From positions 2,230,001-2,294,000 of the forward strand of contig NZ_CP150254.1 of the NCBI RefSeq assembly GCF_037975445.1: a DNA stretch of 64,000 bases, given 5' to 3'. The position numbers were made by a program, and so were the translations under genes. Position 1 is the first letter of the stretch. Each line of letters begins with the position of its first letter. The notes under the pieces are model-generated. The model was not told the origin of the DNA. It was given only the letters and a program-made list of their open reading frames with translations, and did not search any database. The DNA is from Peribacillus sp. FSL P2-0133 (lineage in GTDB: Bacteria > Bacillota > Bacilli > Bacillales > DSM-1321). Shown piece by piece: positions 1 through 64,000 of the stretch.

Positions 1-278
1 TTTGGCTTCACATTGGGATTCCAGTTCTTTTACCTAGTATTGTAGGTACATTCAGCATTTTGTTTGCTAATTCTATGGGAGCTTACGCTACAGCCTATGC
101 ATTAGTAGGCAGCAACTATAACTTATTGTCATTGCAAATTGCCTCTCTAGTTGCTAGTGACGTTGCATTAAAGCCACAGCTAGGTAGTGCGATGGGAGTT
201 CTTCTAGCAGCGACAATGATAGGGGCGATGTGGTTCAATGAACGAATGATGCGCCGCATTAGGAGGGATTTACGATGA
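1..278 (+). CDS. ABC transporter permease (C-terminal part; 5' end outside window)
   Basis: This is the last third of an inner-membrane permease of the spermidine/putrescine/iron type (PotB-like). The open frame enters from before base 1 (frame starting at base 3) and ends in RRIRRDLR. The visible part holds the segment GAYATAYAL, typical of the cytoplasmic end of these permeases, followed by one last membrane helix and a basic tail. Its stop overlaps the start of the next permease by 4 nt, so the two are translationally coupled. The substrate-binding protein is presumably upstream, outside the window. The family is fairly certain; the substrate is unknown. Confidence 0.85.
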   Translation, partial: WLHIGIPVLLPSIVGTFSILFANSMGAYATAYALVGSNYNLLSLQIASLVASDVALKPQLGSAMGVLLAATMIGAMWFNERMMRRIRRDLR

Positions 279-1147
279 AATCTTCATTGACTTTTCATAA
301 AGTGATTGTTGGGTTACTAGTTATATATTTATTAATTCCGCTTGTAGGAACATTTTTATTCTCGATTGCCGGTAAATGGGATCATACCATTTTACCTGAG
401 AGTTATACAATGGATTGGTATATTGAATTATTTCAAGATGAACGGTTTTATGATGCTTTTCGACGAACGCTGTTTTTAATTGTCATGTCTGTAGGTCTTA
501 GTGTTGTTATTATGCTTCCGACTATCTTTATCATCACGGTATATTTCAGTAAATGGGAAGGGTTACTTCAAGCAGCAGCTATGCTTCCTTATGGAATTCC
601 TCCCATTGTTGGAGCTGTAGGATTAATCAAGGTATATTCAGATGGACCAATTCAAATTGCCGGAACACCTTGGATTTTAATCGGTGCCTATTTCATAACG
701 ATTCTGCCATTTATGTATCAAGGTATTCGTAGCAGTCTTCGTACGATTAATGCCGTGCAGCTTGTTGATGCAGCTGAATTACTCGGTGCTACAAAATTCC
801 AGTCGTTTCGCACAGTGGTGTTTCCAAATATTATATCTGGTATTTTAGTGTCTACCTTATTATCAGTCGCTCTTTTATTCAGTGAGTTTGCTTTTGCCAA
901 TTTGCTTGTCGGGGGCCGATTTGAAACCATTCAAATTTATCTTGCCGACAAACTAAACAGCAGTGGTCACTTAACAAGTGCAATTGTTATTACTTATTAT
1001 TCAATGATTTTACTTTTAACGGGGATTGTATTAAAACTTACGTTTAGAAACGAAAAAAATCCTGTCGGGTCAAATAAGAAGCGAATTCTTTCATTTTTTA
1101 AAAAACAACACTGTAATAAAAATACTGCTATAGAAGGTGAAAAGTAA
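275..1147 (+). CDS. ABC transporter permease (PotC-like)
   Basis: Second permease subunit of the importer, 290 residues with about six membrane helices. The coupling-helix (EAA) motif is visible as AAELLGATKFQSF, roughly residues 166-178, which contacts the ATPase. An AGGAGG site sits just before the ATG. The stop codon overlaps the ATG of the ATPase gene (TAATG), so permease, permease and ATPase form one operon. The subfamily is the one that imports polyamines, iron or phosphorylated/polyol compounds; nothing in the sequence decides which. Confidence 0.88.
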   Translation: MKSSLTFHKVIVGLLVIYLLIPLVGTFLFSIAGKWDHTILPESYTMDWYIELFQDERFYDAFRRTLFLIVMSVGLSVVIMLPTIFIITVYFSKWEGLLQAAAMLPYGIPPIVGAVGLIKVYSDGPIQIAGTPWILIGAYFITILPFMYQGIRSSLRTINAVQLVDAAELLGATKFQSFRTVVFPNIISGILVSTLLSVALLFSEFAFANLLVGGRFETIQIYLADKLNSSGHLTSAIVITYYSMILLLTGIVLKLTFRNEKNPVGSNKKRILSFFKKQHCNKNTAIEGEK

Positions 1148-2160
1148 TGAGCTATGTAACCATCGATCAAGTGACTAAGGGGTATGAAAATCAAGTCGTT
1201 CTAAATGACATTTCTTTAACATTAAAAAAAGGAGAATTTGCTACACTTCTTGGGCAAAGCGGATGCGGGAAAAGTACATTATTACGTTCCATTGCGGGGC
1301 TTGAAGGTGTTGATGTAGGAAGAATCTTAATTGATGGAAAAGATATTACTAATTTATCACCGCGTCAGCGTGAAGTCGGTATGGTATTTCAGTCTTATGC
1401 GCTTTTCCCAAATATGAGCGTTTTTGACAATATCGCGTACGGCCTTAAAATGAAGAAGGTAAAAAATATTAAATCAAAAGTGAAAAATATGATTGATATG
1501 GTTGATTTAATAGGAAAAGAAGAGTCGTATCCTCATCAATTATCTGGTGGACAACAGCAGAGGGTTGCTCTTGCCCGTGCGCTTGTCATGGAGCCGAAAG
1601 TACTGCTTTTGGATGAGCCGTTAAGCGCATTGGATGCTAAAATTAGAAAAAGTTTGCAAAAAGAATTAAAGAGAATACAGAAAGAGTTAGATATTACAAC
1701 TATTTTTGTTACCCATGATCAGGAAGAAGCAATGACTATGTCTGATCGAATTTTTGTCATGAATAAAGGAAAAGTTGTACAATCCGGTTCTCCATCAGAA
1801 ATTTATACTTCTCCAGTCAATACATTTGTTGCAAAATTTATCGGAAATTATAATGTTTGTAATATGGAAGTTTTCCATAAACTTGTTCGCAGCACAGAAT
1901 TAAAAGGGAATGAAGTCGCCATTCGTCCTGAAGTTTTACAATTAGTTTCTGCTGGTGAGGATAGCTTGGATTTACAAGAGAACTGGGGAATTAAAGGGTT
2001 TATTAAAGATGTTTCTATGACAGGGAATGTTTTAAGATATGAAGTAGAAACAGATGAGTCTGCTTTCCTTGTAGACTATCTTCACCACCGAGGGAAAATG
2101 TTTGAGCAAGGAGCACGCGTTCATATTCTTGTACCGAAGAAAGAATGCATTATTTTATAA
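1147..2160 (+). CDS. ABC transporter ATP-binding protein (PotA-like)
   Basis: ATPase subunit of 337 residues energising the two permeases. Walker A is GQSGCGKS near residue 36, the Q-loop is VFQSYALFPNMSV, the signature is LSGGQQQR and Walker B is VLLLDEPLSALD, followed by the switch histidine in FVTHDQEEA. The last hundred residues carry a TOBE-type regulatory extension (AIRPEVLQLV), as in polyamine and iron importers. It overlaps the upstream permease stop by one base and is followed after 27 nt by the DeoR regulator, so it probably ends the transport part of the operon. Confidence 0.92.
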   Translation: MSYVTIDQVTKGYENQVVLNDISLTLKKGEFATLLGQSGCGKSTLLRSIAGLEGVDVGRILIDGKDITNLSPRQREVGMVFQSYALFPNMSVFDNIAYGLKMKKVKNIKSKVKNMIDMVDLIGKEESYPHQLSGGQQQRVALARALVMEPKVLLLDEPLSALDAKIRKSLQKELKRIQKELDITTIFVTHDQEEAMTMSDRIFVMNKGKVVQSGSPSEIYTSPVNTFVAKFIGNYNVCNMEVFHKLVRSTELKGNEVAIRPEVLQLVSAGEDSLDLQENWGIKGFIKDVSMTGNVLRYEVETDESAFLVDYLHHRGKMFEQGARVHILVPKKECIIL

Positions 2161-2187
2161 ATTATTAATGATCACGGGGGAAGGAAT

Positions 2188-2970
2188 ATGTCTGTTTTGC
2201 CTGAAGAAAGAAAGAATGAAATTTTAAAAGAACTTAACAAAATGGGAAAAGTAAAAGTTATGGAATTAGTTGATCAATTTAATGTTTCAGAGGAAACGAT
2301 TCGACGCGATTTGATGATATTAGAGGAAAAAGGACTTTTAAAGAGGGTTTACGGTGGAGCGATTAAAAAAGTCTTTGAATTTGAGGAGCCTCCATTTACC
2401 CAGCGTACAACAGTGAATCAAGAAGCGAAAATCAAGGTTGGGAAAAAAGCAGTAGAACTCATTTCTAACGGAGATGTGATTGCCATTGATGTAGGGACAA
2501 CCATGCTTGAATTTGCGCAGTGTATCGAAAATAAAATAGACATTACGATTTTAACCAATTCTCTTCCTGTGTCGTCTGTGTTAACCGAATTGCTCAATGA
2601 AAATAAGTTTACAGGACAAATTCTATTACTAGGAGGACAAATTGATCCAAAGCATCAATCTATAAGCGGCGGTCTCACTGAACAAATGTTAAATCAATTT
2701 AATATTGATAAAGCCTTCATTTCAGCTGGTGGTGTTTCCATTCAAAATGGGGTTAGTAATTATCATTTACATGAAACATTAGTTTCACGCAAGATGGTCG
2801 AGGTATCAAAGCAAGTTATATTGCTAACGGATTACTCTAAAATTGGTGTCGACACATTTAGTAAAGTTTGTCCTCTAGAAAAAGTCGATGTGATTGTCTG
2901 CGAGCAACCATTTCCAGAGGAATGGAGAAATCATTCAAAATTAGAGGATATCAATTGGATTCAAGCATAG
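2188..2970 (+). CDS. DeoR-family transcriptional regulator
   Basis: A 260-residue regulator. The N-terminal winged helix-turn-helix (about residues 5-58) contains the DeoR signature VSEETIRRDLMILEEKGLL, and the C-terminal DeoR sensor domain resembles phosphosugar isomerases (AIDVGTTMLEFA, LLGGQID). DeoR proteins usually respond to phosphorylated sugars. It has a strong GGGGGAAGG site and lies 27 nt behind the ATPase, so it probably controls this uptake operon. Together with the next phosphatase gene it suggests the imported compound is, or becomes, a phosphorylated polyol or sugar; that is inference. Confidence 0.9.
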   Translation: MSVLPEERKNEILKELNKMGKVKVMELVDQFNVSEETIRRDLMILEEKGLLKRVYGGAIKKVFEFEEPPFTQRTTVNQEAKIKVGKKAVELISNGDVIAIDVGTTMLEFAQCIENKIDITILTNSLPVSSVLTELLNENKFTGQILLLGGQIDPKHQSISGGLTEQMLNQFNIDKAFISAGGVSIQNGVSNYHLHETLVSRKMVEVSKQVILLTDYSKIGVDTFSKVCPLEKVDVIVCEQPFPEEWRNHSKLEDINWIQA

Positions 2971-2998
2971 TCAATCCATAAAAGGACATATCGAGATG

Positions 2999-3023
2999 GA
3001 TGAGGGAGTTCTCAATCTTTTTT
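2999..3023 (+). terminator. weak intrinsic terminator after deoR
   Basis: A short stem GATGAG / CTC-A-ATC with one bulged base and a six-base loop is followed by six T residues. It lies 29 nt behind the DeoR stop. The stem is weak, so read-through into the phosphatase gene is likely. Confidence 0.35.
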
Positions 3024-3102
3024 GATTGGATTTTTATTGATAGCAGGTATAAAAGCTAGAAAGAGAATTTAATAGATAGAATGAGAAAAGGGGCTATATA
3101 GC

Positions 3103-3975
3103 ATGAGTTTCATTGCGATAGATTTAGACGGAACATTATTAAACGACCAGAATGAAATTAGTGAAGAAAATAAAAAGGCGATTCAATATGCCCAAGATAG
3201 AGGCTTTGAAGTAGTTATTTCAACAGGACGGGCTTATTTTGACGTTCAAACAATTTGTGAAAAAGCCGGGATTTCCCCATTTGTAATCGGGACAAATGGC
3301 GCAACTATTCATTCCAAAAGCGGAAAGTGCATTTCTTCTATCACGATAACTAAAGATCGTGTCGAATCTATTCTCCAATGGTTAGATGAACGGAATTATT
3401 ATTACGAAGTGTTTACTGATAAAGCCATTTATACTCTTAAAAAGGGTAGAGAACATTTCTATAATGAGATTAAAAGTTTGAAAAGCGCAGATTTGAATAC
3501 AGATATGAAAGAATTAGTTGAAGTAGCGGAAAGGCAATTTGACCAGTTTGGATATGTTTTAGTTGAAAACTATCATGATATCTTAAAACAGGAGGAAGAA
3601 TTCTATAACATATTAGCATGTTCTTTTGATAAAAAGAAATTAGAAGAAGCATGGAACCAATTCAAAAAGTTTGATGAGTTGATGGTTGTTTCATCTGCTG
3701 ATCACAACATTGAAATTACTAGTAAAAGAGCTTCAAAAGGAATGGCCCTTGAAAAATTGGCTTCTTTGATGAATGGCTCCTTAGATCAGGCTATGGCAAT
3801 CGGGGACAGCAACAATGATTTATCCATGTTCCAGAAAGTTAGATACAGCGTAGCGATGGGAAATGCGAAAGATGTCATAAAAGCTGTTTGTACAACGACA
3901 ACCCTTAAAAATGATGAGAATGGGGTAGCTTATGCGATTTATCGATATTTGGAGAACTTCGTGGTTCAAAAATAA
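3103..3975 (+). CDS. Cof-type HAD-IIB family phosphatase
   Basis: Haloacid-dehalogenase superfamily hydrolase of 290 residues. HAD motif I is DLDGTLLND near residue 7 (nucleophile and acid/base aspartates), motif II is VISTGRA, and motif IV is IGDSNNDLSMF near residue 229, with a Cof-type cap between. Such enzymes dephosphorylate sugar phosphates or FMN-like molecules in the cytoplasm. It follows the ABC/DeoR genes with only a weak terminator between, so it may act on the imported compound. The exact substrate cannot be read from sequence. Confidence 0.88.
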   Translation: MSFIAIDLDGTLLNDQNEISEENKKAIQYAQDRGFEVVISTGRAYFDVQTICEKAGISPFVIGTNGATIHSKSGKCISSITITKDRVESILQWLDERNYYYEVFTDKAIYTLKKGREHFYNEIKSLKSADLNTDMKELVEVAERQFDQFGYVLVENYHDILKQEEEFYNILACSFDKKKLEEAWNQFKKFDELMVVSSADHNIEITSKRASKGMALEKLASLMNGSLDQAMAIGDSNNDLSMFQKVRYSVAMGNAKDVIKAVCTTTTLKNDENGVAYAIYRYLENFVVQK

Positions 3976-4004
3976 GTGTCAATGCCGAAGGAGAGAGCGA
4001 TAAA

Positions 4005-4334
4005 ATGGCATGGATATATATCATAATGGCAGGACTTTTGGAAATCGTCTGGGTGATCGGTCTTAAATATTCTCACGGATTCACCAAAATTATACCTAGT
4101 ATAGTAACGGTAGTTATTATAATCTTTAGTTTCTTTTTACTTTCAAAAGCTTTACATTCCATTCCCTTAGGAACTGGTTACGCCATTTTTACTGGATTGG
4201 GAACGGTGGGAACAGTAGTAATTGGGATGCTTTTTTTGGGAGAGACCATTAATCCACTGAAAATATTTTTTATGGCTTTAATGATATTAGGGATAATTGG
4301 AATAAAAATCAATCCGGCACAACCTAAACATTAA
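4005..4334 (+). CDS. SMR-family exporter subunit (SugE/Gdx or YkkC-like)
   Basis: Small multidrug-resistance protein of 109 residues with four membrane helices. The conserved glutamate that carries the proton and substrate is in AGLLEIVWVIGLKYSHGF. The family contains guanidinium exporters (Gdx/SugE) and quaternary-amine exporters; the LKYSHGF and GTGYAIFTG pattern is closer to the SugE side. It is immediately followed by a second SMR gene, the arrangement of heterodimeric pairs such as YkkCD. No guanidine riboswitch is visible in the 29-nt space upstream. Confidence 0.85.
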   Translation: MAWIYIIMAGLLEIVWVIGLKYSHGFTKIIPSIVTVVIIIFSFFLLSKALHSIPLGTGYAIFTGLGTVGTVVIGMLFLGETINPLKIFFMALMILGIIGIKINPAQPKH

Positions 4335-4374
4335 AGGAAATGATATGATTTATGCAAGGTTAGGGGATGATTCA

Positions 4375-4695
4375 ATGGCTTGGTTTTTTCTTCTTATTGC
4401 CGGATTTGCCGAGATTGGCAGTGTTATAAGCCTGAAACGTGCAGACGGGTTTAAAAAATTGCTACCCTCTGTAGCGTGTCTTTTTTTGGGGAGTTTAAGC
4501 TTTTATTTTCTTTCTTTGTCATTAACTTCTATTCCAGTGGGGACTGCCTATGCAATTTGGACCAGTATCGGCTCTGTTGGAAGTGTTTTAGCAGGAATGA
4601 TCTTCTTTAATGAACCTAGAAGTTTAAGATTAACCCTATTTATTATGTGTATTATTGCAGGGGCAGTAGGTATTAAAATGACTTCTGGACATTAA
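4375..4695 (+). CDS. SMR-family exporter subunit (second half of a pair)
   Basis: Four-helix SMR protein starting MAWFFLLIAGFAEIGSV, with the conserved glutamate in AGFAE. I choose the ATG at 4375, preceded by AGGGGATG, because SMR proteins normally begin with this motif; an ATG at 4345 would add ten residues. The WTSIGSVGS segment matches the YkkD/YvdR type of partner subunit. It should form a heterodimer with the preceding gene and export a small cation with proton antiport. Confidence 0.83.
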   Translation: MAWFFLLIAGFAEIGSVISLKRADGFKKLLPSVACLFLGSLSFYFLSLSLTSIPVGTAYAIWTSIGSVGSVLAGMIFFNEPRSLRLTLFIMCIIAGAVGIKMTSGH

Positions 4696-4867
4696 GGTCT
4701 AGGTTTTAAATGGAAATAAGTAAAAAAAGTGGATAAAGAGAAAGGTATTACCTATGGAGAAGAGCGAGATGGAAACTATTCAAGATTTAAGAATGCTGCA
4801 TTCTGAGATGACCATTTACAACTGTCATAATCTCTGCTTCAATTTTTGAATTATTCAACGGAATGGT

Positions 4868-4900
4868 GCGATACTTCAATAACGAAGTGTCGCTTTTTTT
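4868..4900 (+). terminator. intrinsic terminator of the SMR pair
   Basis: Stem GCGATACTTC / GAAGTGTCGC (one G-T wobble) with a six-base loop AATAAC, followed by seven T residues. It is 170 nt behind the second SMR gene and should end that transcript. Confidence 0.85.
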
Positions 4901-4904
4901 GACC

Positions 4905-5080
4905 TTCTGCTAAAGTCGTACCCGTCTAAAAATAGCTATCTCTTTCCTTCGTCGAGGAATCGCTTTCATAGCTTTCCTTATCTTGAGCAAATCTGGTCCT
5001 CGCGTATGAGACGTTCCGGATCTCGAGACAAGCGTTCTTCGAACATCGTGGCTCTTGGGTTCTCCTTTTTTAACACTCGC
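4905..5080. other. gene-less stretch with a GC-richer block of unknown origin
   Basis: Between the terminator and the next promoter region lies about 175 bases that are clearly less AT-rich than the surrounding intergenic DNA (for example CTCGCGTATGAGACG). I see no open frame longer than about twenty codons and no clear inverted repeat. It could be a dispersed repeat or the remnant of an insertion. Confidence 0.3.
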
Positions 5081-5204
5081 TCAAAGAGAATAATGAATTT
5101 TATGTATTTTCAATATTTACAGTCAATATTTGAAATGGTAGTATAACAATATCTATTAAGAATTATCAAATTATAAGGTTTTTTCGAAAAAATCATTTTT
5201 TTAT

Positions 5205-5250
5205 TATAATGAAAGTTTTTCTAACTAAAATATAATTATTATAGTTAGAA
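5205..5250 (+). promoter_or_regulatory. candidate promoter and operator upstream of the M20 gene
   Basis: A perfect inverted repeat TTCTAACTA / TAGTTAGAA (5219-5227 and 5242-5250, 14-nt spacer) lies about 35 nt before the start codon of the amidohydrolase. TATAAT hexamers sit at 5205-5210 and inside the spacer at 5231-5236, so a protein bound to the repeat would affect initiation. No good -35 hexamer was found. Confidence 0.4.
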
Positions 5251-5284
5251 TATTTTGTATTTATATTTCTTTAGGGGATGAATG

Positions 5285-6508
5285 ATGATGAGTATTAAAA
5301 AAATGTCAAATGCAATAAAGTCAACTGAAATAGTAAAGCAAACATCTGGAATATATGAAGAAGCTGTTAGATTAAGAAGAATGATCCATGAAAATCCTGA
5401 ACTTGGATTTGAAGAGCATAAAACGGCTGAAATTATTGCGAATTATTTAAAAGAGCTTGGAATTGAAGTGACATCCGGAGTTGCTAAGACAGGGGTTGTG
5501 GGTATTCTTCGTGGAGATAAAGAGGGGCCTGTGCTTGCTTTACGAGCTGATATTGATGCTTTACCTATTCAGGAGAAAACGGATGTAAGCTACAAATCTA
5601 AAAATCCTGGGGTTATGCATGCTTGCGGACATGATATGCATACCGCAATGTTACTATCTGCCGCCAATGTTTTATCTCAAAATAAGCATCATATTGCGGG
5701 TACAATAAAATTCATTTTTCAACCTGCTGAAGAGATGAAGGGCGGAGGAATAATGATGGTTGAAGAAGGTGTATTAAGCAACCCTCCCGTTGACCATGCT
5801 TTTGCTTTTCATGTTTGGCCTGAATTAGCTACTGGTACATACGGTTTTAGAAATGGTGCGATAATGGCAAGTATGGATTCTTTTGATGTTGTATTAAAAG
5901 GTAAACAAGGTCACGGGGCAGCACCGCATCAAGGAGTAGATGCTATTGTGGGTGCTGCTCATGTTGTAACAGCTCTACAAACAATTGTTAGCAGAGAAAC
6001 AGATCCAGTAGATTCCGTTGTTATTACAATCGGAACAATTGAAGCAGGGGATGGCTATAATATTATTCCTGAAAAAGCTAGTTTTAAAGGAACTGTACGA
6101 ACACTTAATGCGAACACTCGTAAGGAAGTGGCTGCCAGTATTCAAAGAATTATCGAAGGAGTGGCTTCCGCTCTTAAATTAGAAGTTGAAATAAACTATA
6201 ACTTTACAGTGGGGTATCCTGTTACAATGAATGATCCAAAATTTAATGAACATGTTGCTGCTATTGCTACTGATTTATTTGGAGAAAACTCAGTGCAGTG
6301 GTTGTCTAAACCAAGTATGGCAAGTGAAGATTTTGCTTTCTATCTAGAAAAAGTCCCGGGTACATTTGTCTTCTTGGGAGTAGGAGAAAACCCAGAGGAT
6401 CCGATGAAGCTGCATAGTGACGTATTTTTACCAGATGAAAAAGCTATGATCCAAGGGATTTCCCTTATCGTAGGACTAGCTTTAAATACTACTGGAAAAA
6501 TTCAATAA
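5285..6508 (+). CDS. M20-family amidohydrolase (N-acyl-amino-acid hydrolase type)
   Basis: Zinc-type hydrolase of about 407 residues that removes the acyl group from N-acyl amino acids (or cleaves related aminobenzoyl and indole conjugates). Metal-site motifs are MHACGHDMHTAML near residue 113 and FQPAEEMKGGG near residue 150; the dimerisation domain follows and a final HSDVF supplies a ligand. Three ATGs in a row open the frame; the AGGGG site best fits 5285 or 5288. It is followed after 77 nt by two membrane-protein genes, probably its substrate transporter. Confidence 0.88.
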   Translation: MMSIKKMSNAIKSTEIVKQTSGIYEEAVRLRRMIHENPELGFEEHKTAEIIANYLKELGIEVTSGVAKTGVVGILRGDKEGPVLALRADIDALPIQEKTDVSYKSKNPGVMHACGHDMHTAMLLSAANVLSQNKHHIAGTIKFIFQPAEEMKGGGIMMVEEGVLSNPPVDHAFAFHVWPELATGTYGFRNGAIMASMDSFDVVLKGKQGHGAAPHQGVDAIVGAAHVVTALQTIVSRETDPVDSVVITIGTIEAGDGYNIIPEKASFKGTVRTLNANTRKEVAASIQRIIEGVASALKLEVEINYNFTVGYPVTMNDPKFNEHVAAIATDLFGENSVQWLSKPSMASEDFAFYLEKVPGTFVFLGVGENPEDPMKLHSDVFLPDEKAMIQGISLIVGLALNTTGKIQ

Positions 6509-6585
6509 GTAAAAAATGATAAGCAAAAATAGTGTTGGTTTTCCTTTTAGAATCAGCATAATTTGTAGAAAAGGAGTGTAATAAA

Positions 6586-7410
6586 GTGCAAGGAAATTCT
6601 CTGCGTAATTGGAAAATTCATTTATTTGTTTTGATATTAGTCTGTGTTACAGAATTTATTGGCGTCAAAACGTTTAACATTGGGATTGGAGCCATTGCAT
6701 TATTTCCAATGTTATATGCATTAATTATCGGAGCCATTATTAGTCTACCTTCTTTGAAAATTTTAAAAATGAAGGAAATGAATGTAGCAGCCAATATTTT
6801 AGGAATTTCATTCATGCTTTTTGTAGCCAAATTGGGAATGTTAATGGGGCCTTCATTGCCGAAGATTTTTGATGCTGGGATTTCTTTAGGATTACAAGAA
6901 GTGGGACATTTCGCAGGGACAATCCTATTAGGGTTACCAATTGCTTTATTACTTGGAATGAAAAGAGAAGCAGTCGGTGCTACTTTTTCAATCGATAGAG
7001 AACCTAACTTAGCCATTATTGCTGAAAAATATGGCTCGGATTCACCAGAAGGACGGGGAGCGCTGGGCGTATATGTTTGTGGTACTTTGTTTGGGGCTTT
7101 ATATCTGTCTGTGTTAGCAAGTTTTTTGGCTCAAACTGGTTGGTTTCATCCAATTTCACTAGCCATGGGTGCGGGTGTAGGTTCAGGTAGTATGATGGCT
7201 GCCATGTCAGGGGCATTAGCTGTTATCTTCCCGGAATCCGCAAAGGATATCGCAGTTTTTGCTGGTGCTGCTAACTTAATTACAACAATTTTAGGAACGT
7301 ATATATGTGTATTCTTTTCTCTTCCTTTAACAAACTATTTATACAAAAAATTTGAGCCTATTTTAGGGCGAAAGTCAAAAAAAGATCAAAGGAAAAATAT
7401 TGAAGCATAG
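6586..7410 (+). CDS. DUF3100 family integral membrane protein
   Basis: Hydrophobic protein of 274 residues with about eight membrane segments, recognised as the DUF3100 family (function unknown). It starts with GTG behind an AAAGGAGTG site. Glycine-rich segments such as GAGVGSGSMMAAMSGALA resemble substrate-binding re-entrant loops of secondary transporters. The position between an M20 amidohydrolase and a small membrane protein suggests uptake or release of an acylated amino acid; this is inferred from context only. Confidence 0.75.
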   Translation: MQGNSLRNWKIHLFVLILVCVTEFIGVKTFNIGIGAIALFPMLYALIIGAIISLPSLKILKMKEMNVAANILGISFMLFVAKLGMLMGPSLPKIFDAGISLGLQEVGHFAGTILLGLPIALLLGMKREAVGATFSIDREPNLAIIAEKYGSDSPEGRGALGVYVCGTLFGALYLSVLASFLAQTGWFHPISLAMGAGVGSGSMMAAMSGALAVIFPESAKDIAVFAGAANLITTILGTYICVFFSLPLTNYLYKKFEPILGRKSKKDQRKNIEA

Positions 7411-7431
7411 GGCATAAAGGGGAGATTTTAT

Positions 7432-7875
7432 ATGAAAGATAAAATATTGACTTTTGTAATTATTGGAATTATAGCTATTATGGGAAATTGGATTGGATAC
7501 AATGTTTCACCAATTGACGCATTACCAGGTATGATGATCATTGTTGCTGTAACGATATTAGGGTTCTTTTTCGCAAAAATCTCCCCTATTAAACTACCAA
7601 TCGTTGTTTGGGTTTCTATGTTAGCCATATTGGTTACAACTCCGATTTTTCCAGGAAACGCATCAATCATTAAAGTAACAGAACAAATTAATTTTATGGC
7701 CTTGGCAACACCTATTTTGGCTTATGCTGGCCTTTCTTTCGGGAAAGATTTGAAAGAATTTAAAAAATTGGGATGGCGTATAGTTGTTATATCTCTAGTT
7801 GTATATACGGGAACATTTTTACTATCAACTCTAGTTGCAGAAATTGGTTTTAGATTAACTGGTAAATTCCATTAA
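7432..7875 (+). CDS. small membrane protein paired with DUF3100
   Basis: A 147-residue protein with about four to five membrane helices, including APAGLSFGKD-like motifs (the sequence reads LAYAGLSFGKDLKEF) that occur in LrgB/DUF819-like transporters. It starts 21 nt after the DUF3100 gene behind GGGGAG. I do not recognise a named family; it is probably the second subunit of the DUF3100 transporter. The terminator at 8032 closes the operon. Confidence 0.65.
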   Translation: MKDKILTFVIIGIIAIMGNWIGYNVSPIDALPGMMIIVAVTILGFFFAKISPIKLPIVVWVSMLAILVTTPIFPGNASIIKVTEQINFMALATPILAYAGLSFGKDLKEFKKLGWRIVVISLVVYTGTFLLSTLVAEIGFRLTGKFH

Positions 7876-8031
7876 GTTTTTGTGATCGTGCTATTCGTAT
7901 TTAACTTAAAACCAAGGAAACGAAAAATTGAAAGTGATTATGGCGATAGAGAACGAATTTTGAGGTACCTACGCTGCATTAGATATCAAAAGAGCCGCAC
8001 ATTTTTACCTCACTTTAATAGCTTTATAAAA

Positions 8032-8067
8032 TGTCTGATTCTAATGTTATGGAATCAGGCATTTTTT
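8032..8067 (+). terminator. intrinsic terminator of the M20/DUF3100 operon
   Basis: Stem TGTCTGATTCT / GGAATCAGGCA with G-T wobbles and an eight-base loop, followed by six T residues. It lies about 160 nt behind the last membrane-protein gene. Confidence 0.85.
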
Positions 8068-8360
8068 ATGCTAGGAAAGCATCAATTTCCCCAGTAAGAA
8101 CTGAAATATTAGCTTCCTGGAATCGGTATCTAATTTCCAATGGATATAGATATGATAAGTAAAATATCCTACGTAATATATAGCCATTTATACTCTTTAG
8201 CATTGAAGCAGCCAGAGGATTGCAGCTGTTTAGTTATTTCAATGTCTATATCATATAATGAAGTAACTTCAGACATTTGATGATAATAGGTCAAGATAAA
8301 GAAGAGATTCATAATGAAATCCCATCCATATTAGATAGTTTTGAATGCTGATACCCTAAA
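8068..8360. other. gene-less stretch, nothing recognised
   Basis: AT-rich DNA between two convergent terminators. No open frame of useful length, no strong inverted repeat and no recognisable gene fragment was found on either strand. Confidence 0.4.
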
Positions 8361-8405
8361 TGTAAAAGAGAAATAATCAACCATATATGAGATTGATTAT
8401 TTCTC
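8361..8405 (-). terminator. intrinsic terminator of the lysE-side operon
   Basis: Perfect 13-bp stem (GAGAAATAATCAA at 8368-8380 with its complement at 8393-8405), 12-nt loop. Read on the minus strand it is followed by TTTTACATTT. It lies 20 nt behind the LysE gene stop. Confidence 0.75.
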
Positions 8406-8424
8406 AAATTAATAATTATCAAAG

Positions 8425-9051
8425 TTATTTTTCTAAGAATAACCTTACACCGAATACTAATAATACTGTACCCGTAATACCTTCTATGGCTCTTTTAACA
8501 CTTTCTCTTTTTAAGAACATTCTTAGCTGTCGTATTAGTACGATATAGAGTAAGTACCAAATACCTGTAAGTGCTGTAAAAGTCAGTCCAAATAAAAGAA
8601 ACTGGAAAAAATGACTTTGATTATCTAAAATAAATTGAGGTAAGAAGCTCAGAAAAAAAACTGTTGTTTTCGGGTTGAAAATGCTTGTAATAAATCCTTG
8701 TCTAAAACTTTTTGCTGTACTACCTACATTAGTTTTTTTACCTTCTATATCTGATGTGATAGCTCTTTTTGTTAAAGCATTTTTTATTGATTTGATTGCT
8801 AGATAAATTAAATAAGCTGCCCCAGCATATTTAATGATTGAAAATATCATAGCTGATTTCATCAGGATAGCAGAAAGTCCCAATGTTGCCATTAGTGTAT
8901 GAATTATCATTCCAGAAACTGTACCTAAAACCGTTTTGATACCTCCCTCTCTCCCATGTGAAAGGGTATTCTTTGTTACTAATGCAAAGCCTGGACCAGG
9001 CATTATAATGATTAGAATTGCTGTAAAGATAAAGAGTAAATAATTCTCCAT
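8425..9051 (-). CDS. LysE/RhtB-family amino-acid exporter
   Basis: Membrane protein of 208 residues with six predicted helices. The family signature PGPGFALVTKNTLSHG near residue 19 identifies the LysE/RhtB translocators, which export amino acids such as lysine, homoserine or threonine by proton exchange. It lies downstream of a broken EamA transporter, an aminotransferase and a MocR regulator on the same strand. All are amino-acid-related, so it probably exports an amino acid or its breakdown product. Confidence 0.88.
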   Translation of the reverse strand: MENYLLFIFTAILIIIMPGPGFALVTKNTLSHGREGGIKTVLGTVSGMIIHTLMATLGLSAILMKSAMIFSIIKYAGAAYLIYLAIKSIKNALTKRAITSDIEGKKTNVGSTAKSFRQGFITSIFNPKTTVFFLSFLPQFILDNQSHFFQFLLFGLTFTALTGIWYLLYIVLIRQLRMFLKRESVKRAIEGITGTVLLVFGVRLFLEK

Positions 9052-9200
9052 ATAAAAACCATCTTTCTTACTTATTGATTAAAGTCATTTTTTATAATAC
9101 TAATCGTTTAACTCCATTCCTTATATATAAAATGTTCACTTTAAGATTAAATCAATAACAAATAAAACTAGCCTTGTGAAAACATTAGATTTCTTTTACG

Positions 9201-10093
9201 TTATTTAGCTTGTGTTTTCATTGATCGTTTTGAAAATTTTATTGATTTATTTTCGCTAACAAATGTTGAACCTAAAAGCAATGTACCACCAAGCATTTGA
9301 ACAAATGTCATTTGCTCTTGCAAGATAATAGCAGAAATCAGTATAGCTACAAAAGGATCTACATAGCTTAGCATAGCAATACTCTGTCCCTTTAACTTTT
9401 GCATACCTGAGAAAAATAACCAAAATCCAATACCAGTGTTAACAATCCCTAATAGTATTATAAAGGGAATGGATGATCTGGATACTTCCAAGATACTAAA
9501 TCCCTCAGTAATAAGCACATATGGTAAGAGCAGTAAAGCGGTTGTTCCAAGTTGGATGATGGTAATCTCTAACTTGGCCATGTTTTGAATAAATTTATTT
9601 AATAACATTAATGCAGCGTAAAATGCAGCTGCAACTAATCCAAAAAAGATCCCAAGCAGATCACCTTTTCCAGATGCACTGATGCCATTTCCAACAATCA
9701 ATAACATACCTAATATCGCAACACCAATACAAACAATCTTTTTGATAGGTAATTGTTCCTTAAGGATAATTGGTGAGAGAATCATGACAAACACAGGTGC
9801 AAAGTAATACCCTAATGTTGCGTTAGTGATTGTTGTATAATCGTAAGATTGATAGAGAAAAATCCAATTCCCTCCTAATGCAATACCAGAAAGAAATAAA
9901 ATAGAAGCATTAGCTTTCATTAATTTCCATGAAATGGATTTTTTATCATAAAAAATACGAACATTAAAAATAGACATCCGATTGAACTACTTAGTAAAGC
10001 TGTTTCACTCGAAGATAAATTAATGTATCTTTGCACTAAACCAATCGTACCAAAGATTATCATTGATAATATAAACTGAATGTTAGATTTCAT
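9201..10093 (-). pseudogene. EamA/DMT-family transporter interrupted by a frameshift
   Basis: The gene should start at the ATG at 10091-10093, which has an AAGGAG site six bases upstream and encodes a normal EamA beginning (MKSNIQFILSMIIFGTIG). That frame stops shortly after a run of six A (plus-strand T at 9939-9944). The rest of the protein, with ALGGNWIFLYQSY and LGYYFAPVF, continues in the next frame down to 9201. Adding one base to the A run would give 297 residues, the usual length of this ten-helix family. A second 6-base run at 9950-9955 could equally be the site. It is either a true pseudogene, a homopolymer sequencing error or a slippage-prone gene. Substrates of the family are metabolites or amino acids. 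Confidence 0.82.
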
Positions 10094-10106
10094 CGTCTAC
10101 TCCTTC

Positions 10107-10139
10107 GAATCTGCGAAACAGCTTATATTTCGCAGATTC
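10107..10139 (-). other. intercistronic hairpin before the EamA gene
   Basis: Perfect 12-bp inverted repeat GAATCTGCGAAA / TTTCGCAGATTC with a 9-nt loop, located between the stop of the small ORF and the Shine-Dalgarno site of the EamA gene. On the transcribed strand it is not followed by a T run, so it is more likely an RNA-stabilising or partial attenuating hairpin than a simple terminator. Confidence 0.6.
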
Positions 10140-10259
10140 TTAATCTGTTTTTAATATAAGCTTATTCAGTGCTGATTTAACAAATCGAGTAAACGGTGGT
10201 GGCGGTGATGTTGAAGATGGCTTCCAAGTGTTTAAGTTTGTATTTGATAATGGCATCAT
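10140..10259 (-). CDS. small proline-rich ORF (39 residues), unknown
   Basis: A short open frame between the aminotransferase and EamA genes, in the same direction, with an excellent GGGGGAA site before two ATG codons. It begins MMPLSNTNLNTWKPSSTS, contains four consecutive prolines and ends in a basic segment KSALNKLILKTD. No signal peptide or family is recognised. The strong ribosome site and the hairpin directly after its stop argue that it is real; its shortness argues for caution. It could be a leader peptide for the transporter downstream. Confidence 0.4.
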   Translation of the reverse strand: MMPLSNTNLNTWKPSSTSPPPPFTRFVKSALNKLILKTD

Positions 10260-10349
10260 AATTCCCCCTATTTATATTAATTGATTTTGATAGTACGAGT
10301 TAAGCATTCCTTTATATAGAGCTGCAAAGACAGAAGCTAGGTTGCCTTG

Positions 10350-11558
10350 TCATTGCTTAAGAAGATGTTGTTCTGTCTTTAATTCATGATGTAAGACCTC
10401 ACCAATACGTTTTATACCTTCCCTAATTTGTTCTTTCGTTGTATTCGAGTAATTTAGCCGTAATGTGTTCTTTTGTGTACCATTTGGAAAAAATGGAATA
10501 CCAGGAACAATAGCCACATTATTTTTCAAGCACTCCACAAAGATTTTACTTGAATCAACAGAAGCAGGAAGCTCTACCCAAATAAATAACCCGCCTTCCG
10601 GCTTGCTGTAGGAGATTTTTTTAGGGAAAAATTGATCGATGCAGGCAATCATCGTTAAGCATCTTTCTTTGTATACAGCTTTAATTTTTTCAATATGAGC
10701 CTTTATATCATAAAGTTCCATATATTTAGCCGTGATCCGCTGTGCAAAGCTGTCAGAGTGTAAGTCTGCTGTCTGCTTAAATGCCACGTATTTTTCAATA
10801 AATACTTCATCTGCACAAATCCAGCCAAGCCGAAGTCCCGGTGTGAAGATTTTCGAAAAGGTGCTCAGATAAATGACTCGGCCTTCTGTATCAAAATGTT
10901 TTACTGGCGGAAGGGTAGTTCCAGAAAACCGGATAGCTCCGTACGGATTATCTTCCACAATCAAAACATCATACTGGCTGGCGAGCTCGATCATTCTTTT
11001 TCTTCTTTCAAGTTTGAGCGTTCGTCCTGTCGGGTTTTGAAAATCGGGAATGGTATAAATGAATTTTGCCTGGGGATTCTCCTGAAGCTGTTTCTCCAGC
11101 GCTTCCATCATCATGCCGTCTTCATCCATTTCTACTTCTACAAAATTGGCATTGTATACTTTAAAAGCATTGACCGCAGCCAAGTATGTGGGGCTTTCGC
11201 AAATGATGGTATCCCCTTCGTCAAGAAAGAGCTTTCCGGTCAGGTCAATAGCCTGCTGGGACCCTGATGTAATCAAGATTTGCTGTAAGTGTGCTTGAAT
11301 ACCGATAGCATCCATCCGCTTAATGATCGCGTTTCTAAGCGGAATATATCCTTCTGTTGTACTATATTGAAGGGAAGCAGGGCCATCTTCTTTAAGAACG
11401 GCTTCACATGCCACATTTAGTTCCTCAACGGGAAACAGTTCCGGAGCAGGGAGACCTCCTGCAAAAGAAATCACTTCTGGCCGTTCTGTGACCTTTAAGA
11501 TTTCACGCGTTTCAGAAGATTTAACCAAACTAGCTCTCTTTGCAAATTTGTTGTTCAT
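10350..11558 (-). CDS. PLP-dependent aminotransferase (LysN/2-aminoadipate type, class I/II)
   Basis: Fold-type I aminotransferase of 402 residues. It shows YSTTEGYIPLRNAI, the SGSQQAIDL phosphate-binding loop, the cofactor-site segment DFQNPTGRTL and the lysine in STFSKIFTPGLRLGW that would hold pyridoxal phosphate. The group includes multi-substrate enzymes acting on branched, aromatic or aminoadipate-type amino acids. It is transcribed toward the two amino-acid transporters and its promoter carries an operator identical in arms to that of the adjacent MocR gene, so it is almost certainly a MocR target. Confidence 0.9.
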   Translation of the reverse strand: MNNKFAKRASLVKSSETREILKVTERPEVISFAGGLPAPELFPVEELNVACEAVLKEDGPASLQYSTTEGYIPLRNAIIKRMDAIGIQAHLQQILITSGSQQAIDLTGKLFLDEGDTIICESPTYLAAVNAFKVYNANFVEVEMDEDGMMMEALEKQLQENPQAKFIYTIPDFQNPTGRTLKLERRKRMIELASQYDVLIVEDNPYGAIRFSGTTLPPVKHFDTEGRVIYLSTFSKIFTPGLRLGWICADEVFIEKYVAFKQTADLHSDSFAQRITAKYMELYDIKAHIEKIKAVYKERCLTMIACIDQFFPKKISYSKPEGGLFIWVELPASVDSSKIFVECLKNNVAIVPGIPFFPNGTQKNTLRLNYSNTTKEQIREGIKRIGEVLHHELKTEQHLLKQ

Positions 11559-11656
11559 TTCTAAATGCTCCTTTTAATCATATTGTTTAACCATCATTAG
11601 CTGTTTCGCTTTCTTTACTGAATCGAGGCATGATATCCTCCCACTAAATTTGAATT

Positions 11657-11701
11657 ATCATAACACCTACAAAAAAACCATACAATATTATAATTGTATG
11701 G
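11657..11701 (-). promoter_or_regulatory. promoter and MocR-type operator of the aminotransferase operon
   Basis: On the minus strand a -35 TTGTAT (11680-11685) and -10 TATGAT (11657-11662) are separated by exactly 17 bp. The -35 lies inside a perfect palindrome CCATACAAT-ATTATA-ATTGTATGG (11678-11701). The same palindrome arms occur at the promoter of the MocR gene, which supports it being the regulator's binding site. Confidence 0.7.
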
Positions 11702-11716
11702 CAAACAATATTTCTT

Positions 11717-13099
11717 TCACGTTTCAATTATTTTTTTAAGTGTATTAAGCGCTTTTTCAAGTTCCGCTCTCGTTTCTGGCGCACAAATCGCTAAACGCAC
11801 GGCATTTGCCGGTGCAACATTACCTACCGCAAATCGCCCTCCGCTATAAACTTGTACCCCCTGTGCTTCAGCTATTTGTTCAAATTGGTCCCCTGAATAA
11901 TGGTTCGGCAAATGTAACCAGCGAAAAATCCCTGTTTCTCCTCCTAAACAATTTTCCTTATCTAAATAATGATTGACCAATTGATTGCGAGCTTTAGTTT
12001 CCTCTTTATGAAGTGCAACAATGTTTTCAAACTGACTCGATACAATTGCTCGTGCTGCTAACTCCGCAAATAGTGGCGATACGGAAATATTTAAGTTATA
12101 AAGAGCTTTACGAGTAGCATCCAGGAAGTTGAATGGTACGGCCACATAAGCAAGACGGAGTCCATGTGCCATCGATTTCGATAAACTCGCGACATAAATC
12201 GTATGCTCAGGAGCATATGTCGCTACGGGCGGCAATACTTTGTCTTGGATTAATTGAAACATTCCATTTTCAATAATAAATAAATTATACTTTATGGCAA
12301 TCTCCGCAATAGCCTTGCGAGTTTCAACGCTCATTGTATACGTCATCGGATTCTGGTAATCCGGAATAATATATAAGCCTTTAATGTTTTCATTTTTGCA
12401 TGCATAAAGAAGTGCTTCCGGACTCATTTCATCAGTTTCTGACCGAATCGGTACAAGCTGGATGCCCAGCATCGCGGCAGCTGTCTTTAAGCCTGGATAT
12501 GTATGGTGATCGACACCAATCCGGTCTCCATGTTGACAAAGACCTGCAAGTGTTGCGGTGATGGCATTTTGTCCGCCATTAGCCAGTAAGATATGCTCTC
12601 TAGTCGTTTCAACACCGGCATATTTTAATAATTTGACGCCTGCATCTTTTTGCCAAATCGAATCACCTGGCCGGCTGTACCCAAACCATCTCGCACCATC
12701 GGATTCTTGTAACATGGATTGCAGTAAGTCATGTAAAGGTCCGTATGATACACGATCTGATAGCAGTGCGCCCATTTCTATTAAATGTTCTGGCTTTTCT
12801 TCTGAAAGCAAGTATGCGTTCGAAATCGCATCATATGAAACATAAGTGCCACTACCAATGGTTGCACTAATCAGTCCTTTTAACTCAGCTAACTTAAATG
12901 ATTTTGAGATTGTACTTAGATTCACATCCAAATAGTCTGCTAACTCTCTTTGCGGTGGAAGTTTTGTGCCTGGAACTAAGCGTCCCTCTTTAATATCACA
13001 TTCTAACTGCTTAGCTAATGCCTGATAAATCGGTCTATCTTCTCGATTTAATGTCGGCTTCCATGTCATTGGATATTCTTCAAACGAATTAATAGGCAC
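11717..13099 (-). CDS. MocR-family regulator (GntR winged helix fused to aminotransferase-like domain)
   Basis: About 460 residues. A GntR winged helix near the N-terminus (LPPQRELADYLDVNLSTISK) is linked to a fold-type I aminotransferase domain (NGGQNAITATLAGLC, PDYQNPMTYTM, and the PLP lysine in ASLSKSMAHGLRLAY). MocR proteins sense pyridoxal phosphate or amino-acid adducts and activate neighbouring genes. The frame is open back to a TTG at 13123, but that codon lies inside the -10 box, so translation cannot start there. I prefer GTG at 13099 behind AAAGGATGAG; ATG at 13069 is the alternative. It likely controls itself and the aminotransferase operon. Confidence 0.88.
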   Translation of the reverse strand: MPINSFEEYPMTWKPTLNREDRPIYQALAKQLECDIKEGRLVPGTKLPPQRELADYLDVNLSTISKSFKLAELKGLISATIGSGTYVSYDAISNAYLLSEEKPEHLIEMGALLSDRVSYGPLHDLLQSMLQESDGARWFGYSRPGDSIWQKDAGVKLLKYAGVETTREHILLANGGQNAITATLAGLCQHGDRIGVDHHTYPGLKTAAAMLGIQLVPIRSETDEMSPEALLYACKNENIKGLYIIPDYQNPMTYTMSVETRKAIAEIAIKYNLFIIENGMFQLIQDKVLPPVATYAPEHTIYVASLSKSMAHGLRLAYVAVPFNFLDATRKALYNLNISVSPLFAELAARAIVSSQFENIVALHKEETKARNQLVNHYLDKENCLGGETGIFRWLHLPNHYSGDQFEQIAEAQGVQVYSGGRFAVGNVAPANAVRLAICAPETRAELEKALNTLKKIIET

Positions 13100-13116
13100 A
13101 ATCCTCATCCTTTTTT

Positions 13117-13151
13117 CATACAATTATAAAATTGTATGGCAACAAATTCAA
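13117..13151 (-). promoter_or_regulatory. promoter and autoregulatory operator of the MocR gene
   Basis: Minus-strand -35 TTGAAT (13146-13151) and -10 TATAAT (13123-13128) with a 17-bp spacer. The -10 is buried in the palindrome CATACAAT-TATAAA-ATTGTATG (13117-13138), whose arms match those at 11678-11701. Binding here should repress the regulator's own promoter. Confidence 0.7.
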
Positions 13152-13204
13152 ATCCATAAATTACTTTAGATATTTTTCACAATCGAGCGCGATTGTTAAA
13201 GAAT

Positions 13205-13248
13205 AAAGGACAATACATATTTGATATAACAAATATGTATTGTCCTTT
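13205..13248. repeat. perfect 19-bp hairpin in a divergent intergenic region
   Basis: AAAGGACAATACATATTTG at 13205-13223 and its exact complement at 13230-13248 surround a six-base loop. It lies between divergently transcribed genes, where no terminator is expected, and is followed by T-rich sequence on both strands. It may be left over from a lost gene or mark a small RNA. The rest of 13152-13567 holds nothing recognisable. Confidence 0.5.
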
Positions 13249-13567
13249 AATTTATCTATATTTTTTAAATGAAGGTCTTGATAAACAATGATAATTGGCA
13301 AATAGACATGTTATCTCCAATACCGCCCAATTAATGTATGATATCGAAAATAGATCAATAAAGGCCTAGGTCAACTGGATGCACGAAGATATAGTATTCT
13401 CTAGTGAAAAGGAATGGAGAAAGCTCAAATAAATAACTGACTGCTCAAAAAAACATATTTCGGTCCATTAACAGACATTTACTTTTATTATTTAGATAGT
13501 TAAAGTTATAAACAATAATAAAAACTTACTATTCAGTATTATTTGAAAAATAAAAGTGGAGGATCGG

Positions 13568-14887
13568 ATGAATACAAAAGTATTAGTAATAGGTCCTATA
13601 GATTTAGTAGAACTAGTGTTTACTATCGGTCAATCGTACTCTGACATTACCATGTTACCTGCACCTTACAAACATGAACAGGAAACAATAGATGTGATTA
13701 AAAGAAGAGTCGACGAGGCGGATGTTTTATTCTTTTTAGGCATAATTCCTTATCAAATGGCAAAGAATCAAAATGTTAAAAAGCCTATGGTGTTTATTCC
13801 CTCAACAGGAACATCCTTGTATCGTACTCTTTTTAAGATCATTACAGAAACTTCTTTTAACCCAATCAAGGAACCGTTAAGGATTAGTATAGACACATTG
13901 CCAAATAGAGAAGTAAAAGAGTGTTTTGAGGATTTAGAAATATATCCAGAAAAGATGTTTCTGAAAGCTGATCAAAAAGCGGATGAATTGGTTCATTTTC
14001 ATTATGAATTATGGAAAAATAATCAAACTCAGGTGGCCGTTACCTGTGTTAAATCCGTATACGAGTCGTTAAAAGGGCTAGGGGTACTAGTATTCAGGGT
14101 TCTCCCTACTATGTCCGCCATTCGAACTAGCTTGAATAATGTCCTTTTGGAGGGGAAGGCCTTGCTTCAAAGCGATACACAAATTGCCATTGGAATCCTG
14201 CATTTTAATAATTTGCTTTCTTCTTTAAAAAAGCCCATATCAGAATATGGAGAACAGCGAAAAAAGGCTGCACTTCAAAATCTTCTAATCGATTTTTGTG
14301 AAGAGGTCCAGGCTATTTTTGACTGGTCAGAACGAGATGAAGTCCGATTTATAACCACTCGGGGCGCCATTGAAAGGACTACCCACAAATATAAAAAAGC
14401 ACCGCTATTAGATGAGATAGCCATGAAAATTGATGTAGAGACCACCATTGGAATAGGATTTGGACATACAGCAAACGAAGCGGAAGTGAGTGCTCGTAAA
14501 GCACTTATGAAAGCGAGAGTTAATAAACCGAGTTGCTTTGTGGTTGACATGGATGGAACTGTTTTTGGGCCTGTCGGAAAAGATGGGAAATTGAAATATT
14601 CCTTGCGGAGTGATGACCCACATCTAATGAATTTAGCAAAAACAGCTGGGCTCAGTATTGCAACCATAAACAAATTACTTTCCTTTTGTGAGTGCTTTGG
14701 CTATAGATGCATCACTTCAAATGATCTTGCTAACGGATTAGGTTTGACCATTAGGAGCGCTAGGAGAATCCTGAATACCCTTGAAAATACGAATTTAGCT
14801 GTCATCGTGGGTGAGGAACAGCCCATTAACCGGGGGAGACCCCGACAGTTATATGAATTTCAATTTTCCAGGGAGTCAGTCAGATAG
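13568..14887 (+). CDS. transcriptional regulator with GTP-cyclohydrolase-III/GGDEF-like middle domain and C-terminal HTH
   Basis: A 439-residue protein of unusual build. The first ~200 residues resemble no family I know (KVLVIGPIDLVELVF). The middle contains GIGFGHTANEAEVSARKAL, the nucleotide-loop-like pattern of archaeal GTP cyclohydrolase III and GGDEF folds. The C-terminus has a winged-helix part (NDLANGLGLTIRSARRIL). ATG 13568 is chosen because GGAGG lies five bases upstream. It precedes the M81/D-aminoacylase/MFS genes by 38 nt and probably regulates them, sensing a nucleotide or a peptide breakdown product. The function is inference. Confidence 0.65.
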   Translation: MNTKVLVIGPIDLVELVFTIGQSYSDITMLPAPYKHEQETIDVIKRRVDEADVLFFLGIIPYQMAKNQNVKKPMVFIPSTGTSLYRTLFKIITETSFNPIKEPLRISIDTLPNREVKECFEDLEIYPEKMFLKADQKADELVHFHYELWKNNQTQVAVTCVKSVYESLKGLGVLVFRVLPTMSAIRTSLNNVLLEGKALLQSDTQIAIGILHFNNLLSSLKKPISEYGEQRKKAALQNLLIDFCEEVQAIFDWSERDEVRFITTRGAIERTTHKYKKAPLLDEIAMKIDVETTIGIGFGHTANEAEVSARKALMKARVNKPSCFVVDMDGTVFGPVGKDGKLKYSLRSDDPHLMNLAKTAGLSIATINKLLSFCECFGYRCITSNDLANGLGLTIRSARRILNTLENTNLAVIVGEEQPINRGRPRQLYEFQFSRESVR

Positions 14888-14925
14888 GGTTTTATTCATT
14901 TAATAGTGAAGAAAGGGGAGATTTT

Positions 14926-16404
14926 ATGAGAATAGCAATCGGTCAGTTGGCGCATGAAACGAATACATTTTCTCGAGTAAGAACGACAGTCGACTTATTT
15001 AAAGTATGGGAATGGACCCAAGGAGAGGAACTTCTCGATAGGCATACTGGTGTATTGGATAATTTGGGTGGGATGATCGATCGGGGAAAAGAACTGGGGA
15101 TTGAAATTGTGCCGACTTTTGCAGCCATGGCCAATCCTTCAGGAACGATAACACAGGAAACGTTTCAAAAAGCAAAAAATCTATTAATATCAAGTATTTT
15201 GAATTCTGGAAAATTGGATGGGATTTGTCTATTTCTTCATGGTGCAGGGGTAGCGGAAGGAGTTGACGATATTGAAGGCGATATCCTATCGGAATTAAGA
15301 AGCATTTTGGGTTCAAAAATACCAATAGTAGCTGCATTGGACCTCCATGGTAATATTACGGAAACCATGGTTAAAAAAGCTGATGCACTACTCGGAAATA
15401 TAGATTACCCTCATACGGATTCCTATGAAAGGGGGAGTGAAGCAATTGATATAACTGCTCGCATCATTCAAGGAAAAGTTAACCCGGAAATGGCTCTATC
15501 TAAATTACCATTACTTATTCCTACTACAACCTCCTACTTTTCTCCAATTAAAGAAATCAATGAATGGTGCGAGGAATGGGAAAAGCATCCTAAGGTGCTT
15601 GATTGTACCTTATTTCACGGCTTCCCATATTCAGATATCCCTCACGCAGGAGTTTCAGTAATTGCCATTACGAACAATGAACCCTCATTAGCACAAAAAA
15701 TTTCAGATGATATAGCTGTTAGAATTTTTGAGAAGAAAGATGAATTTTTTCCTATATTGCCTTCACCAAAGAAAGCCATTACATGTGCTTCCTCCCAGAA
15801 GGAAATGCCCATCATCATTAATGAAGCTTCCGATAACCCTGGTGCAGGTACACCAGGAGATGGCACCTTTTTATTGAAGGAAATGATTGAAGCAAACATT
15901 CCAAATAGCTGCTTTGGATTTATTTTTGATCCAGGAGTTGCGGAAATGGCGCATAAAGAAGGTGTGGGTTCCCTAATTCATGTCGAATTAGGTGGTAAAA
16001 CAGATAGTTTACATGGTAACCCTCTAAAAATATCAGCTTATGTAAAAAGCCTTTCTGATGGCAAGTTTATTCAGTCCTCACCGATGTGGAATGGAAGCAA
16101 GGTGAACTTGGGGAGAAGTGCAAGGTTATTGGTTGGTAACGTGGATATCATTGTATGCTCTGTAAATTCCCAGACTTTTGATGAACAAGTTTTCCTCCTT
16201 CATGGAATAGATGTTGAGAAATCAAGTATTGTTGGTTTGAAATCATCTCACCATTTTCGCGCAGCCTTCATGCCTATTGCTAAAGAAATTATAACGGTTG
16301 ACTCGCCTGGGTTAAGCAGTGTGAAGTTATCAACCTTTGATTACAAGAATATAAGCAGACCGATTTACCCTTTTGATCCTATTTTAAATCATCAATTAGT
16401 CTAA
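14926..16404 (+). CDS. M81-family metallopeptidase (MlrC-like)
   Basis: A 492-residue protein matching the microcystinase C family, which cleaves linear peptides containing D- or modified residues. Candidate zinc ligands are in AALDLHGNIT near residue 140 and DYPHTDSYERG near residue 160; the C-terminal half has DNPGAGTPGDGT. The N-terminus HETNTFS is also typical. It begins 38 nt after the regulator and is followed by a D-aminoacylase-like amidohydrolase and an MFS transporter, which fits uptake and stepwise breakdown of N-acylated or D-residue peptides. Confidence 0.85.
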   Translation: MRIAIGQLAHETNTFSRVRTTVDLFKVWEWTQGEELLDRHTGVLDNLGGMIDRGKELGIEIVPTFAAMANPSGTITQETFQKAKNLLISSILNSGKLDGICLFLHGAGVAEGVDDIEGDILSELRSILGSKIPIVAALDLHGNITETMVKKADALLGNIDYPHTDSYERGSEAIDITARIIQGKVNPEMALSKLPLLIPTTTSYFSPIKEINEWCEEWEKHPKVLDCTLFHGFPYSDIPHAGVSVIAITNNEPSLAQKISDDIAVRIFEKKDEFFPILPSPKKAITCASSQKEMPIIINEASDNPGAGTPGDGTFLLKEMIEANIPNSCFGFIFDPGVAEMAHKEGVGSLIHVELGGKTDSLHGNPLKISAYVKSLSDGKFIQSSPMWNGSKVNLGRSARLLVGNVDIIVCSVNSQTFDEQVFLLHGIDVEKSSIVGLKSSHHFRAAFMPIAKEIITVDSPGLSSVKLSTFDYKNISRPIYPFDPILNHQLV

Positions 16405-16438
16405 CTAAGTCAAACTAATATATAGAGGATGTGGTCAA

Positions 16439-18058
16439 ATGCTTGACGTGATAATAAAAAATGGAAGGGTTTATGATGGAACAGGGAACCCTTGGACGAA
16501 AACTGACATTGGAATCAAGGATGGAAGAATTACTTTTATGGGCAATTTAAGCAGCGAACAGGCAAAGCAAACTATAGATGCCAATGGGTTGGCGGTTTCA
16601 CCAGGATTTATTGATCCCCATGTTCATTCCGATTTACTTTGTACTGTTCCTGAAGTTCATAAAATAAAGTCACTTCAGGGTGTGACTACAGAATTATTTG
16701 GGCAGGATGGTATTTCTGTTGCTCCTGTATCGGAAAAAACAAAGCCGTTATGGAAAAAACAATTAAGTGGACTAAATGGCGATATTGGGGAGTGGCCATG
16801 GAATAGCATTGATGAATATTTTTCATTTCTAGAAAAGTCAAAAATGATAGGCAACGCGGCTTACCTTGTGCCTCATGGCGCGGTTCGTTCCTTGGTCATG
16901 GGATTTGAGGATAGAGTGGCTACTAAACAAGAATTGGAAAAAATGCGTTTGATGGTCGAGGAAGGAATGCGTATGGGAGCAGTAGGCTTGTCCTCAGGAT
17001 TAGTTTATCCCCCAAATGTTTTCTCCAATAAGGAAGAATTGATTGAAATATGTAAGGGTACTGCGAAATATGACGGCTGTTTCGTTGTCCATATTCGGAA
17101 TGAAAGCATTCACTCTTTATCAGCTTTGGATGAAGTCATAGATGTTTCCAGACAATCCGGTGTAAGATTACATATTTCCCATTTTAAGATAATTGGCCAG
17201 GGAAATAGGGATAAATTTAAGAAAGCGCTGGACAAGATGAATGCCGCTAGAGAGGAAGGTATTGAGATTACCTTTGATCAATATCCATATTCAGCCGCTT
17301 CAACCGTATTTCATGCCATACTTCCACCTTGGATGCATTCAGGGGGAACGGAAGAAACGCTGATACGATTGAATATTCCAGAATTCAGAAAAAGAATCTC
17401 AGATGAATTTAAAACAAACACAGAGTATGAAAATTGGGTTTTGAATTGTGGCTGGAAAAATATCATTATTACCTCCGTTCAAACGGATTCTAATAAATGC
17501 TTAGAAGGTAAGGACATGATTGAAATTTCAGAAATCAGGCAGCAATCCCCTGAAGATGCCGCATTTGATATTCTCATTGAGGAAAAAGGGAATGTAGCAA
17601 TGGTTATTCATTGGGGATTTGCGGAAGATGTTTTGCTGAGTATGTGCCATCCACTGCAAATGGTGGGATCCGATGGGATTTTTGGAGGTAAACCGCATCC
17701 CCGATTATATGGGACATTTCCGAGAGTATTAGGCAAATATGTTAGGGAAGAAGGAGCTTTGACGCTTGAACAAGCGATTCGTCGAATGACAGGTGCTCCT
17801 GCGCAGCTAATGAGATTAAAGGATAGGGGATTAATTAAAGAGGGATATCAGGCAGATATTGTTATATTTGATCCTTTAAAAATTAAAGATCGAGCTACAT
17901 TTGAAGAGCCGCTATTAGAGCCTGAAGGCATACATGTGGTTTATATAAATGGAAAATTAACCGTTTATCATGGGGAATACACAGGAGCACGAGAGGGGAA
18001 GGTAATTAGAAGGTTCCAAAGTTCAATAGATAAAGTGGCAACATTTCAAGATCGATAG
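16439..18058 (+). CDS. N-acyl-D-amino-acid deacylase family amidohydrolase
   Basis: Metal-dependent amidohydrolase of 539 residues. The first metal motif is DPHVHSDLL near residue 60, followed by HISHFKIIG and, near residue 410, VGSDGIFGGKPHPRLYGTF, the pattern characteristic of D-aminoacylases and dihydroorotase-like relatives. These enzymes release D-amino acids from N-acyl-D-amino acids in the cytoplasm. It is 34 nt behind the M81 gene, and the next gene is a transporter, so the three likely share a pathway. D-glutamate or D-aspartate specificity cannot be told from sequence. Confidence 0.87.
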   Translation: MLDVIIKNGRVYDGTGNPWTKTDIGIKDGRITFMGNLSSEQAKQTIDANGLAVSPGFIDPHVHSDLLCTVPEVHKIKSLQGVTTELFGQDGISVAPVSEKTKPLWKKQLSGLNGDIGEWPWNSIDEYFSFLEKSKMIGNAAYLVPHGAVRSLVMGFEDRVATKQELEKMRLMVEEGMRMGAVGLSSGLVYPPNVFSNKEELIEICKGTAKYDGCFVVHIRNESIHSLSALDEVIDVSRQSGVRLHISHFKIIGQGNRDKFKKALDKMNAAREEGIEITFDQYPYSAASTVFHAILPPWMHSGGTEETLIRLNIPEFRKRISDEFKTNTEYENWVLNCGWKNIIITSVQTDSNKCLEGKDMIEISEIRQQSPEDAAFDILIEEKGNVAMVIHWGFAEDVLLSMCHPLQMVGSDGIFGGKPHPRLYGTFPRVLGKYVREEGALTLEQAIRRMTGAPAQLMRLKDRGLIKEGYQADIVIFDPLKIKDRATFEEPLLEPEGIHVVYINGKLTVYHGEYTGAREGKVIRRFQSSIDKVATFQDR

Positions 18059-18123
18059 ATAATCCCTATTAATTTGCCCATGGAAAGAAAAATGAAGGAT
18101 TAGTAGAAAAAGGGAGGAATAAG

Positions 18124-19344
18124 ATGAAGCGTTACATTGGAGGGTCCCAAAATAAGCACTTTATATTATTTTTGCTGTTCGTTGGTTATCTGGTTGATTA
18201 TTTGGATCGGATGGTCATGAGTGTGGCTGTTGTATCTATTAAGGAAGAATTTAATTTGGATGCTGCTGCTGTCGGGGCAATCTTGAGTAGCTTCTTCTTA
18301 TCCTATGCTATCATGCAAATACCAGGAGGATGGCTAACAGATAAACTGGGTTCGAGAAGAGTCTTAATATGGTCCATCATTGTATGGTCTGTTTTTACCG
18401 TATTTACCGGTTTTGCCTGGTCTCTTATTTCGTTACTTGTCATACGTTTTCTCTTCGGGCTTGGTCAAGGAGGATATCCTTCAGCTTCCCAAAAGGGGAT
18501 AGCGGATTATTTTCCCCGGGATGAAAGGCCAAAGGCTTCTGCTTACTTGATGTCATCCAATTACTTTGGGATGGCACTTGCCCCGCTGGTGGCTGCGCCG
18601 ATGATTTTATTTATGGGCTGGAGAAACATGTTTTATGTAATCGGATTGCTAGGAATATTGTTAATGATAGCTTTCTGGGTATATTTTAAACCAAATGAAA
18701 GCACTGCTCCATTAAAAGACAATAGAATTCCAATGAAGGAATTGCTGATGAATTCCGGCTTGTGGAAAATAACCGTCATGTGGTTTGCTGCCGGAATAGT
18801 AAATTGGGGACTTTCTTCCTGGATTCCATCCTATTTGATGGAAGCAAGAGGAATGGATCTGTTGTCCATGGGTTTTTATGCAGCGTTACCGGGTATTTCT
18901 ACTGGAGTTGCTATGTTGTTCAGCGGATGGCTTCTTGACAGGTTTTTTAATAACTTAGAAAAATATTATGCAGCATTTGGCATGCTCATGTCAGGAATAT
19001 TCCTGTATATGATGTTTACCTCGACCTCCCTTGTAGCAGCTATGGTATATTTGAACCTTTGTATGGTCTTTAAAAGCTTTGCCTTTACAGTTGCCTTTGC
19101 TTTGCCGCATAAAATCATGTCTAAACAGGTTATCGGTTCCGCAATGGGAGTAATTAATATGGGGGCACAGGCAGCAGGGTTCATATCACCTCTTGTCATG
19201 GGATTTATAATCACCCTTACAGGATCCTACAATGGCGCCTTTTGGTTCTTAATCGCTTGTTCCGCCATTTCTATAATTGCTGCGCTATCCATTAAAAAGA
19301 ATAATCATATGGAGCAACCAAAAGATGTTGACTTATTAGCATAG
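18124..19344 (+). CDS. MFS transporter (anion:cation symporter type)
   Basis: A 406-residue, twelve-helix major-facilitator protein. The N-terminal signature YLDRMVMSVA and the loop DKLGSRRVL between helices 2 and 3 are those of the ACS/phthalate-permease group, which imports organic anions with protons. It ends the regulator-M81-deacylase operon and is closed by a strong terminator. The likely cargo is an acylated amino acid or small peptide anion. Confidence 0.87.
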   Translation: MKRYIGGSQNKHFILFLLFVGYLVDYLDRMVMSVAVVSIKEEFNLDAAAVGAILSSFFLSYAIMQIPGGWLTDKLGSRRVLIWSIIVWSVFTVFTGFAWSLISLLVIRFLFGLGQGGYPSASQKGIADYFPRDERPKASAYLMSSNYFGMALAPLVAAPMILFMGWRNMFYVIGLLGILLMIAFWVYFKPNESTAPLKDNRIPMKELLMNSGLWKITVMWFAAGIVNWGLSSWIPSYLMEARGMDLLSMGFYAALPGISTGVAMLFSGWLLDRFFNNLEKYYAAFGMLMSGIFLYMMFTSTSLVAAMVYLNLCMVFKSFAFTVAFALPHKIMSKQVIGSAMGVINMGAQAAGFISPLVMGFIITLTGSYNGAFWFLIACSAISIIAALSIKKNNHMEQPKDVDLLA

Positions 19345-19390
19345 TACATGAAAAGGCGACGCATACCTGCCAAAAACGATAACAATATGA

Positions 19391-19444
19391 AAATTCAAAA
19401 ACCCCGGGGTGGCTTTCAAGGCCAACTCCGGGGTTTTTGAATTT
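19391..19444 (+). terminator. strong bidirectional-type intrinsic terminator
   Basis: A perfect 17-bp stem AAATTCAAAAACCCCGG (19391-19407) with its complement at 19428-19444 encloses an inner GGC / GCC pair. The T and A runs are built into the stem arms, so it could work from both sides. It lies 46 nt behind the MFS gene. Confidence 0.85.
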
Positions 19445-19681
19445 ATTTAAGAAGACTCAAAAATAAGCAGGTTTCTCTTTTTCCTTCCCTTCATTGAAAT
19501 ATTTGTAGTTTTTTCTAGTATCCTCAGCTACAGTACAAGCCGTTTTATAATAAAGACATATCATATAACGAAGGGGAAATCTTGAAAAACTTAGAACATG
19601 CATTTATTCTTCTATTGTTTTTTCATCCATGGAATCCCATCTCTCTAGAAACAAATTTTTAAAAAAGGAGACGTTTAAGGA

Positions 19682-20254
19682 ATGTGGCCTATTGACAATG
19701 GTAAGGGAAGGAAACAACAGCCGAATAAAAGTACAATTCTGTCCCGGCAAGAGATAACAGCCATTGAGTCCTGGATATCTCAAATAGGGATATTCCAATT
19801 TTATATAACTGCTGGACAATTAGTATCTACCGCCAGAAAAACGCTAAAGTTCAAGTATAAAATGATCGGGAATGGTTTTAACCGAGTCGTCTATGATTTA
19901 AATAATGGATATATATTAAAAATTGCATTGTCAGAAGTAGGACTAATAAGCACTGCAAATGAAGCCTATATATATAATAACTGTAATGAGGAAGTCAAAA
20001 AGTATTTATGTCCAGTTAAGGAGCATGGGACGGGCTGGATTATCATGAAGAAGGTGGACACGAAAGTGCCGTTTGCAATCAAGGAATATAGGAAACTGAT
20101 CAAGGTGGAATTAGAATTCATTAGGCACGGTATTATACCAATAGATTTGCGTTTAGATAATGTCGGATATAACGAGAATGATGAAATGGTCGTCCTTGAT
20201 TACGGTCTATTCACCATGGATCTCAAAAACCCTGTACTGCGATGGTTTGTTTGA
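19682..20254 (+). CDS. protein-kinase-fold protein, unknown role
   Basis: A 190-residue protein with a reduced kinase fold: a nucleotide-loop-like GNGFNRVVYDL followed by YILKIAL (candidate lysine), a hinge-like GWIIMKKVD, and IDLRLDNVGY and VVLDYGLF, which resemble the catalytic HxDxxxxN and DFG-like metal motifs. Similar short proteins occur in Bacillus genomes and phages. It stands alone. After its stop, a second frame stays open to 20360, right before the terminator, so a frameshift near the 3' end is possible. Whether it phosphorylates anything is unknown. Confidence 0.55.
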   Translation: MWPIDNGKGRKQQPNKSTILSRQEITAIESWISQIGIFQFYITAGQLVSTARKTLKFKYKMIGNGFNRVVYDLNNGYILKIALSEVGLISTANEAYIYNNCNEEVKKYLCPVKEHGTGWIIMKKVDTKVPFAIKEYRKLIKVELEFIRHGIIPIDLRLDNVGYNENDEMVVLDYGLFTMDLKNPVLRWFV

Positions 20255-20363
20255 TGATGTGTCTATCCAAAGAAAATATAAAATTGAAATTACAATCAAG
20301 TGGTTAGGCGAAGCGGTGAATCTTGTGGGCGTTCTTGATTTTATCGAATTGTCTAAATGAAAG

Positions 20364-20405
20364 AAGCATGTTACGAAGGGCTTTTTTGTGCAACATGCTT
20401 TTTTA
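20364..20405 (+). terminator. intrinsic terminator between convergent genes
   Basis: AAGCATGTT (20364-20372) pairs with AACATGCTT (20392-20400), followed by T residues to 20404. It serves the kinase-like gene and may also stop the convergent thioesterase transcript. Confidence 0.75.
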
Positions 20406-20411
20406 TCTGGG

Positions 20412-20828
20412 TTAAAGGATCATAACTGATGACACAACGCTTGCCACTTTTTTATCATTTTGAAATAAATCTGCGAGTACATAAGCAGTTTTTTTTCCGA
20501 TTCGGTCTACTTTTGCTTCAACCTGTACGTCTCCTAATCTCACTGGTCGATGAAAGGTAGTATGTAAATCAATGGATGCGAAGGATTGTCCGATACTTAA
20601 TTTAGATGATATCGCATAAGCCATCATAATATCTGCTGCAGAAGTGACAAATCCACCCATTGCTACACCAATTCCGTTAATAAACTTTTCATCTACTGTC
20701 CATACACCTCTCGCAATTCCATCCTGGGCATAATTTGCTTCAATCTGTAACGTTAGATCACAATTCGGAGGTTGTTTCCCCTCTGTTAAAACTTGTAAAA
20801 GTTCGTGTCCTTTAAGTGATTCTCCCAT
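20412..20828 (-). CDS. PaaI-family (hotdog-fold) acyl-CoA thioesterase
   Basis: A 138-residue hotdog thioesterase. The signature segments NGIGVAMGGFVTSAADIMMAYA and TTFHRPVRLGDVQVEAKV place it in the PaaI/ComA group that hydrolyses acyl-CoA thioesters, here of unknown chain. The start at 20828 (ATG) follows a GGGGGGC site; the frame is open further upstream but without a better start. It has no obvious partner: its neighbours converge or diverge. Confidence 0.83.
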   Translation of the reverse strand: MGESLKGHELLQVLTEGKQPPNCDLTLQIEANYAQDGIARGVWTVDEKFINGIGVAMGGFVTSAADIMMAYAISSKLSIGQSFASIDLHTTFHRPVRLGDVQVEAKVDRIGKKTAYVLADLFQNDKKVASVVSSVMIL

Positions 20829-20949
20829 TAAATTGCCCCCCTTGAAAAAGTTGAAACTACAGAATATTCTAACATATTTCTTGAAGTTAAATGTCAATGA
20901 AAATGCTAGATTTACAAATAAAGTAAATAAAAATGAAGAAGGGAGTGGA

Positions 20950-21143
20950 TTTCTAAAAATCAACTGGAATGTTTTTTGAGGGTTTGTAAAATCTAAACGT
21001 TGATTGGAACGTAGGGTACTTGCTTTCCGCGGGCGGTCCCGGGAGCCTCCTCGGCTTGCGCCTGCAGGGTCTCCACTAGACGCGCTTTTCTAAGCAGGAG
21101 TCTCGAACACCCGCTCCAATCAACCGTAATGGATTTTTAGAAA
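20950..21143. repeat. Bacillus-type dispersed palindromic repeat
   Basis: A GC-rich block at 20999-21124 is bordered by GTTGATTGGA and TCCAATCAAC and contains GCGGGCGGTCCCGGGAGCC, CCTGCAGGGTCTCC and GCAGGAGTCTCG. This is the form of the ~120-bp repeat scattered in many Bacillus genomes. An outer inverted repeat TTTCTAAAAATC / GATTTTTAGAAA (about 20950-20961 and 21132-21143) flanks it. Directly after it, 21141-21200 can form a terminator-like stem (GTAGGCA / TGCCTAC, then T7). Repeats of this type are probably mobilised elements or transcript ends. The remaining bases to 21375 hold only the RpiR promoter region. Confidence 0.7.
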
Positions 21144-21375
21144 AAAACTGTAGGCATAATGGCTTTTCTTCGAATTTGCCTACCTTCTTATAGTTTTTTT
21201 GCTTTTTAACTAAAAGGCATATTATCTGATTGAAATTTGAAGTTATTAATTATCAAAAAAATCAAAAATCTTCTTCTTTTTCTAATTAAATTGTGATAGT
21301 GTATAAAACAAAGAAGGATTACCTTCATCATTTTTAGAATAAGAAGTATTTAATTCGTCGGAAAGGGGTAATGTT

Positions 21376-22230
21376 TTGGAACATCTTCCTTTTAAATTAT
21401 TAGTAAAGGAAAAATTTGACCATTTATCGGCAGGTCAAAAAAAAGTTGCCGCTTACCTGATTGAAAATTTGGATGAAGCCGCCTTTAAAACGGCATTTCA
21501 AATTGGTCGAGAAGCGGAAGTTAGTGAAACGACGGTCATTCGGTTTTCCTATTCATTAGGATTTGAAGGGTTTAGTAAAATGCAGGCCAGAATTCAAAAA
21601 CAGCTGCTGCACCAAAATCATATAGAATTATCCAATAGTGATTCCATTCTTCGCATTGATGACAAGCAAGATCCATTTACCAAAGTGATAGAAAACGAAA
21701 TTCATATTTTAAGACATCTATTAGATCATACGAACGTTCAGGATATATGGAAAGCAGTCGATGTCTTGATCCAGGCTGACCAAATATTAATTGCAGGGCA
21801 TCGCATTTCCCATGCTGCCGCCTATTGGTTCTCCTATACGCTAAGTTCATTAAGGGAAAATGTAAGTTTATGTTCACCAACAGGTGACTTCTATGAAAAG
21901 TTTTGTAACCTTACTAACAAGTCTGTGATAGTTGTTTTTTCCTTTCCGAGGTATGCGAATGAAACATTAAAAGTTGCTGAGTGTGCCAAAGAACAAGGAG
22001 TTTGTTTAATTTCAGTTACAGACCGCCTTCTGTCACCTGTTGGCCGCATCGCTGATATTGCATTGACAACTGAAGAAAACGCAGAAACCGGAACCAATTC
22101 AATCGCTTCCGTCATTAGCTTATTGGACTTGGTTATTGCAGGCATACATCAAAAAGACGAAAAACGGATCCATACCCATCAGCAAAAATTAGAAAGGTTA
22201 TATTCAAGTTATGAAGTGTTTAATGAATGA
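21376..22230 (+). CDS. MurR/RpiR-family transcriptional regulator
   Basis: A 284-residue regulator: N-terminal RpiR helix-turn-helix (about residues 15-80, AEVSETTVIRFSYSLGFEGF) and a C-terminal sugar-isomerase (SIS) sensor domain (QILIAGHRISHAAAYW). It starts with TTG behind GGAAAGGGG. It is 46 nt upstream of an M20 hydrolase and probably controls the following four genes; although RpiR proteins usually sense sugar phosphates, several regulate amino-acid scavenging operons. Confidence 0.87.
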   Translation: MEHLPFKLLVKEKFDHLSAGQKKVAAYLIENLDEAAFKTAFQIGREAEVSETTVIRFSYSLGFEGFSKMQARIQKQLLHQNHIELSNSDSILRIDDKQDPFTKVIENEIHILRHLLDHTNVQDIWKAVDVLIQADQILIAGHRISHAAAYWFSYTLSSLRENVSLCSPTGDFYEKFCNLTNKSVIVVFSFPRYANETLKVAECAKEQGVCLISVTDRLLSPVGRIADIALTTEENAETGTNSIASVISLLDLVIAGIHQKDEKRIHTHQQKLERLYSSYEVFNE

Positions 22231-22276
22231 GTTTTTAATAAAGTTAAAATTCATGTAAAGGAGGAGGTGCTTCATT

Positions 22277-23422
22277 ATGAACCCGATTCAATATATTGAT
22301 CAGCATCAAGAATCATTGATAAAGTCCTACCATGACCTGCATTCTTTGGCTGAGCCAAGCTGGCAGGAGGAAAAAACGTCTTGCTATATATTAAAATGTC
22401 TTAGGAAAGCGGGAATAGCCACAAAAACATTTCAGAGCCATCATGGAATCATTGCCGAGATTCCAGGCATCTCAAAAAAGGTTGTGGCATTAAGGGCTGA
22501 TATGGATGCGCTTGTTCAGGAAGTAGATGGAATTGTAAAGGCCAATCATTCATGTGGACATGACGCACATAGCACAATGGTTTTATATACAGCATTGGCC
22601 ATTGCCTCCAGTGGAATCCGGCCTAAACACACTCTCCGATTTATATTTCAGCCTGCGGAAGAAAAAGGAGAAGGCGCTCTTCAAATGATCAATGATGGCG
22701 CATTGGAGGATGTTACATATTTATTCGGGGTACATGTAAGACCCAGTACGGAGGTTCCTTATATGAAAGCTTCCCCCGTCATTGTCCATGGCTCTGCCGA
22801 AACAATAAGGGGAACAATCAAAGGTATTCAGGCCCATGCATCCCGACCGCAAGATGGAATAAATGTCATCGAGGCAGCGGCTTTGCTTATACAAAAATTA
22901 CAGCAGATTAATCTAGTTACCGAAACTCCTTATTCCATCAAAATGACTCAATTTGAAACAAACAACAAAGCATCAAACGTCATCCCGGAAACAGCTGGCT
23001 TTGCAATTGATGCCAGAGCACAGTCAAATGTTGTAATGAATGAACTAAATAGCTTAACAAAGGAAGCTATTGACCAGACAATGGTGCAAACTGGTACATC
23101 CATCTCCTGGTCTGCGGAAGAATTTGTTCCAGCTGCGACCTTGCATGAAAAAGCGATAACGCTGGCTGAAATCGCAATAGGAGATATCATTGGGACGGAA
23201 AATGTCGTTCCAGTTTGTGTTTCTCAAGGAGGAGAGGATTTTCATTTTTATACAGCCCAAAATCCTGATATAACCGCAACAATGATAGGATTAGGCTGCG
23301 ATCTAACTCCTGGTCTGCATCATCCGGATATGAAATTTAATTTACAAGCACTTATTTATGGAACGAAAATTTTAATTAACACAGTAATGATGGCGACAGA
23401 AGAAGAGAATTTTTCACTATAA
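22277..23422 (+). CDS. amhX: M20-family amidohydrolase (AmhX-like), probable N-succinyl/N-acyl-L-amino-acid hydrolase
   Basis: A 381-residue metallohydrolase closest to Bacillus AmhX. Metal-site motifs are ANHSCGHDAHSTMVL near residue 92 and FQPAEEKGEGA near residue 128, and GGEDFHF near residue 320. In Geobacillus an M20 enzyme with the same neighbours (GNAT and enolase-superfamily racemase) removes the succinyl group from N-succinyl-L-amino acids. Here it lies after an RpiR regulator and before an amino-acid permease. I infer the same role. A strong AGGAGGAGG site precedes the ATG. Confidence 0.85.
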   Translation: MNPIQYIDQHQESLIKSYHDLHSLAEPSWQEEKTSCYILKCLRKAGIATKTFQSHHGIIAEIPGISKKVVALRADMDALVQEVDGIVKANHSCGHDAHSTMVLYTALAIASSGIRPKHTLRFIFQPAEEKGEGALQMINDGALEDVTYLFGVHVRPSTEVPYMKASPVIVHGSAETIRGTIKGIQAHASRPQDGINVIEAAALLIQKLQQINLVTETPYSIKMTQFETNNKASNVIPETAGFAIDARAQSNVVMNELNSLTKEAIDQTMVQTGTSISWSAEEFVPAATLHEKAITLAEIAIGDIIGTENVVPVCVSQGGEDFHFYTAQNPDITATMIGLGCDLTPGLHHPDMKFNLQALIYGTKILINTVMMATEEENFSL

Positions 23423-23444
23423 AAATCTAATGAAGAGGTGTTTC

Positions 23445-24929
23445 ATGAAAAATACCGCACTCGCATCACAAACGGATGTCCAAGCAGCTTCTGATGGAAA
23501 ACAGCTGGAGCGCAAGCTCAAACCAAGGCATCTTTCCATGATTGCAATCGGCGGAACCATCGGAACGGGACTATTTTTAGCGAGCGGTTCCATCATTCAT
23601 ACCGCGGGTCCTGGAGGAGCTGTAGCTGCCTATATAATTGCCGGGATCATGGTTTTCTTTCTGATGACAAGCTTAGCGGAAATGGCCGCCTTTATTCCTA
23701 TTACAGGCTCTTTTAGCACATATACATCAAGGTTTGTCGATCCGGCTTTAGGATTTGCGATCGGATGGAACTATTGGTATAACAATGCAATCGTAGTCGC
23801 TCTGGAATTAGCAGCTTCCTCCCTGATCATGAAATTTTGGCTGCCTTCTGTCCCGGGCATCATTTGGAGCGCATTATTTCTTGCAATCATATTTGGCCTG
23901 AATATCTTATCGGTAAAAGGATATGGAGAATCAGAATTCTGGTTTGCCATTATAAAGGTTTTAACGATTATCATTTTTATAGCAGTAGGATTATTAATGA
24001 TTTTTGGAATAATGGGCGGTCATGCCGTAGGTTTTGAAAATTTCACCAAAGGGGAAGCACCGTTTAAAGGTGGCTTTTTATCCATAATAAGTGTCTTTAT
24101 GGTGGTTGGATTTGCTTTTCAAGGCACTGAGTTAGTAGGAATTGCGGCAGGCGAGAGTGAAAACCCGAGAAAAAATATTCCCAAGGCTATTAAGCAAATC
24201 TTCTGGAGACTGCTCTTGTTTTATGTATTGGCGATCATTGTGATTGGATTTTTAATCAGCTATGACGATCCGCGTTTGTTAAGCTCGGATATTGAAGATA
24301 TTGCGGTAAGTCCCTTCACATTAGTTTTTCAAAACGCAGGGCTTGCCATAGCTGCCTCCGTTATGAATGTGGTCATTCTTACTTCTGTTCTTTCAGCAGG
24401 CAATTCCGCTATGTACGGAGCTTCTCGCGTCCTTTGGGTGCTGGCGAAAGAAGGAAAAGCCCCTTCGTTTCTAAAAAAAGTGAATGCAGGCGGCATTCCA
24501 GTGAACGCTGTGTATTTTTCTACCATCGTTGGGATGGCAGCCTTTCTAACCTCTCTTTTCGGTGAAGGCACTATTTATACTTGGTTATTAAATGCTGCAG
24601 GTTTATCTGGTTTTATATCCTGGTTAGGAATTTCGATAACACATTATCGTTTCCGGAAGGCGTTTATTGCACAAGGAAGAGATTTGAAAGAATTGCCTTA
24701 TGTTTCAAAATGGTATCCATTCGGTCCGATATTAGCCACAATTTTATGTGTTACAGCTATCCTGGGACAAAATTACTCTGCTTTTTTCGGCCCTGAGATT
24801 GACTGGTATGGAATTTTAATTTCTTATATCGGGCTTCCTTTATTTCTCCTGGCTTTTCTAGGCTATAAAATCGTAAAGCGAACAAAAAGGATTCCATTGC
24901 AAGAAGCTGATTTCAGTAGTCAGGAATGA
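23445..24929 (+). CDS. amino-acid permease (AAT/LysP family)
   Basis: APC-superfamily permease of about 494 residues with twelve membrane helices. The family start is RHLSMIAIGGTIGTGLFLA, followed by the typical GTELVGIAAGE near helix 6. It imports amino acids with protons; LysP and RocC are relatives. Start 23445 is preferred over 23430 because GAGGTG sits just before it. Its place inside the RpiR/M20/GNAT/racemase operon makes a D-amino acid a likely cargo. Confidence 0.88.
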   Translation: MKNTALASQTDVQAASDGKQLERKLKPRHLSMIAIGGTIGTGLFLASGSIIHTAGPGGAVAAYIIAGIMVFFLMTSLAEMAAFIPITGSFSTYTSRFVDPALGFAIGWNYWYNNAIVVALELAASSLIMKFWLPSVPGIIWSALFLAIIFGLNILSVKGYGESEFWFAIIKVLTIIIFIAVGLLMIFGIMGGHAVGFENFTKGEAPFKGGFLSIISVFMVVGFAFQGTELVGIAAGESENPRKNIPKAIKQIFWRLLLFYVLAIIVIGFLISYDDPRLLSSDIEDIAVSPFTLVFQNAGLAIAASVMNVVILTSVLSAGNSAMYGASRVLWVLAKEGKAPSFLKKVNAGGIPVNAVYFSTIVGMAAFLTSLFGEGTIYTWLLNAAGLSGFISWLGISITHYRFRKAFIAQGRDLKELPYVSKWYPFGPILATILCVTAILGQNYSAFFGPEIDWYGILISYIGLPLFLLAFLGYKIVKRTKRIPLQEADFSSQE

Positions 24930-24981
24930 CTTCTTTGTCAAAAAGATAGGGAAGTACTACATTTTATATTAAATAAGGGGT

Positions 24982-25060
24982 TAAGTGCCTAGCCCGACAA
25001 GCGAACAGCCGTTTAACTAACTTGACCAGCTTATGGTTGTTTGGGCAATAAAGGCGCTTA
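24982..25060 (+). other. long intercistronic RNA hairpin before the GNAT gene
   Basis: Three stacked helices fit one elongated hairpin: TAAGTGCC (24982) with GGCGCTTA (25053-25060), GCCC (24992) with GGGC (25043), and GAACAGCC (25003-25010) with GGTTGTTT (25035-25042), using a few G-U pairs. It ends ten bases before the AGGAGG of the GNAT gene. It could limit read-through, stabilise one half of the mRNA or control translation of the downstream pair. Confidence 0.5.
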
Positions 25061-25082
25061 GGCTTTTCTTAGGAGGTTGACC

Positions 25083-25913
25083 ATGACGAAACCACAGGAA
25101 ATTGTAATTCGTTCCCTTCATCGAATTGAAGAACTTGAGGAGGTAAGAAAGCTAGAATCTAACATTTGGGGAGATACTGATTCAATCCCCTCACACCAAA
25201 CCATAACAGCAGTGAAAAACGGTGGTTTGGTTTTAGGAGCTTATTGCGAGGGTCAGCTGATTGGATTTCAATACAGCTTTCCGGGTTTTAATGGTAAATC
25301 AGCCTATCTTTGTTCACATATTCTAGGCATAGATGAGCAATTTCGCAACAAAGGTATAGGGGAGAAGTTAAAGTTAGCCCAACGTGAGGAAGCGTTAAAG
25401 CTCGGCTATTCCCTTATTACCTGGACTTACGATCCTTTAGAAAGTATTAATGGGTATTTGAATATAGCCAAGCTTGGTGGGGGATGTTCCACATATATCG
25501 CAAACTGCTATGGAGAAATGGAAGACCTTTTAAACAGTGGAGTTCCTTCTGACCGCTTTCTTGTCGAATGGCATATTGATAAAAAAAAGACAACGGATTC
25601 TAGTGGTCGGGGAATTCCACTGGATGTTGTGATAGAAAACTCGCTTATTCAATGGGAGACCATTGAAAAGGGATTGCCTGTTCCATCTTTCACTCTTCCG
25701 CTGCCTGAACAAAAATGTGATACAGCTTTTGTGGCCATTCCAAAGGACTTCCGGACAATAAGGGTCACAAATAGTCAAGCAGCCAATGAATGGCGGATGA
25801 AAACCAGGGACATATTTACCGATTTATTTCAGCAAGGATGGGAGGTAACAGATTTTATAAAGAATTCCATGACAGAAATTCCCCTTCAGTTTTATGTGCT
25901 AACAAAGAAATAA
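25083..25913 (+). CDS. GNAT acyltransferase, probable succinyl-CoA:D-amino-acid N-succinyltransferase
   Basis: A GNAT protein of 276 residues. The acyl-CoA loop is visible as EQFRNKGIGEKLKLAQ near residue 90, and WTYDPLESINGYLN is typical of the COG3375 group. The ATG at 25083 follows AGGAGG. In the Geobacillus pathway the homologue succinylates D-amino acids, giving the substrate for the adjacent racemase. The next gene here is that racemase, so I assign this role from context with fair confidence. Confidence 0.82.
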   Translation: MTKPQEIVIRSLHRIEELEEVRKLESNIWGDTDSIPSHQTITAVKNGGLVLGAYCEGQLIGFQYSFPGFNGKSAYLCSHILGIDEQFRNKGIGEKLKLAQREEALKLGYSLITWTYDPLESINGYLNIAKLGGGCSTYIANCYGEMEDLLNSGVPSDRFLVEWHIDKKKTTDSSGRGIPLDVVIENSLIQWETIEKGLPVPSFTLPLPEQKCDTAFVAIPKDFRTIRVTNSQAANEWRMKTRDIFTDLFQQGWEVTDFIKNSMTEIPLQFYVLTKK

Positions 25914-26025
25914 GCAGGTAGATTTTAATAAGAGCCCGTAATTTCAGGCTGCTGTCAGCCTATTTAATAAAAAATTGGTAAGACTGTGTCTTTTAACAGT
26001 TTTATCACAAAAGGAGAATTTCCAA

Positions 26026-27141
26026 GTGAAAATTAAACAAGTTATCCTAAGGCATCTTAAGCTAGACTTGCTTGAACCTTTTACAACTAGCTTTGGGACG
26101 GAATACAATAGGGATTTTATCCTTGTAGAAGCAAAAAGCGATGATGGCATTTCCGGTTGGGCTGAATCGGTTGCGATGCTCGATCCTCTGTATAATGAAG
26201 AGACCTTAAAAACAAACTGGCATATACTCGAGGATTATCTAATTCCAATTATTCTTAAAAATGAAATCAAGCATCCGGATGAACTCTCTGAAAAATATTT
26301 CTCCCATATTCGCGGTAATTATATGGCAAAAGCAGCTTTAGAAGGTGCTATTTGGGATCTGTATGCGAAAAAGCAAGATGCCTCTCTCTCAAGTGTGTTA
26401 GGTGGAACAAAAAAGGAAATTGAAGTGGGGGTAAGCATCGGGATAAAGGACTCGATCGATTCGACCCTAGATATGATTGAAGCACGTCTCGGTGAAGGCT
26501 ATAAACGCTTTAAACTAAAAATCAAACCGGGCTGGGATGTTGAATTAATAGACAAGGTCCGAAAAGTATATCCTGAAATCCCGCTCATGGCAGATGCAAA
26601 TTCAGCTTATACCCTACAAGATATAGACCGGTTATCCGCCTTGGATGATTTTAATTTAATGATGATTGAACAGCCGCTTGCCTATAACGATATCATTGAC
26701 CATGCAGATTTACAGTCAAGGTTAAAAACACCTATATGCCTGGATGAAAGCATTCACTCATTGGAGGATGCTAGAAAAGCTATTAAATTAGGCAGTTGTA
26801 AAATTATTAATATTAAGATTGGCCGCGTCGGGGGCTTGACTGAAGCTAAGAAGATTCATGATTTATGTCTTAAACATAAAATTCCGCTATGGTGTGGGGG
26901 GATGCTGGAATCAGGCATTGGAAGAGCGCATAATATTGCCATCACTTCCCTGCCAAACTTTACCCTTCCTGGAGATACCGCAGCTTCTTCCCTCTACTGG
27001 GCAGAAGATATTATTGACCCTGAAGTTACGGTAGAAAACGGAATGATCATGGTTCCAGAATTGCCCGGAATTGGCTATGAACCAAGCGTGGAAAAAATCG
27101 ATAGTTATACTATACACAGTCAAACCTATAATTTAAGTTAG
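26026..27141 (+). CDS. enolase-superfamily N-succinylamino-acid racemase-like protein (MenC/NSAR family)
   Basis: A 371-residue muconate-lactonizing-subgroup enzyme. The two catalytic lysines are in [11 protein letters not shown] near residue 162 and in [11 protein letters not shown] near residue 263. Metal ligands are D in MADAN, E in MIEQP and D in CLDES. The GTG at 26026 has AAAAGGAG upstream; the frame is open 17 codons more without a site. The family includes o-succinylbenzoate synthase and NSAR; without men genes and with GNAT and M20 partners, racemisation of N-succinylamino acids is the likelier job. Confidence 0.85.
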
Positions 27142-27212
27142 AATAGGGTTGAAGAAACGTCTAGTGTAGTTCATTACTCCACAATTATTCAATATCTATT
27201 CTCCTTATTGCA

Positions 27213-27243
27213 AAGGCCTGATCCCAAAAGGGAAGCAGGCCTT
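27213..27243 (+). terminator. possible terminator after the racemase gene
   Basis: AAGGCCTG (27213-27220) pairs with CAGGCCTT (27236-27243) with an inner CCC / GGG pair. There is no real T run behind it, so efficiency is doubtful, but it is the only stem that could close the operon. Confidence 0.5.
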
Positions 27244-27311
27244 GAATGTTTCGGTTTCTTATTTCATCCACTCGGGTGTTCGGAAGCAAAAAAAATGGCT
27301 ATCAGTATTCT

Positions 27312-27343
27312 CCGTTTGTAAAAGTACACTTTAACGAACAGTG
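27312..27343. repeat. 32-bp repeat, left copy
   Basis: The 32 bp beginning CCGTTTGTAAAAGTACAC match 30348-30379 at 29 of 32 positions in direct orientation. Its arms (CCGTTYGT and ACGAACRG) are inverted relative to each other, as in recombination or transposon-end sites. The two copies enclose about 3 kb with an IS remnant and the KtrB gene. Confidence 0.55.
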
Positions 27344-27385
27344 GAATCCTTCACCAAAACAGCCCTTATTTACATTCGCCAATGT

Positions 27386-27556
27386 ATGAACGATCGGAAT
27401 CATGACATTATTGGTGCGAGGAATGCAGGAATCGATTCAATAGCTGTAGCATACGGTTATGGTTCAGTTGAAGAGTTGAAAAATGCTGAACCAACGTTTC
27501 TCGCCAACAGTGTTGAAGAGATTGAAGGGATTTTAAATGTTTCATTTGTAAAGTAA
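27386..27556 (+). pseudogene. C-terminal remnant of a HAD-IA phosphatase
   Basis: The frame reads NDRNHDIIGARNAGIDSIAV then YGYGSVEELKNAEPTF, the closing motif of phosphoglycolate-phosphatase-like HAD enzymes. The nucleophile, cap and middle parts are absent, and the upstream DNA is the 32-bp repeat, so only the last ~56 codons survive. It cannot be active. Confidence 0.7.
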
Positions 27557-27682
27557 GTAGTTAGTATCCAAAGGGGTAATTTACGTAGCCTGTCCAGATT
27601 AGTGTAGACGCACCAGACATCCACCAGTGCAATCGTAATCCCCTTTATTATCCAATTTTTTTGAAGGAATCAAAGCTTCAAA

Positions 27683-28222
27683 TTATTCTTCCAAAGAGTA
27701 GAGATAGTTTTCTTCACTACCATAACCAGCGTCTGCAATGACGTTTTTTGGGATGGGTAATGATGTGTTTTTCAGCGCCCTCTATATGGGGCTTAAAACA
27801 ACGTGTATCGGTTGGAAGTTGATGCACCGTATAAAAAAGAACGAATTGATTTTCAATTGCCATTTGAATAGTATAACCAGGTTTTAGTTGCCCCTTATTA
27901 ATCTGATCTTCTTTCATTCGCATAAACGTCGCATCCGGATCGGTTTTTGAATAACTATTTCGATCGCTAAATAGAGAGTTTTGTTGTTTGTATTTCACTA
28001 ATCGTGGGCCGAAGTCTTCGCGCAATAATTGCAATAGTTTCTTAACCGGAATGAGTGCTCTTCGCTTTTCATCTGAACATCTTCTTCATGTTGGATGTCA
28101 TTGCTTTCTTTTGCTACTTTCTTTACTAATGTTTCTTCTGCCTGAACTAGTTTTTTTTCTGCCGTTAGGCAGGGATGAGCAAATTTTAAAAGGATAATTA
28201 AAATGAAACGCACCAGAACCAC
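27683..28222 (-). pseudogene. IS1182-family transposase remnant
   Basis: Pieces in three frames reconstruct the middle of an IS1182-type DDE transposase: QAEETLVKKVAKESNDIQ, then a frame change to KRRALIPVKKLLQLLRED and RNSYSKTDPDATFMRMKED, then another change to VIADAGYGSEENYLY, which contains the second catalytic aspartate. Both ends and the inverted repeats are missing. It marks an old insertion between the D-amino-acid operon and the KtrB gene. Confidence 0.78.
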
Positions 28223-28338
28223 TTTTGATGAAATATCATTGACCCAAAGTTTTATATAGTACTCACAATCAGTTTTCAGATGTAATTAGTATACTTCTAC
28301 CTACAGCTTTCATAATTAGATAAATAAAGACGAAATAG

Positions 28339-28371
28339 AAAAAGCTCTAGTGGTTAATCTAGGGCTTTTTA
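28339..28371 (+). terminator. intrinsic terminator in a decayed region
   Basis: AAAAAGCTCTAG (28339-28350) pairs with CTAGGGCTTTTT (28359-28370, one G-T pair) across an eight-base loop and ends in T residues. No intact gene reads into it from the left, which fits loss of the original gene. Confidence 0.7.
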
Positions 28372-28545
28372 TTGATCATCTAGCAAACCCTTGCTACATC
28401 AAGGTTGTATAAAATCCTGAATAAACGATAAAAAACGACCCCTGATACACATGGGTTTGGCTTTTTTAGCTACTTCCTAAAATTCACTTTATGTAAACTA
28501 GATTTGTATAACGTATTCATTCGATCCTTTGAGGTCTTCTTCAAC

Positions 28546-28554
28546 GGGGGGGGG
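28546..28554 (+). other. homopolymer of nine G
   Basis: A run of nine G residues lies 118 nt before the KtrB start in otherwise AT-rich DNA. Such runs are rare in low-GC Bacillaceae and are prone to length changes. Confidence 0.6.
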
Positions 28555-28672
28555 AGTTTAGTTTATTTTCTTAATTTAATGGACAGATTATTATAAGTTG
28601 ATATTGAGCAATGGTACGTTAATACAAAATTAGGTATAAGTTTGTCAAAAAACATATAGAAGTTGGAGAGAA

Positions 28673-30025
28673 ATGAATAGTAAAATAAAGAACTTAACAA
28701 AACGACTATCTGCTGCTCAAATAATTGTTTTTTATTACCTAGTAGCTGTAATGGTTTCAACCATTTTATTGCTGCTACCTATTACTCAAAAGCAGAATGC
28801 AGAGCTCGCATTTATTGATGGAGTATTCATTTCTATTAGTGCGGTAACTGTAACAGGATTATCTACGGCAGATGTAAGCCAGCTGCTTAGTGTTCCCGGT
28901 ACGTTTATTTTTACAATCATCCTCCAGTTTGGTGGAATTGGGATCGTGGCTTTCGGAACAATACTGTGGCTTTCAGGAAAGAAAATAGGACTCAGGGCAA
29001 GAATACTCATGACGACAGAACAAAACAGCCCCACTTTTTCCGGGGTTGTTCGGTTCATACGAATGATCTTCTTTTTCTTTGTCATGATTGAGCTATTAGG
29101 GGCTGTTGTATTCGGTACATATTTTTTGAAGTATTTCCCAACATGGCAAGAGGCTTATTTGCAGGGTTTCTTCGCCTCTGTGTCTGCTACGACAAATGCT
29201 GGTTTTGATATCACAGGAAAATCACTGATTCCGTTCGCAGACGATTATTTTGTTCTGACCCTTAATATAGTACTCTTTATTATCGGATCCCTTGGGTTTC
29301 CTGTTTTAATGGAGATAAGTCAGTGGCTCAGGCATAAGGGAAGGATGCCATTCCGGTTCACCTTGTTCACAAAAATTACAACCGTAACTTTTTTCATACT
29401 GATCGTAATTGGAGCCATTTTCATCTATCTGTTTGAGTACAGTCATTTCTATTCAGAAAAGACTTGGCATCAATCCTTTGTCCATTCTTTGTTTTATTCG
29501 ATATCTTCAAGGACTGGCGGAATGGCGATCAGCGACATCAACCAATTTTCAGTACCTACCCTTTTGTTACTGAGTATTTTTATGTTTATAGGGGCATCCC
29601 CCAGCAGTGCTGGGGGTGGGATAAGAACCACCACGTTTGCTGTGATGCTGCTTACCATTTACAACTATGCGAAAGGGAACAGAACAATAAAAATATTCAA
29701 AAGGGAGATCGATGAGGAAGATATCATCAAGTCATTCATCGTTTTCACAACAGGTATGATACTGTGCAGTGTGGCAGTTGTCATTCTTACATGCATTGAA
29801 TCTGCCTTTTCCCTAATGGAAATTTTATTCGAAGTTTCCTCTGCTTTTGGCACTGTAGGCCTTTCGCTTGGCATTACACCGGAATTGAGTACTGCTGGGA
29901 AGGTCGTAATCATGATTTTAATGTTTATAGGGAAAATCGGGATGTTTACCTTCTTATTCAGTATGGGAGGCAAACCAGTTAAACATGCGTATCACTATCC
30001 CAAAGAGCGCATCATTATAGGGTGA
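28673..30025 (+). CDS. Trk/KtrB-type potassium uptake channel subunit
   Basis: A 450-residue membrane protein with the four repeated pore loops of the TrkH/KtrB family. The selectivity-filter segments are visible in order: TVTGLST, TTNAGFDI, SRTGGMAI and FGTVGLSLG. It moves potassium into the cell, usually with a peripheral RCK gate (KtrA or KtrC), which is not encoded nearby, as is common for KtrD-type proteins. It has a GGAGAG site before the ATG. I see no c-di-AMP riboswitch in the 300 bases upstream. Confidence 0.88.
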   Translation: MNSKIKNLTKRLSAAQIIVFYYLVAVMVSTILLLLPITQKQNAELAFIDGVFISISAVTVTGLSTADVSQLLSVPGTFIFTIILQFGGIGIVAFGTILWLSGKKIGLRARILMTTEQNSPTFSGVVRFIRMIFFFFVMIELLGAVVFGTYFLKYFPTWQEAYLQGFFASVSATTNAGFDITGKSLIPFADDYFVLTLNIVLFIIGSLGFPVLMEISQWLRHKGRMPFRFTLFTKITTVTFFILIVIGAIFIYLFEYSHFYSEKTWHQSFVHSLFYSISSRTGGMAISDINQFSVPTLLLLSIFMFIGASPSSAGGGIRTTTFAVMLLTIYNYAKGNRTIKIFKREIDEEDIIKSFIVFTTGMILCSVAVVILTCIESAFSLMEILFEVSSAFGTVGLSLGITPELSTAGKVVIMILMFIGKIGMFTFLFSMGGKPVKHAYHYPKERIIIG

Positions 30026-30153
30026 AAAATGTACTACTGCAAAGGTATCCAATAATAAAGGATAAAAACGGTAATCAACATACAAAAGTGCAATAACTGT
30101 ATTGAAAATTCTTTTCTTCTTCAACCAATCTCTACTTATATTGAATAAGCAGC

Positions 30154-30187
30154 AAAAAGGATCTTTCTGTTTTGAAGATCCTTTTTT
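30154..30187 (+). terminator. intrinsic terminator of the KtrB gene
   Basis: Perfect stem AAAAAGGATCTT (30154-30165) / AAGATCCTTTTT (30175-30186) with a nine-base loop and a T run at the end. Confidence 0.88.
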
Positions 30188-30717
30188 AATACCGATAACA
30201 TCTGATTATGTTAAGCATCCCCTTACAAATAAGGTTTTAGTTGCATTGATGGCAACCTTTTAGCCTTTAAGGCTACTATTTTATCTTTTGGTCTTTTCCC
30301 CTTGTTCGTATAAAAGTTCCGAAATGGGAGGTATAGCATTGTTGCTACCGTTCGTAAAAGTACACTTTCACGAACGGTGCGATTTCTTTGCAAAAAGTCA
30401 GTTTCAACGTTCGTTTAAGTGAGAAAACAGGTTGTGAACGTTCACGAACTTACATTTACTTTTACGGAAGTTCCGTACGGAATGAACATTATCTAAAACC
30501 ATTTGCCATTCAAAAAAATCAATTGTAATTCGACTTTCTGCCATGTTTTGAATCTCCTTTTTCCAGGCTTCGTATGAAGTGATCTGGATCCAGGGTTATG
30601 AGATGCACTTTAGCTTTTCTTATATACTTTAAGAAGTTATCATGATAGAGTCTTTGTACATTGTATATATACACATTAATGATACAAAACTGTATGTATG
30701 GAAAAAGGGGTGAGGCG
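30188..30717. other. gene-poor stretch with repeats and an unrecognised coding remnant
   Basis: This holds the right copy of the 32-bp repeat (30348-30379), then several related GTTCGT and GTTCACGAAC words and ACGGAAGTTCCGTACGGAA. On the minus strand a frame with an AAAGGAG site (ATG at 30545) reads MAESRITIDFFEWQMVL and remains open about 45 codons into the repeats; I do not recognise it. Multiple short repeats at one end recall transposon ends of the IS21 type, but this is only a suggestion. Confidence 0.4.
30348..30379. repeat. 32-bp repeat, right copy
   Basis: Matches 27312-27343 at 29 of 32 positions. In this copy the arms CCGTTCGT and ACGAACGG are perfect inverted complements, giving a palindrome-like site of about 30 bp. 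It lies about 160 bases behind the KtrB terminator. Confidence 0.55.
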
Positions 30718-32691
30718 ATGAGAAATTTACATATAACCTGTGCCGTTATAACCGTCTTCCTTTTCTTTTTTGGCTGTTTCTTTCCTTTTGCAGTGCATTC
30801 GGAAGCCCAAAAGGTGATACGGGTTGCAGGGGATAATAACTTTCCACCTTTCGAATACTTGAGCGATTCGGGCGTTTATACCGGTTTTAATGTAGATATA
30901 ATGAACGCCATTTCTATCGAGACTGGCATTAGGTTCGAATACTATCCTATGCCGTGGAACGAGGCAGTACAAGCTATGCGCTCTGGTAGAGTGGATGCGA
31001 TTCAGGGCATGAAGTACAATCAGGAACGTGAAGAGATTTATGATTTTTCAGCTCCGTATTTCACAAGTTCACAAGGAATTTTTGTGTTGAAAGATAACAT
31101 GTATATCCGAAAAATTGAAGATCTCAAAGGCCGGAAAGTAGCTGTACAAAAAGGTGATGTTGCAAGCGGTCTATTAAGTAAAGTAGATCGTTTGCAATTG
31201 GTGGAAACTAATAATCAACAAGAAGCCGTTCAGTCGTTGATCGACGGAAAAGTGGATGCTTTCATTGGAAATCGGATTACGGGTCAATATTTTCTACAGA
31301 AAAATGAGCAGCAATCACTCATTAAGATTGTCGGTGAGTCACTTGACACCACAAATTATGCCTTAGCTGTGATGCCAAAAAACAAAGAGTTGCTGACACT
31401 ATTCAATCAGGCAATTTCTCAAATCAAGAAAGATGGGACGTATGAAAAGATAGAGAAAAAGTGGTTCGGGGAATATATCCTGCCGAATACTCAACGACTA
31501 CGCAAAACGATGTTGTATTTGGAAATTGGTCTTTTTATTACCTTCATTGTAATTTCTCTCATCTTATGGTGGAATCTCAGCCTTAAACGAGAAGTAGCTA
31601 AGCGAACCGAGCAAATTGAGCACGTGAATAAAGACTTGGAAGAGAAGATGCTATTACTTGAGGAAAACATCCATTTTCAGCAGCAAGTATTAAACAGTGC
31701 CTACAGTTCGCTTATTACACTGAATCAGCACGGTCTTGTATCAATGATCAATGTTAGGGCTATGGATTATTTGGAGTTGGACGGTAATGTTGTTAGAAAA
31801 CCTTTTCAGGATCTGCCCATTACCTGTTTTATCCCGGAAAAGGAGATTAAGGCTGCGTTAGAGAGAAAGAGAGTTTTCTTACAAAAGGAAACGGTGTGGT
31901 CTCAGAATGCGAGCAAAAAAAGGTATATTACCTACAGCGTGTATCCAATTCAGACTATTGGTGGAGAAAGTGTAGGTGCGGTGTTGAATTTTTTCGATAT
32001 TACGGAACAAAAACAGCTGGAGAGAAAAGTGGCTCAGGATGACCGCTTGCGTTCATTGGGACAACTTGTGGCGGGTATCGCACATGAGATAAGAAACCCG
32101 TTAACGTCGATCCTTACCTATACCCAATTACTGCCGAAAAAATTTGCAAGCGCAGATTTCCGTACGTTCTTTTCCGAACAGGTCACTAGTGAAATTACCA
32201 GACTTAATACATTAATTAACGATTTGCTCGATTATTCCCGCCCTAAAAAATCAGAGCCTGTCACGTTTTCGCTGAAGGAGACCATTGAAGGGATTGAGCT
32301 ATTGCTTAAGCCGAAAATCAAAGAAAAAAACCTGCGTATTGTTCGTGAGTTTGCTGGAGACATTCAGGCAACAGCAGATACACAGCAGATCAAACAAGTG
32401 CTGGTGAACGTCATTCTCAATGCCATTCAGGCTTCCAATATAGGGGGAACCCTTAGTTTCCGGGCATATTATCGGGATATGTTCATCGTCGTTGAAATCG
32501 AGGATGAAGGCATCGGCATTTCGGAAGAAGACATTGATAAGATCTTTGAACCGTTTTACACCAGGAAACCGAACGGGGTCGGGCTTGGTCTGTCTATTTC
32601 GTATCAGCTTGTCAAAGAAAACGATGGTACTATTGAGACAAGAAGTGAAGTAGGAAAGGGAACAGTAGTGACCATTTGTTTACAGCATTAA
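30718..32691 (+). CDS. sensor histidine kinase with extracellular amino-acid-binding (SBP-3) domain
   Basis: About 657 residues. A signal/anchor helix is followed by a family-3 solute-binding domain (residues ~30-255: NFPPFEYLSD, VDAIQGMKYN, GRKVAVQKGD), a membrane helix near 270-290, a PAS-like segment, the HisKA dimer with phosphorylatable histidine in AGIAHEIRNPLTSI near residue 440, and an ATPase domain (DEGIGISEED, GVGLGLSIS). It should sense an external amino acid and phosphorylate the sigma-54 activator encoded 19 nt downstream. The ATG at 30718 is chosen for its GGGGTGAGG site. Confidence 0.9.
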   Translation: MRNLHITCAVITVFLFFFGCFFPFAVHSEAQKVIRVAGDNNFPPFEYLSDSGVYTGFNVDIMNAISIETGIRFEYYPMPWNEAVQAMRSGRVDAIQGMKYNQEREEIYDFSAPYFTSSQGIFVLKDNMYIRKIEDLKGRKVAVQKGDVASGLLSKVDRLQLVETNNQQEAVQSLIDGKVDAFIGNRITGQYFLQKNEQQSLIKIVGESLDTTNYALAVMPKNKELLTLFNQAISQIKKDGTYEKIEKKWFGEYILPNTQRLRKTMLYLEIGLFITFIVISLILWWNLSLKREVAKRTEQIEHVNKDLEEKMLLLEENIHFQQQVLNSAYSSLITLNQHGLVSMINVRAMDYLELDGNVVRKPFQDLPITCFIPEKEIKAALERKRVFLQKETVWSQNASKKRYITYSVYPIQTIGGESVGAVLNFFDITEQKQLERKVAQDDRLRSLGQLVAGIAHEIRNPLTSILTYTQLLPKKFASADFRTFFSEQVTSEITRLNTLINDLLDYSRPKKSEPVTFSLKETIEGIELLLKPKIKEKNLRIVREFAGDIQATADTQQIKQVLVNVILNAIQASNIGGTLSFRAYYRDMFIVVEIEDEGIGISEEDIDKIFEPFYTRKPNGVGLGLSISYQLVKENDGTIETRSEVGKGTVVTICLQH

Positions 32692-32710
32692 TACAGAAAG
32701 GGTGAAGAAG

Positions 32711-34066
32711 ATGCACGATATCATGATTATTGATGATGAGCCAACCATTTGTCAGTCACTTACGTTTGCATTGGAAGACCAGTATCACGTTTATTCGTTT
32801 ACAGACCCACGTGAAGCGCTTCCACTTCTCGAAAGAGCAGAAATCGCCATCGTTTTGCTGGATTTGAAAATCGGGGAATTCAATGGGATGGAAGTGTTAG
32901 AAGAAATCAAGCGCCTCTCCCCCTCGACAGTTGTCATCATGATGACGGCCTATGGTACCATACCATCTTCCGTAGAAGCAATGCGTAAGGGGGCGTTTTC
33001 ATACGCAACAAAGCCTCTTCATATTGATGAATTGGAAGTGCTGATGCAAAAAGCAGAAGAAGTGTATACGCTTCAGTCCAAAGTGAAATGGCTGAGTGAA
33101 GAATTGGATAAGGTGGCAGGTGTGAACGGCCTTATCGGTGAAAGTTTGTCAATGCGCAAAATATTCTCCCTAATCGAAAAAGTGAAGGATATCGATTCTA
33201 ACATTCTCATAGAAGGGGAAAGTGGAACCGGCAAAGAAGTCGTCGCCAGAACGATCCATAATCAAAGCAAGCGCAGAAACAAAAAGTTTCAGGCAATTAA
33301 TTGTGCCGCCATTCCGACTCACCTGTTGGAATCAGAATTATTTGGGTACGAAAAGGGCGCATTTACAGGGGCGACACAGCGGAAATATGGACTTTTTGTG
33401 TTGGCGGAAGGAGGAACAATCTTTCTTGACGAAATCGGTGAGATGGATTTGGCGCTGCAGGGGAAAATTTTGCGCGTTCTACAAGAGAGAAAGGTAATGC
33501 CCGTTGGAGGGATAGAAGAAGTCAGCATCGATGTCCGTATCATTGCTGCGACAAACAGAGACTTGGTCAAAGAAGTAAAAGAAAATCGATTTCGTGAAGA
33601 TTTATATTACAGATTAAATGTGATTCCGATTCACCTTCCTGCTTTACGTGAACGAAAAGAAGACATTCCGTTGTTGTTGGAATTTTTCATTGCAAAAATC
33701 GGTGATAGAATGGGAAAACCTGTAGAAGGAATTTCCCATGAAGCGCTGCAGCTTTTACAGCAATATGACTTCCCAGGAAATATTCGGGAACTGCAGAACG
33801 TGATTGAAAGAGCAATTGCGCTTACGAATGAGTCTTATATACAGAAAGCCGATTTACCTTCCGATATCCAAAAAAGTTCGCGCGCATTTTTCGGCAACAC
33901 TTTAATCCCTGTCTATGTCGGCGAACCGCTTGAGGAAATCGAAAAAAGAGTGATTCTTCATAACCTTGCCGCTTTTAACGGTCATCAAAGGAGGACCGCG
34001 CAAACAATTGGCATCGGGGAGAGGACTTTGCGAGACAAGCTGAAGAAATATCGGGAAGAAAAGTAG
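32711..34066 (+). CDS. NtrC-family sigma-54-dependent response regulator
   Basis: A 451-residue activator in three parts. The receiver domain has phospho-acceptor D in IVLLDLKIG (residue ~51), with TAYGT and ATKPL. The AAA+ domain has Walker A GESGTGKE, the sigma-54-contacting GAFTGA loop and Walker B GGTIFLDEIG. A Fis-type helix-turn-helix at the C-terminus reads RRTAQTIGIGERTLRDKL. The ATG at 32711 follows AAAGGGTG. It pairs with the upstream kinase. A textbook sigma-54 promoter lies 84 nt behind the gene, the obvious target. Confidence 0.93.
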   Translation: MHDIMIIDDEPTICQSLTFALEDQYHVYSFTDPREALPLLERAEIAIVLLDLKIGEFNGMEVLEEIKRLSPSTVVIMMTAYGTIPSSVEAMRKGAFSYATKPLHIDELEVLMQKAEEVYTLQSKVKWLSEELDKVAGVNGLIGESLSMRKIFSLIEKVKDIDSNILIEGESGTGKEVVARTIHNQSKRRNKKFQAINCAAIPTHLLESELFGYEKGAFTGATQRKYGLFVLAEGGTIFLDEIGEMDLALQGKILRVLQERKVMPVGGIEEVSIDVRIIAATNRDLVKEVKENRFREDLYYRLNVIPIHLPALRERKEDIPLLLEFFIAKIGDRMGKPVEGISHEALQLLQQYDFPGNIRELQNVIERAIALTNESYIQKADLPSDIQKSSRAFFGNTLIPVYVGEPLEEIEKRVILHNLAAFNGHQRRTAQTIGIGERTLRDKLKKYREEK

Positions 34067-34105
34067 GCGGAAATTGCCGAGCGGCAATTTCCGCCTACTT
34101 TTTAT
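34059..34105 (+). terminator. strong intrinsic terminator overlapping the regulator stop codon
   Basis: A 20-bp class stem with arms at 34059-34079 and 34082-34102, rich in G and C (TAGGCGGAAATTGCC), followed by TTTATTTT. The stop codon TAG is inside the left arm. It separates the two-component genes from the sigma-54 promoter. Confidence 0.88.
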
Positions 34106-34149
34106 TTTGCATATATCTTAATTATCCACTGTTTTTAAGGCGATGAACC

Positions 34150-34165
34150 TGGCATGAAACTTGCT
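34150..34165 (+). promoter_or_regulatory. sigma-54 (-24/-12) promoter
   Basis: TGGCATGAAACTTGCT has the invariant GG and GC exactly 10 bases apart, matching TGGCAC-N5-TTGCW at all but one position. It lies downstream of a sigma-54 activator gene and upstream of hutG, gltS. Transcripts would carry a leader of about 255 bases. In that leader (34176-34432) I see only a 57-codon frame from about 34226 without a ribosome site, and nothing recognisable. Confidence 0.8.
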
Positions 34166-34432
34166 TGATTAATATTGCAGTACAACCATTAAGCAGAATG
34201 GAGGGAATATAGATATTACACCATAATGGTCTACAGTGCTGGACTGGGAGTTACAGTGCAGAGGAAGCGGGGATGTGCAAAATGCATCAGGTTGTATAAG
34301 TCAATAGCCTATCAGCGTTTAACGAAAACTAAAAGGAAAAGCCATTGCACCAGATCTTTTATTATTGTACAACCCGAAATTGATTGGCGATTGCACATAT
34401 GAAGTATTTTTATTAATGGGGAGGAAAAATAA

Positions 34433-35377
34433 ATGTATGCATTACCAAATATGGAATTATGGAAAGGCAGAACAGATAGTCTAATAGATAAAGATGAATT
34501 TAGAATTCATCAAATAGTTAAAGATAATCAAATAACTTCAATAAATCATGCATGTGGAATAATAGGGTTCGCTTGTGATGAGGGCGTACGCAGGAATAAA
34601 GGAAGACTTGGAAGCAAAGAAGCTCCCGATGAAATACGTAAATCCTTATCTTCTTTATCTTGGCACGGCCAAGCAGCAGATAGTCTAGTTGATTTCGGAA
34701 ATGTCATTTGTGAAGATCAACAGTTAGAAGCAGCACAAGCTGAATTAGGAAGTCACGTAGAGAAAATATTAACTAAAAATATGTTTCCTGTTATATTGGG
34801 GGGCGGACATGAAACCTTTTATGGTCATTATCTAGGGATTAGGTCGAGTGTAGGACCCAAAGCTAAAATAGGCATCCTTAACATTGATGCTCATTTTGAC
34901 TTACGCTCATATGAAGAAATTACTTCTTCTGGAACGATGTTTAAACAAATATTAGATCATGATCATCAAGCTAGTTATTTGCCTATTGGTATTCAACGTT
35001 ATGGAAATACAAAAAAATTATTTGACACTGCAACTTCTCTTGGTTGTTCTTGGATATTGGAAGAAGAATTGGTAGATGGGATTTCTGAGGAAAATGAAAA
35101 TGAAATTCTGAATTTTATGAATCAACATGATTATATTATTTTAACGCTTTGTATGGATGTTATTAACGCTTCAGAAGCACCAGGTGTTAGTGCACCTTCT
35201 TCATTTGGTCTTTCTGGAAAAATGGTTAGGCAGTTAATTCGTAAAATTACTTCACATCCGAAAACTATTTCATTTGATATCTGTGAAGTAAATCCATCAT
35301 TGGATAATGATAATCGCACTGTAAAACTAGCTGCAAACCTAATAAATGAAGTATTTTTGTGTGTGGAGAGGAGATAG
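34433..35377 (+). CDS. hutG: formimidoylglutamase (arginase/agmatinase superfamily)
   Basis: A 314-residue ureohydrolase-fold enzyme. Manganese-site motifs are GGGHET near residue 123, NIDAHFDLR near residue 149 and LCMDVINASEAPGVSAPSSF near residue 240. HutG cleaves N-formimino-L-glutamate to glutamate and formamide, the last step of histidine use. No hutHUI genes are nearby, so it may serve a histidine route located elsewhere or a related amidine. It overlaps closely with gltS (5 nt gap) and likely depends on the sigma-54 promoter upstream. Confidence 0.85.
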   Translation: MYALPNMELWKGRTDSLIDKDEFRIHQIVKDNQITSINHACGIIGFACDEGVRRNKGRLGSKEAPDEIRKSLSSLSWHGQAADSLVDFGNVICEDQQLEAAQAELGSHVEKILTKNMFPVILGGGHETFYGHYLGIRSSVGPKAKIGILNIDAHFDLRSYEEITSSGTMFKQILDHDHQASYLPIGIQRYGNTKKLFDTATSLGCSWILEEELVDGISEENENEILNFMNQHDYIILTLCMDVINASEAPGVSAPSSFGLSGKMVRQLIRKITSHPKTISFDICEVNPSLDNDNRTVKLAANLINEVFLCVERR

Positions 35378-35382
35378 GCAAT

Positions 35383-36576
35383 ATGAGCATCGAGATTAAT
35401 CAAACGATCACTATTTTTTTAGCGGTACTGCTTTTAGCACTAGGCGGGATTATCGTTAAGAATGTCAAAATATTTAAACACTTTTGTATTCCTGCACCTG
35501 TTGTAGGGGGATTACTGTTTGCAATAGTCGCTACAAGTCTTAAAACCTTTCTAAACGTAACCATTTCATTAGATACGACACTCCAGGGATTATTTATGTT
35601 AACGTTTTTTACGACTGTTGGATTGGGTGCTAGTTTTCAATTAGTAAAAGTCGGCGGTAAATTATTATTAATATATTGGTTGTTATGTGGTTTTCTGGCA
35701 TTTGCTCAAAATTTAATTGGAATTTCTTTAGCACCGGTTTTTGGGATTGATCCATTAATTGGTATGATGGCAGGAGCAATATCCATGGAAGGTGGCATAG
35801 GTGCAGCTACAGCATTTGGTGGTACCATAGAATCGCTAGGAATTCAATCTGCCCAAGCAATTGGAATAGCAGCTGCTACATTAGGATTAGTATTTGGTGG
35901 ATTAGTTGGAGGTCCAACTGTAAAATATCTAATTAATAAACATAAATTAACACCAAGTAAAAAGGATATTGAAATTCAGGAAAAGAAAGAAATGGAAGAC
36001 AAAATAGAATTGAATGTAGCTTCATTTATGAAACAAGTATTAATACTAACATTTTGTATGGCTTTAGGTTCATATTTAGGAGAGTTATTTTCGGCGAAGA
36101 CAGGTTATGTTTTACCGAATTATGTTGGAGCAATGATAGTGGCTGTAATAGTTCGGAATATTTTGGATAAAATAAATGGGAAAATTATCGAAATGCCTAG
36201 TATAAATTTTATTGGCGATATTACTTTAGGTATTTTCTTATCAATGGCATTAATGAGTATAAAACTATGGGAAGTTGCTGACCTAGCGTTACCAATTATT
36301 TTGATTGTGGTGATACAAGTAATTTTCATTATACTTTTAAGTATATTCATCATGTTTCGCTTTCTTGGCAAAAACTACGATGCGGCAGTTATGGTTGGAG
36401 GATTTATCGGACATGGTATAGGGGCTACACCAAATGCTATGGCCAATATGTCAACAATCACCGCTAAATATGGACCTTCAAGTAAAGCGTATTTAATCGT
36501 TCCGATAGTGGGTGCATTTCTTATTGATGTATTTGCCATGCCAATTATCATTATAAGTATTAATCTATTTAAATGA
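35383..36576 (+). CDS. gltS: sodium/glutamate symporter (GltS/ESS family)
   Basis: A 397-residue carrier with about ten to twelve membrane helices in two inverted halves. Re-entrant-loop motifs are visible as ISMEGGIGAATAFGG near residue 135 and GGFIGHGIGATPNAMANM near residue 345. The family moves glutamate with sodium. The ATG at 35383 is preferred because AGGAG lies just upstream. It is coupled to hutG, whose product is glutamate, so it could import formiminoglutamate or glutamate, or export glutamate overflow. Confidence 0.88.
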   Translation: MSIEINQTITIFLAVLLLALGGIIVKNVKIFKHFCIPAPVVGGLLFAIVATSLKTFLNVTISLDTTLQGLFMLTFFTTVGLGASFQLVKVGGKLLLIYWLLCGFLAFAQNLIGISLAPVFGIDPLIGMMAGAISMEGGIGAATAFGGTIESLGIQSAQAIGIAAATLGLVFGGLVGGPTVKYLINKHKLTPSKKDIEIQEKKEMEDKIELNVASFMKQVLILTFCMALGSYLGELFSAKTGYVLPNYVGAMIVAVIVRNILDKINGKIIEMPSINFIGDITLGIFLSMALMSIKLWEVADLALPIILIVVIQVIFIILLSIFIMFRFLGKNYDAAVMVGGFIGHGIGATPNAMANMSTITAKYGPSSKAYLIVPIVGAFLIDVFAMPIIIISINLFK

Positions 36577-36666
36577 TAATCTGTTTTTAATAATGGAATG
36601 AATTTCATGAATTTGTTTATCGGGGTTATTAATGCAAGATTAAAGTGGATTTGTGCAAAGTCCGAT

Positions 36667-36717
36667 TACAGAATGTTTTTGGTTGTTATACCAAAAACAT
36701 TCTGTATTAATTTTTTT
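36667..36717 (+). terminator. intrinsic terminator of hutG-gltS
   Basis: Perfect 16-bp stem TACAGAATGTTTTTGG (36667-36682) / complement at 36691-36706, eight-base loop, then AATTAA-like spacer and seven T (36711-36717). Confidence 0.85.
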
Positions 36718-37011
36718 ATATCGAAATTGTCCATGAGTAGGTAATTCTCAATGGTTTTTCTGTATGATTATTAATGCAACAGAACCCCATCAATTTAGGT
36801 ATGAGCGAGCTTGTGTGTATCGTATCGTTTCACATCCTGATCTAGTAAGAATGAATTTATGCTACGATGATCAGAGACCAGTAGACTTAAGCTCAGTTAT
36901 GCCTCTATGTTAATCGTATCCACCCTATTGGCAATACACCAATCTTGATCTGCACTCTGGTCTATATTATTTTCAACTGAATTAAAGTAATAATAAAAGG
37001 GGAGAAAATAG
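36718..37011. other. gene-less stretch, nothing recognised
   Basis: AT-rich region before hutD with no useful open frame and no strong hairpin. The last 15 bases carry the GGGGAG ribosome site of hutD. Confidence 0.4.
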
Positions 37012-37626
37012 TTGTCATATTCACTAAAAATAATAAGAAAAAGTGAACAAATAACCAGTCTTTGGTCAGGTGGTAAAACAACTCAACTTGCAATTTATCC
37101 TGAAGGTGGAGATTACTCGAAGCGTGATTTCAACTGGCGGATAAGCACCGCAGATGTCGAGGTGGACGAATCCTTATTTACTCACCTTCCAGGCATTCAG
37201 AGAATCATCATGATCCTTGATGGTGAAATGTTGCTGGAACATAAAGGAAAGCACCGTGTGCATTTACAGCCATTTGAACAGGATCGGTTTGATGGAGGCT
37301 GGACGACCCGAAGTATTGGGAGGGTTACAGACTTTAATTTGATGTTAGCAGAAGGATGCGAAGGAGACCTTAGCACGATTCATTTGAATGATGGAATCCA
37401 TTCTGAAGTGTTGGATAATGGGGAATCTACGAAAAGAACCGACGCCTATTATTGTTTCAAAGGAAAAAGTAGAATGAATATCGATGAAAAAGAGACTATT
37501 GTTTTAGAGCAAGGTGACTTGGTAATCTTGAACATAGATCATTTCTGCAACAATTTAAATATAAAGTTATCCAATTGCGAAGACGACTCATCTGCAACAA
37601 TTATTAAGGTAAGTATTTTTTATTGA
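37012..37626 (+). CDS. hutD: HutD-family protein
   Basis: A 204-residue bicupin of the HutD/Ves family, with SLWSGGKTTQLAIYPEGGDY near the N-terminus and FNWRISTADVEVDESLF typical of the family. HutD is linked to histidine-utilisation loci and is thought to limit formiminoglutamate build-up, with no known catalytic activity. It starts with TTG behind GGGGAG. Its presence after hutG and gltS strengthens the histidine/formiminoglutamate reading of this region. Confidence 0.85.
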   Translation: MSYSLKIIRKSEQITSLWSGGKTTQLAIYPEGGDYSKRDFNWRISTADVEVDESLFTHLPGIQRIIMILDGEMLLEHKGKHRVHLQPFEQDRFDGGWTTRSIGRVTDFNLMLAEGCEGDLSTIHLNDGIHSEVLDNGESTKRTDAYYCFKGKSRMNIDEKETIVLEQGDLVILNIDHFCNNLNIKLSNCEDDSSATIIKVSIFY

Positions 37627-37739
37627 TGGAAGTTTTGGTTCTTGTGCAAAAAACATTCAATTATGAAAGTAGAAAGAGTTTACTTTATTCAGATAATTTA
37701 CAGTAAAAAGTAAACAGGATATTAAATATAATTAATCAG

Positions 37740-37766
37740 AGCTGTCCTTAGACGGCTTTTTCTTTT
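37740..37766 (+). terminator. intrinsic terminator of hutD
   Basis: AGCTGTC pairs with GACGGCT (one G-T pair) around CTTA, followed by TTTTCTTTTT. Confidence 0.75.
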
Positions 37767-37845
37767 TAAAATAAATTGAGATAATTCAGCGACTTAAGGA
37801 GATAAAAACTCTATAATATGATTAAAATTATTTTGATATATCCAA

Positions 37846-37975
37846 ATTTTAGAATATTCGGTATGTGAAGTCTGAATTAAAACACTTACATTTCCTATTA
37901 TCTGTGTATAATTACCTGAAAATATTGAATTGTCTTTAAATTAAAATAATTTAGTGTTATTATTTTAGAATATTC
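37846..37975. repeat. two 14-bp direct repeats upstream of the transporter operon
   Basis: ATTTTAGAATATTC occurs exactly at 37846-37859 and again at 37962-37975. Each contains the palindromic GAATATTC. The second copy lies about 30 bases before the start codon of the transporter at 38008, so the pair may be operator sites for a regulator or a looping repressor. 37627-38007 contains nothing else apart from the terminator. Confidence 0.45.
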
Positions 37976-38007
37976 AAATTATTAAATTAGAAGGTGAGGG
38001 AACTCAT

Positions 38008-39195
38008 ATGTCACAGATGTTGGCTTTAGTTATTGTAATTCTGATTTTATTTGTAGGAGACATTGTGGCGGTTCGAACAAAAGCCTGGGTACCTTCCGTT
38101 TTCGTTTCCGCAATCCTATTTCTATGTGGTTATTGGACATTCTTCCCGCAAGACATCGTTTCAATAGCAGGTGTTCCACCAGTAGTGGCAACCATGATGA
38201 TGTACCTATTGATCACGAATATGGGAACATTGCTTTCAATAAGAGAATTGGTAAATCAATGGAAAACGATTGTCATCTCCTTATCTGGTATCCTTGGTAT
38301 TGTTGCACTTATATTCGGAATTGGCATATTCATATTTGATCTGCAAACTGTCCTTGTGGCGATTCCACCTTTAGTGGGCGGTATGGTATCTTCAATAATC
38401 ATGTCAGAAGGAGCGGCAGACGCAGGACTTACGAGTTTGTCCGTTTTTGCCATTGTTATTTATGTAATGCAAGGCTTTGCTGGATATCCTTTAACTTCAA
38501 TTGTGTTGAAGAAAGAAGGGAAGAAGCTATTGGGGCAATATCGCAATGGGCAATTAACGGTAAAAAAGAGTGATACTGCAGCCGCTTCAGAAGGCATGAC
38601 GGAACTTAAGCTGTTTAAAAAACTTCCTGAAAAATATAATACGGAATATTTTAAATTTTTCAGACTTGCGGTTGTTGCTTTTCTCGCTTACCTTGTTTCG
38701 ACTGGATTAGAGCCGATTATATCAATAAATGCATTTGTTCTTTGCTTACTATTCGGTGTTGTCGGAAAAAGTATAGGTTTCTTGGAAAAGCAGACTCTGC
38801 AAAAAGCAAATGGATTTGGATTTGCCATCATGGCCCTTATGCTTTTCGTCTTTGACGGATTAAAAAATGCAACACCAAGTATGATGATGGAGATCCTTTA
38901 CCCACTTATTGTTTGCATTTTCTTAGCTGTTATTGGCATGTATATATTCTCATTCATTGCAGGGAAATTGTTAAATGTCAGCAAAGAAATGGCCTTTGCT
39001 GTATCTTTAACAGCATTATATGGATTTCCAGCCGATTACATTATCACCAATGAAGTGGTCAATTCATTAACAAAAGATGAAAATGAAAAAGAAGCATTGC
39101 TAAGCCATATGCTGCCGCCGATGCTTGTTGGTGGATTTATATCGGTTACAATCGTGTCGGTTATTTTGGCAGGAATATTTGTACAATTCTTGTAA
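38008..39195 (+). CDS. uncharacterised membrane transporter (ESS/GltS-like architecture)
   Basis: A 395-residue protein with about ten to eleven helices in two halves. Loop motifs IPPLVGGMVSSIIMSEGAADAG near residue 118 and YGFPADYIITNEVVN near residue 337 recall re-entrant loops of secondary carriers such as GltS, but I cannot name the family. It has a strong AAGGTGAGGG site and precedes two M20 hydrolases with an 18-nt gap, so it probably imports their substrate, an N-carbamoyl or N-acyl amino acid. Confidence 0.7.
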   Translation: MSQMLALVIVILILFVGDIVAVRTKAWVPSVFVSAILFLCGYWTFFPQDIVSIAGVPPVVATMMMYLLITNMGTLLSIRELVNQWKTIVISLSGILGIVALIFGIGIFIFDLQTVLVAIPPLVGGMVSSIIMSEGAADAGLTSLSVFAIVIYVMQGFAGYPLTSIVLKKEGKKLLGQYRNGQLTVKKSDTAAASEGMTELKLFKKLPEKYNTEYFKFFRLAVVAFLAYLVSTGLEPIISINAFVLCLLFGVVGKSIGFLEKQTLQKANGFGFAIMALMLFVFDGLKNATPSMMMEILYPLIVCIFLAVIGMYIFSFIAGKLLNVSKEMAFAVSLTALYGFPADYIITNEVVNSLTKDENEKEALLSHMLPPMLVGGFISVTIVSVILAGIFVQFL

Positions 39196-39212
39196 AATAG
39201 GAGGGATTCTAA

Positions 39213-40439
39213 GTGAGTCTTATCGAACGTATAGAAAAGCAAATAAATGATTTGAGCGAATTTACATCAACACCCGGAAAAGGGACAACCCGGCTTACGT
39301 ATAGCAAGGAAGACTTACTTACACGCAATTATATTAAAAATAAAATGATGGAATCCGGTCTAAAAGTAGAGGAGGATGGATTCGGAAATATTTTTGGAAA
39401 GCTAGAAGGTACTTTAAAAGATGCACCAAGCGTTTTGATCGGTTCACATTTTGATTCCGTACCAAATGGTGGTGCGTATGACGGACCAGCAGGTGTAATT
39501 GTCGCTCTTGAAGTGGCTGCCCTATTTGCAGAAAATCAAGTAACACCTAAATATCCATTGGAAATCGTTGCCCTGATTGAAGAAGAGGGTGCTCGTTTTG
39601 GCGGAGGACTAATGGGGTCTAGAGGAATAGTGGGGACACTTAGTGAGGAAAGTTTTAAAAACTTAAGGGATAAAGAAGGTATCACAACAATTGAAGCGAT
39701 GTCAAAAATTAGTCTGGATTCATCACTTCCGAAAAGGAGAAATCCCAATAGCATTAAAGCATTTCTCGAATTGCATATAGAACAAGGCCCAATCCTTGAA
39801 GAGAAGAATATCCCCATTGGTGTTGTAGAAGCTATTGTTGGTTTAACTCAATTAGAAGTAACCATTGAAGGAAAGGCAGGACATGCAGGCACAACCCCTA
39901 TGGATCGCCGTACGGATGCATTGGTTGCAGCCGCTCAGATTATTTCTCAATTACCGAGCTTTGCAATTGAGGAAGGTGAAGGAACGGTTATCACGACAGG
40001 ACGACTACATGTTTTACCAAATGGAGCCAACGTCATCCCAAATAAAGTCGAATTTTCGGTAGATATCCGATCTAGCAAGGAAGAACATATTAACAATGTC
40101 ATTAAGCGGATGAAAGAATTAATCGAATCCTATCATGAACAGGGGATCCATACAACTGCGGAACAGGTGTTATATATGCCTCCGAAGGTATTGAGTGATG
40201 AAATAAAAGCTTTATTAAAAGATAAAAGTTCTGATTTGAAAATTCCATATTGTTCCATTAATAGTGGAGCAGGTCATGATGCGATGGTTTTTTCCGATGT
40301 GACTGATGTTGGCATGCTCTTTGTTCCAAGTAAAGCAGGACTAAGTCATTGTCCAGAAGAATGGTCTGATGCACGTCATTTAGCAAATGGAGTGCAAATA
40401 TTTTACGAAGTGGCTAAATGTTTAACGGAGGTGGAATGA
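39213..40439 (+). CDS. M20 Zn-dependent hydrolase (N-carbamoyl-L-amino-acid hydrolase / allantoate amidohydrolase type)
   Basis: A 408-residue amidase of the HyuC/AmaB/AllC group. Metal motifs are IGSHFDSVPNGGAYDGPAGV near residue 77, EEEGARFGGG near residue 124 and LHIEQGPILEE near residue 189. The dimer-domain signature is GHAGTTPMDRRTDAL. These enzymes hydrolyse N-carbamoyl-L-amino acids or ureidoglycolate-type compounds. It starts with GTG behind TAGGAGGG. Its stop overlaps the start region of the next M20 gene, showing translational coupling. Confidence 0.87.
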   Translation: MSLIERIEKQINDLSEFTSTPGKGTTRLTYSKEDLLTRNYIKNKMMESGLKVEEDGFGNIFGKLEGTLKDAPSVLIGSHFDSVPNGGAYDGPAGVIVALEVAALFAENQVTPKYPLEIVALIEEEGARFGGGLMGSRGIVGTLSEESFKNLRDKEGITTIEAMSKISLDSSLPKRRNPNSIKAFLELHIEQGPILEEKNIPIGVVEAIVGLTQLEVTIEGKAGHAGTTPMDRRTDALVAAAQIISQLPSFAIEEGEGTVITTGRLHVLPNGANVIPNKVEFSVDIRSSKEEHINNVIKRMKELIESYHEQGIHTTAEQVLYMPPKVLSDEIKALLKDKSSDLKIPYCSINSGAGHDAMVFSDVTDVGMLFVPSKAGLSHCPEEWSDARHLANGVQIFYEVAKCLTEVE

Positions 40440-40441
40440 GA

Positions 40442-41617
40442 ATGATTAATCAAACGATAAAAGAAGCGATTCAAAATTATAGTGATGAATTAATAGAAAT
40501 ACGTAGAAAACTTCATAGCGAACCTGAGTTATCATGGGAAGAAGAAAATACAACTGCCTTTATTTGTGAATACCTTGAAAAATTAGGAATACCTTTTCGG
40601 AAAGCAGAACCAACAGGTGTCATTGCAGAAATTAAAGGCGGTAAGGCAGGAAAGACAGTAGCATTAAGAGCGGATATGGACGCCCTTTCTGTTGAAGAAT
40701 TAAATAAAGACTTGCCATATGCTTCAAAAGAAGAAGGGAAAATGCATGCATGTGGTCATGATGCCCACACATCAATGCTATTAATTGCAGCGAAGGCACT
40801 AAATGAAATAAAAGAAGAATTACCTGGGAATGTGCGATTAATCTTTCAACCAGCTGAAGAAGTAGCAACAGGTGCAAAGGAAATGGTTAAACAAGGGGCT
40901 GTTAAAGGTGTTGATAATGTTTTTGGCATACATATTTGGTCGCAAATGCCAACAAACAAAGTTGCTTGTTCTCAAGGACCTTCATTCGCTTCAGCAGATA
41001 TCTTTACAGTAACGTTTAAAGGAAGAGGGGGACATGGTGCAATGCCACAGGATTGTATCGATACAACTATTGTGGCCTCTTCATTCGTCATGAATGTACA
41101 ATCTGTCGTATCAAGAACGGTCGACCCACAAAATCCCGCTGTATTGACAGTTGGAAAAATGGTCGTTGGAACACGATTTAATGTCATTGCAGAAAATGCC
41201 GTTATTGAAGGAACTGTCCGTTGTTTTGATCCTAAAACACGTGACCATATAGAAAAACAGCTCCAGATTTATGCTGAAAATGTTGCTAATATTTACGGTG
41301 CGACCGCACAGGTTGAGTACTACCGTGGAACGCAAGCTGTCATTAATGATGAATACAGTGCAAAATTAGTGCAAAAAGTTGCTTCAAATGCGTTTGGCGA
41401 AGACGCAGTATATAATGAAAAGCCAACAATGGGTGGAGAAGATTTTAGTTTCTATTTAGATGAAGTACCTGGAAGCTTCGCTTTAGTTGGATCTGGAAAC
41501 CCTGAAAAGGATACGGAATGGGCCCATCATCACGGGAAATTCAACATCGACGAAGATGCGCTTGCTACCGGTGCAGAACTTTACGCTCAATATGCCTGGG
41601 CATATTTGCACGAATAA
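40442..41617 (+). CDS. M20-family amidohydrolase (N-acyl-L-amino-acid type)
   Basis: A 391-residue metallohydrolase of the HipO/YtnL type. Motifs are MHACGHDAHTSML near residue 102, FQPAEEVATGA near residue 139 and GGEDFSFYLDEVPGSFA near residue 339. The ATG at 40442 (or 40436) lies behind GGAGGT within the end of the preceding gene. Two different M20 enzymes in one operon suggest sequential removal of two groups, or parallel use of carbamoyl and acyl conjugates. Confidence 0.88.
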   Translation: MINQTIKEAIQNYSDELIEIRRKLHSEPELSWEEENTTAFICEYLEKLGIPFRKAEPTGVIAEIKGGKAGKTVALRADMDALSVEELNKDLPYASKEEGKMHACGHDAHTSMLLIAAKALNEIKEELPGNVRLIFQPAEEVATGAKEMVKQGAVKGVDNVFGIHIWSQMPTNKVACSQGPSFASADIFTVTFKGRGGHGAMPQDCIDTTIVASSFVMNVQSVVSRTVDPQNPAVLTVGKMVVGTRFNVIAENAVIEGTVRCFDPKTRDHIEKQLQIYAENVANIYGATAQVEYYRGTQAVINDEYSAKLVQKVASNAFGEDAVYNEKPTMGGEDFSFYLDEVPGSFALVGSGNPEKDTEWAHHHGKFNIDEDALATGAELYAQYAWAYLHE

Positions 41618-41664
41618 CGGACTGGATAAAAGAGGAAATACGGTATTTGTTAAAAGGTAGTTTG

Positions 41665-41702
41665 AACGCCAGAAGGCCGCCGATTGGCGGCCTTCTGGCG
41701 TT
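41665..41702 (+). other. 17-bp GC-rich perfect hairpin
   Basis: AACGCCAGAAGGCCGCC and its exact complement enclose the tetraloop GATT. It lies 47 nt behind the second M20 gene but lacks a T run, so it may protect the mRNA 3' end, with termination at the next hairpin. Confidence 0.75.
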
Positions 41703-41740
41703 AAGGGTTAAATTTCACTAAAAGGGCTTTGCACACAGTC

Positions 41741-41772
41741 AAAAAGGGAATGGATTTTACCATTCCCTTTTT
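41741..41772 (+). terminator. intrinsic terminator of the transporter-M20 operon
   Basis: Stem AAAAAGGGAATGG (41741-41753) / CCATTCCCTTTTT (41760-41772) with six-base loop and terminal T run. Confidence 0.88.
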
Positions 41773-41904
41773 GTTTTCCATTAACAAGGAATGAAACATC
41801 AAAGATTCTTTTGTCGAAATCAAAAGTGAGGAATCAATTAATCATCTGAAAAAACTTAAATTGACTTAAATTAATGCAGATTTAATTGCAATTAAAAATA
41901 AATA

Positions 41905-42121
41905 GACTTATAATTGGATCTATAAGGTGAAATCATGTAACTGGACGAGTGACTATTTCGACAAATATGAAATGGATTGATATCGAAACAATTTGTTAAA
42001 TAATAATAAATCCAAAAACACCACTAGAAGAGATATGAAAAATTGGGAGATAAGTGTAACCTCGATTAAATACGGGATGGTTGCCTCTTGTTCCCCAATG
42101 AAGTCTATTAATCATGATCAT
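41905..42121 (+). pseudogene. decayed copy of the DeoR regulator N-terminus
   Basis: This stretch aligns with the upstream region and first ~75 codons of the intact DeoR gene at 44960: GACTTATAATT before a GGTGAAATCATG start, GGATTGATATCGAAACAATT, CACTAGAAGAGA and CCCCAATGAAGTC all have counterparts there. The start codon is followed at once by TAA, and there are several deletions, so it is non-functional. It shows that a tandem regulator copy once flanked the Tat cluster on its left. Confidence 0.75.
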
Positions 42122-42157
42122 CTTAAAATACAAATGTACTAGAGGAGGATTTTACAG

Positions 42158-43582
42158 GTGAATCAGGAAAAGGAAGGTTTGTCCCGCAGAAAGTTTATAG
42201 GTAACGTCTGTAAAATTGGAAGCGCTTCCGCGGTTCTCGGTGTCACGGACACGATGGGATTATTCATGCCTGAGACGGCAAGTGCGGATTCTGAGAAGAA
42301 GGTTGGCCATAACACCAAAAAACCAGGAAAGAACAGTTCCTATATGTTGATGAATGTTCGATTGGAAAGTGGATACAAGTATGAAAATGGCCAGGTCGTC
42401 GCAACCGAAACCGTATTGAGGAACCTCCATATTGTTAAAGGCATCATTACCAGAATACTAGATACTAAGTCCCCTTATGGAAAAGGTATCGATTGCTACG
42501 ACGCGAAAGGCATGCTGCTACTTCCTTCTTTTAGAGATATGCATATTCATTTGGATAAAACTTTTTATGGGGGTCCTTGGAGAGCAGCAGCAACGAGGAA
42601 AAATGGCATTTTTGACATGATTACCTTGGAGCAGACACTGCTACTGGAGCTCCTTCCAACTGCCCAGGAGCGTGCGGAGAAATTAATTGAACTAATTCTT
42701 GGCTACGGCTCGACATATGTCAGAAGCCATTGCAACATCGATCCAGTCGTTGGTTTAAAAAATCTTGAAAAACTTAATCAGGCCTTAGCAAACTATTCAG
42801 ATAAAATATCACATGAAATCGTTGGCTTTCCCCAACATGGCTTGCTTCGTTCAAATGCTCAGGGACTGATACGCGAAGCCATGCAACTCGGAGTTACACA
42901 TGTTGGCGGACTTGATCCAACCTTAGTTGACGGTGATATGGAAAAATCGTTGCAAACGATGGTACAGATTGCGGTTGACTACAAAGCAGGTATTGATATT
43001 CACCTTCATGAAGGTGGCGAAACAGGATTGAAGGCAATTCGTCGATTGGCTGATCTGACTGAGGAAGCCGGTCTGCAGGGGAAAGTGACGATCAGTCATG
43101 CCTTTTCGCTCGCTTCGTTAGGGGATGGCGCCGACGTAGAAATGGCAAAACGCCTTGCATCGCTTGGGATTTCCATTGCTTCAACCGTTCCAATCGGTAA
43201 AGACGTAATGCCGATTCCGCTGCTTCAGAAGCATAAGGTGAACGTCATGCTTGGTAATGATAGTATTACTGATCACTGGTCACCATTCGGGATTGGCGAT
43301 ACACTGCAGAAGGCACATCTCGCTGCAGATCTGTATGGATGGTCAAACGAATACAACCTGTCTCGCTCACTTTCCCTTGCTACCGGCGGCATTACACCGC
43401 TAGACGAGTCCGGTAAGCAAATTTGGCCAAAGGTAGGCGATGCCGCGACCGCCGTACTCGTTCCAGCAAGCTGCTCGGCCGAAGCCGTAGCACGCCTGCC
43501 CAAGCGTGCTGCCGTATTACATAAGGGAACTCTGTCTTCGGGTTCTCTGGATAGCGTGAAGCCTAAGCTTCATACCAATTAA
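42158..43582 (+). CDS. Tat-exported amidohydrolase (cytosine-deaminase-like superfamily)
   Basis: A 474-residue metal hydrolase carrying a twin-arginine signal peptide: LSRRKFIGN at residues 8-16, a hydrophobic stretch, and a likely cleavage site after ETASA. Metal-ligand motifs are RDMHIHLDKT near residue 126, IDIHLHEGGE near residue 286, ISHAF near residue 311 and GNDSITDHWSPFG near residue 366, as in CodA-type deaminases. It should fold with its metal in the cytoplasm and act outside. It starts with GTG behind GAGGAGG, and tatA and tatC follow directly. Substrate unknown. Confidence 0.85.
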   Translation: MNQEKEGLSRRKFIGNVCKIGSASAVLGVTDTMGLFMPETASADSEKKVGHNTKKPGKNSSYMLMNVRLESGYKYENGQVVATETVLRNLHIVKGIITRILDTKSPYGKGIDCYDAKGMLLLPSFRDMHIHLDKTFYGGPWRAAATRKNGIFDMITLEQTLLLELLPTAQERAEKLIELILGYGSTYVRSHCNIDPVVGLKNLEKLNQALANYSDKISHEIVGFPQHGLLRSNAQGLIREAMQLGVTHVGGLDPTLVDGDMEKSLQTMVQIAVDYKAGIDIHLHEGGETGLKAIRRLADLTEEAGLQGKVTISHAFSLASLGDGADVEMAKRLASLGISIASTVPIGKDVMPIPLLQKHKVNVMLGNDSITDHWSPFGIGDTLQKAHLAADLYGWSNEYNLSRSLSLATGGITPLDESGKQIWPKVGDAATAVLVPASCSAEAVARLPKRAAVLHKGTLSSGSLDSVKPKLHTN

Positions 43583-43700
43583 AAGGATATGACCTTTTTA
43601 ATGAACCTTGGTAAAAAAGAATTGGGGATAGGTTCGATGAGCACATAAACGTTTAACGTTTTAAAGGAAGTACAAAATATAAATACCAATGGGGGAAGTT

Positions 43701-43889
43701 ATGCTACAAAATATTGGAATACCAGGATTGATGCTAATTTTAGTGATTGCACTTATTATTTTCGGCCCTTCTAAGTTACCGGAAATTGGTAGGGCGTTTG
43801 GATCAACATTAAGGGAATTTAAAAAGTCTACCAGAGACCTTGTAGCAGATGACACTAATGCCGATGTTACCAATAAGAAAGAAAGCTAA
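43701..43889 (+). CDS. tatA: twin-arginine translocase subunit TatA
   Basis: A 62-residue protein with one N-terminal helix ([20 protein letters not shown]), the conserved [17 protein letters not shown] hinge and amphipathic helix, and a charged tail: the standard Gram-positive TatA. TatA oligomers form the membrane-passage part of the minimal TatA-TatC translocase. ATG 43701 follows GGGGGAA. It sits between the Tat-dependent amidohydrolase and tatC, like the phoD-tatAd-tatCd locus of B. subtilis. Confidence 0.92.
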
Positions 43890-43904
43890 TCAAATAAATG
43901 AAGA

Positions 43905-43936
43905 GGGGATGTAGGATCTGTCTTACATCTTTTTTT
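43905..43936 (+). terminator. weak terminator/attenuator between tatA and tatC
   Basis: GGATGTA (extendable by G-U pairs) and TACATC flank a ten-base loop and are followed by seven T residues, 15 nt behind tatA and just before the tatC start. A partial terminator here would lower tatC relative to tatA, fitting the excess of TatA needed by the translocase. Confidence 0.55.
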
Positions 43937-43948
43937 CCTGGAGTGATG

Positions 43949-44686
43949 ATGTTGGAAAATCAAAAAAAATCGAGTATGATTCAGCACCTTGAGGAGTTAC
44001 GTAAACGTATTATTATCACTTTAGTCGTTTTCACGCTGTTCCTCGTACTGACATTTATATTTGTTCAAGATATTTATAATATAATAGTTAAAGATTTGCC
44101 GTTTAAGCTAGCTCTGTTAGGACCGAGTGATATCATACTCGTTTATTTAATTATTGCCACCGTCGTTGCCATCGCGGCTACTATACCGGTTGCTGCGCAC
44201 CAAACTTGGCTGTTTGTACGTCCAGCGTTAACACCAAAAGAACGCAAAGTTACTAGCGCTTATATTCCAGCACTATTTATTCTATTCACACTAGGAATCA
44301 GTTTTGGTTACTTCATTTTATTTCCGCTTGTACTAAATTTTTTAATGTCTCTATCAAACGGCATGTTTACAACTTTCTTTACAACGGAGAAATATTTCCG
44401 ATTTATGCTTCATATGACACTGCCTTTTGGATTTCTGTTTGAAATGCCTGTTGTCATTATGTTTTTAACAAGTTTAGGAATAATAAATCCATACCGTTTG
44501 CAAAAAATCAGGAAATATTCTTACTTTATTTTAATAGTTATTTCAATTTTGATTACACCACCAGACTTCCTATCAGATATCCTAGTTACGATACCTTTAT
44601 TACTATTATATGAAAGCAGTGTAAGCCTATCCAAATTTGTGTATAAACGACATCAAAGGGAAAAAGGGATATCTGAACCTGTCTAA
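43949..44686 (+). CDS. tatC: twin-arginine translocase subunit TatC
   Basis: A ~245-residue, six-helix protein that recognises twin-arginine signals. Family motifs are IQHLEELRKRI near the N-terminus, FVRPALTPKERK near residue 88 and FGFLFEMPVVIMFLTSLGI near residue 165. The frame is open upstream, but CTGGAG only fits the ATGs at 43946/43949. Together with tatA it makes a dedicated translocase for the preceding amidohydrolase. Confidence 0.93.
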   Translation: MLENQKKSSMIQHLEELRKRIIITLVVFTLFLVLTFIFVQDIYNIIVKDLPFKLALLGPSDIILVYLIIATVVAIAATIPVAAHQTWLFVRPALTPKERKVTSAYIPALFILFTLGISFGYFILFPLVLNFLMSLSNGMFTTFFTTEKYFRFMLHMTLPFGFLFEMPVVIMFLTSLGIINPYRLQKIRKYSYFILIVISILITPPDFLSDILVTIPLLLLYESSVSLSKFVYKRHQREKGISEPV

Positions 44687-44766
44687 AAAGGGTCCGGCAC
44701 TAAGACAGCATCATCTCCATTTTAAGGTTGATTTTTTTTCATGCCCGGAATATACCCTTCCGATGG

Positions 44767-44810
44767 TCGGGATATTAATATCATGTTTAATCCCTGGTTA
44801 ATATCCCCGA
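44767..44810 (+). other. imperfect hairpin between tatC and deoR
   Basis: TCGGGATATTAA (44767-44778) pairs with TTAATATCCCCGA (44798-44810, one bulge). It lacks a T run and lies about 150 nt before the DeoR gene; it could be the operon end or an operator. The surrounding 273 bases hold no gene. Confidence 0.4.
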
Positions 44811-44959
44811 TTTGGAATTCTGATAACTAAATATATTGATTACGGTGTTCAGTATTCACTAATAATCTACCCTCGAAAGCTTAATTATCCTTAATATAAT
44901 TCATGTTTCGTTGTGAATAAACTTGGGTTAACTTATAATTAAATCTACGAGGTGAGATC

Positions 44960-45727
44960 ATGCTGCAGGATGAACGATTAGACGCAATTATTCAATATTT
45001 AAATGAAAATGAACGGATTGATATTGAAACAATTTGTAAAATAAATAATGTATCTAAAGATACGGCCAGAAGAGACTTAATAAATTTAGAAGAGGAGAGG
45101 AAGATCATTCGAATACGGGGTGGGGCGAAAAAGGCTCTGCTTTCCAATGAAGTCCATAATTATGGTGAGCGTATGAACATGGCATCGGAAGCTAAAAGTA
45201 AGATCGGAAAATTTGCAGCTTCTTTAATAAATGATGGGGACCATCTTATTTTGGATGCCTCCACAACAGTTCAATTTTTAGCTAAATATTTAACGAGCCG
45301 GAACAATACGGTTGTGACTAATTCGATTAACGTTACCAGTGTATTAAGCCCAAGAGAAGATATAAAGATTAATTTATTAGGTGGAACATTAAGCACTAGA
45401 CACCAAGCTATATATGGTTCAAGAGCCATTAGAGATGTCCAAGATTATAAGGTGAATAAATGCATCATTGGTACTTGCGGAATATCTTCTGAAGGACTGT
45501 CTACTTCCATCGAGGAAGAAGGCCTCCTCGTTCATGAAATGATAAAGCGTTCTGACCAGGTCATTGTGATTGCAGATTCAACGAAATTTAATAAAACTTT
45601 TTTTCAAAAGGTATGTGACCTAGACTCTGTTGATATAGTGATTACAGACAAAGAAGTACCAAAAAATATGCAGGAAATCCTTAAAAAACATGTGGTAGAA
45701 GTGATTGTGGTTCCAGGTCAAGATTGA
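44960..45727 (+). CDS. DeoR-family transcriptional regulator
   Basis: A 255-residue DeoR protein: winged helix at residues ~5-55 with VSKDTARRDLINLEEERKI, then the isomerase-like sensor domain (ILDASTTVQFLAKYL, LLGGTLSTRHQ). ATG 44960 has GAGGTGAG upstream. It follows the Tat amidohydrolase cluster, and a decayed copy of it lies in front of that cluster, so it very likely regulates the exported enzyme and its translocase, or did so originally. Confidence 0.88.
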   Translation: MLQDERLDAIIQYLNENERIDIETICKINNVSKDTARRDLINLEEERKIIRIRGGAKKALLSNEVHNYGERMNMASEAKSKIGKFAASLINDGDHLILDASTTVQFLAKYLTSRNNTVVTNSINVTSVLSPREDIKINLLGGTLSTRHQAIYGSRAIRDVQDYKVNKCIIGTCGISSEGLSTSIEEEGLLVHEMIKRSDQVIVIADSTKFNKTFFQKVCDLDSVDIVITDKEVPKNMQEILKKHVVEVIVVPGQD

Positions 45728-45874
45728 GTATTAGAAATTTGGGCTCAAGTTTAATAACTACTCCTTTGATATAAAAAGTATCAGTAAACCTCGAATTTCT
45801 TGGTTACAGCCTGAAATAGTGTTGAACGAAAAGCAACAAGATATGTTTGTGAGTCACGTTGAAAAAAAATCATG

Positions 45875-45905
45875 AAAAAAGAGCGCCCAGAGGTGCTCTT
45901 TTTTC
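45875..45905 (+). terminator. intrinsic terminator, probably bidirectional
   Basis: AAAAAAGAGC and GCTCTTTTTT flank a short GCCCAGAGGT region. A and T runs on both sides let it work on either strand. It closes the DeoR gene 150 nt downstream. Confidence 0.8.
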
Positions 45906-46170
45906 AGTGGATAAATTGTAATTTAACTTTTGTAAAGGTGAGAAGCTGTGTACTCCACATTGCTGGTAAATGCAAATAAACAAGTAAATGAACCATGGTA
46001 ATTCATTCTCTAAAACCCTTATGTGCAATTCATTATTTTGTTTATACACTTCAAGATAAGCTGGATGATCAAATGTTACAGTGTAATCTTCAAATGGATG
46101 TGAAGGGGGTGTATTCTTTATCTGCTCTGGAAGGGACTGATTTACTTCTTTCATCATTTCATTTATCTTA
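45906..46170 (-). pseudogene. decayed small ORF, unrecognised
   Basis: A minus-strand frame reads KEVNQSLPEQIKNTPPSHPF and HPAYLEVYKQNNELHIRVLE, which looks like real protein sequence. However, its end runs into the terminator stem, its start lacks a ribosome site, and upstream coding-like words are in other frames. I judge it a remnant. The remaining bases to 46555 hold no gene. Confidence 0.35.
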
Positions 46171-46555
46171 GCGGTATCTTCAACAGATCTTTATACCTTC
46201 AATTGGTTATAATTCAAGGAGTTCATCATAGATTTGGTACGCAAAATAATTAGATAATCATTTAAAATTTATAACTAGTGAATTTCGTTTGCTCATTTAG
46301 TGCTTATTAATGAAGATGTTGATATGATCCATTTTTTTGATAGACAGGGCCTTTGAAAATCCCTTATTTTAAATGGAAAATGGTAAAGTTAGGGCAGGAT
46401 AGAAGTTTTCTTTAGAATACTGACTCTCTCCAATCGACTGTAGCTGCCGTATGGAAGCAGGGAAATCAAAAAAATAATATATTAAATTATGGTACAAAGT
46501 AAATGTGAGAATTAGGAAGAACTTTACAAAAAGGCTTTGCGGAGGAGGAACACAT

Positions 46556-47383
46556 GTGGGCAATTACTTATCAATCAGTGAAATGGCTTCCATTCACAGT
46601 ATCTCAAGGCAAACACTCATTTATTACGATAAGATCGAATTATTTAAACCTGTACATATAGATGAACATGGTTATCGGTATTATAGTGCAGTTCAGATTC
46701 CGTTTCTAAGGGAAATTTGCTTTTTGAAGTCGATTGGCATCAAACTGAATGATATTAAGGACCATATAGGAAATCGGAATTTAACTACTGCCATGTCACT
46801 TTTGGAATTTCATCAAGAATTCATTGATAAAGAAATAAATGCCTTGATGAATACACGTACATTTATTCAGCAGAGATTAATGAAATATTCAGAAGCCAAA
46901 AATATTAAAAGTGAATTGGATAAACCTATTATAGAAGAATTTCCTGAAAGGCATGTCTTATTTATACCATTTGAAAATGAATTGTGCCGAGAAGAATTAC
47001 ATTTAACGCTGATGAAAGCTTGGAATGTATTAAGTAAACATGAGATGCTTCCGTCAGATGGATTTGGCACGGTTATTTTAAAGGATAAGCTTGGAACGGA
47101 TGATGTTTTCGAGGGTGCGGGAATATATACTTCTTTACCCTTTATAGATCCTGATATGGATAATATTATGACGTTGCCTGCTGGTAAGTATGCATGTGTG
47201 TATAAATATGGAATGCCATATGACATTGAGTTTTTAAATGAATTGGTTCATTGGATCAGTGAAAATCATTATAGAACTGTAGGGGACGTCGTGGACGCTT
47301 GTTTATTGGATACGACCTTTTACGAGAATGATAATAGTGTTGATTTTTGTCAGCTGCAAATCCCTGTAGAGAAAATTACTTGA
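46556..47383 (+). CDS. MerR-family transcriptional regulator (BmrR/BltR-like)
   Basis: A 275-residue regulator. The MerR winged helix is at the N-terminus (ISEMASIHSISRQTLIYYD, GYRYYSAVQIPFLREICFL) with a coiled-coil dimer helix, and a GyrI-like effector domain follows. GTG 46556 is chosen because GGAGGAGG lies eight bases upstream. It directly precedes the ubiD gene, whose promoter has the long spacer and dyad expected for a MerR target. It is the probable activator of the aromatic island and may sense an aromatic acid. Confidence 0.85.
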   Translation: MGNYLSISEMASIHSISRQTLIYYDKIELFKPVHIDEHGYRYYSAVQIPFLREICFLKSIGIKLNDIKDHIGNRNLTTAMSLLEFHQEFIDKEINALMNTRTFIQQRLMKYSEAKNIKSELDKPIIEEFPERHVLFIPFENELCREELHLTLMKAWNVLSKHEMLPSDGFGTVILKDKLGTDDVFEGAGIYTSLPFIDPDMDNIMTLPAGKYACVYKYGMPYDIEFLNELVHWISENHYRTVGDVVDACLLDTTFYENDNSVDFCQLQIPVEKIT

Positions 47384-47398
47384 ATTTTCAAATATCCA

Positions 47399-47429
47399 TT
47401 GACTGTATAGTAGAAATACACTTTAGAAT
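47399..47429 (+). promoter_or_regulatory. MerR-type promoter of the ubiD operon
   Basis: -35 TTGACT (47399-47404) and -10 TAGAAT (47424-47429) are separated by 19 bp, the overlong spacer that MerR activators compensate by twisting DNA. Inside the spacer is a dyad TGTAT-N7-ATACA (47404-47420). It lies 16 nt behind the MerR gene and 86 nt before ubiD. Confidence 0.65.
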
Positions 47430-47514
47430 ATCAGTTGTAACCGATAACATATAGGTTATTTGAATTTGAATGATACATAGGATACTGGTCATAAAGTGAT
47501 AGGGGGGATTTTTT

Positions 47515-49002
47515 ATGTCTGAAAAAATGAATAAAGTGACAGATTTACGTTCTGCCTTGGAACTACTGAAGTCCATACCAGGACAATTGATTGAAACGGA
47601 TGAACCTGTCAATCCTCATGCTGAATTATCTGGGGTTTATCGTCATGTCGGTGCTGGCGGAACAGTAATGCGTCCAACAAAAATCGGACCTGCCATGGTT
47701 TTCAATCATGTATTGGGACATGAAGATTCAAGCGTGGTGATTGGACTTTTAGCCAGCCGGGAAAGAGTCGGTCTCATGCTGGATACAAAACCGGAGCGAC
47801 TGGGGTTCCTTTTAAATGAAGCTGTAAAAAACCCAATTGATCCAATCACCATTACAAATGATAAAGCGAAAGCTCAAGAAGTGGTTCACTATGCGGAAGA
47901 TCCGGATTTCGATATCAGAAAGTTAATACCTGCCCCTACGAATACAGAGGAAGATGCAGGCCCGTATATCACCATAGGCATGTGCTATGCCTCCGATTCG
48001 GAAACGGGTGAATCTGATATAACGATACATCGTTTATGTTTACAAAGTAAAGATGAGATGTCCATGTATTTTGTTCCTGGCCGCCATTTAGAAGTTTTTC
48101 GTGAAAAGGCTGAAAAAGCAGGAAAACCATTACCAATTTCCATTAGTATCGGTGTTGACCCTGCTATTGAAGTCGCTGCTTGTTTTGAAGCACCTACGAC
48201 TCCTCTTGGCTTTAATGAGTTGAGTGTTGCAGGGGCTATCAGGAAAGAAGCGGTAGAACTGGTCCAATGCTTGACTATTGATGAAAAAGCTATCGCGAAT
48301 GCTGAATATGTAATAGAAGGGGAATTGGTTCCCGGAGTGCGTGTTCGGGAAGATCAACACACCAATACTGGAAAAGCAATGCCAGAATTCCCTGGTTATA
48401 CAGGCTCAGCTGTAGCGGAACTGCCTCTAATCAAAGTGAAAGCTGTTACGCACCGTGTCAATCCAATCATGCAAACAGTTATTGGTCCAAGTGAAGAACA
48501 TGTGAATATGGCTGGCATTCCAACTGAAGCAAGCATTCTGCAAATGGTGGAAAAGGCCATGCCAGGCAAATTATTGAACGTTTATGCCCATACTTCAGGA
48601 GGGGGTAAATACATGGCCGTTCTTCAATTCAAGAAAAGTCAGCCAAGTGATGAAGGTCGCCAAAGACAAGCTGCACTATTGGCGTTCTCTGCCTTTTCTG
48701 AACTTAAGCATGTGTTCATAGTGGATGAAGATGTGGATCCCTTTGATAGTAATGATGTTTTATGGGCGTTAAATACTCGTTACCAAGGTGATGTTGATAC
48801 TGTATTCATTCCTGGAGTGCGCTGTCACCCGTTAGATCCTTCACAAGATCCCGCATACAGCCCCACCATTCAGGAAAAGGGGATTTCCTGTAAGACCATT
48901 TTTGACTGTACAGTACCGTTTCATTTAAAAGATGAATTTAAAAGGTCTGAATTTAAAGAGGTAGATCCAAGTCGATTTGTGCCTGGATTCTCCAATGTAT
49001 AA
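47515..49002 (+). CDS. ubiD: UbiD-family aromatic acid decarboxylase
   Basis: A 495-residue decarboxylase that needs prenylated FMN. The prFMN-site region is seen in TIHRLCLQSKDEMSMYF near residue 164, PGRHLEVFREKAEKAG, and the acidic segment FNELSVAGAIRKE near residue 235. Family members remove CO2 from hydroxybenzoates, protocatechuate, vanillate or phenacrylates. The partner ubiX follows. With catechol dioxygenase and muconate cycloisomerase in the same island, a dihydroxybenzoate (for example protocatechuate) to catechol reaction is the best guess. Confidence 0.88.
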   Translation: MSEKMNKVTDLRSALELLKSIPGQLIETDEPVNPHAELSGVYRHVGAGGTVMRPTKIGPAMVFNHVLGHEDSSVVIGLLASRERVGLMLDTKPERLGFLLNEAVKNPIDPITITNDKAKAQEVVHYAEDPDFDIRKLIPAPTNTEEDAGPYITIGMCYASDSETGESDITIHRLCLQSKDEMSMYFVPGRHLEVFREKAEKAGKPLPISISIGVDPAIEVAACFEAPTTPLGFNELSVAGAIRKEAVELVQCLTIDEKAIANAEYVIEGELVPGVRVREDQHTNTGKAMPEFPGYTGSAVAELPLIKVKAVTHRVNPIMQTVIGPSEEHVNMAGIPTEASILQMVEKAMPGKLLNVYAHTSGGGKYMAVLQFKKSQPSDEGRQRQAALLAFSAFSELKHVFIVDEDVDPFDSNDVLWALNTRYQGDVDTVFIPGVRCHPLDPSQDPAYSPTIQEKGISCKTIFDCTVPFHLKDEFKRSEFKEVDPSRFVPGFSNV

Positions 49003-49057
49003 GTTCTCTATATTTTTAAGTTTCGATTCAATGACTAATGAATAAGGAGGGGAATTA

Positions 49058-49633
49058 ATGAAAATCATTGTTGGGATAACAGGAGCGACTGGAGCCATTT
49101 TCGGAATTAGGATTCTTCAGATGCTTAAAAGCAGTGAAGTGGAGACCCATTTAATCATGTCCCCTTGGGCACATGCCACCATTCAACATGAAACTTCATA
49201 TTCTGTTAAAGACGTGGAGGGATTAGCTGATCATTCCTATTCTTACAAAGATCAAGCAGCAAGAATATCAAGTGGATCTTTCCGGGTTGATGGCATGATC
49301 GTAGCACCTTGCAGTATGAAAACACTAGCTTCCATTCGCATGGGACTAGCGGATAATTTATTAACGCGATCTGCTGATGTCATGTTGAAAGAAAGAAAAA
49401 AATTATTACTAATGACAAGAGAAACCCCTCTAAATACGATTCATTTGGAGAATATGATGGAGCTTTCTAAAATGGGGACTATTATATTCCCTCCGATGCC
49501 AGCCTTCTATAATAATCCTGAAAATGTTAACGATATCATTGATCATCTTGCATATAGGGCGTTAGATCAATTTGAAATCGATGCTCACGGTGCGAAACGG
49601 TGGGACGGAATGAAATATCGCACCAAAATATAA
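49058..49633 (+). CDS. ubiX: UbiX-family flavin prenyltransferase
   Basis: A 191-residue Rossmann-like protein. The FMN-binding start is VGITGATGAIFGIRILQ; APCSMKTLASIRMGLADNLL, TRSADVMLKE and RETPLNTIHLENM are family motifs. It attaches a dimethylallyl group to FMN to make the cofactor of UbiD decarboxylases, matching the gene directly upstream (55-nt gap). AAGGAGGGG precedes the ATG. Confidence 0.92.
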   Translation: MKIIVGITGATGAIFGIRILQMLKSSEVETHLIMSPWAHATIQHETSYSVKDVEGLADHSYSYKDQAARISSGSFRVDGMIVAPCSMKTLASIRMGLADNLLTRSADVMLKERKKLLLMTRETPLNTIHLENMMELSKMGTIIFPPMPAFYNNPENVNDIIDHLAYRALDQFEIDAHGAKRWDGMKYRTKI

Positions 49634-49668
49634 CAGATTACTAGTGAATTAAGGAAAAAGGTGAAAAA

Positions 49669-50130
49669 ATGAATGGGATGGAAATGCCAGTAGAGGTATT
49701 CGACTTGTTAAATGGTAAAGAACTTGTCGACAAGCAGCATGAAGCCATGATGCTGTTGACGGTAAGTGAAGAAGGATGGCCACATACTGCAATGATTAGC
49801 GTGGGTGAGATCGTAGCAATAAGCAGGAAGGAATTAAGGATTGGCTTATGGCCGGATACTTCGACTACAGCCAATGTCAATCGTACCCATAAAGCTACAC
49901 TGGTTTTGTTTTGGAAAGGTAAAGCCCAATATTTTCGCCTTTCATTAGAGAGATTAAAAGAGCTGCAAAATGTCCGATACAAAAGAGAAAGATTCCAGGC
50001 CAAAATAGTAGAGGCACGGGAGGATATTGCTAAGTATGCTGAAATAACCTCTGGAATTAAAATCGACTTGAAAAACCCTAAAGAAATTGTTGAACGATGG
50101 AGGGAGACCATAGAAGATATCCTTCAATAA
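49669..50130 (+). CDS. pyridoxamine-phosphate-oxidase-like FMN split-barrel protein
   Basis: A 153-residue protein with the split-barrel pattern (MMLLTVSEEGWPHTAMISVG, LRIGLWPDTSTTANVNRTHK). Such proteins bind FMN or F420-like cofactors or act as small flavin reductases or chaperones. It is 35 nt behind ubiX, where Bacillus decarboxylase operons often carry the small third subunit BsdD, which is absent here. It may help supply or protect reduced FMN for UbiX/UbiD. Confidence 0.75.
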   Translation: MNGMEMPVEVFDLLNGKELVDKQHEAMMLLTVSEEGWPHTAMISVGEIVAISRKELRIGLWPDTSTTANVNRTHKATLVLFWKGKAQYFRLSLERLKELQNVRYKRERFQAKIVEAREDIAKYAEITSGIKIDLKNPKEIVERWRETIEDILQ

Positions 50131-50235
50131 ATTTCCAGGTACCGACTTTAAGTTACTAAGAAATCAAAATTATCAAATTATAATTGATAAAATTAGAACT
50201 TCATGTAAAATGGAATCATTACATGTATTTATACC

Positions 50236-50352
50236 TTGCCTATTCATTAATCATTAAAAAAAGGCCTTTTTTAATGAAAATTAATGAACTGACTGGCTAT
50301 CTTAATTTCTCGATCAAGTTACCTTGATGGTGAAGTTAAGATAGCTTTTTTT
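50236..50352 (+). ncRNA. structured 5' leader A with terminator (candidate cis-regulatory RNA)
   Basis: The conserved block TTGCCTATTCATTA (50236-50249) overlaps stem P1 TTCATTAAT (50243-50251) / ATTAATGAA (50280-50288). P1 encloses P2 CATTAAAAAA (50252-50261) / TTTTTTAATG (50267-50276). Then follows P3 GCTATCTTAA (50296-50305) / TTAAGATAGC (50336-50345) with an inner hairpin ATCAAG / CTTGAT and seven T: an intrinsic terminator 55 nt before the hydrolase start. A promoter-like TTGATA-N16-TAAAAT lies upstream, overlapping a TTATCAA-N7-TTGATAA dyad. The same layout recurs at 51324. Confidence 0.6.
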
Positions 50353-50407
50353 ATTAAATATGTAGGCTGGGTTATGTTTTTAATCAAGGAAATGGAGGAG
50401 TGTTACT

Positions 50408-51241
50408 ATGGAAATGTATGTAAAGGAATTGGGGGAACATAGAATCCAAATTGCTGATTATCCTGGAACGAAAGGGCCAATCATCGCCATACATGGTTTA
50501 ACGGGCAATCATAAGCAAATGCATTATTATGCAGAAATGTTAAAAGGCGAGTACAGAGTCATTTCGATTGACTTGAGAGGGAGGGGAAATAGTTCGAGGG
50601 CAGATGTGCAGTCTTCTCTTTTTAAACATGCAGAAGATGTAATTGAGTTAATTCAAGAGTTAAAGATTAAAAATCCTATTTTGATCGGGTATTCAATGGG
50701 AGCCTTCATCTCAAGTGTTGTAGCCAGCAAATTAACTTCGGTACAGGCCCTGATATTATTGGATGGTGCGGCCATTTCCTCTCAACAACAAAGGGACATC
50801 GTACAACCATCTCTAGGCCGATTAAGTAAAGAATATGAATCTCAGGAAAGTTATATTGCAGAAATTAAGGAAATCTATAGCCGTTTGGGTATCAATTGGA
50901 CAGAACACCTGCAAAGTGTGGCGGAGTATGAGGTTCATGAAGTGGATGGTCACTGGGAGAATAAATCATCAGAAGATAGCATTCTTACAGATTTCAATAG
51001 TTTTTATTCTTTTGTCCCTAAAGAAGTTTGTAGACAAATTTCCTGTAAAACCTTATTGGTTTATGCCAGTGGGAAAATAGGGGATTTTCCTCCATTATTT
51101 TATGAAGAAGCCTATGATGATACGAAGAAATATACACCTGATATTGAAACGATCGTTTCAACTTGTAACCACTATACAATGGTGTTTGAAAATAGGGCGG
51201 AGATTAACAAAGAGATAAAGTCGTTCTTAAAACGAATTTGA
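50408..51241 (+). CDS. alpha/beta hydrolase (possible enol-lactone hydrolase)
   Basis: A 277-residue alpha/beta-fold hydrolase. The oxyanion motif is AIHGLTGN near residue 27, RGRGNS near residue 59 supports the PcaD/MhpC-type group, the nucleophile elbow is IGYSMGAF near residue 98, the aspartate region is in the second half, and the histidine is in STCNHYTMVF near residue 257. It sits inside the catechol/beta-ketoadipate island behind leader A, and no dedicated 3-oxoadipate enol-lactonase is present, so that step is a reasonable candidate. Specificity cannot be read from sequence. Confidence 0.75.
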   Translation: MEMYVKELGEHRIQIADYPGTKGPIIAIHGLTGNHKQMHYYAEMLKGEYRVISIDLRGRGNSSRADVQSSLFKHAEDVIELIQELKIKNPILIGYSMGAFISSVVASKLTSVQALILLDGAAISSQQQRDIVQPSLGRLSKEYESQESYIAEIKEIYSRLGINWTEHLQSVAEYEVHEVDGHWENKSSEDSILTDFNSFYSFVPKEVCRQISCKTLLVYASGKIGDFPPLFYEEAYDDTKKYTPDIETIVSTCNHYTMVFENRAEINKEIKSFLKRI

Positions 51242-51323
51242 TTTTTTTGAAGATATTTTTTAAAAAAGTATTGAAATTATCAGAAAATGGTGTAATATTA
51301 AGAATATATAATAAACTTAATTA

Positions 51324-51438
51324 TTGCCTATTCATTAGCTATTAAAAAACAACCTTTTTTAATAACAACTAGTGAACAACTGGCTACCTTAAACACCTGC
51401 TGTCAATTATTGATAGTAATGTTTAGGGTAGCCATTTT
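51324..51438 (+). ncRNA. structured 5' leader B with terminator (second copy of leader type A)
   Basis: TTGCCTATTCATTA recurs exactly at 51324-51337. P1 is TTCATTAG (51331-51338) / CTAGTGAA (51369-51376), P2 is TATTAAAAAA (51340-51349) / TTTTTTAATA (51355-51364), and P3 is GGCTACCTTAAAC (51382-51394) / GTTTAGGGTAGCC (51421-51433) followed by ATTTTT. Compared with leader A, the stems change on both sides (C-G to T-A in P2, T-A to C-G in P3), which supports real base pairing. It ends 45 nt before the next gene. Confidence 0.6.
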
Positions 51439-51482
51439 TGTCGTGATAATGTAAAAGCTTAATGAATTTGGGGGTTTTATCG

Positions 51483-52169
51483 TTGAAAATCATTGATTTA
51501 ACATTGGAACTTTACGATGGTCTAGTTACGAATAATGATTTACCTGCAATAGGGATTAAAGATGAACCTCTTGAACATAAGGGGAAATATGATTCACTTC
51601 CTAAAGGCTACCGTTCCAAGTTGATTTCTTTTTCTGACCATAGTGGGACACATGTTGATGTGGCTTCACATTACTCAGAAAATGGGGATTCGGTTGAAAC
51701 CATCAATCTGAAGAATATGTTTGGGGATGCCCTCATACTGGATGTAAGCATGTTAAAAGCGACACATGAACCTGTTACGAAAGATTTACTTGAAGAGGCC
51801 GAACGCAGGCAGGGAGTATATGTTGAAAAAGACGATATCGTCCTGATCAGGACATGGGGGAAATCATGGGGGGAAAAAGGCTTTTTTGAAGCGCAGGCAT
51901 TAGATGAAAGTGTGGCTCAATGGTTAATTGAAAAGCAAATACATATTGTCGGGTTGGATTTGCCAAATGCGGATTTGAACCAAGATTCAGAAAGCGGAAT
52001 TCATCAAAAATTACTGAACCATGATATATATATCGTTGAAAATCTAGTGAATCTTGAAAAACTGCCTAAGCATTCCCGCTTTCTTTTTTTCGGGATCCCT
52101 TTAAAACTAAAAAATGCAACAGCCTCACCTATAAGGGCACTATCGATACTTGATTCACAATTAATTTAA
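51483..52169 (+). CDS. cyclase-family metal hydrolase (kynurenine-formamidase-like)
   Basis: A 228-residue protein of the cyclase/isatin-hydrolase/kynurenine-formamidase family, defined by the metal motif SDHSGTHVDVASHY near residue 50. IIDLTLELYDG at the start is also typical. Members open amide or lactone rings or hydrolyse N-formylkynurenine. TTG 51483 has GGGGG eight bases upstream; an ATG at 51462 lacks a site. It is the first gene after leader B and heads an unbroken run to the CoA-transferase, so it could hydrolyse a lactone or ring intermediate of this route. Confidence 0.82.
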   Translation: MKIIDLTLELYDGLVTNNDLPAIGIKDEPLEHKGKYDSLPKGYRSKLISFSDHSGTHVDVASHYSENGDSVETINLKNMFGDALILDVSMLKATHEPVTKDLLEEAERRQGVYVEKDDIVLIRTWGKSWGEKGFFEAQALDESVAQWLIEKQIHIVGLDLPNADLNQDSESGIHQKLLNHDIYIVENLVNLEKLPKHSRFLFFGIPLKLKNATASPIRALSILDSQLI

Positions 52170-52183
52170 AGAGGTGCAGACGA

Positions 52184-52903
52184 ATGAGCGAGGGATTATT
52201 GTATTTCAAAGAAGTTTATGATGTGGTACCAGGCTGGGTGCAAAAAATGCACGATTATAGCCCCAATGCACTTGATCACTATACCAACTTACGAAGTAAC
52301 ATCATGCAAGAGGGAGCCTTGACGAAGAAGGAAAAAGATATATTACTGGTAGGCATGAATGCTGCGAGGTTGTATGAACGGAGTATGGTTTACCATACCA
52401 AAGGGGCAATCGATGGCGGGGCAACAATACCGGAACTGGTGGAATACTTAATTGTTTCTTACTTATATAACGGAACAGAAGCATTAAAAACAGGAATGAA
52501 GTCTTTGGAGTATGCTCTAACACTTAAAGGCATTCGATATCCCGAAATAAGTGGCGATCAAGGAACAGCAGAAGAAATCCTGCTTTATATGATTGAACTA
52601 TTAGGGGATGAGGAGACGGGATTCGTCTCGAATGTTTTGAAACTGGTTAAATCGGAAGACCAAAACTCCCTCAAAGATTATATATTAAGTGATTCAGTGG
52701 TTTCAAAAAGTCTAAAACATCTCCTGATGACAGGCATATTCATTACAGAATTAAAAGGGGAACAGGTTGGGGAATGGATGGAGGCGGCAAGGTTAAATGG
52801 AGCTTCGGAAGAACAATTAGCTGAAGTGGGACTGATTTGCTTATTGACTGCTGGAATACCTGCTTGGTTTGAGGCAAGTGATTCATTGATTGAAAATAAG
52901 TAA
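52184..52903 (+). CDS. carboxymuconolactone-decarboxylase (AhpD/CMD) family protein
   Basis: A 239-residue all-helical protein with two CMD-like modules (residues ~25-115 and ~135-230). The first has LTKKEKDILLVGMNAARLYER and GGATIPELVEYL; the redox CxxC of AhpD is absent, so a peroxidase role is unlikely. PcaC-type members decarboxylate carboxymuconolactone. Location between the cyclase and CoA-transferase genes suggests action on a lactone intermediate of aromatic breakdown. Confidence 0.75.
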   Translation: MSEGLLYFKEVYDVVPGWVQKMHDYSPNALDHYTNLRSNIMQEGALTKKEKDILLVGMNAARLYERSMVYHTKGAIDGGATIPELVEYLIVSYLYNGTEALKTGMKSLEYALTLKGIRYPEISGDQGTAEEILLYMIELLGDEETGFVSNVLKLVKSEDQNSLKDYILSDSVVSKSLKHLLMTGIFITELKGEQVGEWMEAARLNGASEEQLAEVGLICLLTAGIPAWFEASDSLIENK

Positions 52904-52924
52904 CGTGAGATTGGTGGGGAAAAC

Positions 52925-53614
52925 ATGGCAAAAGTACATCAAGATATAGAAGCAGCTTTATCTTGTGTGAAGAACGGTCATACATTAATGGTAGGTGGAT
53001 TTGGCTTGATCGGTGCCCCTCTTACATTAATAGATGGTTTGGCCAAAAAGGATGTAGCAGGCTTGACAGTAATCAGTAACAATTTAGGCGAGAAAGGAAA
53101 AGGTCTGGGAGTTCTCCTAAGCCAGAAGAAAATAAAAAAGGCGATTGGTTCTTATTTTACAAGCAATCGTGAAATTGGGGAGTTTTACCAACGTGGTGAA
53201 ATTGAATTAGAACTATTGCCACAGGGGACATTAGCGGAATCCATTCGTGCTGGCGGTGCTGGCATAGGCGGTTACTATACGAAAACGAGTGTAGGGACCG
53301 ATTTAGCTAAAGGAAAAGAAGAAAGGGAAATAAATGGGGCTACATATATTTTTGAACCTGCCATAAGAGCAAATGTAGCTTTGATCAGGGCATGGAAGGC
53401 AGATACACTCGGTAATCTTGTTTATTATAAAACGGCTCGAAACTTTAATCCGGTAATGGCAACAGCCGCAGATGTCGTAATTGCTGAAGTGGATGAGATA
53501 GTTGAACCTGGAGAACTCCCGCCAGAGGAGATTGTAACACCGCATCTATTCGTCGATGGAATTATTAAGGCAAAGAAAATCCTGACGAAGGAAGGTGTCA
53601 AAGGTTATGAGTGA
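52925..53614 (+). CDS. 3-oxoacid (3-oxoadipate) CoA-transferase subunit A
   Basis: A 229-residue alpha subunit of a family I CoA-transferase. The glycine-rich start GHTLMVGGFGLIGAPLTLI and the oxyanion-side segment EIELELLPQGTLAESIRAGGAG, split over residues ~95-115, are characteristic. It transfers CoA from succinyl-CoA to 3-oxoadipate or acetoacetate together with subunit B. The thiolase and catechol-dioxygenase genes nearby make 3-oxoadipate (PcaI-type) the likelier substrate. Its end overlaps the next gene by 8 nt. Confidence 0.88.
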   Translation: MAKVHQDIEAALSCVKNGHTLMVGGFGLIGAPLTLIDGLAKKDVAGLTVISNNLGEKGKGLGVLLSQKKIKKAIGSYFTSNREIGEFYQRGEIELELLPQGTLAESIRAGGAGIGGYYTKTSVGTDLAKGKEEREINGATYIFEPAIRANVALIRAWKADTLGNLVYYKTARNFNPVMATAADVVIAEVDEIVEPGELPPEEIVTPHLFVDGIIKAKKILTKEGVKGYE

Positions 53615-54239
53615 CAAAGAATTAATGCAAAATATGATAGCAAGACGCGCGGCAAAAGAATTGACGGGCCCTTGTATAGTGAACCTTGGAATTGGGATTC
53701 CGACCTTGGTTGCAAAATACATTGATGATGAAAATGTTTTTTTCCATACGGAAAATGGATTATTAGGGGTTGCAGAAGTTGATGAAGATGAAATCGATCC
53801 CAATTTAGTTAATGCAGGTAAGTTACCGGTAGGGGAATCGATTGGTGCATCATTCTTTAATAGTGCAGAATCGTTTGCAATGATCCGTGGAGGACACATT
53901 GATGTTGCCATCTTGGGTGTTTTGCAGGTAGGTCAAACCGGGGAAATTGCAAATTGGGCCGTACCTGGCAAGAATATCATGGGTGTTGGAGGAGCGATGG
54001 ACCTGTTGGTTGGTGCCAAAAAAGTGATCGTGACAATGACACATACAAGTAAGGAAGGTAAAAGTAAAGTTTTAAATGAATGCACCTACCCGATTACTTC
54101 CACTAGAAGCGTTGACTTGATCATCACCGAGTTGGCTGTCTTTGAAGTTATTGACAAACAGTTGAAATTGATTGAATTAATGCCGGGTATAACGATCGAA
54201 GAAGTAAGAGCAAAAACAGAAGCGGATTTTATCTATTAA
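53607..54239 (+). CDS. 3-oxoacid (3-oxoadipate) CoA-transferase subunit B
   Basis: The 210-residue beta subunit. The catalytic glutamate lies in FFHTENGLLGVAE near residue 49, where it forms the CoA thioester, and GGHIDVAILGVLQVG follows. ATG 53607 is chosen with GAAGGTG nine bases upstream, giving an 8-nt overlap with subunit A. It completes the PcaIJ/ScoAB-type enzyme that activates 3-oxoadipate for thiolysis. Confidence 0.9.
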   Translation: MSDKELMQNMIARRAAKELTGPCIVNLGIGIPTLVAKYIDDENVFFHTENGLLGVAEVDEDEIDPNLVNAGKLPVGESIGASFFNSAESFAMIRGGHIDVAILGVLQVGQTGEIANWAVPGKNIMGVGGAMDLLVGAKKVIVTMTHTSKEGKSKVLNECTYPITSTRSVDLIITELAVFEVIDKQLKLIELMPGITIEEVRAKTEADFIY

Positions 54240-54259
54240 ATGTTAAAAAGGTGGTTTAA

Positions 54260-55375
54260 ATGAAAATACGTTCAGTAGATGTATACATTATTGATTTACC
54301 CACAATTCGTCCTCATCAGCTTGCCATGCATACGATCGTGGAACAAACGATCATTCTTGCCCGTGTCATGGATGAAGAGGGTGCGGAAGGTTGGGCGGAA
54401 GTGGCGACAATAGGCGGGGCTTCATATGGTGAGGGGACACCTGAGGCGATCAAAGTGAATATTGATACATATATCACCCCGCTTATCATTGGTAAAAACC
54501 CCGTCCATTATGACAAAATCATGCATGAAGTTTCACTAAATGTTAGAGGAAATAATTTTGCGAAGGCTGTCGTTGAATCAGCCATGGTGGATTTAGTAGC
54601 CAGAAGGAGAAACATTCCTGCATATGAATTATTCGGTGGACAAATTCATAAATCATTGCCGGTGGCATGGACTTTGGCAAGTGGGGATACGAGTAAAGAT
54701 ATCGAAGAAGCGAAAGAATCTTTACACCAAAAACGTCATAATATCTTTAAATTGAAAATTGGCAAAGGTAATCCATATAAGAATGTGGAGCATGTATTGA
54801 AAATTATTGAAGCCGTGGGAGATCAAGCACGCATTACGGTTGATGTTAATCAAGCATGGGATGAAACAACGGCTACGTATTGCATTGAAGCTTTACAGGA
54901 AGGCGGGGTTTCCATGGTCGAACAGCCGCTGCCAGCTTGGGATAATGAAGGGATGGCAAGGTTGACCGAACGTTTTAAGGTCCCGATCATGGCCGATGAA
55001 TCATTGAATTCATTACAAGATTCATTCCAAATAGCTAAACATAGGGCAGGTAATTCCTTCGCCTTGAAAATATGTAAACATGGCGGGATGACCCAAACGA
55101 AAAAGGTGGCTGCGATTGCCGAAGGTGTAGGCTTTGGTTTGTATGGCGGAACGATGATTGAATCATCATTGGGAACGGCCATTTGTGCACAACTTTATTC
55201 AACCATTCCAAAATTTGAATTCGGTACAGAATTATTTGGACCGTTACTTTTCAAAGAAAATATTACGCTAAACCAAATAAAATATGAGAATTATGAAATA
55301 ATCATCCCGGATGGTCCAGGATTTGGCATGGAGATAGATATGGAAAAAGTAAAACATTTTTCAAGAGGTCTTTAA
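54260..55375 (+). CDS. catB: muconate cycloisomerase (enolase superfamily)
   Basis: A 371-residue enzyme of the muconate-lactonizing subgroup. Catalytic lysine pair KLKIGKG near residue 166, metal ligands D in TVDVNQAWD, E in MVEQPLPAWD and D in IMADESLNS, and the second lysine in ALKICKHGGM near residue 272. It converts cis,cis-muconate to muconolactone. Compared with the racemase at 26026 it has the CatB-like QAWDE signature. Neighbouring catechol dioxygenase, CoA-transferase and thiolase support the assignment. Confidence 0.87.
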   Translation: MKIRSVDVYIIDLPTIRPHQLAMHTIVEQTIILARVMDEEGAEGWAEVATIGGASYGEGTPEAIKVNIDTYITPLIIGKNPVHYDKIMHEVSLNVRGNNFAKAVVESAMVDLVARRRNIPAYELFGGQIHKSLPVAWTLASGDTSKDIEEAKESLHQKRHNIFKLKIGKGNPYKNVEHVLKIIEAVGDQARITVDVNQAWDETTATYCIEALQEGGVSMVEQPLPAWDNEGMARLTERFKVPIMADESLNSLQDSFQIAKHRAGNSFALKICKHGGMTQTKKVAAIAEGVGFGLYGGTMIESSLGTAICAQLYSTIPKFEFGTELFGPLLFKENITLNQIKYENYEIIIPDGPGFGMEIDMEKVKHFSRGL

Positions 55376-55450
55376 TTAATATAAACTGGAAAGGGGATTA
55401 AGAAACACCCACTGGTTTATGCAAGTAATCTTGAGAGGATGTAGTTTTAT

Positions 55451-55789
55451 ATGGGACAGCCAACATTATTAATCACGGCCTATGCGAAGGCACCGCAAAA
55501 TACGAGCATGTATGAAAATTATAAATACGCTGGGATGGTACTGGAAATTCACAAGGAAAGTCACATAATCATTAATGCAGAATTTACGTTTTTAACAACT
55601 TTGGCCCAGGATTTTTTTAAGCGAATGATAGTAGGTTTTGATTTTAGTAAAGATATCGATTCCTTAATAGAGAATATTAAAACGGACTTTTTAGCTCCAT
55701 CGCAGCAGTCGGTGATTGTTGCCCTGAAAATAGCTCACCAAAGATATAAGGATAGTTTAGAAGAAAGAAATAAAAATAGCAGGAGGTAG
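55451..55789 (+). CDS. DUF3870 domain protein (candidate muconolactone isomerase)
   Basis: A 112-residue protein of the DUF3870 family, function unknown (ITAYAKAPQNTSMYENYKY, then ILNAEFTFLTTLAQDFF-like core). It is nearly the size of muconolactone isomerase (CatC, ~96 residues), which is missing from the island. It sits between muconate cycloisomerase and the thiolase, 4 nt before the latter. I propose it performs or assists this isomerisation; this rests on context only. Confidence 0.7.
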   Translation: MGQPTLLITAYAKAPQNTSMYENYKYAGMVLEIHKESHIIINAEFTFLTTLAQDFFKRMIVGFDFSKDIDSLIENIKTDFLAPSQQSVIVALKIAHQRYKDSLEERNKNSRR

Positions 55790-55793
55790 AAAA

Positions 55794-56987
55794 TTGAGCA
55801 ATGTAGTTATTATAGACTCGGTTCGCACCGCTATAGGGAAATTAGGGGGAGCATTGGAAAATGTTCCTGCCGATTTCCTGGCAGCTGCTGTCCTTGATGA
55901 AGTGATCAAGAGAGCGGATATTCCTAAAGAGAGTATTGATGAAGTGATAATGGGACAAGCCAAACAAAGTTCAGATGCGTCAAATTTGGCAAGAGTTGCA
56001 TCGCTCCGGGCAGGATTTCCTGTGGAAGTACCAGGTTATACCGTACACAGACAATGCGGATCCGGCATCCAGGCAATCAATTCTGCCAGTCAACAAATAC
56101 AATGCGGATTTGGGGATGTAATCATTGCAGGCGGAGCGGAATCAATGAGCACGGCCCCATACTATATGAGAAATATCCGTTTTGGATTGAAATCAGGGAA
56201 TGGACAGTTATTGGACCCGAATACGGAAAGCCAGCCAGGTTCACAGCCCGTTGAAGATTACGGGATGTTAACGATGGGAATGACAGCAGAAAATCTGGCT
56301 GAAAAATATTCCATTTCAAGGACTGAACAAGATGAATTTGCTTTAAGGAGCCAAGAAAATGCAAAACGGGCAATTTCTACTGAACTATTTTCGAAAGAGA
56401 TCGTTCCCTATCAAGTTAAAACGAAAAAAGGGTTAATGGAATTTAATGTGGATGAGCACCCAAGAGAAACCAGTCTGGAAAAGTTGGCTAATTTAAAACC
56501 GGTTTTCAAGAAAAATGGAACGGTAACCGCTGGAAATAGTAGTGGAAGAAATGATGGTGCATCCGCTCTGATACTAATGTCGGAAGAAGCAGCAAAAAGT
56601 AGTGGTAAAAAGCCGAAGGCAAGAATGATCGCTCAAGCTGCAGCAGGCGTATCTCCGAATTACATGGGGCTGGGACCTGTCAACTCTACCTTGAAAGCGC
56701 TTCAAATGTCAGGGCTGAAACTGAATGATATTGATTTAATAGAGCTGAACGAAGCCTTTTCTGCACAAGCTTTGGCAGTAATCAAAGAATTGAAGCTTGA
56801 TATGAATAAGGTGAATCCTAATGGCGGTGCCATTGCCATGGGACATCCAATTGGTGCCACTGGTGCAATTTTAGCAACCAAATTGATGCATGAGTTAGAA
56901 AGAACCGGAAAAAGATATGGGCTAATCACACTATGTATAGCAGGTGGATTAGGAATCAGTACCATCATTGAAAATCAACAAATATAA
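55794..56987 (+). CDS. pcaF: thiolase (probable 3-oxoadipyl-CoA thiolase)
   Basis: A 397-residue thiolase. The nucleophilic cysteine is in TVHRQCGSGIQAINSA near residue 88, the histidine in NPNGGAIAMGHPIGATGA near residue 350 and the second cysteine in LCIAGGLGISTI near residue 382. It cleaves beta-ketoacyl-CoA; within this island the logical substrate is 3-oxoadipyl-CoA, giving succinyl-CoA and acetyl-CoA, though acetoacetyl-CoA thiolase cannot be excluded. TTG start behind GCAGGAGGT. Confidence 0.87.
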   Translation: MSNVVIIDSVRTAIGKLGGALENVPADFLAAAVLDEVIKRADIPKESIDEVIMGQAKQSSDASNLARVASLRAGFPVEVPGYTVHRQCGSGIQAINSASQQIQCGFGDVIIAGGAESMSTAPYYMRNIRFGLKSGNGQLLDPNTESQPGSQPVEDYGMLTMGMTAENLAEKYSISRTEQDEFALRSQENAKRAISTELFSKEIVPYQVKTKKGLMEFNVDEHPRETSLEKLANLKPVFKKNGTVTAGNSSGRNDGASALILMSEEAAKSSGKKPKARMIAQAAAGVSPNYMGLGPVNSTLKALQMSGLKLNDIDLIELNEAFSAQALAVIKELKLDMNKVNPNGGAIAMGHPIGATGAILATKLMHELERTGKRYGLITLCIAGGLGISTIIENQQI

Positions 56988-57014
56988 AAACTTAAAAAAA
57001 TTGGAGGAAATATA

Positions 57015-57827
57015 ATGAAGAATCAAAAAGTAATCGACGTTTATAATGGATTGGTAGTTAAATTCAAGGAATTAGTTAGTGAATACGAAATTGATCATAA
57101 TGACTATCAAGCTCTTGTGGATTGGATGGATCAATTAGGCAGGGCAGGGGAAATTCCGTTATTTATGGATGTATTCTTTGAAACTCATGCTCTTCAAGAA
57201 ATGTATAAAAGTGTAAAAGGAACTGAACCTACTATTCTAGGACCTTATTACATTGAAAATACGCCAGTCGTTCAAAATCCTGGTGTGCTGCCACACCGTG
57301 AAAATGAACCAGGTGACGCCCTATTCTTTTCAGGATCAGTGAAAGATGTTAATGGAAATCCGTTGGCAAATACTAAAATCGATATGTGGCAGGCTGATAC
57401 AAATGGTGAATATTCATATTTCGCTGACGGGATCCCAGATGATAATTTACGTGGTGTTTTTTATACGGATGCGAATGGTAATTTTGAAATTAAAACAGTT
57501 GTACCGGGTAATTATTCAATTCCAACAGATGGGCCTTCTGGTCAGTTCTTAAAGTGGATTGATCATCATGCATTTCGTCCAGCACATTTGCATCTATTGT
57601 TCCAACCGGAAAATGGCGATAGATTAGTAACACAAATATATTTTGAAGGCGATAAATATTTAGAAAATGATGTTGCACAAGGTGTTCGTGGAAGCTTAAT
57701 TACGAAGTTAGATAAACATTCCGGTGCAGAAAAAGGTTTGAAAAATGATTATTATACGGCTCATTTAGATTTTGAACTTAGATTACAAGATAAACCAGTT
57801 TTCAATAAAGCTGTCGTGAAAAACTAA
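57015..57827 (+). CDS. catA: intradiol ring-cleavage dioxygenase (catechol 1,2-dioxygenase)
   Basis: A 270-residue non-haem iron(III) dioxygenase. Iron ligands are the tyrosines in TILGPYYIEN near residue 78 and VVPGNYSIPTDGP near residue 166, and the histidines in HAFRPAHLHLLF near residue 190. A helical N-terminal dimer domain marks the catechol/hydroxyquinol branch, not protocatechuate 3,4-dioxygenase. It opens catechol to cis,cis-muconate, the substrate of the cycloisomerase in the same operon. Hydroxyquinol is the alternative substrate. Confidence 0.88.
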   Translation: MKNQKVIDVYNGLVVKFKELVSEYEIDHNDYQALVDWMDQLGRAGEIPLFMDVFFETHALQEMYKSVKGTEPTILGPYYIENTPVVQNPGVLPHRENEPGDALFFSGSVKDVNGNPLANTKIDMWQADTNGEYSYFADGIPDDNLRGVFYTDANGNFEIKTVVPGNYSIPTDGPSGQFLKWIDHHAFRPAHLHLLFQPENGDRLVTQIYFEGDKYLENDVAQGVRGSLITKLDKHSGAEKGLKNDYYTAHLDFELRLQDKPVFNKAVVKN

Positions 57828-57893
57828 ACATCGATAGGAATATGCATTGTTTGTTAATAGGCAATTCCAAAAGTTATTATCTGATTTTTCCGA

Positions 57894-57930
57894 GTATTTT
57901 CCGAGTTCTATTTTGGAACTCGGAAAATAC
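57894..57930 (+). terminator. 15-bp hairpin between the dioxygenase and MFS genes
   Basis: GTATTTTCCGAGTTC and its exact complement flank a seven-base loop TATTTTG. It is followed by ATTCGAAGG, not by a T run, so it may be an mRNA-end or partial terminator before the transporter gene. Confidence 0.6.
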
Positions 57931-57968
57931 ATTCGAAGGATATTTTTATAAATGATGGGAGGCGGAAA

Positions 57969-59336
57969 ATGCGTAGTGTAGTTGCTTCGGATATCATTGC
58001 TGTCAGTAAATTTAACCGCTTTCATTTACTTGTTTTTCTTTGGTGTTTTTATGCCATCGCATTCGACGGGTATGAAATAGCGATGTATGGTGTGGGTTTG
58101 CCTTGGATGATGGAAGAGTGGGGGTTAACTTCCATACAGGCAGGGGCAGTCGGCAGTTATTCCTTATTCGGCATGATGATTGGCGCCCTGATTTTAGCAC
58201 CGATTGCAGATAAATATGGCCGGAAGAATGTTCTCGTCATTTGTATGATTTTGTTCAGCGTATTTACCTTGGGGGCAGGGATAGCACCTAACCTCACATG
58301 GTTTACAGTCATGCGTTTCATTGCGGCAATTGGCATGGGAGCCTTGATGCCGAATGTTATATCGCTAATGACTGAATATTCCCCAAAACAAAATCGGGCC
58401 ATCATTGTAGCTGCGATGTATTGTGGCTATTCAATCGGTGGAATCATGGCATCATTAGTGGGAATGTATATCATTCCTTATACGGATTGGCGTGTTTTAT
58501 ACTTTATTGGAATTTTGCCATTACTTACACTTCCAATATTCATGAAGCAGTTTCCTGAATCCCTTTCCTACTATCTAGCAAAGAAGGAAATTGGTAAGGT
58601 TGTTGAAATCCTCAATAAAGTCAAACCAGAAGGGGATTTTAAAGAAACAGACGATTTCAGGCTTAGTGAAGCTGAACAGAGGGGGAAAGGATCACCAGTA
58701 AAAAAACTATTCACGAACAAACGGGCATTCAGTACGGTTTCCATATGGATGGCTGTGTTCTGTACATTGATGATGGCTTACGGATTAAATACATGGCTTC
58801 CAAAAATGATGCAGGATTCCGGATTCAGTATCACCTCAAGCCTTTCATTTAACCTAGTTTTATGCCTTGGTCAAATTGGAGGTTCCTTAGTAGGCGGTTA
58901 TTATGCTGGAAAAATGGGCCATCGTAAAGTTCTTGTTACACTATTCTTATTAGGGGCCGTTACCTTTGTCGCATTGAGCGCTACGACTAATACCTTCGGA
59001 GTATATTTACTGATTTTTATGGGGGGTGCCTGTACTGTGGGTGCCATGAACTTAGCCAATCCGTACATCACGGAATATTACCCCCGTGAAATCCGTACGA
59101 CGGGTATGGGCTATTCACAAGCAATAGGCAGGATTGGCTCAATTATCGCTCCTACTTTAATTGCCTTTCTTCTGTCAACAGGCATGAATCCAAAGGTTGC
59201 TTTTGCTACATTTGCCCTGCCAAGTATCATCGCTGCCATCGGTTATATTCTTGTCCAAGAAAAACATGGATCTTTTGACAGGGTAGTCAAGGAGGATAAT
59301 GAAGAGGTAGAATCAGAGAAGACTGTAACTATCTAA
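57969..59336 (+). CDS. MFS transporter, aromatic acid:H+ symporter type
   Basis: A 455-residue, twelve-helix MFS protein of the AAHS group. The signature DGYEIAMYGVGLPWMM near residue 30 (the D and Y/E are typical), the loop DKYGRKNVLV between helices 2 and 3, and RTTGMGYSQAIGRIGSI near residue 380 are visible. This group (PcaK, BenK, MhpT) imports benzoates and hydroxybenzoates. It lies behind the dioxygenase gene and likely supplies the island's substrate. GGGAGGCGG precedes the ATG. Confidence 0.87.
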   Translation: MRSVVASDIIAVSKFNRFHLLVFLWCFYAIAFDGYEIAMYGVGLPWMMEEWGLTSIQAGAVGSYSLFGMMIGALILAPIADKYGRKNVLVICMILFSVFTLGAGIAPNLTWFTVMRFIAAIGMGALMPNVISLMTEYSPKQNRAIIVAAMYCGYSIGGIMASLVGMYIIPYTDWRVLYFIGILPLLTLPIFMKQFPESLSYYLAKKEIGKVVEILNKVKPEGDFKETDDFRLSEAEQRGKGSPVKKLFTNKRAFSTVSIWMAVFCTLMMAYGLNTWLPKMMQDSGFSITSSLSFNLVLCLGQIGGSLVGGYYAGKMGHRKVLVTLFLLGAVTFVALSATTNTFGVYLLIFMGGACTVGAMNLANPYITEYYPREIRTTGMGYSQAIGRIGSIIAPTLIAFLLSTGMNPKVAFATFALPSIIAAIGYILVQEKHGSFDRVVKEDNEEVESEKTVTI

Positions 59337-59361
59337 AGAAATGATTCACAATTCAAAAAAC

Positions 59362-59398
59362 GATCCCCTAAGTTGCTTAACTTTGCAACAAGGGGATC
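59362..59398 (+). terminator. possible terminator after the MFS gene
   Basis: GATCCCCT pairs with AGGGGATC, and inside it GTTGC pairs with GCAAC. The stem is strong but no T run follows. It lies 25 nt behind the MFS stop. Confidence 0.6.
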
Positions 59399-59544
59399 TG
59401 CTATCAATGTTCCTATGGCTGCTCTTGAAAATATTAAACTCGGATTGATAAGTAATTGCAGGAAACATACAAGCATTTATGAAATTTCAATAAAGTTAGT
59501 AGAACGATGTACTAATGTTGGGCATTAGGTTAGGGGGAAAAATA

Positions 59545-60885
59545 TTGAGTTCAGAATTAAAGGCAATAATAGAAGATCGCACACCGGAACTGTTAACGGA
59601 CAGATCAAAAAAAGCAAAACAGAAAACTGTTCGATGGTTTATCCTATTTCTAATTGCTTTAGTCACCTGTATAAATTACATCGACCGTGCCATCATATCG
59701 CTTGCTGCTCCGAATATTCAAGCCGATTTACAAATAGATCCGGCTTTAATGGGAATCATATTTTCTGTATTTGGCTGGAGTTATACGTTCTCCATGCTTT
59801 TTAGCGGCTACTTTCTTGATAGATTTGGTCCTAGAAAGGTATACACGGTTTCCCTCATTTTTTGGTCTGTATTTACATTCATGGTAGGAACCGCGAAAAG
59901 TATATCGTCCCTGATTACATATCGCATAGGACTGGGTGCCTTTGAATCTCCCTCCATACCTACTAATGCCTGGTGTGTATCCGAGTGGTTTCCTAAAAAA
60001 GAACGTGCTACTGCGGTAGGGATTTATACGGGTACTCAATATATTGGATTAGCCTTCCTGACTCCAGTTTTTACTTGGATCATCATTACCTTTGGCTGGA
60101 ATTACCTGTTTTATATAGCCGGAATTATAGGGATTCTTATTGGATTGGTTTGGTATGGATTCTATCGGAACCCAAGGGAACATAAGCGTATTTCTCAGCA
60201 GGAGCTAAACTATATCAAAGAAGGCGGAGGGATGATCGGTACCGAAGAGAAGCATCCTTTTTCCTGGAAACGGATTGGCCAACTGCTTAAACACCGTCAA
60301 ATTTGGGGAATGTTCATCGGGCAATTTTCCATTCAAACTACTTTGTTTTTCTTTATGACTTGGTTTCCATCCTATTTGATTGATGAAAAGGGAATGACGA
60401 TGTTAAAAACCGGAATTTATGCAAGTATCCCATACATAGTAGCGATATTAGGAACTCTGATTGGCGGCCGATGTTCCGATTGGATGATAATACGCGGGTT
60501 ATCAACCGGAATGGCACGGAAACTGCCCATTATTGTCGGATTGTTACTTTCTTGTTTGATTCTCGGGGGAAATTATACGGATTCACCAAACATAGTCATC
60601 ACCTTTATGGCAATAGCCTTCTTCGGACAGGGGATGGCATCAACGGTTACCGGTGCCCTTTTAGCTGATATTGCTCCGAAAGGAATGGTAGGCCTAACGG
60701 GTTCTTCACTATATTTTGTAGCTAACATAGGCGGGGCATTATCTCCATTAATCGTCGGTATAATCATTAGTGCGACACATTCATATGCAGCAGCGCTAAC
60801 CTTCATATCCATAGTGGCCCTAATTGGCGCTTTTGCTTATATCTTTCTTCTCGGAAAAGTCCAGCGTATTGAAATCACTGAATGA
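59545..60885 (+). CDS. MFS transporter, anion:cation symporter (ACS) type
   Basis: A ~446-residue MFS protein. The helix 1 signature NYIDRAIISLAAP and the loop DRFGPRKVYTVSLIFWSVFT (one block near residue 95) place it with hexuronate, phthalate and quinate-type anion importers. TTG 59545 has GGGGG upstream. It is directly followed by an AsbF-like dehydroshikimate dehydratase, so quinate, shikimate or dehydroshikimate are plausible cargo; a sugar acid is an alternative. Confidence 0.85.
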   Translation: MSSELKAIIEDRTPELLTDRSKKAKQKTVRWFILFLIALVTCINYIDRAIISLAAPNIQADLQIDPALMGIIFSVFGWSYTFSMLFSGYFLDRFGPRKVYTVSLIFWSVFTFMVGTAKSISSLITYRIGLGAFESPSIPTNAWCVSEWFPKKERATAVGIYTGTQYIGLAFLTPVFTWIIITFGWNYLFYIAGIIGILIGLVWYGFYRNPREHKRISQQELNYIKEGGGMIGTEEKHPFSWKRIGQLLKHRQIWGMFIGQFSIQTTLFFFMTWFPSYLIDEKGMTMLKTGIYASIPYIVAILGTLIGGRCSDWMIIRGLSTGMARKLPIIVGLLLSCLILGGNYTDSPNIVITFMAIAFFGQGMASTVTGALLADIAPKGMVGLTGSSLYFVANIGGALSPLIVGIIISATHSYAAALTFISIVALIGAFAYIFLLGKVQRIEITE

Positions 60886-60916
60886 TAAAAATAAAAAGGA
60901 GAAAGGCGGAATTACA

Positions 60917-61723
60917 TTGAAATTGAGTTTATGCACAACAGGATTTAAAGAATGGGACATAGAGGAAATAATAAATTGGCTGCTTCCGTTGCAAGCGGAT
61001 GTTAAAGGACTTGAATTATGGAATAAACATATAGAACGATTTCAGAAGAAGCATGGACCACTGGACAAATTAGCCAAATTACTTGAAACCAATGATTTAC
61101 AAATACCTTCCATTAGTGGATATACGACTTTTTCGAAACTTTGGAACCAAAAAGAACATCAAAACGAAATCAATCAAGCAAGAAAATTGTTAGATATGGC
61201 TCATCAATTAAACTGCCCTTTAATACGGACGTTCGCAGGACATATAGCATCAAGGAATGCCTCACCAGAGCAATGGTCGGAAACGGCAACCGAATTAAAT
61301 AAATTAGGGCAAATGGCAGATCTCTATGGAGTGGATGTAGCAATAGAAATTCACTATGACTCCTTTGCAGATAACCTCGAAGCCATTCATAAGCTTTTAG
61401 AAGATATCGACCATCCACGGATAAAACTGATTTTCGATGGTGCTAACTTATACGTTGATCAATTGAATCCGAAAGAGGTATTGGAATCCATTTTCCCCCA
61501 TGTCAGCCATGTACATTTAAAAAATTATCACTACAATCATAAAGAGCGTTATAAAAACAAACCAGCACCCATTTTTAGTGGGGATGTTGACAATATTCGC
61601 TTACTCGAAGAATTGAGAAAGCGAAATTATACAGGCTTTGTTTCTCTGGAATATTTCGGTCAGGAAGGAATGCCTAACTTGCTTGCCTCATTAGAGCAAT
61701 GGAAACAACAACTGACATATTAA
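60917..61723 (+). CDS. AsbF-like TIM-barrel enzyme, probable 3-dehydroshikimate dehydratase
   Basis: A 268-residue xylose-isomerase-like barrel. Its start KLSLCTTGFKEW, LIRTFAGHIAS near residue 106, the metal-ligand segments VAIEIHYDS, LIFDGANLY and VHLKNYHY, and VSLEYFGQEG near the end parallel AsbF of the petrobactin pathway (RTFAG, LDFLH, HFKN, SLEWFG). AsbF turns 3-dehydroshikimate into protocatechuate. TTG 60917 follows GGAGAAAGG; the frame opens earlier inside the transporter gene. A general sugar-phosphate isomerase/epimerase is the alternative. Confidence 0.75.
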   Translation: MKLSLCTTGFKEWDIEEIINWLLPLQADVKGLELWNKHIERFQKKHGPLDKLAKLLETNDLQIPSISGYTTFSKLWNQKEHQNEINQARKLLDMAHQLNCPLIRTFAGHIASRNASPEQWSETATELNKLGQMADLYGVDVAIEIHYDSFADNLEAIHKLLEDIDHPRIKLIFDGANLYVDQLNPKEVLESIFPHVSHVHLKNYHYNHKERYKNKPAPIFSGDVDNIRLLEELRKRNYTGFVSLEYFGQEGMPNLLASLEQWKQQLTY

Positions 61724-61796
61724 TTCTTTTGGGTATTTTAGATGTAGATCAATGGTGGATATTCAACTTTGATTTAAATGATTTTAGCATACTCTT

Positions 61797-61870
61797 TTCT
61801 CTTAATTAGCAGGAAACCCCATCATGGCAGTCGAACATCAATTAGTAAAAGAGCGGTCTAATTAAGAGAA
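61797..61870 (+). promoter_or_regulatory. 13-bp inverted repeat before the SnoaL-like gene
   Basis: TTCTCTTAATTAG (61797-61809) and its exact complement CTAATTAAGAGAA (61858-61870) bracket 48 bases and end about seven bases before the AAAGGAGGGTG site. It may be a regulator-binding site or a structure that affects translation of the next gene. Confidence 0.45.
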
Positions 61871-61889
61871 GGTGAAAAGGAGGGTGAAT

Positions 61890-62291
61890 ATGCAGAATCA
61901 TGAACTGGAACAAGTCATAAAAAATGCGGACAGGGCAATAAATAATGAGGATTTCGATCATTTAATGGAGTTCTATTCAGAAGATGCGATTTTAGTTGTC
62001 AAACCTGGAACATTCGCAAAGGGGAAAGAGGAAATTCGTCGGGCATTCATTGCTATCGCTGAATACTTTAATCATAGTTTAATCGTCAATCAAGAAAAGA
62101 TGGCAATAATCGAAACGGGTGATACGGCATTGGTTGTCGCAAAAGCCCAGCTAAGTGCCAATCAAAAGGACGATTCCGAATTCTCTATGGAAAGAACCGC
62201 AACATATGTATTTAAAAAGGATTCCACGGGTACCTGGCGCTGCATAATCGACAACTCTTATGGTGCTGAAATAATTGAAGAATTGAAGTAA
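61890..62291 (+). CDS. SnoaL/DUF4440-like small protein
   Basis: A 133-residue NTF2-fold protein: NADRAINNEDFDHLMEFYSE and DAILVVKPGTFAKGKEEIRR are the DUF4440/SgcJ pattern, ending TYVFKKDSTGTWRCIIDNS. Members are small hydrolase-, isomerase- or ligand-binding-like domains, often of unknown role. ATG 61890 follows AAAGGAGGGTG. It is the last gene of the aromatic island, with its own upstream repeat, and a small-molecule isomerase role is conceivable but unsupported. Confidence 0.75.
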   Translation: MQNHELEQVIKNADRAINNEDFDHLMEFYSEDAILVVKPGTFAKGKEEIRRAFIAIAEYFNHSLIVNQEKMAIIETGDTALVVAKAQLSANQKDDSEFSMERTATYVFKKDSTGTWRCIIDNSYGAEIIEELK

Positions 62292-62297
62292 TTGGTG

Positions 62298-62330
62298 AAA
62301 GCTGCCTTATATGGTGGCTTTTTATTTTTT
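62298..62330 (+). terminator. intrinsic terminator of the SnoaL-like gene
   Basis: AAAGCTGCC (62298-62306) pairs with GGTGGCTTT (62313-62321) using G-U pairs, followed by TTATTTTTT. Confidence 0.78.
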
Positions 62331-62376
62331 CAAGACTCAGCTGGCTACAACAAAAACATTAATTTACGACAAAACA

Positions 62377-62407
62377 AGACGACGAAATCTTTAAGATATC
62401 GTCGTCT
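62377..62407 (-). terminator. intrinsic terminator of the aldehyde dehydrogenase gene
   Basis: AGACGACGA and TCGTCGTCT flank a partly paired AATCTTTAAGATA loop. On the minus strand it is followed by TTGTTTTG. It lies 31 nt behind the dehydrogenase stop. Confidence 0.72.
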
Positions 62408-62437
62408 CATATACTAGGGTTATAATTTTCACTATGT

Positions 62438-63871
62438 TCATTCGTCGCTTATTTTAAAGCTGATAAACTTCTGCTCCATCATTTCATGCATCGCATATTT
62501 GACGCCTTCCCGGCCAACGCCGCTGTCCTTCCAACCACCATAAGGCATATTATCAATTCGGTAAGTTGGGATATCATTGATGACGACCCCACCTGTTTCC
62601 AAGCGTTCTGCCGCATAAAAAGCTCGTTCTATACTCGGTGTCATCACTCCTGAATTCAATCCGTAACGCGAATCATTTGCATCCTTGATGGCATCATCCA
62701 GCGTATCGAATGGAAAAATACAGACAATCGGACCGAATACTTCGAAACGAAATACCTTTGAGTCACGATTTACATCTGTTAAGACGGTAGGTAAGAGAAC
62801 ATTGCCTTCCACTGTACCGCCACACTCAATTTTTGCTCCTTCCTGTACTGCCTCGTCGATCCAACTTTGTAACCGCTCCAACGATTTTTTCGAAATGACC
62901 GCAGTAATATTAGTGCTTTCCTCGAGAGGGGATCCGATGACAAGTCGTTTTGTCCTACTGACGAATCGCTCCAAGAATTGTTGATACAGTGAATTGTGGA
63001 CATAAATTCTTTGAATCGATATACACACCTGCCCATTATTTGTAAAAGAGCCCATCACACTTCGTTCTATGACTTTATCTACGTCGACTCCTTCATCAAT
63101 AATGAACGGCGAATTGGATCCGAGTTCAAGGGTAAGCTTACGAAAGCCTGCTTGCTGCTGGATAAGGTGTCCGACTTCCACACTGCCAGTAAAAGTCACT
63201 TTTTTTACATGTGGGTGGGTTGTCAAAGCTTCACTTAAGACATCCCCTTTGCCCGGAATGATGTTCAATACTCCTTCTGGAAGGCCTGCTTCTTTAAAAA
63301 TTTCTGCAAGCACGAGCGAACTAAGAGGCGTTTGTTCGGCAGGTTTTAATACAATAGAATTTCCAGCCGCAATAGCTGGACCAACTTTATGGGCAACAAG
63401 ATTAAATGGAAAGTTAAATGGGGTAATTGCCGTTACGACGCCAATCGGGGTACGAATCGTGAAACCAAAACGGTTTACTCCACCCTGTGCTGCATCCATC
63501 GGAATTTGTTCTCCATAGTTGTTCTTTGCCGCTTCTGCAGAAAAACGGTAGGTCTGAACTGTACGATTGATTTCCTCACGAGCATTTCGAATCGTTTTCG
63601 CGGCCTCTAGAGAAACGATTTTCGCAAGTTCTTCACTACGTTCTTCCATGATCGCTGCAGCTTTTACTAAAATTTCGGCTCGTGCATGTGCCGGGTAGGA
63701 TCGGTATTTCTGAAAAGCGGAATTTGCCTCAACAATTGCTTCAATGGCATCCGCTGGTTCAGCCTGTCCGATTTGTGCAATTTCTTCGTTTGAATGGGGA
63801 TTATATAATGGCTCATATGATTTTGCCTCCCGCCATTTACCACCAATCCACAATTGCCACTTTTTCTTCAT
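62438..63871 (-). CDS. NAD(P)-dependent aldehyde dehydrogenase
   Basis: A 477-residue ALDH. Catalytic cysteine in FTNNGQVCISIQRIYV near residue 288, general base glutamate in LTLELGSNSPF near residue 255, NAD-site FTGSVEVG near residue 232 and the ITPFNFPFNLVAHK segment near residue 150. The group resembles lactaldehyde, succinate-semialdehyde and phosphonoacetaldehyde dehydrogenases. ATG 63871 follows GGAGGG. It is 27 nt behind a TPP-dependent enzyme on the same strand, so it may oxidise the aldehyde that enzyme forms. Confidence 0.9.
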   Translation of the reverse strand: MKKKWQLWIGGKWREAKSYEPLYNPHSNEEIAQIGQAEPADAIEAIVEANSAFQKYRSYPAHARAEILVKAAAIMEERSEELAKIVSLEAAKTIRNAREEINRTVQTYRFSAEAAKNNYGEQIPMDAAQGGVNRFGFTIRTPIGVVTAITPFNFPFNLVAHKVGPAIAAGNSIVLKPAEQTPLSSLVLAEIFKEAGLPEGVLNIIPGKGDVLSEALTTHPHVKKVTFTGSVEVGHLIQQQAGFRKLTLELGSNSPFIIDEGVDVDKVIERSVMGSFTNNGQVCISIQRIYVHNSLYQQFLERFVSRTKRLVIGSPLEESTNITAVISKKSLERLQSWIDEAVQEGAKIECGGTVEGNVLLPTVLTDVNRDSKVFRFEVFGPIVCIFPFDTLDDAIKDANDSRYGLNSGVMTPSIERAFYAAERLETGGVVINDIPTYRIDNMPYGGWKDSGVGREGVKYAMHEMMEQKFISFKISDE

Positions 63872-63898
63872 CTGAAATCCCTCCAATAATATCTGCCT

Positions 63899-64000
63899 TT
63901 ATAGTTTACAAATATAATCACCTAGTGTTTTCGAGAGCTTTACATTTTCCGAATAATCGACATCCACATCAATCAAGACAATTTCCTGACTCGAAATTGC
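63899..64000 (-). CDS. acetolactate-synthase-like TPP enzyme (C-terminal 33 residues only)
   Basis: The minus frame from the window edge reads EIVLIDVDVDYSENVKL and ends DYICKL. This matches the end of acetolactate synthases (VIIDVPVDYSDN pattern). Only the tail is inside the window, so the exact TPP enzyme (acetolactate synthase, benzoylformate or similar decarboxylase) is undecided. It is upstream of and probably cotranscribed with the aldehyde dehydrogenase. Confidence 0.65.
   Translation of the reverse strand, partial: AISSQEIVLIDVDVDYSENVKLSKTLGDYICKL

Follow-up and report, generated by a model that had tools for sequence, protein, structure and literature searches.

In the window, the whole stretch of 64,000 nucleotides of Peribacillus sp. 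FSL P2-0133 DNA that was analyzed, an alpha/beta hydrolase gene and a cyclase operon are each preceded by a structured leader, and the two leaders match. The first-pass annotation took this pair for a candidate new cis-regulatory RNA. The question is whether the leaders represent a conserved family of regulatory RNAs and, if so, how such an RNA would act on transcription and what it would respond to. To our knowledge, the regulation of aromatic catabolism is understood almost entirely through DNA-binding proteins.

The 14-base block TTGCCTATTCATTA had been described as common to both leaders. The 64-kb window has exact copies at positions 50236 and 51324 only; with up to three mismatches allowed, it matched 25 times in the window versus 14.8 expected. 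Folding reproduced the proposed architecture for both leaders: a P1 stem around an A/U-rich P2, a linker, and a long terminator stem (P3) with an inner hairpin, followed by a T-run. The minimum free energies were −41.5 kcal/mol for leader 1 (z of −8.2) and −42.8 kcal/mol for leader 2 (z of −8.8), and 0 of 200 shuffles folded as well in either case. A simple terminator scan flagged neither stem because it allowed only loops of 3 to 8 bases, while both loops hold a second hairpin. The observation of two matching structured leaders is confirmed, with corrections of detail. The first leader lies where it had been placed, and the second ends one base later than given, at 51439 rather than 51438. 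Comparing homologous columns of leader 1 and leader 2, the paired changes described for P2 (C-G versus T-A) and P3 (T-A versus C-G) held, while the P1 change is from A-T to G-C rather than from T-A to G-C. The CTGGCTA motif had been read as linker; its GGCTA part is the first part of the terminator 5′ arm. The leaders had been placed 45 to 55 bases ahead of start codons. We measured 55 bases to the ATG of the hydrolase gene and 43 bases to the likely TTG start of the cyclase gene, which has GGGGG upstream and agrees with the annotated start in a plasmid homologue.

The genes around the leaders bear out their assignment to an aromatic-degradation island, which spans positions 47515 to 57827 of the window in a host genome of 5.81 Mb (one contig). 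It encodes UbiD- and UbiX-type decarboxylase subunits, a PNPOx-like protein, the alpha/beta hydrolase, the cyclase-family protein, a CMD-family protein, CoA-transferase A and B, muconate cycloisomerase, a DUF3870 protein, a thiolase, and a catechol dioxygenase-type protein. The muconate cycloisomerase matched TIGR02534 above its cut-off. The hydrolase scored under the PcaD cut-off, the CMD protein under that of PcaC, the thiolase under that of PcaF, and the dioxygenase-type protein under the cut-offs of catechol dioxygenases. Pathway names such as 3-oxoadipate enol-lactonase are therefore putative, read from the whole cluster.

Features of the two leaders and their surroundings (window positions, forward-strand numbering)
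Feature	Position	Strand	Evidence or remark
Promoter-like TTGATA-16-TAAAAT ahead of leader 1	50184..50211	+	10/12 consensus matches; consensus match only
Leader element 1	50236..50352	+	117 nt; precedes alpha/beta hydrolase gene; 126.6 bits to model R1
P0 5′ strand of leader 1, invariant GCC	50238..50240	+	Invariance in 35/35 distinct copies; P0 probability
P1 of leader 1	5′ arm 50243..50250, 3′ arm 50281-50288	+	Alignment/covariation
P2 hairpin of leader 1	50252..50276, arms 50252-50261 and 50267-50276	+	Alignment/covariation
Leader 1 GGC common to P0 and terminator base	50295..50297	+	Pairing probabilities, energies, conservation
Leader 1 intrinsic terminator	50295..50352, arms 50295-50308 and 50333-50346, then T-run	+	Fold, covariation, energies
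Alpha/beta hydrolase gene, 3-oxoadipate enol-lactonase-like (putative name, from cluster)	50408..51241	+	TIGR02427 49.2 bits, under cut-off 255.85
Promoter-like TTGAAA-16-TAATAT ahead of leader 2	51271..51298	+	9/12 consensus matches; consensus match only
Leader element 2	51324..51439	+	116 nt; precedes cyclase operon; 127.6 bits to model R1
P0 5′ strand of leader 2, invariant GCC	51326..51328	+	P0 probability
P1 of leader 2 enclosing P2	51331..51376; P1 arms 51331-51338 and 51369-51376; P2 51340-51349 and 51355-51364	+	Alignment/covariation
Leader 2 GGC common to P0 and terminator base	51382..51384	+	Pairing probabilities, energies, conservation
Leader 2 intrinsic terminator	51382..51439, arms 51382-51395 and 51420-51433, then T-run	+	Fold, covariation, energies
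cre-like site after terminator 2	51450..51463	+	3 mismatches to consensus here; 1-2 in several homologues
Cyclase-family gene, likely TTG start	51483..52169	+	First of run cyclase-CMD-CoA transferase A/B-muconate cycloisomerase-DUF3870-thiolase-catechol dioxygenase type (to 57827)

We searched related genomes with covariance models. Model R1 was built from an alignment of eight copies (alignment A3), five rows of which contain N spacers, and a hand-written structure. The only forward copies that it found in the genome of the window were the two leaders, and the next best match scored 18.6 bits, aside from antisense readings of both leaders, which we rejected as palindromic stems read from the opposite side. 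Within the family (43 genomes), R1 matched 11 at an E value of 0.1; we accepted ten and rejected one (G006, 27.6 bits). Across the order, 9 of 397 genomes were matched at an E value of 0.01, with eight accepted and G214 (33.2 bits) rejected. A sequence pattern drawn from known copies gave 14 matches in the same eight order genomes, and its reversed form gave none in the 397. R2 matched 4 of 24 genomes in the family of G390 (with G250, 34.5 bits, rejected), one of two in the family of G049, and one of 16 in that of G393. The weak matches in G006, G214, and G250 resemble other AT-rich hairpins or terminators, and pathway genes were not recognized nearby. Plasmids of Peribacillus sp. R9-11, Priestia megaterium NCT-2, and P. 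aryabhattai carry both leaders ahead of the same two genes; beyond these three, leader searches of plasmids and phages returned short partial matches only, and the sequence pattern had no match in viral contigs. The working set comprises 36 copies, 35 of them distinct, from 16 genomes and 3 plasmids, and leaves out a truncated G390 copy and the three weak hits. In the class-wide search with R2, run under stricter filters, the one match among 398 genomes was the window's own. Since this wider search found the element only there, the family is rare, and its distribution is patchy.

The stems covary across these copies. In A3, which was aligned before any model was made, the paired cells, the double-changed cells, and the covariation score each beat 500 of 500 shuffles. 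The number of pairs with double changes was equaled by 12 of 500 shuffles, and further pair types were not above the shuffles (431 of 500 as high). We then fitted 30 copies (29 distinct) to the model structure as alignment A5, which leans toward the model for that reason. Here, 98.8% of 928 cells were paired over 32 pairs, 16 of them changed on both sides; none of 500 shuffles reached any of the five measures, nor did any alignment with the register slid, the best of which was 56.8% paired. This is the conserved, covarying structure of a cis-regulatory attenuator RNA. The A5 cells include 70 G-U pairs versus 6 A-C pairs. A DNA palindrome would treat both alike, so this excess shows selection on the sense-strand RNA. 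Among unpaired positions, U6 is kept in 28 of 29 rows, R7 in all 29, and A60 in 27, with others lower apart from two C's in the P2 loop. Unpaired positions are only moderately conserved, less than in most metabolite riboswitch aptamers, while the helix sequences are unusually constant, with 6 of 10 P2 pairs invariant. The P2 loop ends in CC in nearly all aligned copies (28 and 29 of 29 for the two bases), and this CC could engage the two G's of the GGC at the terminator base in a tertiary contact.

The element is distinct from known RNA families. As the first-pass annotation had stated, the leaders match no known riboswitch or T-box: no Rfam 15 family had a match in the window at its gathering threshold. 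In a permissive search, the two leaders and nine related loci gave sub-threshold matches only, and two weak hits at related loci fall outside the element. The TGGNACC motif of T-boxes is absent from both leaders, and there was no Rfam T-box match. T-box, 23S-methyl, and other Rfam families were rejected, with none at the cut-off. The best-scoring Rfam match was the 23S-methyl RNA motif (RF01065), which also has a long hairpin followed by a terminator stem and aligned end to end. However, it scored 26.9 bits against a gathering cut-off of 50, in leader 2 only. Its usual genes are rRNA methyltransferases, which differ from the genes here. The leaders resemble transcription-attenuating ON riboswitches in general, sharing an upstream domain set against an intrinsic terminator, functionally linked genes, and covarying stems, but they have no known ligand, and their competition runs through three shared nucleotides. 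Within the open-access literature, we found no paper on such an RNA. The parts of two surveys of new bacterial RNAs that bear on this (PMC11109978 and PMC8632094) describe no motif ahead of such genes; odc1 comes closest, a motif that precedes putative CoA-transferases belonging to a different Pfam family (pfam02515). Taken together, the leaders are members of a genuine and conserved family of cis-regulatory, attenuator-type RNAs that is absent from Rfam 15, and the earlier interpretation is supported.

The copies stand ahead of genes of one pathway. Of the 36 copies, 16 are followed by the hydrolase gene, 12 by the cyclase gene, 3 by CMD, 2 by CoA-transferase A, and 2 by an MFS transporter gene; 1 has no readable gene after it. 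The following gene is thus of beta-ketoadipate type in 35 of 36; the last, the second L058 copy, reaches a contig edge without a readable gene. Such a location before functionally related genes in several lineages is typical of riboswitches, and further copies with covarying stems ahead of same-pathway genes are what the first-pass annotation had predicted. Spacing from element to gene ran from 11 to 344 bases in 21 copies, mostly measured to longest open reading frames; the shortest becomes about 20 bases with an ATG after a ribosome site, and the L058 hydrolase start lies farther from its element than the value measured for it in this list. That the spacing varies, from about 20 to 344 bases, argues against masking of the ribosome site. 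Hydrolases at least 63% identical occur in 8 of 397 genomes, and the element is present at that locus in seven (truncated in one) and absent in G200. In the other 15 genomes, with hydrolases of up to 57% identity, no element matched at those loci at an E value of 0.01.

Several loci stand out individually. G200 (L111) has the orthologous pathway as one operon near a XylR/PucR-type regulator, with neither the RNA nor DUF3870. The G390 hydrolase leader (L056:5365-5494, also L075) keeps the P1 3′ arm and the terminator, and the 5′ half of its aptamer is replaced by unrelated sequence that includes a promoter-like stretch, as if the switch had been lost naturally. Three MFS proteins, from G012, G035, and G037, are 73 to 79% alike, and their best-scoring subfamily is the aromatic acid/H+ symporters, under its cut-off; two of the three have the element ahead of their genes. 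One of these copies (L061, G035 contig 68) is the third of its genome and lies on another contig than the main island, before the aromatic-acid symporter-type MFS gene, a regulon-like spread. DUF3870, a family treated in PMC4387736, is present in complete RNA-bearing operons and absent beside the CoA-transferase-thiolase copies. The window's member (positions 55451-55789) is a strongly conserved protein of 112 amino acids for which a PDB sequence search gave no significant match (best E value of 0.47).

The first-pass annotation left the 5′ TTGCC unpaired and missed a further pairing. We found that the GCC at positions 3 to 5 can pair with the GGC that opens the terminator to give a helix, P0, and that neither strand varies in any of the 35 distinct copies. 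They stay the same even where the terminator after the GGC differs (GGCTATCTT, GGCTGTCTT, and GGCCTTTTAA) and although, in 7 of 29 rows, the first G faces U instead of C in the terminator. For transcripts ending 0, 4, or 8 bases past the GGC, the folding model gave a P0 probability of 0.78 to 1.00 in 35 of 35 sequences. Random AT-rich 7-base tails (20 per sequence) served as a control and gave a mean of 0.15, with 2.7% reaching 0.78. In full-length elements, the P0 probability fell to 0.004 or less. Forcing P0 cost 4.5 to 10.9 kcal/mol, and the terminator state was favored in 24 of 24 copies folded. Such a predicted cost could be paid by a bound ligand or protein. By the energy model and by invariance, then, the terminator and the competing helix are mutually exclusive. 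P0 cannot be tested by covariation because its three pairs never vary, and the case for it is made by invariance and predicted energy. P0 keeps the inner stem of the terminator intact and lifts its base 3 bp off the U-tract, which, from general knowledge of intrinsic terminators, would be expected to halt termination. A leader peptide of at least six residues with a Shine-Dalgarno-like site was found in none of 21 of the 22 copies checked, and the single hit begins inside the terminator loop; we therefore rejected a leader-peptide attenuator.

We propose that the element is a transcription-attenuation ON switch in which P0-P1-P2 competes with the terminator, and that a pathway intermediate, 3-oxoadipate first among the candidates, is likely sensed directly by the RNA; we judge this reading as a whole just probable. 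The nascent leader would fold first as P0-P1-P2, with the 5′-near GCC paired to the GGC just 3′ of P1. Once made, the terminator 3′ arm would compete for the same GGC. With no signal, the terminator should win, because it is the more stable state, and transcription would halt before the gene. A signal would stabilize P0-P1-P2, probably by binding where an asymmetric internal loop separates P0 from P1 (UR opposite NNRACY). The stabilized domain would hold the GGC and detach the terminator stem from the U-tract, and transcription would continue. The ON logic, the direct sensing, and the identity of the ligand are what we infer here.

An aromatic intermediate had been suggested as the signal. This needs adjusting, since the gene associations point to 3-oxoadipate, which is not aromatic. 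In G337 and G785, the element stands ahead of CoA-transferase and thiolase only, and muconate cycloisomerase is absent from both (E value of 1e-40) and present in the other 8 of 10 genomes tested. The metabolite shared by these settings would then be 3-oxoadipate or its CoA ester, which makes it the candidate ligand. Because the names of most pathway enzymes come from their family or cluster only, 3-oxoadipate is a candidate at this stage. The most specific form of the proposal is a new class of riboswitch: the RNA itself would sense 3-oxoadipate (beta-ketoadipate) and, via a 3-bp P0 antiterminator, turn on the lower pathway of aromatic degradation in relatives of Bacillus. We offer this as a tentative idea that we hold to be less probable than its opposite.

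The same terminator/antiterminator switch could instead be worked by an RNA-binding antiterminator protein that responds to a pathway metabolite and binds P0-P1-P2, a possible but rather unlikely alternative. The P2 helix is conserved in sequence beyond what pairing needs, and the unpaired positions are only moderately conserved; together with the rarity of the RNA and the operon in G200 that does without it, this keeps a protein partner in play. The genome also has one ANTAR-domain match (G000:C1:5133709-5133870, in a frame of 197 amino acids), far from the island, and DUF3870 accompanies the RNA in complete operons. However, no single type of regulator recurs beside the copies among those neighboring frames that were scanned: we saw MerR (window, R9-11, and G393), XylR/PucR types (G390, G791, and the Priestia plasmids), LysR (G049), a sigma-54 activator (G037), and LacI (G337), and none among the scanned neighbors of G012, G785, or the lone G035 copy. 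The known protein-bound leaders were set apart by their general definitions only. ANTAR targets are also leader RNAs that control terminators in catabolic operons, but they have two hairpins with hexanucleotide loops, whereas we see one stacked hairpin whose loop is mostly 5 bases. The RAT antiterminators of SacY/LicT (BglG) type likewise consist of a hairpin that has an asymmetric internal loop and overlaps the 5′ arm of the terminator. They are about 30 bases long with conserved loops of their own, as opposed to 62 bases of different sequence here with an overlap of 3 bases, and no PRD domain was found among the neighbors scanned with Pfam.

The ON switch could also be read in reverse: P0-P1-P2 would prevail in vivo unless a signal or product tipped the balance toward the terminator. 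P0 does form first in the nascent RNA in the folding model, but once the leader is complete, the terminator has by far the greater stability, and the norm for catabolic genes is induction by their substrate, not shutdown; we consider an OFF switch improbable.

A little less credible still is a plain constitutive attenuator or mRNA stabilizer that lowers expression, with regulation left to the promoter and to CcpA at cre sites. The promoter-like hexamers end 24 and 25 bases 5′ of the two elements, in a scan whose matches overall were no more frequent than in shuffles. Sites with up to two mismatches to the cre consensus lie within 40 bases after 8 of 32 distinct elements versus 0.13 expected from mononucleotide shuffles. 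A plain terminator, however, needs neither covariation in P1 and P2 nor a distant, invariant upstream GCC. The cre-like sites after those elements suggest that catabolite repression by CcpA is layered on the leader switch at the same place.

Operator palindromes acting as DNA, which the inverted repeats of the P1 and P2 arms might suggest, are very improbable and were rejected on the G-U excess, and all working-set copies point toward their gene and end in a terminator. It is equally remote that the element is a mobile repeat or that it diverged from an RNA family already known: despite the sub-threshold end-to-end alignment of leader 2, the 23S-methyl motif matched neither leader 1 (E values up to 10) nor the nine related loci (E values up to 0.5), and random scatter was not seen, the genome holding just two copies, each ahead of a pathway gene, so that a mobile repeat was rejected.

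What the preferred reading, the ON switch that senses a pathway intermediate, offers now is an orphan RNA with a list of candidate ligands short enough for direct testing. If it is true, an RNA sensor for an intermediate of the beta-ketoadipate pathway would be, as far as we know, the first of its kind, and it could provide a biosensor for the catabolism of lignin and plastic monomers in Gram-positive hosts.
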